The position numbers and the translations under genes were made by a program. A stretch of 10,087 nucleotides of DNA from positions 1 through 10,087 of the forward strand of contig JAFDHB010000127.1 in the NCBI GenBank assembly GCA_019308985.1, given 5' to 3'. The notes under the pieces are model-generated. The model was not told the origin of the DNA. It saw only the letters and a program-made list of their open reading frames with translations, and did not search any database. The stretch is from Deltaproteobacteria bacterium. GTDB lineage: Bacteria; Desulfobacterota; DSM-4660; Desulfatiglandales; HGW-15. Shown here piece after piece: positions 1-10,087 of the stretch (positions within the stretch are counted from its first letter, which is position 1; every line of letters starts with the position of its first letter).

Positions 1-585
1 ATCACGGTACCCGCGGGGCAGTCATATGAGAATACGGGAGTAGGGTTCATCAGTGCGGAGGCCGTTGTATCCCTGGCCAGGGCCATCGACGAGGAAAAGA
101 TCCCGGTCCACAAGATCCTGACGGTCATAGGCAAGGACAACTCCCGGGTTCACGCAAAGGTCCGGATCGGAACCCCTGTCAAAGACCTCCTTGATGGTCT
201 GAACATGGAAGCGGGGGAGAGGGACAGGGTCGTGTTGGGAGGGCCCATGACCGGCCGGGCTGTTTACTCCCCGGAAGACACCCCGATTTCCCGGGATACG
301 GATGCCATCATGGTCCAGGATGCTGCCGACATAATACTCAGTGAAGTCACCCCTTGTGTCAATTGCGGAGAATGCGTGAGGGTCTGTCCGGCGAAAATGC
401 CTGTCAACATGCTCATACGTTACCTGGAAAACGGCCTCATTGAAGATGCGGCCCATGATTACGACCTCTTGTCATGCATTGAATGCGGACTGTGCAGTTA
501 TGTGTGCATAGCGAGAATACCCCTTTTCCACTACATCATGTTTGGGAAGCATGAATTCACCCGGATGAAAGACGCGGAGGGATAA
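1..585 (+). CDS. rnfC: RnfC, Rnf complex Fe-S/NADH-binding subunit, 5'-truncated by window edge
   Basis: The reading frame is open from base 1 to the TAA at 583-585, giving the last 194 residues; the start lies outside the window. RnfC is the peripheral cytoplasmic subunit that binds NAD(H) and FMN and passes electrons through two [4Fe-4S] clusters. The NADH/FMN part is mostly missing here. The SLBB-like region (about residues 30-90 of the fragment) and the ferredoxin module are present. Cluster motifs are CVNCGECVRVCP (Cys 119, 122, 125, 129) and CIECGLCSYVC (Cys 159, 162, 165, 169). The second motif ends in Cys-Ile instead of the usual Cys-Pro, a mild deviation. The downstream IPLFHY resembles the RnfC tail. 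The stop lies one base before the rnfD start, and the rnfD Shine-Dalgarno sits inside the end of this gene, so the two are probably translationally coupled. The family call is secure. Confidence 0.95.
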   Translation: MTVPAGQSYENTGVGFISAEAVVSLARAIDEEKIPVHKILTVIGKDNSRVHAKVRIGTPVKDLLDGLNMEAGERDRVVLGGPMTGRAVYSPEDTPISRDTDAIMVQDAADIILSEVTPCVNCGECVRVCPAKMPVNMLIRYLENGLIEDAAHDYDLLSCIECGLCSYVCIARIPLFHYIMFGKHEFTRMKDAEG

Positions 586-586
586 T

Positions 587-1555
587 ATGGAGCACAAGAA
601 ACTCCTTATCGGTTCCCATGCCCCCTTCTTGCACAACGGGAGCAGTATCGGTGAAAAGAACCTGCATACAGGGCTTGCGGCACTTCCCGCAGTGCTCATG
701 GGAATATACCAGTACGGTGCCCCCGCCCTCGGGGTGGTAGCGCTATCCGTTTCCTTCGCCATGATATGGGAACTGCTCATGAACAGGGTCATGGGACGAC
801 CCTTGAGCATCATTGACTGGAACGCGGGCCTTATAGGCCTGCTTTTCGCAATGCTCATGCCAGCTACCATCCCCTGGTGGGCGGTGGTGTTGGGTACTTT
901 TGTTGCAATCGTCGTAGGCAAGCAGATCTTCGGGGGGATCGGGTGTAACCCCTTGCATCCCGTACTGGTAGCGGTCGCTACTATGATCTTGTCCTGGAAG
1001 GACCTGCTCGACTTCAACCAGGCCCTGGTAAACTACGATCTCGGATTCAACATGGTTTATCCCCTGTCTGCCGCCAAGGCCTTTGGATCATCAGCTGTAG
1101 AAAATTACTCCACCTTGGGCCTTCTCCTTGGCCAGCAATCCGGAGGGCTTGGTGCAACCTTTGGCATAGGCATCATTATCGGCGGCATGTACCTCATACT
1201 CCGTGGCTTTGTTAGGTGGGAAATCACTCTTTCCTATATTGTCGGTGTCTTTGTAACAGCCTTATTTTTCAACATCTCCAGTCCTGATCAGTACGCCGGA
1301 CCCATTTTTCATGTCCTTTCCGGCTACACCTTGATCATGGCCTTCTTTTTTCTTCCCGAGGATTCATCTTCTCCGGTGAATTTCGTGCCCATGTTGATAT
1401 ACGGGGCCATGGCCGGCTTTTTGACCGTGCTTGTCAGGAATGTAGGTGCCTTTGTGGACGGCGCGGTGTTCTCCGTGCTGCTGATGAATATCGCCAACCC
1501 CATGATAGATAAGATCAGACCCAGGGCATTGGGGAGGAGAGTGGAACATGCGTGA
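587..1555 (+). CDS. rnfD: RnfD, integral membrane subunit of Rnf, atypical FMN site
   Basis: This 322-aa polytopic membrane protein matches the RnfD/NqrB family. Hallmarks are the N-terminal SHAPFLHNGSS segment, GKQIFGGIGCNPLHPVL (about 111-127) and the C-terminal FFLPEDSSSPV...LVRNVGAF...LLMNIANPMID block. RnfD helps carry electrons through the membrane and normally holds FMN covalently on a threonine just before a Pro-Leu pair. Here the aligned stretch reads NMVYPLSAAKAFG (from residue 155), with Tyr158 where the threonine is expected, so covalent FMN is doubtful. The ATG at 587 is preceded by GGAGGG (576-581). The gene overlaps rnfG by 8 bases. The family is certain; the loss of flavinylation is inferred from the motif. 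Confidence 0.95.
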   Translation: MEHKKLLIGSHAPFLHNGSSIGEKNLHTGLAALPAVLMGIYQYGAPALGVVALSVSFAMIWELLMNRVMGRPLSIIDWNAGLIGLLFAMLMPATIPWWAVVLGTFVAIVVGKQIFGGIGCNPLHPVLVAVATMILSWKDLLDFNQALVNYDLGFNMVYPLSAAKAFGSSAVENYSTLGLLLGQQSGGLGATFGIGIIIGGMYLILRGFVRWEITLSYIVGVFVTALFFNISSPDQYAGPIFHVLSGYTLIMAFFFLPEDSSSPVNFVPMLIYGAMAGFLTVLVRNVGAFVDGAVFSVLLMNIANPMIDKIRPRALGRRVEHA

Positions 1556-2141
1556 AATGATCAGGCTTATTATTACGGTGCTCGTCTTCAGCGCATTTTC
1601 TGGGGGCCTGCTCGCGGCCTTGTACAACGGAACTCAGGCCCGCATCGAATACCAGGTGCTCAAGTTTGTCAAGGGACCAACCATAAAGCAAATCATGGCC
1701 GGGGCTGCCAATGATCCCCTTACGGACCGGTTCAAGCTGGAGGACGGCAAAATCGACAGGGAATTCTATGTCGGCGTTTTTGAAGGCAAACCCAAGGTAG
1801 TGGCCTTTGAATCATTTGGTAAAGGTTACGAGGGTGACCTTGGTGTCATTGTTGCTGTTGATGTTGAAAATGATAAGATTGTAGGGATCGGTGTGACCAC
1901 CCACCGTGAAACCCCGGGGGTCGGCTCAAGGGTCAAGACGGATCCATCCTTTGCCGAGCAATTCAAGGGCTTACCCCTCAAGGAGCCTTTTAAGATAAGG
2001 TTGGACGGAGGCCAGATTGATGCCGTCACCGGGGCATCCTTCTCCTCCCGGGGAGTGTGCGAGGCCGTGACTAAGGCCGCTGATGTTTACGCGAAACACA
2101 AAAAGGATATCCTGGAAAAACTGGAGACCCTAAGAACGTAA
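1548..2141 (+). CDS. rnfG: RnfG, membrane-anchored FMN-binding subunit of Rnf
   Basis: This 197-aa protein has one N-terminal membrane helix (about residues 5-26) followed by an extracytoplasmic FMN-binding domain. The family motif HRETPGVGSR is at 119-128. The flavinylation motif is DAVTGASFSS (158-167). The attachment residue would be Ser164 instead of the usual Thr; ApbE-type flavin transfer onto serine is plausible but not shown by the sequence. RnfG carries electrons on the outer face of the membrane with RnfD. The ATG is supported by GGAGGAG (1533-1539) and overlaps the end of rnfD by 8 bases, suggesting translational coupling. The length is normal for the family. Confidence 0.94.
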   Translation: MREMIRLIITVLVFSAFSGGLLAALYNGTQARIEYQVLKFVKGPTIKQIMAGAANDPLTDRFKLEDGKIDREFYVGVFEGKPKVVAFESFGKGYEGDLGVIVAVDVENDKIVGIGVTTHRETPGVGSRVKTDPSFAEQFKGLPLKEPFKIRLDGGQIDAVTGASFSSRGVCEAVTKAADVYAKHKKDILEKLETLRT

Positions 2142-2155
2142 GGAGTTAGTGACCC

Positions 2156-2749
2156 ATGGCAAAGAGTGCTGTTCAAGAATTCACCAAGGGACTTTGGGAG
2201 GAAATTCCTCCGTTTCGCCTCGTTCTTGGTCTTTGCCCTGTGCTGGCGGTAACAAAGGGGGTTGAGACCGGTATCGGCATGGGCATAGCCACTACCTTCG
2301 TGCTGGTATGTTCCAATATCATAATATCGCTTTTGAGGAATTTCATACCAAAGACGGTCCGTATCGCCTGCTTTATCGTTGTCATAGCTACCTTTGTCAC
2401 TGTAGTGGAGATCCTCATGCAGGCCTATGCCTATCCCCTGTTTCTCAAGCTGGGGATCTTTACACCTCTTATTGTGGTCAATTGCATCATCCTGGGTCGA
2501 GCAGAGGCCTTTGCCTCGAAGAGAAACGTCGTACATTCACTTGCGGACGGGCTCGGCATTGGTATCGGCTTTACACTCTCCCTTACCGCCCTTGCAATGA
2601 TCAGGGAGGTCTTTGGAAACGGTACCTTTTACAACATCCCGGTCTTCGGTCCGTCCTTCCAACCCTATAAGTTCATGGTCGAGGCACCCGGTGCATTCGT
2701 TTGTCTTGGTCTTATGCTGTGTATTATGAATATCCTGGGCAAGAAATGA
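2156..2749 (+). CDS. rnfE: RnfE, integral membrane subunit of Rnf
   Basis: This 197-aa hydrophobic protein of the RnfE/NqrD family is expected to have six membrane helices. The signature LVLGLCPVLAVT contains Cys27, and IVVNCIILGRAEAF contains Cys110. In this family these two cysteines, with two from RnfA, hold an intramembrane [2Fe-2S] cluster at the pseudo-twofold interface. Both are present. The segment SLADGLGIGIGFTLSL is also typical. The ATG at 2156 follows an AAGGAG at 2140-2145 that begins in the rnfG stop codon, with 14 bases between the genes. The C terminus ends in a short basic GKK tail. Nothing looks damaged. Confidence 0.95.
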   Translation: MAKSAVQEFTKGLWEEIPPFRLVLGLCPVLAVTKGVETGIGMGIATTFVLVCSNIIISLLRNFIPKTVRIACFIVVIATFVTVVEILMQAYAYPLFLKLGIFTPLIVVNCIILGRAEAFASKRNVVHSLADGLGIGIGFTLSLTALAMIREVFGNGTFYNIPVFGPSFQPYKFMVEAPGAFVCLGLMLCIMNILGKK

Positions 2750-2789
2750 TATTAGCTCTGTTGGGCTTCCAATTCCAGGAGGGAATCAA

Positions 2790-3365
2790 ATGGGAGATCT
2801 GATATTTCTGGTAATAAGCTGTATCTTTGTCAACAATATCTTACTGATGCAATATCTGGGCAACTGTCCCTTTCTCGGGGTGTCCAAAAAGATGGAGACC
2901 GCTGTGGGCATGGCCATGGCGGTGATCTTTGTGCTGGTCATGGCAGGTGCCCTTACATGGGTCGTCAATCACTTTCTTTTGAGGCCCTTCGGCCTGGGTT
3001 ATCTGAGGACTGTGGCCTTCATACTGCTCATCGCATCACTGGTCCAGTTCGTGGAGATGTTTCTCAAGAAGAGCATACCTGCTCTTTATTCCGGATTAGG
3101 AATATTTCTGCCCCTTATAACGACAAACTGCGCAGTAATGGGAGTGGCGCTCATCTTGGACAAGGAGGATTACAATTTTATCCAGGCCCTGGTCGCCTCC
3201 TTTAGCTATGCGGCAGGTTTTGGACTGGCGCTAGTGCTCTTTGCCGGGGTAAGGGAACGGATCCTCTTGGCAAGGGTGCCGAAGCCGCTTCAGGATACTT
3301 CTATCGGGCTTGTAATGGCGGGGATGATGTCTCTAGCCTTCTTTGCATTCAAGGGGATGGCATAA
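2790..3365 (+). CDS. rnfA: RnfA, integral membrane subunit of Rnf
   Basis: This 191-aa protein of the RnfA/NqrE family is the partner and structural relative of RnfE. It carries NNILLMQYLGNCPFLGVSKK with Cys26 and LPLITTNCAVMGVAL with Cys114, the pair expected to complete the intramembrane [2Fe-2S] cluster with RnfE Cys27 and Cys110. It is predicted to have six membrane helices of inverted topology to RnfE. The end, VRERILLARVPKPLQDTSIGL...AFFAFKGMA, is typical. AGGAGGG (2777-2783) precedes the ATG by 6 bases, and the gap from rnfE is 40 bases. The next gene, rnfB, is 124 bases away, the widest gap in this operon. Confidence 0.95.
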   Translation: MGDLIFLVISCIFVNNILLMQYLGNCPFLGVSKKMETAVGMAMAVIFVLVMAGALTWVVNHFLLRPFGLGYLRTVAFILLIASLVQFVEMFLKKSIPALYSGLGIFLPLITTNCAVMGVALILDKEDYNFIQALVASFSYAAGFGLALVLFAGVRERILLARVPKPLQDTSIGLVMAGMMSLAFFAFKGMA

Positions 3366-3371
3366 ATGTCG

Positions 3372-3397
3372 GTTCGGATCGAACGTCTTGCTAGACG
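3372..3397 (+). repeat. Two adjacent small hairpins in the rnfA-rnfB gap
   Basis: GTTCG (3372-3376) pairs with CGAAC (3380-3384) around a GAT loop. CGTCT (3384-3388) pairs with AGACG (3393-3397) around TGCT. Both stems are perfect 5-base pairings and share base 3384. No T-run follows, so this is not a canonical terminator. It could slow or stabilise the mRNA between rnfA and rnfB, or be chance. Confidence 0.35.
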
Positions 3398-3415
3398 CGG
3401 GCGCAGGTAGTTTGA

Positions 3416-3444
3416 TTTCCAGGCAATGAATATTTTGTTATATT
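3416..3444 (+). promoter_or_regulatory. Candidate sigma70-like promoter for rnfB
   Basis: TTTCCA (3416-3421, 4 of 6 matches to TTGACA) is separated by exactly 17 bases from TATATT (3439-3444, 5 of 6 matches to TATAAT). A transcript would start near 3451 and leave a leader of about 40 bases before the rnfB ATG. This would allow rnfB to be expressed apart from rnfCDGEA. It is a pattern match only. Confidence 0.4.
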
Positions 3445-3489
3445 GTTGAGTGTTTCCAAGGTGTTCAAGGTGCTTCAAGGAGGAGCTTC

Positions 3490-5553
3490 ATGATTGTCGG
3501 ACTGCTGGTCATGAGCGGCCTGGGCTTGGCCGTCGGGGTTGGCTTGGCCCTCGCCTCAAAGGTATTCTATGTGTACGTGGATCCCAAGATAGAGCAAATC
3601 GAAGAGGCCCTGCCAGGGGCAAACTGTGGTGGTTGCGGGCTGCCCGGGTGCAGCGCTAATGCAGTTGCCATTGTTGAAGGCAAGGCTTCGGCCTCGTCCT
3701 GTGTAGCAGGCGGTCCTGAGCTTGCTTTCGAGATCGCCGGGATCCTCGGTGTGGAAGTGGAGGTGAAGGAGCCTGACATCGCTCGACCTGGCTGTACTTA
3801 TGGCGTGGGCGATCCTGGATGTGACCTCAAGTATATTTACAACGGTGCATATGACTGTAGGGCAGCAGCGCTCCTTGACGGAGGTTCCAAGGAATGCCCC
3901 ATAGGCTGTCTTGGCTTGGGTACCTGCGTGAGGGCCTGTCCTTTTGATGCACTTTCCATGGGGCCAGATAATCTGCCCAAGGTCGACATTTCAAAATGCA
4001 CGGGCTGTGGTACGTGCGAGAGGGTATGCCCAAAGCACATCATTACCCTGACCTCCAGCACAAGGAGAATAATCCACTTTAACGTCTTGGACGAATGCCT
4101 GGCCCCCTGTCAGCAGCGGTGTCCGGCCAACCTTGATATACCCCTTTACCTAAAACTCATCGCTGAAGGCCGGGACAAGGAAGCCCTTGATGTTATCAAG
4201 GAAAGAATCCCCATGCCCCTTTCTATAGGTCGGGTCTGTCCCCATTTTTGCGAATCCGTCTGTCGTCGGAATTATGTGGATGAACCCGTGAATATCAACC
4301 ACCTGAAGCGATTCTGCGCGGACATTGAAATGAAAGGGATAGACCGTTATGACGTCTATCTGGCCCCTCCCTCGGGAAAACGCGTTGCGATTATCGGTGG
4401 TGGACCTGCGGGACTTGCCGCCGCCTACTACTTGAAACGCCTTGGTCACGACTCTACAATCTTTGAGGCCATGCCTAAACTCGGCGGAATGTTGCGCTAC
4501 GGCATTCCGGAGTACAGGCTCCCCAAAAAGGTGTTGGACTGGGAAATAGACGGGATCATAGGGCTGGGAATCGATGTGCGCCTCAATGAAAGAATGGGCA
4601 AGCATTTCACCCTCAAGTCCCTGAGGGACGAAGGCTTTGATGCGGTATTCATTGGAATAGGGGCGTGGGGAGGCAGGAGCATGCGTGTCGAGGGAGAAGA
4701 CCTTGAGGGAGTCCTATCGGGAACGGAATTCTTGATCCAGCGTGGTCTTGAAAAGGAAGTCAAGATAGGCAAGAGGGTCGTGATAATCGGTGGAGGAAAC
4801 ACCGCTATTGATGCGGCCCGTACCTCGTGGAGGCTTGGTGCGGAGGAGGTCACCGTCCTTTACCGCAGGAGCCGCCAGGAGATGCCCGCAGCGGACTACG
4901 AGGTGGAAGAAGCCGAAATGGAGGGCGTGAAGTTCCATTTTCTCGCAGCCCCGACCCGGCTCATCGGTGAAAACGGTCGCCTCAAGGCCATTGAATTCTT
5001 GCGCATGGAACTCGGCGAGCCGGATGAAAGCGGGCGCCGCCGGCCTGTGCCCGTGGAGGGCACGGAGACGGTCATAGAAGTTGACAATGTCATTGCAGCC
5101 ATTGGCCAGTTCCCTGATCTCAAACCGGAGATTATCCAGTGTGACGGTATTGAACTCAAGACCACACGCTGGAACACCATTGATACCGACCCTGAGACAT
5201 TGCAAACGAACGTTGATTGGATCTTTGCCGGCGGTGACGTGGTTATCGGTGCCGCTACCGTGGTTGAGGCCCTTGCAGCGGCACGGAAGGCAGCATACTC
5301 GATTCACCGTTACTTGAACGGTGAGACCCGGGTTCGACCCATGGAAGGCATCAGAAAGGATATATGGGATGAGGCAAATGAAGAAGAAGTCAAGTCCCTG
5401 CCCAAGACCCCCAGGATAAAGATGCCTGACCTTCATGTACCCGAGCGCAAGGGTAATTTCAAGGAGGTTGAACTGGGCCTAACCCAGGAACAGGCCCGGG
5501 AGGCTGCAAGGCGATGCCTCCAATGTGGTATTTATTGCTACCAGAGAAACTGA
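3490..5553 (+). CDS. rnfB: RnfB fused to a GltD/NfnB-type FAD-NAD(P)H oxidoreductase
   Basis: This 687-aa protein joins two modules. Residues 1-25 are the RnfB membrane anchor. ANCGGCGLPGC with Cys71 (about 44-71) is the RnfB-specific [4Fe-4S] domain. CPIGCLGLGTCVRACP (136-151) and CTGCGTCERVCP (170-181) form the ferredoxin module that accepts electrons from ferredoxin. From about residue 200 a GltD-like module begins. Its Fe-S helical domain has Cys203, 207, 211, 250, 254, 258 and 276. An FAD-binding IIGGGPAGLAAAYYL follows (301-315), then an NAD(P)H-binding VIIGGGNTAIDAA (431-443) with VLYRRSRQEMPA (456-467), then AGGDVVIGAATVVEA (580-594). Ordinary RnfB ends after the ferredoxin part, so the extra roughly 480 residues are unusual. 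The tail holds a last Cys trio (676, 679, 683). AAGGAGGAG (3477-3485) precedes the ATG. The reading frame is unbroken across the junction. The added module may connect NADPH or ferredoxin directly to Rnf; that is inference. Confidence 0.93.
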   Translation: MIVGLLVMSGLGLAVGVGLALASKVFYVYVDPKIEQIEEALPGANCGGCGLPGCSANAVAIVEGKASASSCVAGGPELAFEIAGILGVEVEVKEPDIARPGCTYGVGDPGCDLKYIYNGAYDCRAAALLDGGSKECPIGCLGLGTCVRACPFDALSMGPDNLPKVDISKCTGCGTCERVCPKHIITLTSSTRRIIHFNVLDECLAPCQQRCPANLDIPLYLKLIAEGRDKEALDVIKERIPMPLSIGRVCPHFCESVCRRNYVDEPVNINHLKRFCADIEMKGIDRYDVYLAPPSGKRVAIIGGGPAGLAAAYYLKRLGHDSTIFEAMPKLGGMLRYGIPEYRLPKKVLDWEIDGIIGLGIDVRLNERMGKHFTLKSLRDEGFDAVFIGIGAWGGRSMRVEGEDLEGVLSGTEFLIQRGLEKEVKIGKRVVIIGGGNTAIDAARTSWRLGAEEVTVLYRRSRQEMPAADYEVEEAEMEGVKFHFLAAPTRLIGENGRLKAIEFLRMELGEPDESGRRRPVPVEGTETVIEVDNVIAAIGQFPDLKPEIIQCDGIELKTTRWNTIDTDPETLQTNVDWIFAGGDVVIGAATVVEALAAARKAAYSIHRYLNGETRVRPMEGIRKDIWDEANEEEVKSLPKTPRIKMPDLHVPERKGNFKEVELGLTQEQAREAARRCLQCGIYCYQRN

Positions 5554-5580
5554 AGGCCTTATGTCCTCACCCTCAATATT

Positions 5581-5790
5581 TTACTGGTAATTACAATGGG
5601 ATATTGAACTCTCATCTCTGATCTCCTTCCGTTTCGGCTCAGGATGGTGATTTACCGCTTGCTTTTTCGCCCTTTCTCCATGGCTTGACGTTCTGCTGAA
5701 ATTTTGCTGGATTGTAGTCTGCAAAACAAAACCCTCCGGAAATTCTTGAAAAGGAATGTACCTTTGATCAAATTCAGGACAATAGCCCAT
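5581..5790 (-). CDS. Possible small hypothetical protein (69 aa)
   Basis: An ATG at 5790 on the minus strand opens 69 codons ending in TAA, inside a 305-base interval that otherwise has no gene. A strong GGAGG lies 7 bases upstream (plus-strand 5798-5802). The product starts MGYCPEFDQRYIPFQEFPEG, has a mixed N-terminal half and a charged, basic C-terminal half, and has no membrane helix or recognisable motif. Its base composition is more AT-rich than the flanking genes and I see no convincing promoter for it. It could be a genuine small gene, a decayed gene or a chance ORF with a lucky ribosome site. I do not recognise the family. Confidence 0.3.
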   Translation of the reverse strand: MGYCPEFDQRYIPFQEFPEGFVLQTTIQQNFSRTSSHGERAKKQAVNHHPEPKRKEIRDESSISHCNYQ

Positions 5791-5803
5791 GTCCTTCCCT
5801 CCA

Positions 5804-5832
5804 TTGTAAATTCTCCAGAAACGAGGTAAAAT
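5804..5832 (+). promoter_or_regulatory. Candidate sigma70 promoter of the panE-like gene
   Basis: TTGTAA (5804-5809), a 17-base spacer and TAAAAT (5827-5832) form a good sigma70-like promoter. Transcription would start near 5839, about 20 bases before the ATG at 5859. With the roughly 300-base gap after rnfB, this suggests a separate transcription unit. A 10-base palindrome TTTGATCAAA sits upstream at 5763-5772 and might be an operator, but that is weak. Confidence 0.55.
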
Positions 5833-5858
5833 ACCAATAAAAGTGGCAGGGTGTGATT

Positions 5859-6809
5859 ATGAGGATTGTAATTGTCGGTGCAGGGGCCATTGGGCGATTT
5901 TTCGGGGGTATGCTGAGAAGAAGCGGCAATGAGGTCATCTTCGTGGAAAGCAATCCCGAAGTGGTAAACGCCATTAATGAAAATGGAGTTCAGTTCATTA
6001 GGCCTGGTGAAGATCAAAGCAACGTAACCCTGAGAGTAAAGGCCCGTGCCACTGGAGAACCTGATTCTGTTGACGCCTGTGACCTGATTATCCTTGCTGT
6101 AAAGGGTTATACTACCGCCGCAGCAGTGAGAAGGATCGCCATGTTGGTAAGGGATGACGCTCCTTTGCTCACCATCCAGACAGGGCTCGGGAACATAGAG
6201 ACCATGGCTGAAATCCTGGACAAGAAGAATCTCTTGGGAGGTGTTACTTTTCACGGAGCGACCTCCCTGGATGAATCCAGGGTGAGGCACGCCGGCTCGG
6301 GGAAAACCCTTATAGGGGAGCTGCATGGACGCAGGTCCGAACGGCTCTTTCGCATAAAGGAACTGTTTTATCACTCAGGTATTGAAACAGAGATATCTGA
6401 TAACATAATAGGGCATATTTGGGCAAAGAGTCTGGTATATTCTGCCATAAATCCCTTGACCGCCATACTCCGGCTGAAAAACGGCCAGATCGTGGAGAAG
6501 ATGGAGTCCATTTCCCTTGCCAGACGTCTTATTGATGAGGGGAAAGTGGTGGCACAGGCCTATGCCGTGCAATTACCTGACGACGACCTTTATGATAGCC
6601 TCCTGGTGGTATGCCGCAGTACAGCCGAAAACCTCTCTCCCATGCTACAGGATCTCCTGAACAACAGACCTACTGAGATCGAGACCTTGAACGGCATGAT
6701 CTTTTCTCTCGGAAGACGAAAAGGCATCTCCACTCCCTTGCATCAGGCCATGACGGATCTGATTCGCCTACTGGCGAAATGGGGCAGCCACCGGGAGTTC
6801 GGGCCCTAA
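5859..6809 (+). CDS. Ketopantoate reductase family protein (PanE/ApbA-like)
   Basis: This 316-aa protein has an N-terminal Rossmann fold with IVGAGAIGRFFGGML (5-19), followed by the family's LAVKGYTT (79-86) and IQTGLGN (106-112) and the catalytic-helix WAKSLVYSAINPLTAIL with Lys190. PTEIETLNG (271-279) carries the conserved acidic residue and Asn. Ketopantoate reductase makes pantoate from 2-dehydropantoate with NADPH in coenzyme A synthesis. Members of this family are often mis-assigned and some act on other 2-oxo acids, so no symbol is given. I chose ATG 5859 over the in-frame GTG at 5853: GCAGG (5846-5850) is 8 bases from the ATG but only 2 from the GTG, and the protein then starts directly with the first Rossmann strand. 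No pantothenate genes are adjacent. The next gene starts 40 bases on, with no terminator between. Confidence 0.88.
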   Translation: MRIVIVGAGAIGRFFGGMLRRSGNEVIFVESNPEVVNAINENGVQFIRPGEDQSNVTLRVKARATGEPDSVDACDLIILAVKGYTTAAAVRRIAMLVRDDAPLLTIQTGLGNIETMAEILDKKNLLGGVTFHGATSLDESRVRHAGSGKTLIGELHGRRSERLFRIKELFYHSGIETEISDNIIGHIWAKSLVYSAINPLTAILRLKNGQIVEKMESISLARRLIDEGKVVAQAYAVQLPDDDLYDSLLVVCRSTAENLSPMLQDLLNNRPTEIETLNGMIFSLGRRKGISTPLHQAMTDLIRLLAKWGSHREFGP

Positions 6810-6849
6810 GCAAATACAACATTTTTCCAAACAATCAGGAGTTAGTCCC

Positions 6850-7416
6850 ATGAAGAAAAAGACCGAAAGACGTTTCTACCTCAAACACTTCAAGGCCATC
6901 AGTTATGCCATAGCCACCTATGAAGACTTAAATATCCTAATGCGGCACCTCGTAGAGGGAACTAAACGCACCTTTGGCGCCAAGGGCTGCAGCATTATGC
7001 TGCTGGATGAAAGGGAAAAACAACTGATCCACGTGGCCAGTTGCGGAATCAGTGAAGAGTATCTCAATAAGGGACCTGTTTTCTTCGACGACGAGGATTG
7101 TGCCTTCTGGACGGGTAAACCCGTATATGTTGAGAACATGCAAGAGGATCCCCGCGTTCAATATCCCGAAGCGGCGGCAAAGGAAGGTATAGTCTCCATG
7201 CTCTCCATCCCGATCAAAAGCAGGGAGACTACGATAGGAATCCTGAGAATCTACCACGGCGAGCCCTGTCCGCTTGATGACGAGGATATTGACAGCCTCT
7301 CCATATTGACTTTGCTCCTGGGACTGGTGATTGAAAACAATGGACTCAAGAATTTCCTGGAACAGGTGAGGGTTGCCCTGGATAGCCTTCCCCCCAGGAT
7401 GCTTAAGGAATTGTAG
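6850..7416 (+). CDS. Stand-alone GAF-domain sensory protein
   Basis: This 188-aa soluble protein consists almost entirely of one GAF domain (about 27-165). The opening helix LNILMRHLVEGTKRTFGAKGCSIMLLDEREKQL, the central PVYVENMQEDPRVQYPEAAAKEGIVSMLSIPI and the closing IGILRIYHGEPCPLDDEDID give the usual GAF order. No output domain (kinase, GGDEF, HD or helix-turn-helix) is attached. The C-terminal helix, about residues 160-188, could mediate dimerisation or partner contact. Cys47, Cys65, Cys84 and Cys140 are scattered with no metal-site pattern. AGGAG (6837-6841) precedes the ATG by 8 bases. The downstream kinase-like gene starts 3 bases after the stop, so the GAF protein may sense a small ligand and control that kinase; this is inference from gene order. 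Confidence 0.85.
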   Translation: MKKKTERRFYLKHFKAISYAIATYEDLNILMRHLVEGTKRTFGAKGCSIMLLDEREKQLIHVASCGISEEYLNKGPVFFDDEDCAFWTGKPVYVENMQEDPRVQYPEAAAKEGIVSMLSIPIKSRETTIGILRIYHGEPCPLDDEDIDSLSILTLLLGLVIENNGLKNFLEQVRVALDSLPPRMLKEL

Positions 7417-7419
7417 ACT

Positions 7420-8325
7420 GTGAAAGGCCGGGTCTTCACTGACACCACTGAGATCTTTTCCATAGACTACGGTGACATTATTAGAGTAGGACAGAAGCAT
7501 TACCGTGTAATCGGGCATGAGAGAGAATATCGTTTTGGGCTGGAAGATCCCAAATTTTGGGTCAAAAGGGCAGTAGATGTTGAAACAGGAGAGAAAAAGA
7601 TCATAAAACTGTCCTTCTTTGAATCTTTCGAGACCACCCTTGGAGGGGTGAAGGTGAGGTGCTTTAGAAATCCCACCAAGGAAGGTGAAATACTGGACCT
7701 TGTAAAGGATCATCCCTATTTTATGCATGGCACCGCACATATTGATGAGAAGGGGAACAATATCAGGATCCTAGAAATAGTGCATGGCCCGAACTTCTTG
7801 AATTACATTGATAATCTGGTCATGGGGCACGAGATATATTTTCACACCATACTCCCCGACATATTGAAAAAACTTGCAAAGGCCTTTGAGGCAATCCGCT
7901 TTCTCCATGTACATGGGTTCAAACACGGAGACATCCGCAATGACCACATCATAGTTGAACACCGTACGGGAAACTATACATGGATTGACTTTGATTATGA
8001 CTATGAGACCAGCGAAAACCCCTTTGGCTTGGATCTGTTCGGCATGGGGAATGTCCTCCTTTATGCACTGGGAAAGGGTTTCCACAATCTTTACATGATA
8101 AAACATGACACCTCCATATACAAAGACCTGGTTGAACGCCTCGAACCGGGAGATTTTTCCATACTTGATAAATGGAGATTCGTTAACCTGCAAAAACTCT
8201 TTCCCTATATACCTACACCCTTGAACGATATCCTCATGCATTTTTCTAGGGGCGCCAATATATACTACGAGTACGTTGAAGAAATCATTGAAGACTTAAA
8301 TAGGTCTCTTCATGCAATCGGATGA
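7420..8325 (+). CDS. Divergent protein-kinase-like protein
   Basis: This 301-aa protein has a GTG start, supported by AAGGAA (7405-7410) 9 bases upstream. A kinase fold is visible. A beta3-like KKIIKLSFF carries Lys63, and Glu88 or Glu90 in PTKEGEILDLV could be the helix C glutamate. HGFKHGDIRNDHIIVE (165-180) is the catalytic loop with Asp171. WIDFDYDYE (188-196) stands at the DFG position with Asp190, and the helix F region is LDLFGMGNVLLYALGKG (204-220). Deviations are clear: DFG reads DFD, the loop asparagine of HRDxxxxN is His176, and no classic glycine-rich loop is seen. It could be an active atypical kinase or a pseudokinase. It has no membrane segment. It lies between a GAF protein and a UspA protein, pointing to cytoplasmic stress or redox signalling. 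The kinase-like fold is fairly sure; activity and target are unknown. Confidence 0.75.
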   Translation: MKGRVFTDTTEIFSIDYGDIIRVGQKHYRVIGHEREYRFGLEDPKFWVKRAVDVETGEKKIIKLSFFESFETTLGGVKVRCFRNPTKEGEILDLVKDHPYFMHGTAHIDEKGNNIRILEIVHGPNFLNYIDNLVMGHEIYFHTILPDILKKLAKAFEAIRFLHVHGFKHGDIRNDHIIVEHRTGNYTWIDFDYDYETSENPFGLDLFGMGNVLLYALGKGFHNLYMIKHDTSIYKDLVERLEPGDFSILDKWRFVNLQKLFPYIPTPLNDILMHFSRGANIYYEYVEEIIEDLNRSLHAIG

Positions 8326-8327
8326 GA

Positions 8328-8336
8328 GGGGAGGAG
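8328..8336 (+). promoter_or_regulatory. Ribosome binding site that sets the TTG start of the UspA gene
   Basis: GGGGAGGAG (8328-8336) lies 4 bases before TTG 8341. No in-frame ATG gives a complete first beta strand: the codons after the TTG encode ANSILVSLS, the usual start of a UspA fold. The site overlaps the region just after the kinase stop codon, which favours coupled translation. Confidence 0.7.
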
Positions 8337-8340
8337 CATC

Positions 8341-8787
8341 TTGGCAAATTCCATACTTGTTTCACTGAGCGACTCTTTGAGTTCCAGGGCTGCCTTGGAC
8401 TTCTTGGGACGTCTCTCCTTCCGCCCCGAGGACACCTATATTACCCTCTTCCACCTTTACAGGAAACCATCTGCAAGCGAAGAATTGATGGGGAAAAAAT
8501 TTACCGAGGAGCAACCGGCAAGGTATTTGGCGGTCTTAGAAAAGGCCAAGGAAAAACTGGTTGAGTTTGGGTTTGATCCTAAGAAGATCAAGATTGAGAT
8601 GGTTACCAAGTCCTATGGTACGGTTTCTGAAGGTATCATTGAGATGTGCAAGAAGCATAAGTATGACCTTGTAATTATCGGGCGAAAACGTATGTCCAAG
8701 GCCGAAGAGTTCGTGCTGGGAGATGTGAGCGTAAAGCTTGTCAGATCACTGGAGGGGCCTGCCGTACTGGTTGTCAAGTCAGATTGA
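8341..8787 (+). CDS. Universal stress protein, UspA family
   Basis: This 148-aa protein starts with TTG and is a single Usp domain. Strand 1 is NSILVSLSDS, and the middle contains VLEKAKEKLVEFGFDPKKIKIEMV and SEGIIEMCKKHKYDLVIIGRKRMSKAEEFVLGDVSVKLVRSLEGPAVLVVKSD. The nucleotide-binding signature GxxG...GS/T is partly kept: Gly114 and GDVS (127-130) are present, but the second glycine of GxxG is Arg117. ATP binding is therefore possible but not certain. Usp proteins act in the cytoplasm under starvation or stress. The gene is 15 bases after the kinase-like gene and is probably cotranscribed with it and the GAF gene. Its downstream flank carries no terminator hairpin that I can see. Confidence 0.9.
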   Translation: MANSILVSLSDSLSSRAALDFLGRLSFRPEDTYITLFHLYRKPSASEELMGKKFTEEQPARYLAVLEKAKEKLVEFGFDPKKIKIEMVTKSYGTVSEGIIEMCKKHKYDLVIIGRKRMSKAEEFVLGDVSVKLVRSLEGPAVLVVKSD

Positions 8788-8813
8788 TCCAAGAAGCGGT
8801 ATGATTTTATGCC

Positions 8814-8842
8814 TTGACAGGGAGTCAATCATTGACTATATT
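8814..8842 (+). promoter_or_regulatory. Strong sigma70 promoter of the cytochrome c3 gene
   Basis: TTGACA (8814-8819, perfect), a 17-base spacer and TATATT (8837-8842, 5 of 6 matches) make the best promoter in the window. Transcription would begin near 8849, leaving a leader of about 90 bases before the ATG at 8941. The spacer contains a palindrome, listed separately, so expression is likely regulated. Confidence 0.75.
8823..8837. promoter_or_regulatory. 15-base palindromic operator candidate in the cytochrome promoter
   Basis: AGTCAAT (8823-8829), one C, ATTGACT (8831-8837) is a perfect 7-1-7 palindrome between the -35 and -10 boxes. Together with TTGAC of the -35 box it gives three alternating half-sites: TTGAC, GTCAA, TTGAC. 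A fourth, TGTCAAG, sits at 8772-8778 in the end of the UspA gene. TTGAC/GTCAA half-sites recall CRP/FNR-family regulators such as HcpR, but the spacing differs from what I remember for those, so no regulator is named. Bound protein here would block the polymerase. Confidence 0.5.
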
Positions 8843-8940
8843 TTGCCCGGTTTCTTGGAGGGGGACCACTTCTTCATCCCATTATCAAGCAAATCAAAGT
8901 GCTTGGATCGCCACTAATAGGAAGGGAGGAAACTACACCC

Positions 8941-9411
8941 ATGAGGAAAACCCTGTTGCTTCTCTCATTGATTACGGTTACTGCTCTTGCTTTTTTTGCT
9001 GTTGGCGCTATCAAGGCCCAAGAAAAAAAGATCGAGGCCCCTGAAACAATCACGATCGAGACCCAGGGTCTCAAGAGAGATAAGAAGGGCCCGGTGATAT
9101 TCAGCCATAAGAAACACCAGGAAGAATACCTTAACGCGGAAGGCAAGAAGCCCATAGCATGTACCGAATGCCATCACGATTACAAGGAAGAGGGCGGCAA
9201 GCTGGTGAACGTATGGAAAGAGGGCCAGCACGTGCAGAAGTGCAACGAATGCCATGACCCCAACAAGAGCGAGGGCAAAAAGAAGAAGATTCAGCTTGCA
9301 ATGCACAAGAACTGCAAGGACTGCCATAAGACGCTTGTGAAGGCGAAGAAAACCAAAAAGGCCCCTTACAAGAAATGCACCGATTGCCATCAGAAGAAAA
9401 AAAAGAAATAG
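8941..9411 (+). CDS. Periplasmic tetraheme class III cytochrome c (cytochrome c3 type)
   Basis: The 156-aa precursor has a signal peptide (basic MRKT, hydrophobic 5-22, likely cleaved near AIKA/QEKK at 26/27). Four CxxCH heme sites are at 74-78, 101-105, 125-129 and 146-150. Extra histidines fit the distal ligands of cytochrome c3: His56 and His59 in FSHKKH, His79 directly after the first CxxCH, and His122 in AMHKNC. Such proteins shuttle electrons in the periplasm, typically from hydrogenase or formate dehydrogenase to membrane complexes. This mature protein is extremely basic: 33 lysines in about 130 residues, ending in five lysines. ATG 8941 was chosen because AGGGAGGA (8923-8930) precedes it and the signal peptide starts there; an upstream in-frame start at 8899 would put 14 residues in front of the signal. 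Its substrate and any link to the Rnf complex encoded upstream are inferred. Confidence 0.92.
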   Translation: MRKTLLLLSLITVTALAFFAVGAIKAQEKKIEAPETITIETQGLKRDKKGPVIFSHKKHQEEYLNAEGKKPIACTECHHDYKEEGGKLVNVWKEGQHVQKCNECHDPNKSEGKKKKIQLAMHKNCKDCHKTLVKAKKTKKAPYKKCTDCHQKKKKK

Positions 9412-9458
9412 GGGATTAGCCCTGTCCTTGGCGTCACGATTGTTTTCCTAGGCAAAAG

Positions 9459-9491
9459 AAATGCCGCCTCCAGGAATGGAAGCGGCATTTT
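9459..9491. terminator. Bidirectional terminator between convergent cytochrome and ferredoxin genes
   Basis: AAATGCCGC (9459-9467) pairs perfectly with GCGGCATTT (9482-9490). Inner TCC (9469-9471) and GGA (9478-9480) may extend the stem. T-rich ends follow on both strands (TTTT at 9488-9491 and, on the other strand, the complement of AAAA at 9454-9457). It lies about 48 bases after the cytochrome stop and 23 bases beyond the ferredoxin stop, so it can serve both genes. Confidence 0.8.
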
Positions 9492-9513
9492 CAATCCACA
9501 AGAATATTAGGGT

Positions 9514-9702
9514 CTACACCTCTGTCACCGTGATCGCCTCCGGCTCACAGACTTCAACGCAGCTCTCACAGCCGAGACATTCCTCTGCATTTACGGGAAC
9601 GGACTTGCCGTCCTCCAACTCGAAGACATCCACGGGACAAACTTCCACGCATTCTTCGCAAGCTTCGCATTTATCAGGATCAACAGTAACTTCGTAAGCC
9701 AT
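9514..9702 (-). CDS. 2[4Fe-4S] ferredoxin
   Basis: This 62-aa protein has two cluster motifs: CEACEECVEVCP (Cys 12, 15, 18, 22) and CLGCESCVEVCEP (Cys 42, 45, 48, 52). The second has Glu between the last Cys and Pro, a small deviation. It is strongly acidic, with 18 Asp/Glu against 2 Lys and no Arg, as expected for a low-potential cytoplasmic electron carrier. Ferredoxins of this type donate electrons to Rnf, hydrogenases and oxidoreductases; being about 4 kb from rnfB it is a natural candidate partner of that complex, though this is inference. AGGAGG (minus strand, plus coordinates 9711-9716) is 8 bases before the ATG. It is convergent with the cytochrome gene and shares its terminator. Confidence 0.95.
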   Translation of the reverse strand: MAYEVTVDPDKCEACEECVEVCPVDVFELEDGKSVPVNAEECLGCESCVEVCEPEAITVTEV

Positions 9703-9787
9703 TTCCTTTTCCTCCTAGATGAAAAATATATTAATTATTTCAGTAAGTTACATCCTATCGCCGCCTTCAGTTCAAGGAAGTGTGAAT

Positions 9788-9816
9788 TCTTTAACAAAGA
9801 GAAATACCCCTGTCAA
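9788..9816 (-). promoter_or_regulatory. Candidate promoter of the ferredoxin gene
   Basis: On the minus strand a perfect TTGACA (plus coordinates 9811-9816) is 17 bases from TAAAGA (9788-9793), a weak -10. The -35 box lies in CTTGACAGGG, the same ten bases found at the cytochrome promoter. An alternative closer to the gene is TTGAAC, 17 bases, TGTAAC. Which is used cannot be decided from sequence. No gene lies between 9717 and the repeat beginning at 9844. Confidence 0.4.
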
Positions 9817-9882
9817 GCTTTTTCTCCCAAATTAATGATGGCTTCGTAAAAAGTCCAATTTCTGCGTTGCGCTTCATCCCTG

Positions 9883-9981
9883 CCCCGTTAAATGGGCATT
9901 TTCCGCATTGAATCAAAGACCTGGGACCGTTAGAGAACATCGTGGGTTCAATAGTTGTGAATTCAGGGTTATTTAACGGGG
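9883..9981. repeat. Inner inverted-repeat pair nested in the 3' element
   Basis: CCCCGTTAAAT (9883-9893) and ATTTAACGGGG (9971-9981) are perfect 11-base reverse complements, 77 bases apart, inside the outer repeat. This could be a second element inserted into the first, or a long stem of one folded structure. Confidence 0.55.
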
Positions 9982-9992
9982 TAAATGATTGC

Positions 9993-10011
9993 GGCGTACG
10001 CTAAGTACGCC
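9993..10011. repeat. Perfect hairpin GGCGTAC-GCTAA-GTACGCC
   Basis: GGCGTAC (9993-9999) and GTACGCC (10005-10011) form a 7-base stem around GCTAA in the right arm of the repeat element. No T-run follows, so it is not read as a terminator. Confidence 0.6.
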
Positions 10012-10087
10012 TCGTCACACGAGATTCGCGCGCCTTGAACTTGAAGCTTTTTACTTTGCCATCTTAATTTCGACTTTTTACGAGTTC

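Follow-up and report, generated by a model that had tools for sequence, protein, structure and literature searches.

An RnfB-flavoprotein fusion closing an rnf operon and its possible role as the electron input of an Rnf2-type complex

The rnf operon and its fused RnfB

The window, by which we mean the whole stretch of 10,087 nucleotides analysed (contig JAFDHB010000127.1 of a deltaproteobacterium), contains the canonical Rnf gene set rnfCDGEA, with rnfC partial, and the Fe-S domains of RnfB. A fused rnfB is the last gene of this rnfCDGEA operon. The features are as follows.

1..585, + strand: rnfC, C-terminal 194 aa only (window edge); TIGR01945 positions 248-432, both CxxCxxCxxxC cluster motifs present
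587..1555, + strand: rnfD (Pfam, NCBIfam); NMVYPL at 1049-1066 instead of the flavinylation motif [ST]xATP
1548..2141, + strand: rnfG; NF045876 RnfG_DVU2794 above cut-off, covalent-FMN motif TGAS at 2028-2039
2156..2749, + strand: rnfE (Pfam, NCBIfam)
2790..3365, + strand: rnfA (Pfam, NCBIfam)
3490..5553, + strand: rnfB fusion gene; ATG start, 687 aa, single frame, 0 internal stops
3490..4065, + strand: RnfB part of the fusion; helix 2-25, small Fe-S domain with Cys 46/49/54/71, 2[4Fe-4S] ferredoxin domain with Cys 136-180
4096..4317, + strand: GltD-type Fe-S helical domain; Cys 203/207/211 and 250/254/258
4306-4308, + strand: Lys273 codon, at the position of StnC K170
4396..4416, + strand: first FAD motif GGGPAGL (303-309), by Pfam and alignment
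4789..4890, + strand: NAD(P)H motifs GGGNTAID (434-441) and YRRSRQEMPA (458-467), by alignment
5224..5238, + strand: second FAD motif FAGGD (579-583), by alignment
5515..5538, + strand: C-terminal tail CLQCGIYC (676-683), CxxCxxxC pattern, by alignment
8899..9411, + strand: tetraheme c-type cytochrome (NCBIfam), 3.3 kb downstream of the fusion with four genes between

An earlier note, made from the letters of this DNA, had described RnfB running in frame into a complete GltD-type flavoprotein at residues 200-600. The fusion was borne out by the single frame, by domain matches and by full-length homologues: residues 1-192 are RnfB and residues 200-687 a complete GltD-type FAD/NAD(P)H module, whose proposed start holds but whose end had been set too early, since the module continues to the CxxCxxxC tail. 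Pfam matched FeS PF04060 (41-72), 4Fe-4S pair models (139-186), Fer4_20 (204-282) and Pyr_redox_2 (298-596). NCBIfam gave TIGR01944 rnfB at 85.2 (curated cut-off 68.7) and NF009410 NAD(P)-binding protein at 518.8 (cut-off 516), the longest RnfB-type match extending over 2-211 and the PRK12814 match over 192-680. In HMMER alignments the C-terminal end of the fusion aligned with ERCLQC, an element found at the N terminus in two NfnL chains, and the module therefore looks circularly rearranged. With the fusion as query, 7988 of the 7998 scored candidates matched at E<=1e-3; the best 120 of these 7988 were 678-721 aa long, 59-91% identical and covered 96-100% of the query, and thus share the two-domain layout for which the note had proposed a search. 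The fusion of L001, a MAG contig, was 91% identical over residues 20-687 and 92-95% identical in 40-residue windows around the RnfB/module junction. The frame is uninterrupted near 4050-4100, where the note had considered a hidden stop, and a sequencing error or chimera at the junction was ruled out by the homologues of the same layout together with the junction identity in L001.

The full gene order is seen in L001: tetraheme cytochrome, rnfC, D, G, E, A, fused rnfB and a second tetraheme cytochrome. The window cytochrome is 84% identical to the one downstream of the L001 fusion and about 29-36% identical to cytochromes upstream of rnfC in other loci. At 7420-8787 the window also holds kinase-like (by eye) and UspA-like genes, 59% and 47% identical to a pair in L094 that has the same gene order and adjoins an unlinked rnfB of the kind called type B below.

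The fusion belongs to a widespread type that has been described before, Rnf2, reportedly first described by Woehlbrand in 2013. The accessible text of PMC5109826 describes an Rnf with a ~700-aa RnfB having NAD-binding sites in Desulfobacula toluolica and the same type, named Rnf2, with a cytochrome gene in the cluster, in Desulfococcus multivorans; there the RnfC of this type is altered, without NADH-ubiquinone-oxidoreductase (51K) and SLBB domains, and the mode of action is said to await experimental verification. Rnf2 was reported, in the accessible part of PMC11887813, as core and constitutively formed in Desulfobacteraceae and was taken as a sodium pump linking NADH and ferredoxin pools. 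The window shares with this Rnf2/Tol2 type the ~700-aa RnfB with NAD(P)-binding motifs intact (687 aa). An altered RnfC is seen in L001. The cytochrome lies in the cluster in D. multivorans and on both sides of the operon in L001; the window begins inside rnfC and shows the one downstream of the fusion. The earlier note had weighed whether such a fusion was already described, common and of known function; of these, the first two apply. In the genome G156, a short RnfB is encoded at 3.096 Mb and a fusion at 3.115 Mb, a pair that resembles rnf1 and rnf2 of D. multivorans (PMC5109826, in part).

Two kinds of module and their distribution

An RnfB match at E<=1e-20 was found in 130 of 395 genomes of the phylum to which the genome of L001 belongs, with at most eight RnfB candidates scored per genome. 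Among the matches listed, at least 55 in at least 40 genomes had frames over 600 aa (hand count), and at least 15 of these genomes had two such long-frame matches. Our comparison set comprised 82 loci, mostly from one phylum: the window, L001 and 80 fetched regions, the latter being 52 of the 54 other long-frame matches and 28 short ones hand-chosen across the score range. RnfB was fused in 54 loci and short in 28. All 54 fused RnfBs formed one clade in the tree, and counts over fused loci are therefore not independent replicates; for the same reason, independent co-loss of the RnfC site with gain of the fusion cannot be shown.

Alignment of the 54 fused proteins distinguished 27 of type A, with an intact nucleotide site, and 27 of type B, with a degenerate one. 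Twenty-two of the 26 window cysteines are invariant in A and B (54 fused rows), as are the 14 cluster cysteines of the RnfB part (54/54); C203 is kept in 20/27 A and 27/27 B, and the remaining three, C111, C276 and C551, vary. Every position of the NAD(P)H motifs except 440, 461, 462 and 463 is invariant in 27/27 A, including N437, T438, A439, D441, Y458, R459 and R460. Type B (n=27) retains N437 in 4, D441 in 7, R459 in 17 and R460 in 2 rows, and position 583, in the second FAD motif, holds Asp in 27/27 A and 10/27 B. On this alignment, type B keeps the clusters but has mostly lost the nucleotide motifs. The idea that fast decay of the B module alone produced the A/B split was rejected, because the split persists in a tree of residues 200-372 (100/99), in which no row has a long branch. 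Each of the 14 two-copy genomes in which both copies were typed by tree has one A and one B; a 15th, G306, has one A and another copy without the A motifs. The rnf operon bears A in seven of these 14 genomes and B in three, both fusions lie away from the rnf core in three, and in G266 the contigs end too early.

The two parts of the window fusion have different nearest relatives. Its RnfB part is on average 75% identical to eight tetraheme-rnf relatives (L086-L093), all type B, while its module is only 38% identical to the modules of those eight. Compared with six A-type rows, the RnfB part and the module are each 59% identical. In the trees, the RnfB part groups with L086-L093 (97/91) and the module with A. 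A constraint grouping the whole module with 18 rows from the wider RnfB clade was rejected (AU p 1.4e-8), as were constraints grouping the window and L001 modules (200-372) with the same 18 rows (AU p 0.0009) and the window RnfB part with the six A rows (AU p 0.00027); these p values are lenient because the groups were named after the trees had been seen, and the group of 18 is inexact, one row (L114) lying outside the clade in a careful RnfB tree. On the RnfB tree, the A/B state needs four changes. Judged by sequence, the window fusion joins a type A module to an RnfB whose closest relatives have type B modules: its rnf operon, of the tetraheme type by kinship, has an A module, whereas that of its kin has a B module.

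RnfC, RnfD and the return path

The earlier note had suggested a second pyridine-nucleotide entry at RnfB. The FMN/NADH patterns of RnfC, GGxxFPT and NxAECE, were both missing in 28/28 complete RnfCs within the fetched stretches of the fused type (in one of them, L095, the fusion is about 6 kb distant and on the opposite strand). Of the other fused loci, 25 have no RnfC in the stretch, in L054, L061 and L115 for lack of contig (L115 has rnfE and rnfA upstream), and the window RnfC is partial and ends short of the region in question; L001 lacks both patterns. Among the short RnfB loci (n=28), RnfC has both patterns in 21 and neither in 7. In ten further RnfCs both were missing in nine, and that of L163 matches one of the two. 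Complex1_51K scored 20.9 in L001, 26.9 in L055, 21.8 in L087 and 43.3 bits in L105 among fused-type RnfCs, 38.9 in the short motif-less L118, and 181.1 and 164.6 bits in two canonical RnfCs (Pfam cut-off 31.2). SLBB was listed only for L105 and the two canonical ones among these seven RnfCs, and not for L001. Since the RnfC motifs are missing in this Rnf type, the RnfB site would be the only recognisable nucleotide entry, not a second one. The note was thus right about the place, where the motifs are intact and the predicted fold is that of an NADP(H) module, and not about "second". A pyridine-nucleotide site at the fused RnfB is very likely from motifs and model, and it looks to be the main or only recognisable nucleotide entry in this Rnf type. 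We take the rnf operon of Methanosarcina acetivorans to contain a multiheme cytochrome. Its Rnf is similar in having an RnfC without NAD(P) use and differs in an RnfB without flavoprotein, according to the accessible part of PMC4023990.

The RnfD motif [ST]xATP was present in 19/19 site-bearing operons with RnfD in the stretch (two others were without RnfD), in 1/28 of the fused type (L105) and in 1/7 of the short motif-less operons (L121), and it is missing in the window; a Thr stands at the aligned column in 4/28 fused rows. In canonical RnfD, this motif surrounds the flavinylated Thr. The covalent-FMN motif of RnfG, [ST]GA[ST], is kept in 28/29 fused-type operons including the window, L095 having no RnfG in the stretch. 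The window has TGAS, L001 has SGAS, and 26 other fused-type operons have a motif ending in GAT; the Ser need not matter, because the ApbE motif, written [S/T]GA[S/T] (PMC8238504, in part), allows it. Crude RnfA/RnfE cysteine patterns were seen in both proteins in the window, in 22/28 fused and in only 8/21 site-bearing operons, and gave no information.

A cytochrome with at least three CxxCH within 1.5 kb upstream of rnfC was found in 18/28 fused, 5/7 short motif-less and 0/21 site-bearing operons. As a universal Rnf2 partner the cytochrome was rejected, since 10/28 fused operons have none upstream of rnfC. In the normal Rnf path, electrons go out to RnfG and back via RnfD to RnfC (PMC9588780, in part). 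In the fused type, the return path to RnfC seems, from these motifs, to be broken, and the altered RnfC and RnfD stations, together with the cytochrome upstream of rnfC, point to an electron exit at RnfG. Two-subunit NQR/RNF-like systems without the RnfD-type Thr have been proposed to be one-way, as stated in the available portion of PMC10979944, and offer a precedent for the principle. Our literature search, with supplements outside its reach, found no paper stating RnfD motif loss for Rnf2; as far as the searches reach, this loss, the A/B RnfB pairs and the module swap in the window are new.

A possible electron route and its alternatives

In a fold comparison of the predicted model, in which most rows covered residues 202-646 and hardly reached the RnfB part, the module resembled known NADP(H) modules. 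StnC of Sporomusa ovata (8OH5) and the large subunits of NfnABC (9BOV, 9N5U) have the same GltD fold, and their Fe-S ligands including the Lys, FAD/NADPH motifs and C-terminal Cys tail are present in the fusion; StnC Cys114 corresponds to Ile217 (by eye, alignment). Those modules are joined to other domains and accompanied by a separate bifurcating StnAB, whereas the window module is joined to RnfB. NfnAB (NfnI) shares fold and nucleotide motifs with it but has a Glu-ligated proximal cluster, an NfnA partner and the CLQC element at the N terminus. The earlier note had proposed an Nfn-like bifurcation at RnfB, with NADPH oxidised at the GltD-type FAD, one electron passing to ferredoxin and one to the Rnf core. 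Against this, the residue aligned with the Glu ligand of NfnB is Lys in 54/54 fused proteins (K273 in the window), the FAD of StnC, with Lys at this position, is reported to have lost bifurcation (PMC10482914, in part), and no NfnA was found among the window genes scanned with Pfam and NCBIfam (7420-8325 outside the scan). We regard such bifurcation as very unlikely.

The genomic setting of fusions away from the operon bears on their partners. Among 20 genomes searched, 19 had an RnfD match; G312, which has a fused RnfB, had none. Ten operons were fetched that had no fusion directly behind them. Eight of these are rnfCDGEA with no rnfB behind rnfA, although L168 has only about 760 bases after rnfA and L164 has the L095 fusion some kb off on the other strand; the contig of L165 ends inside rnfG; and in L163 a broken fused rnfB lies behind rnfA at 7884-8392, split into an N-terminal fragment of 92 aa and another frame that encodes the C-terminal tail. 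The genome of L163 (G246) has an intact type B fusion elsewhere (L106). Each of the genomes G035 and G377 gave a single RnfD match. With at most eight candidates scored, the only RnfBs found in either were an unlinked A fusion and an unlinked B fusion; one rnfCDGEA core without rnfB lies elsewhere. In these two genomes nfnAB lies directly behind cytochrome-rnfCDGEA, a place often taken by rnfB (L160 7972-10433, L161 2555-4860). A module acting as a membrane-tethered NADPH:ferredoxin oxidoreductase, not wired to the Rnf core, would fit G312 and the 25/54 fused loci without rnfC in the stretch, at least three of which lack it for want of contig; the invariant cluster cysteines of the RnfB part and the arrangement in G035 and G377 speak against it, and we hold it to be quite unlikely.

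Unlinked type B rnfB genes in L094, L102 and L106 follow NuoE-like, DRTGG and NuoF/HydB-like genes and precede an RseC-like gene (clusters at L094 1335-6849, L102 5680-11279 and L106 1083-6666). Pfam identified all four in L094, the NuoF-like genes of L102 and L106 and the RseC of L096 and L099, and the rest were assigned by sequence pattern. The NuoE-DRTGG-NuoF/HydB cluster is a possible NADH feeding module for type B rnfB. The unlinked type A fusions of L047 (8883-13001) and L111 (1647-3755) precede a small gene and a membrane protein (L111 by eye); that of L047 matches Pfam Nitrate_red_gam and is presumably DsrM-like. In L051, a D. baarsii-like genome, a type B fusion around 3351-5492 adjoins a formate-tetrahydrofolate-ligase-like gene (by eye). 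Because G035 and G377 each combine one RnfD with two unlinked fusions, A and B, a half-path Rnf2 with exchangeable inputs can be tentatively suggested, though with more doubt than confidence: one RnfCDGEA core might be fed by two membrane-anchored RnfB paralogues, by RnfB-A from NADPH at its own module and by RnfB-B, its clusters kept but its nucleotide site decayed, from another donor, such as the NuoE/HydB-type NADH module with RseC seen at three loci, and in the window lineage an A module would have moved onto the operon-borne RnfB.

For the fused type as a whole, we lean slightly towards an oxidoreductase that works one way and without bifurcation, passing electrons from NAD(P)H (or ferredoxin) to periplasmic cytochrome c through a half-path Rnf. 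The electron route that we infer, with its cytochrome partner and direction, would be as follows, whether or not ions are still moved. The fusion would be the electron-input subunit of an Rnf2-type complex, its C-terminal module exchanging hydride between NADP(H), possibly NAD(H), and FAD. Single electrons from FAD would pass through the two [4Fe-4S] clusters of the module to the ferredoxin domain of RnfB, to its small N-terminal cluster domain, from there to the Fe centre that lies between RnfA and RnfE, and finally, outside the membrane, to the FMN that RnfG carries. Since the RnfC FMN/NADH and RnfD covalent-FMN motifs are lost, the return half is probably gone, and electrons would leave, or enter, at RnfG via a periplasmic multiheme cytochrome c.

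Several observations count against this one-way model. RnfC keeps both [4Fe-4S] motifs in 28/28 fused-type operons, which would be needless in a dead return path; Complex1_51K lies above its cut-off in L105 and L118; ten fused operons have no cytochrome upstream of rnfC; and G312 has no RnfD match. The Thr in four fused RnfD rows speaks against flavin loss there, and RnfD may hold a flavin non-covalently. The view of Rnf2 as a sodium pump joining NADH and ferredoxin pools (PMC11887813, in part) likewise stands against it. In the reverse direction, an ion gradient would push electrons from the cytochrome in the periplasm, by way of RnfB, onto NADP+ or ferredoxin. Rnf is assumed to be bidirectional in the accessible text of PMC5109826, but if the return path is lost, any ion coupling would be doubtful, and we consider this direction unlikely.

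The loss of both return-path motifs beside an intact NADP(H) module makes the one-way oxidoreductase a concrete proposal for the "different mode of action" of Rnf2, and the A/B RnfB pair offers a simple genetic test of Rnf2. If the reading with exchangeable inputs is true, Rnf2 would be a membrane redox complex with plug-in donors.
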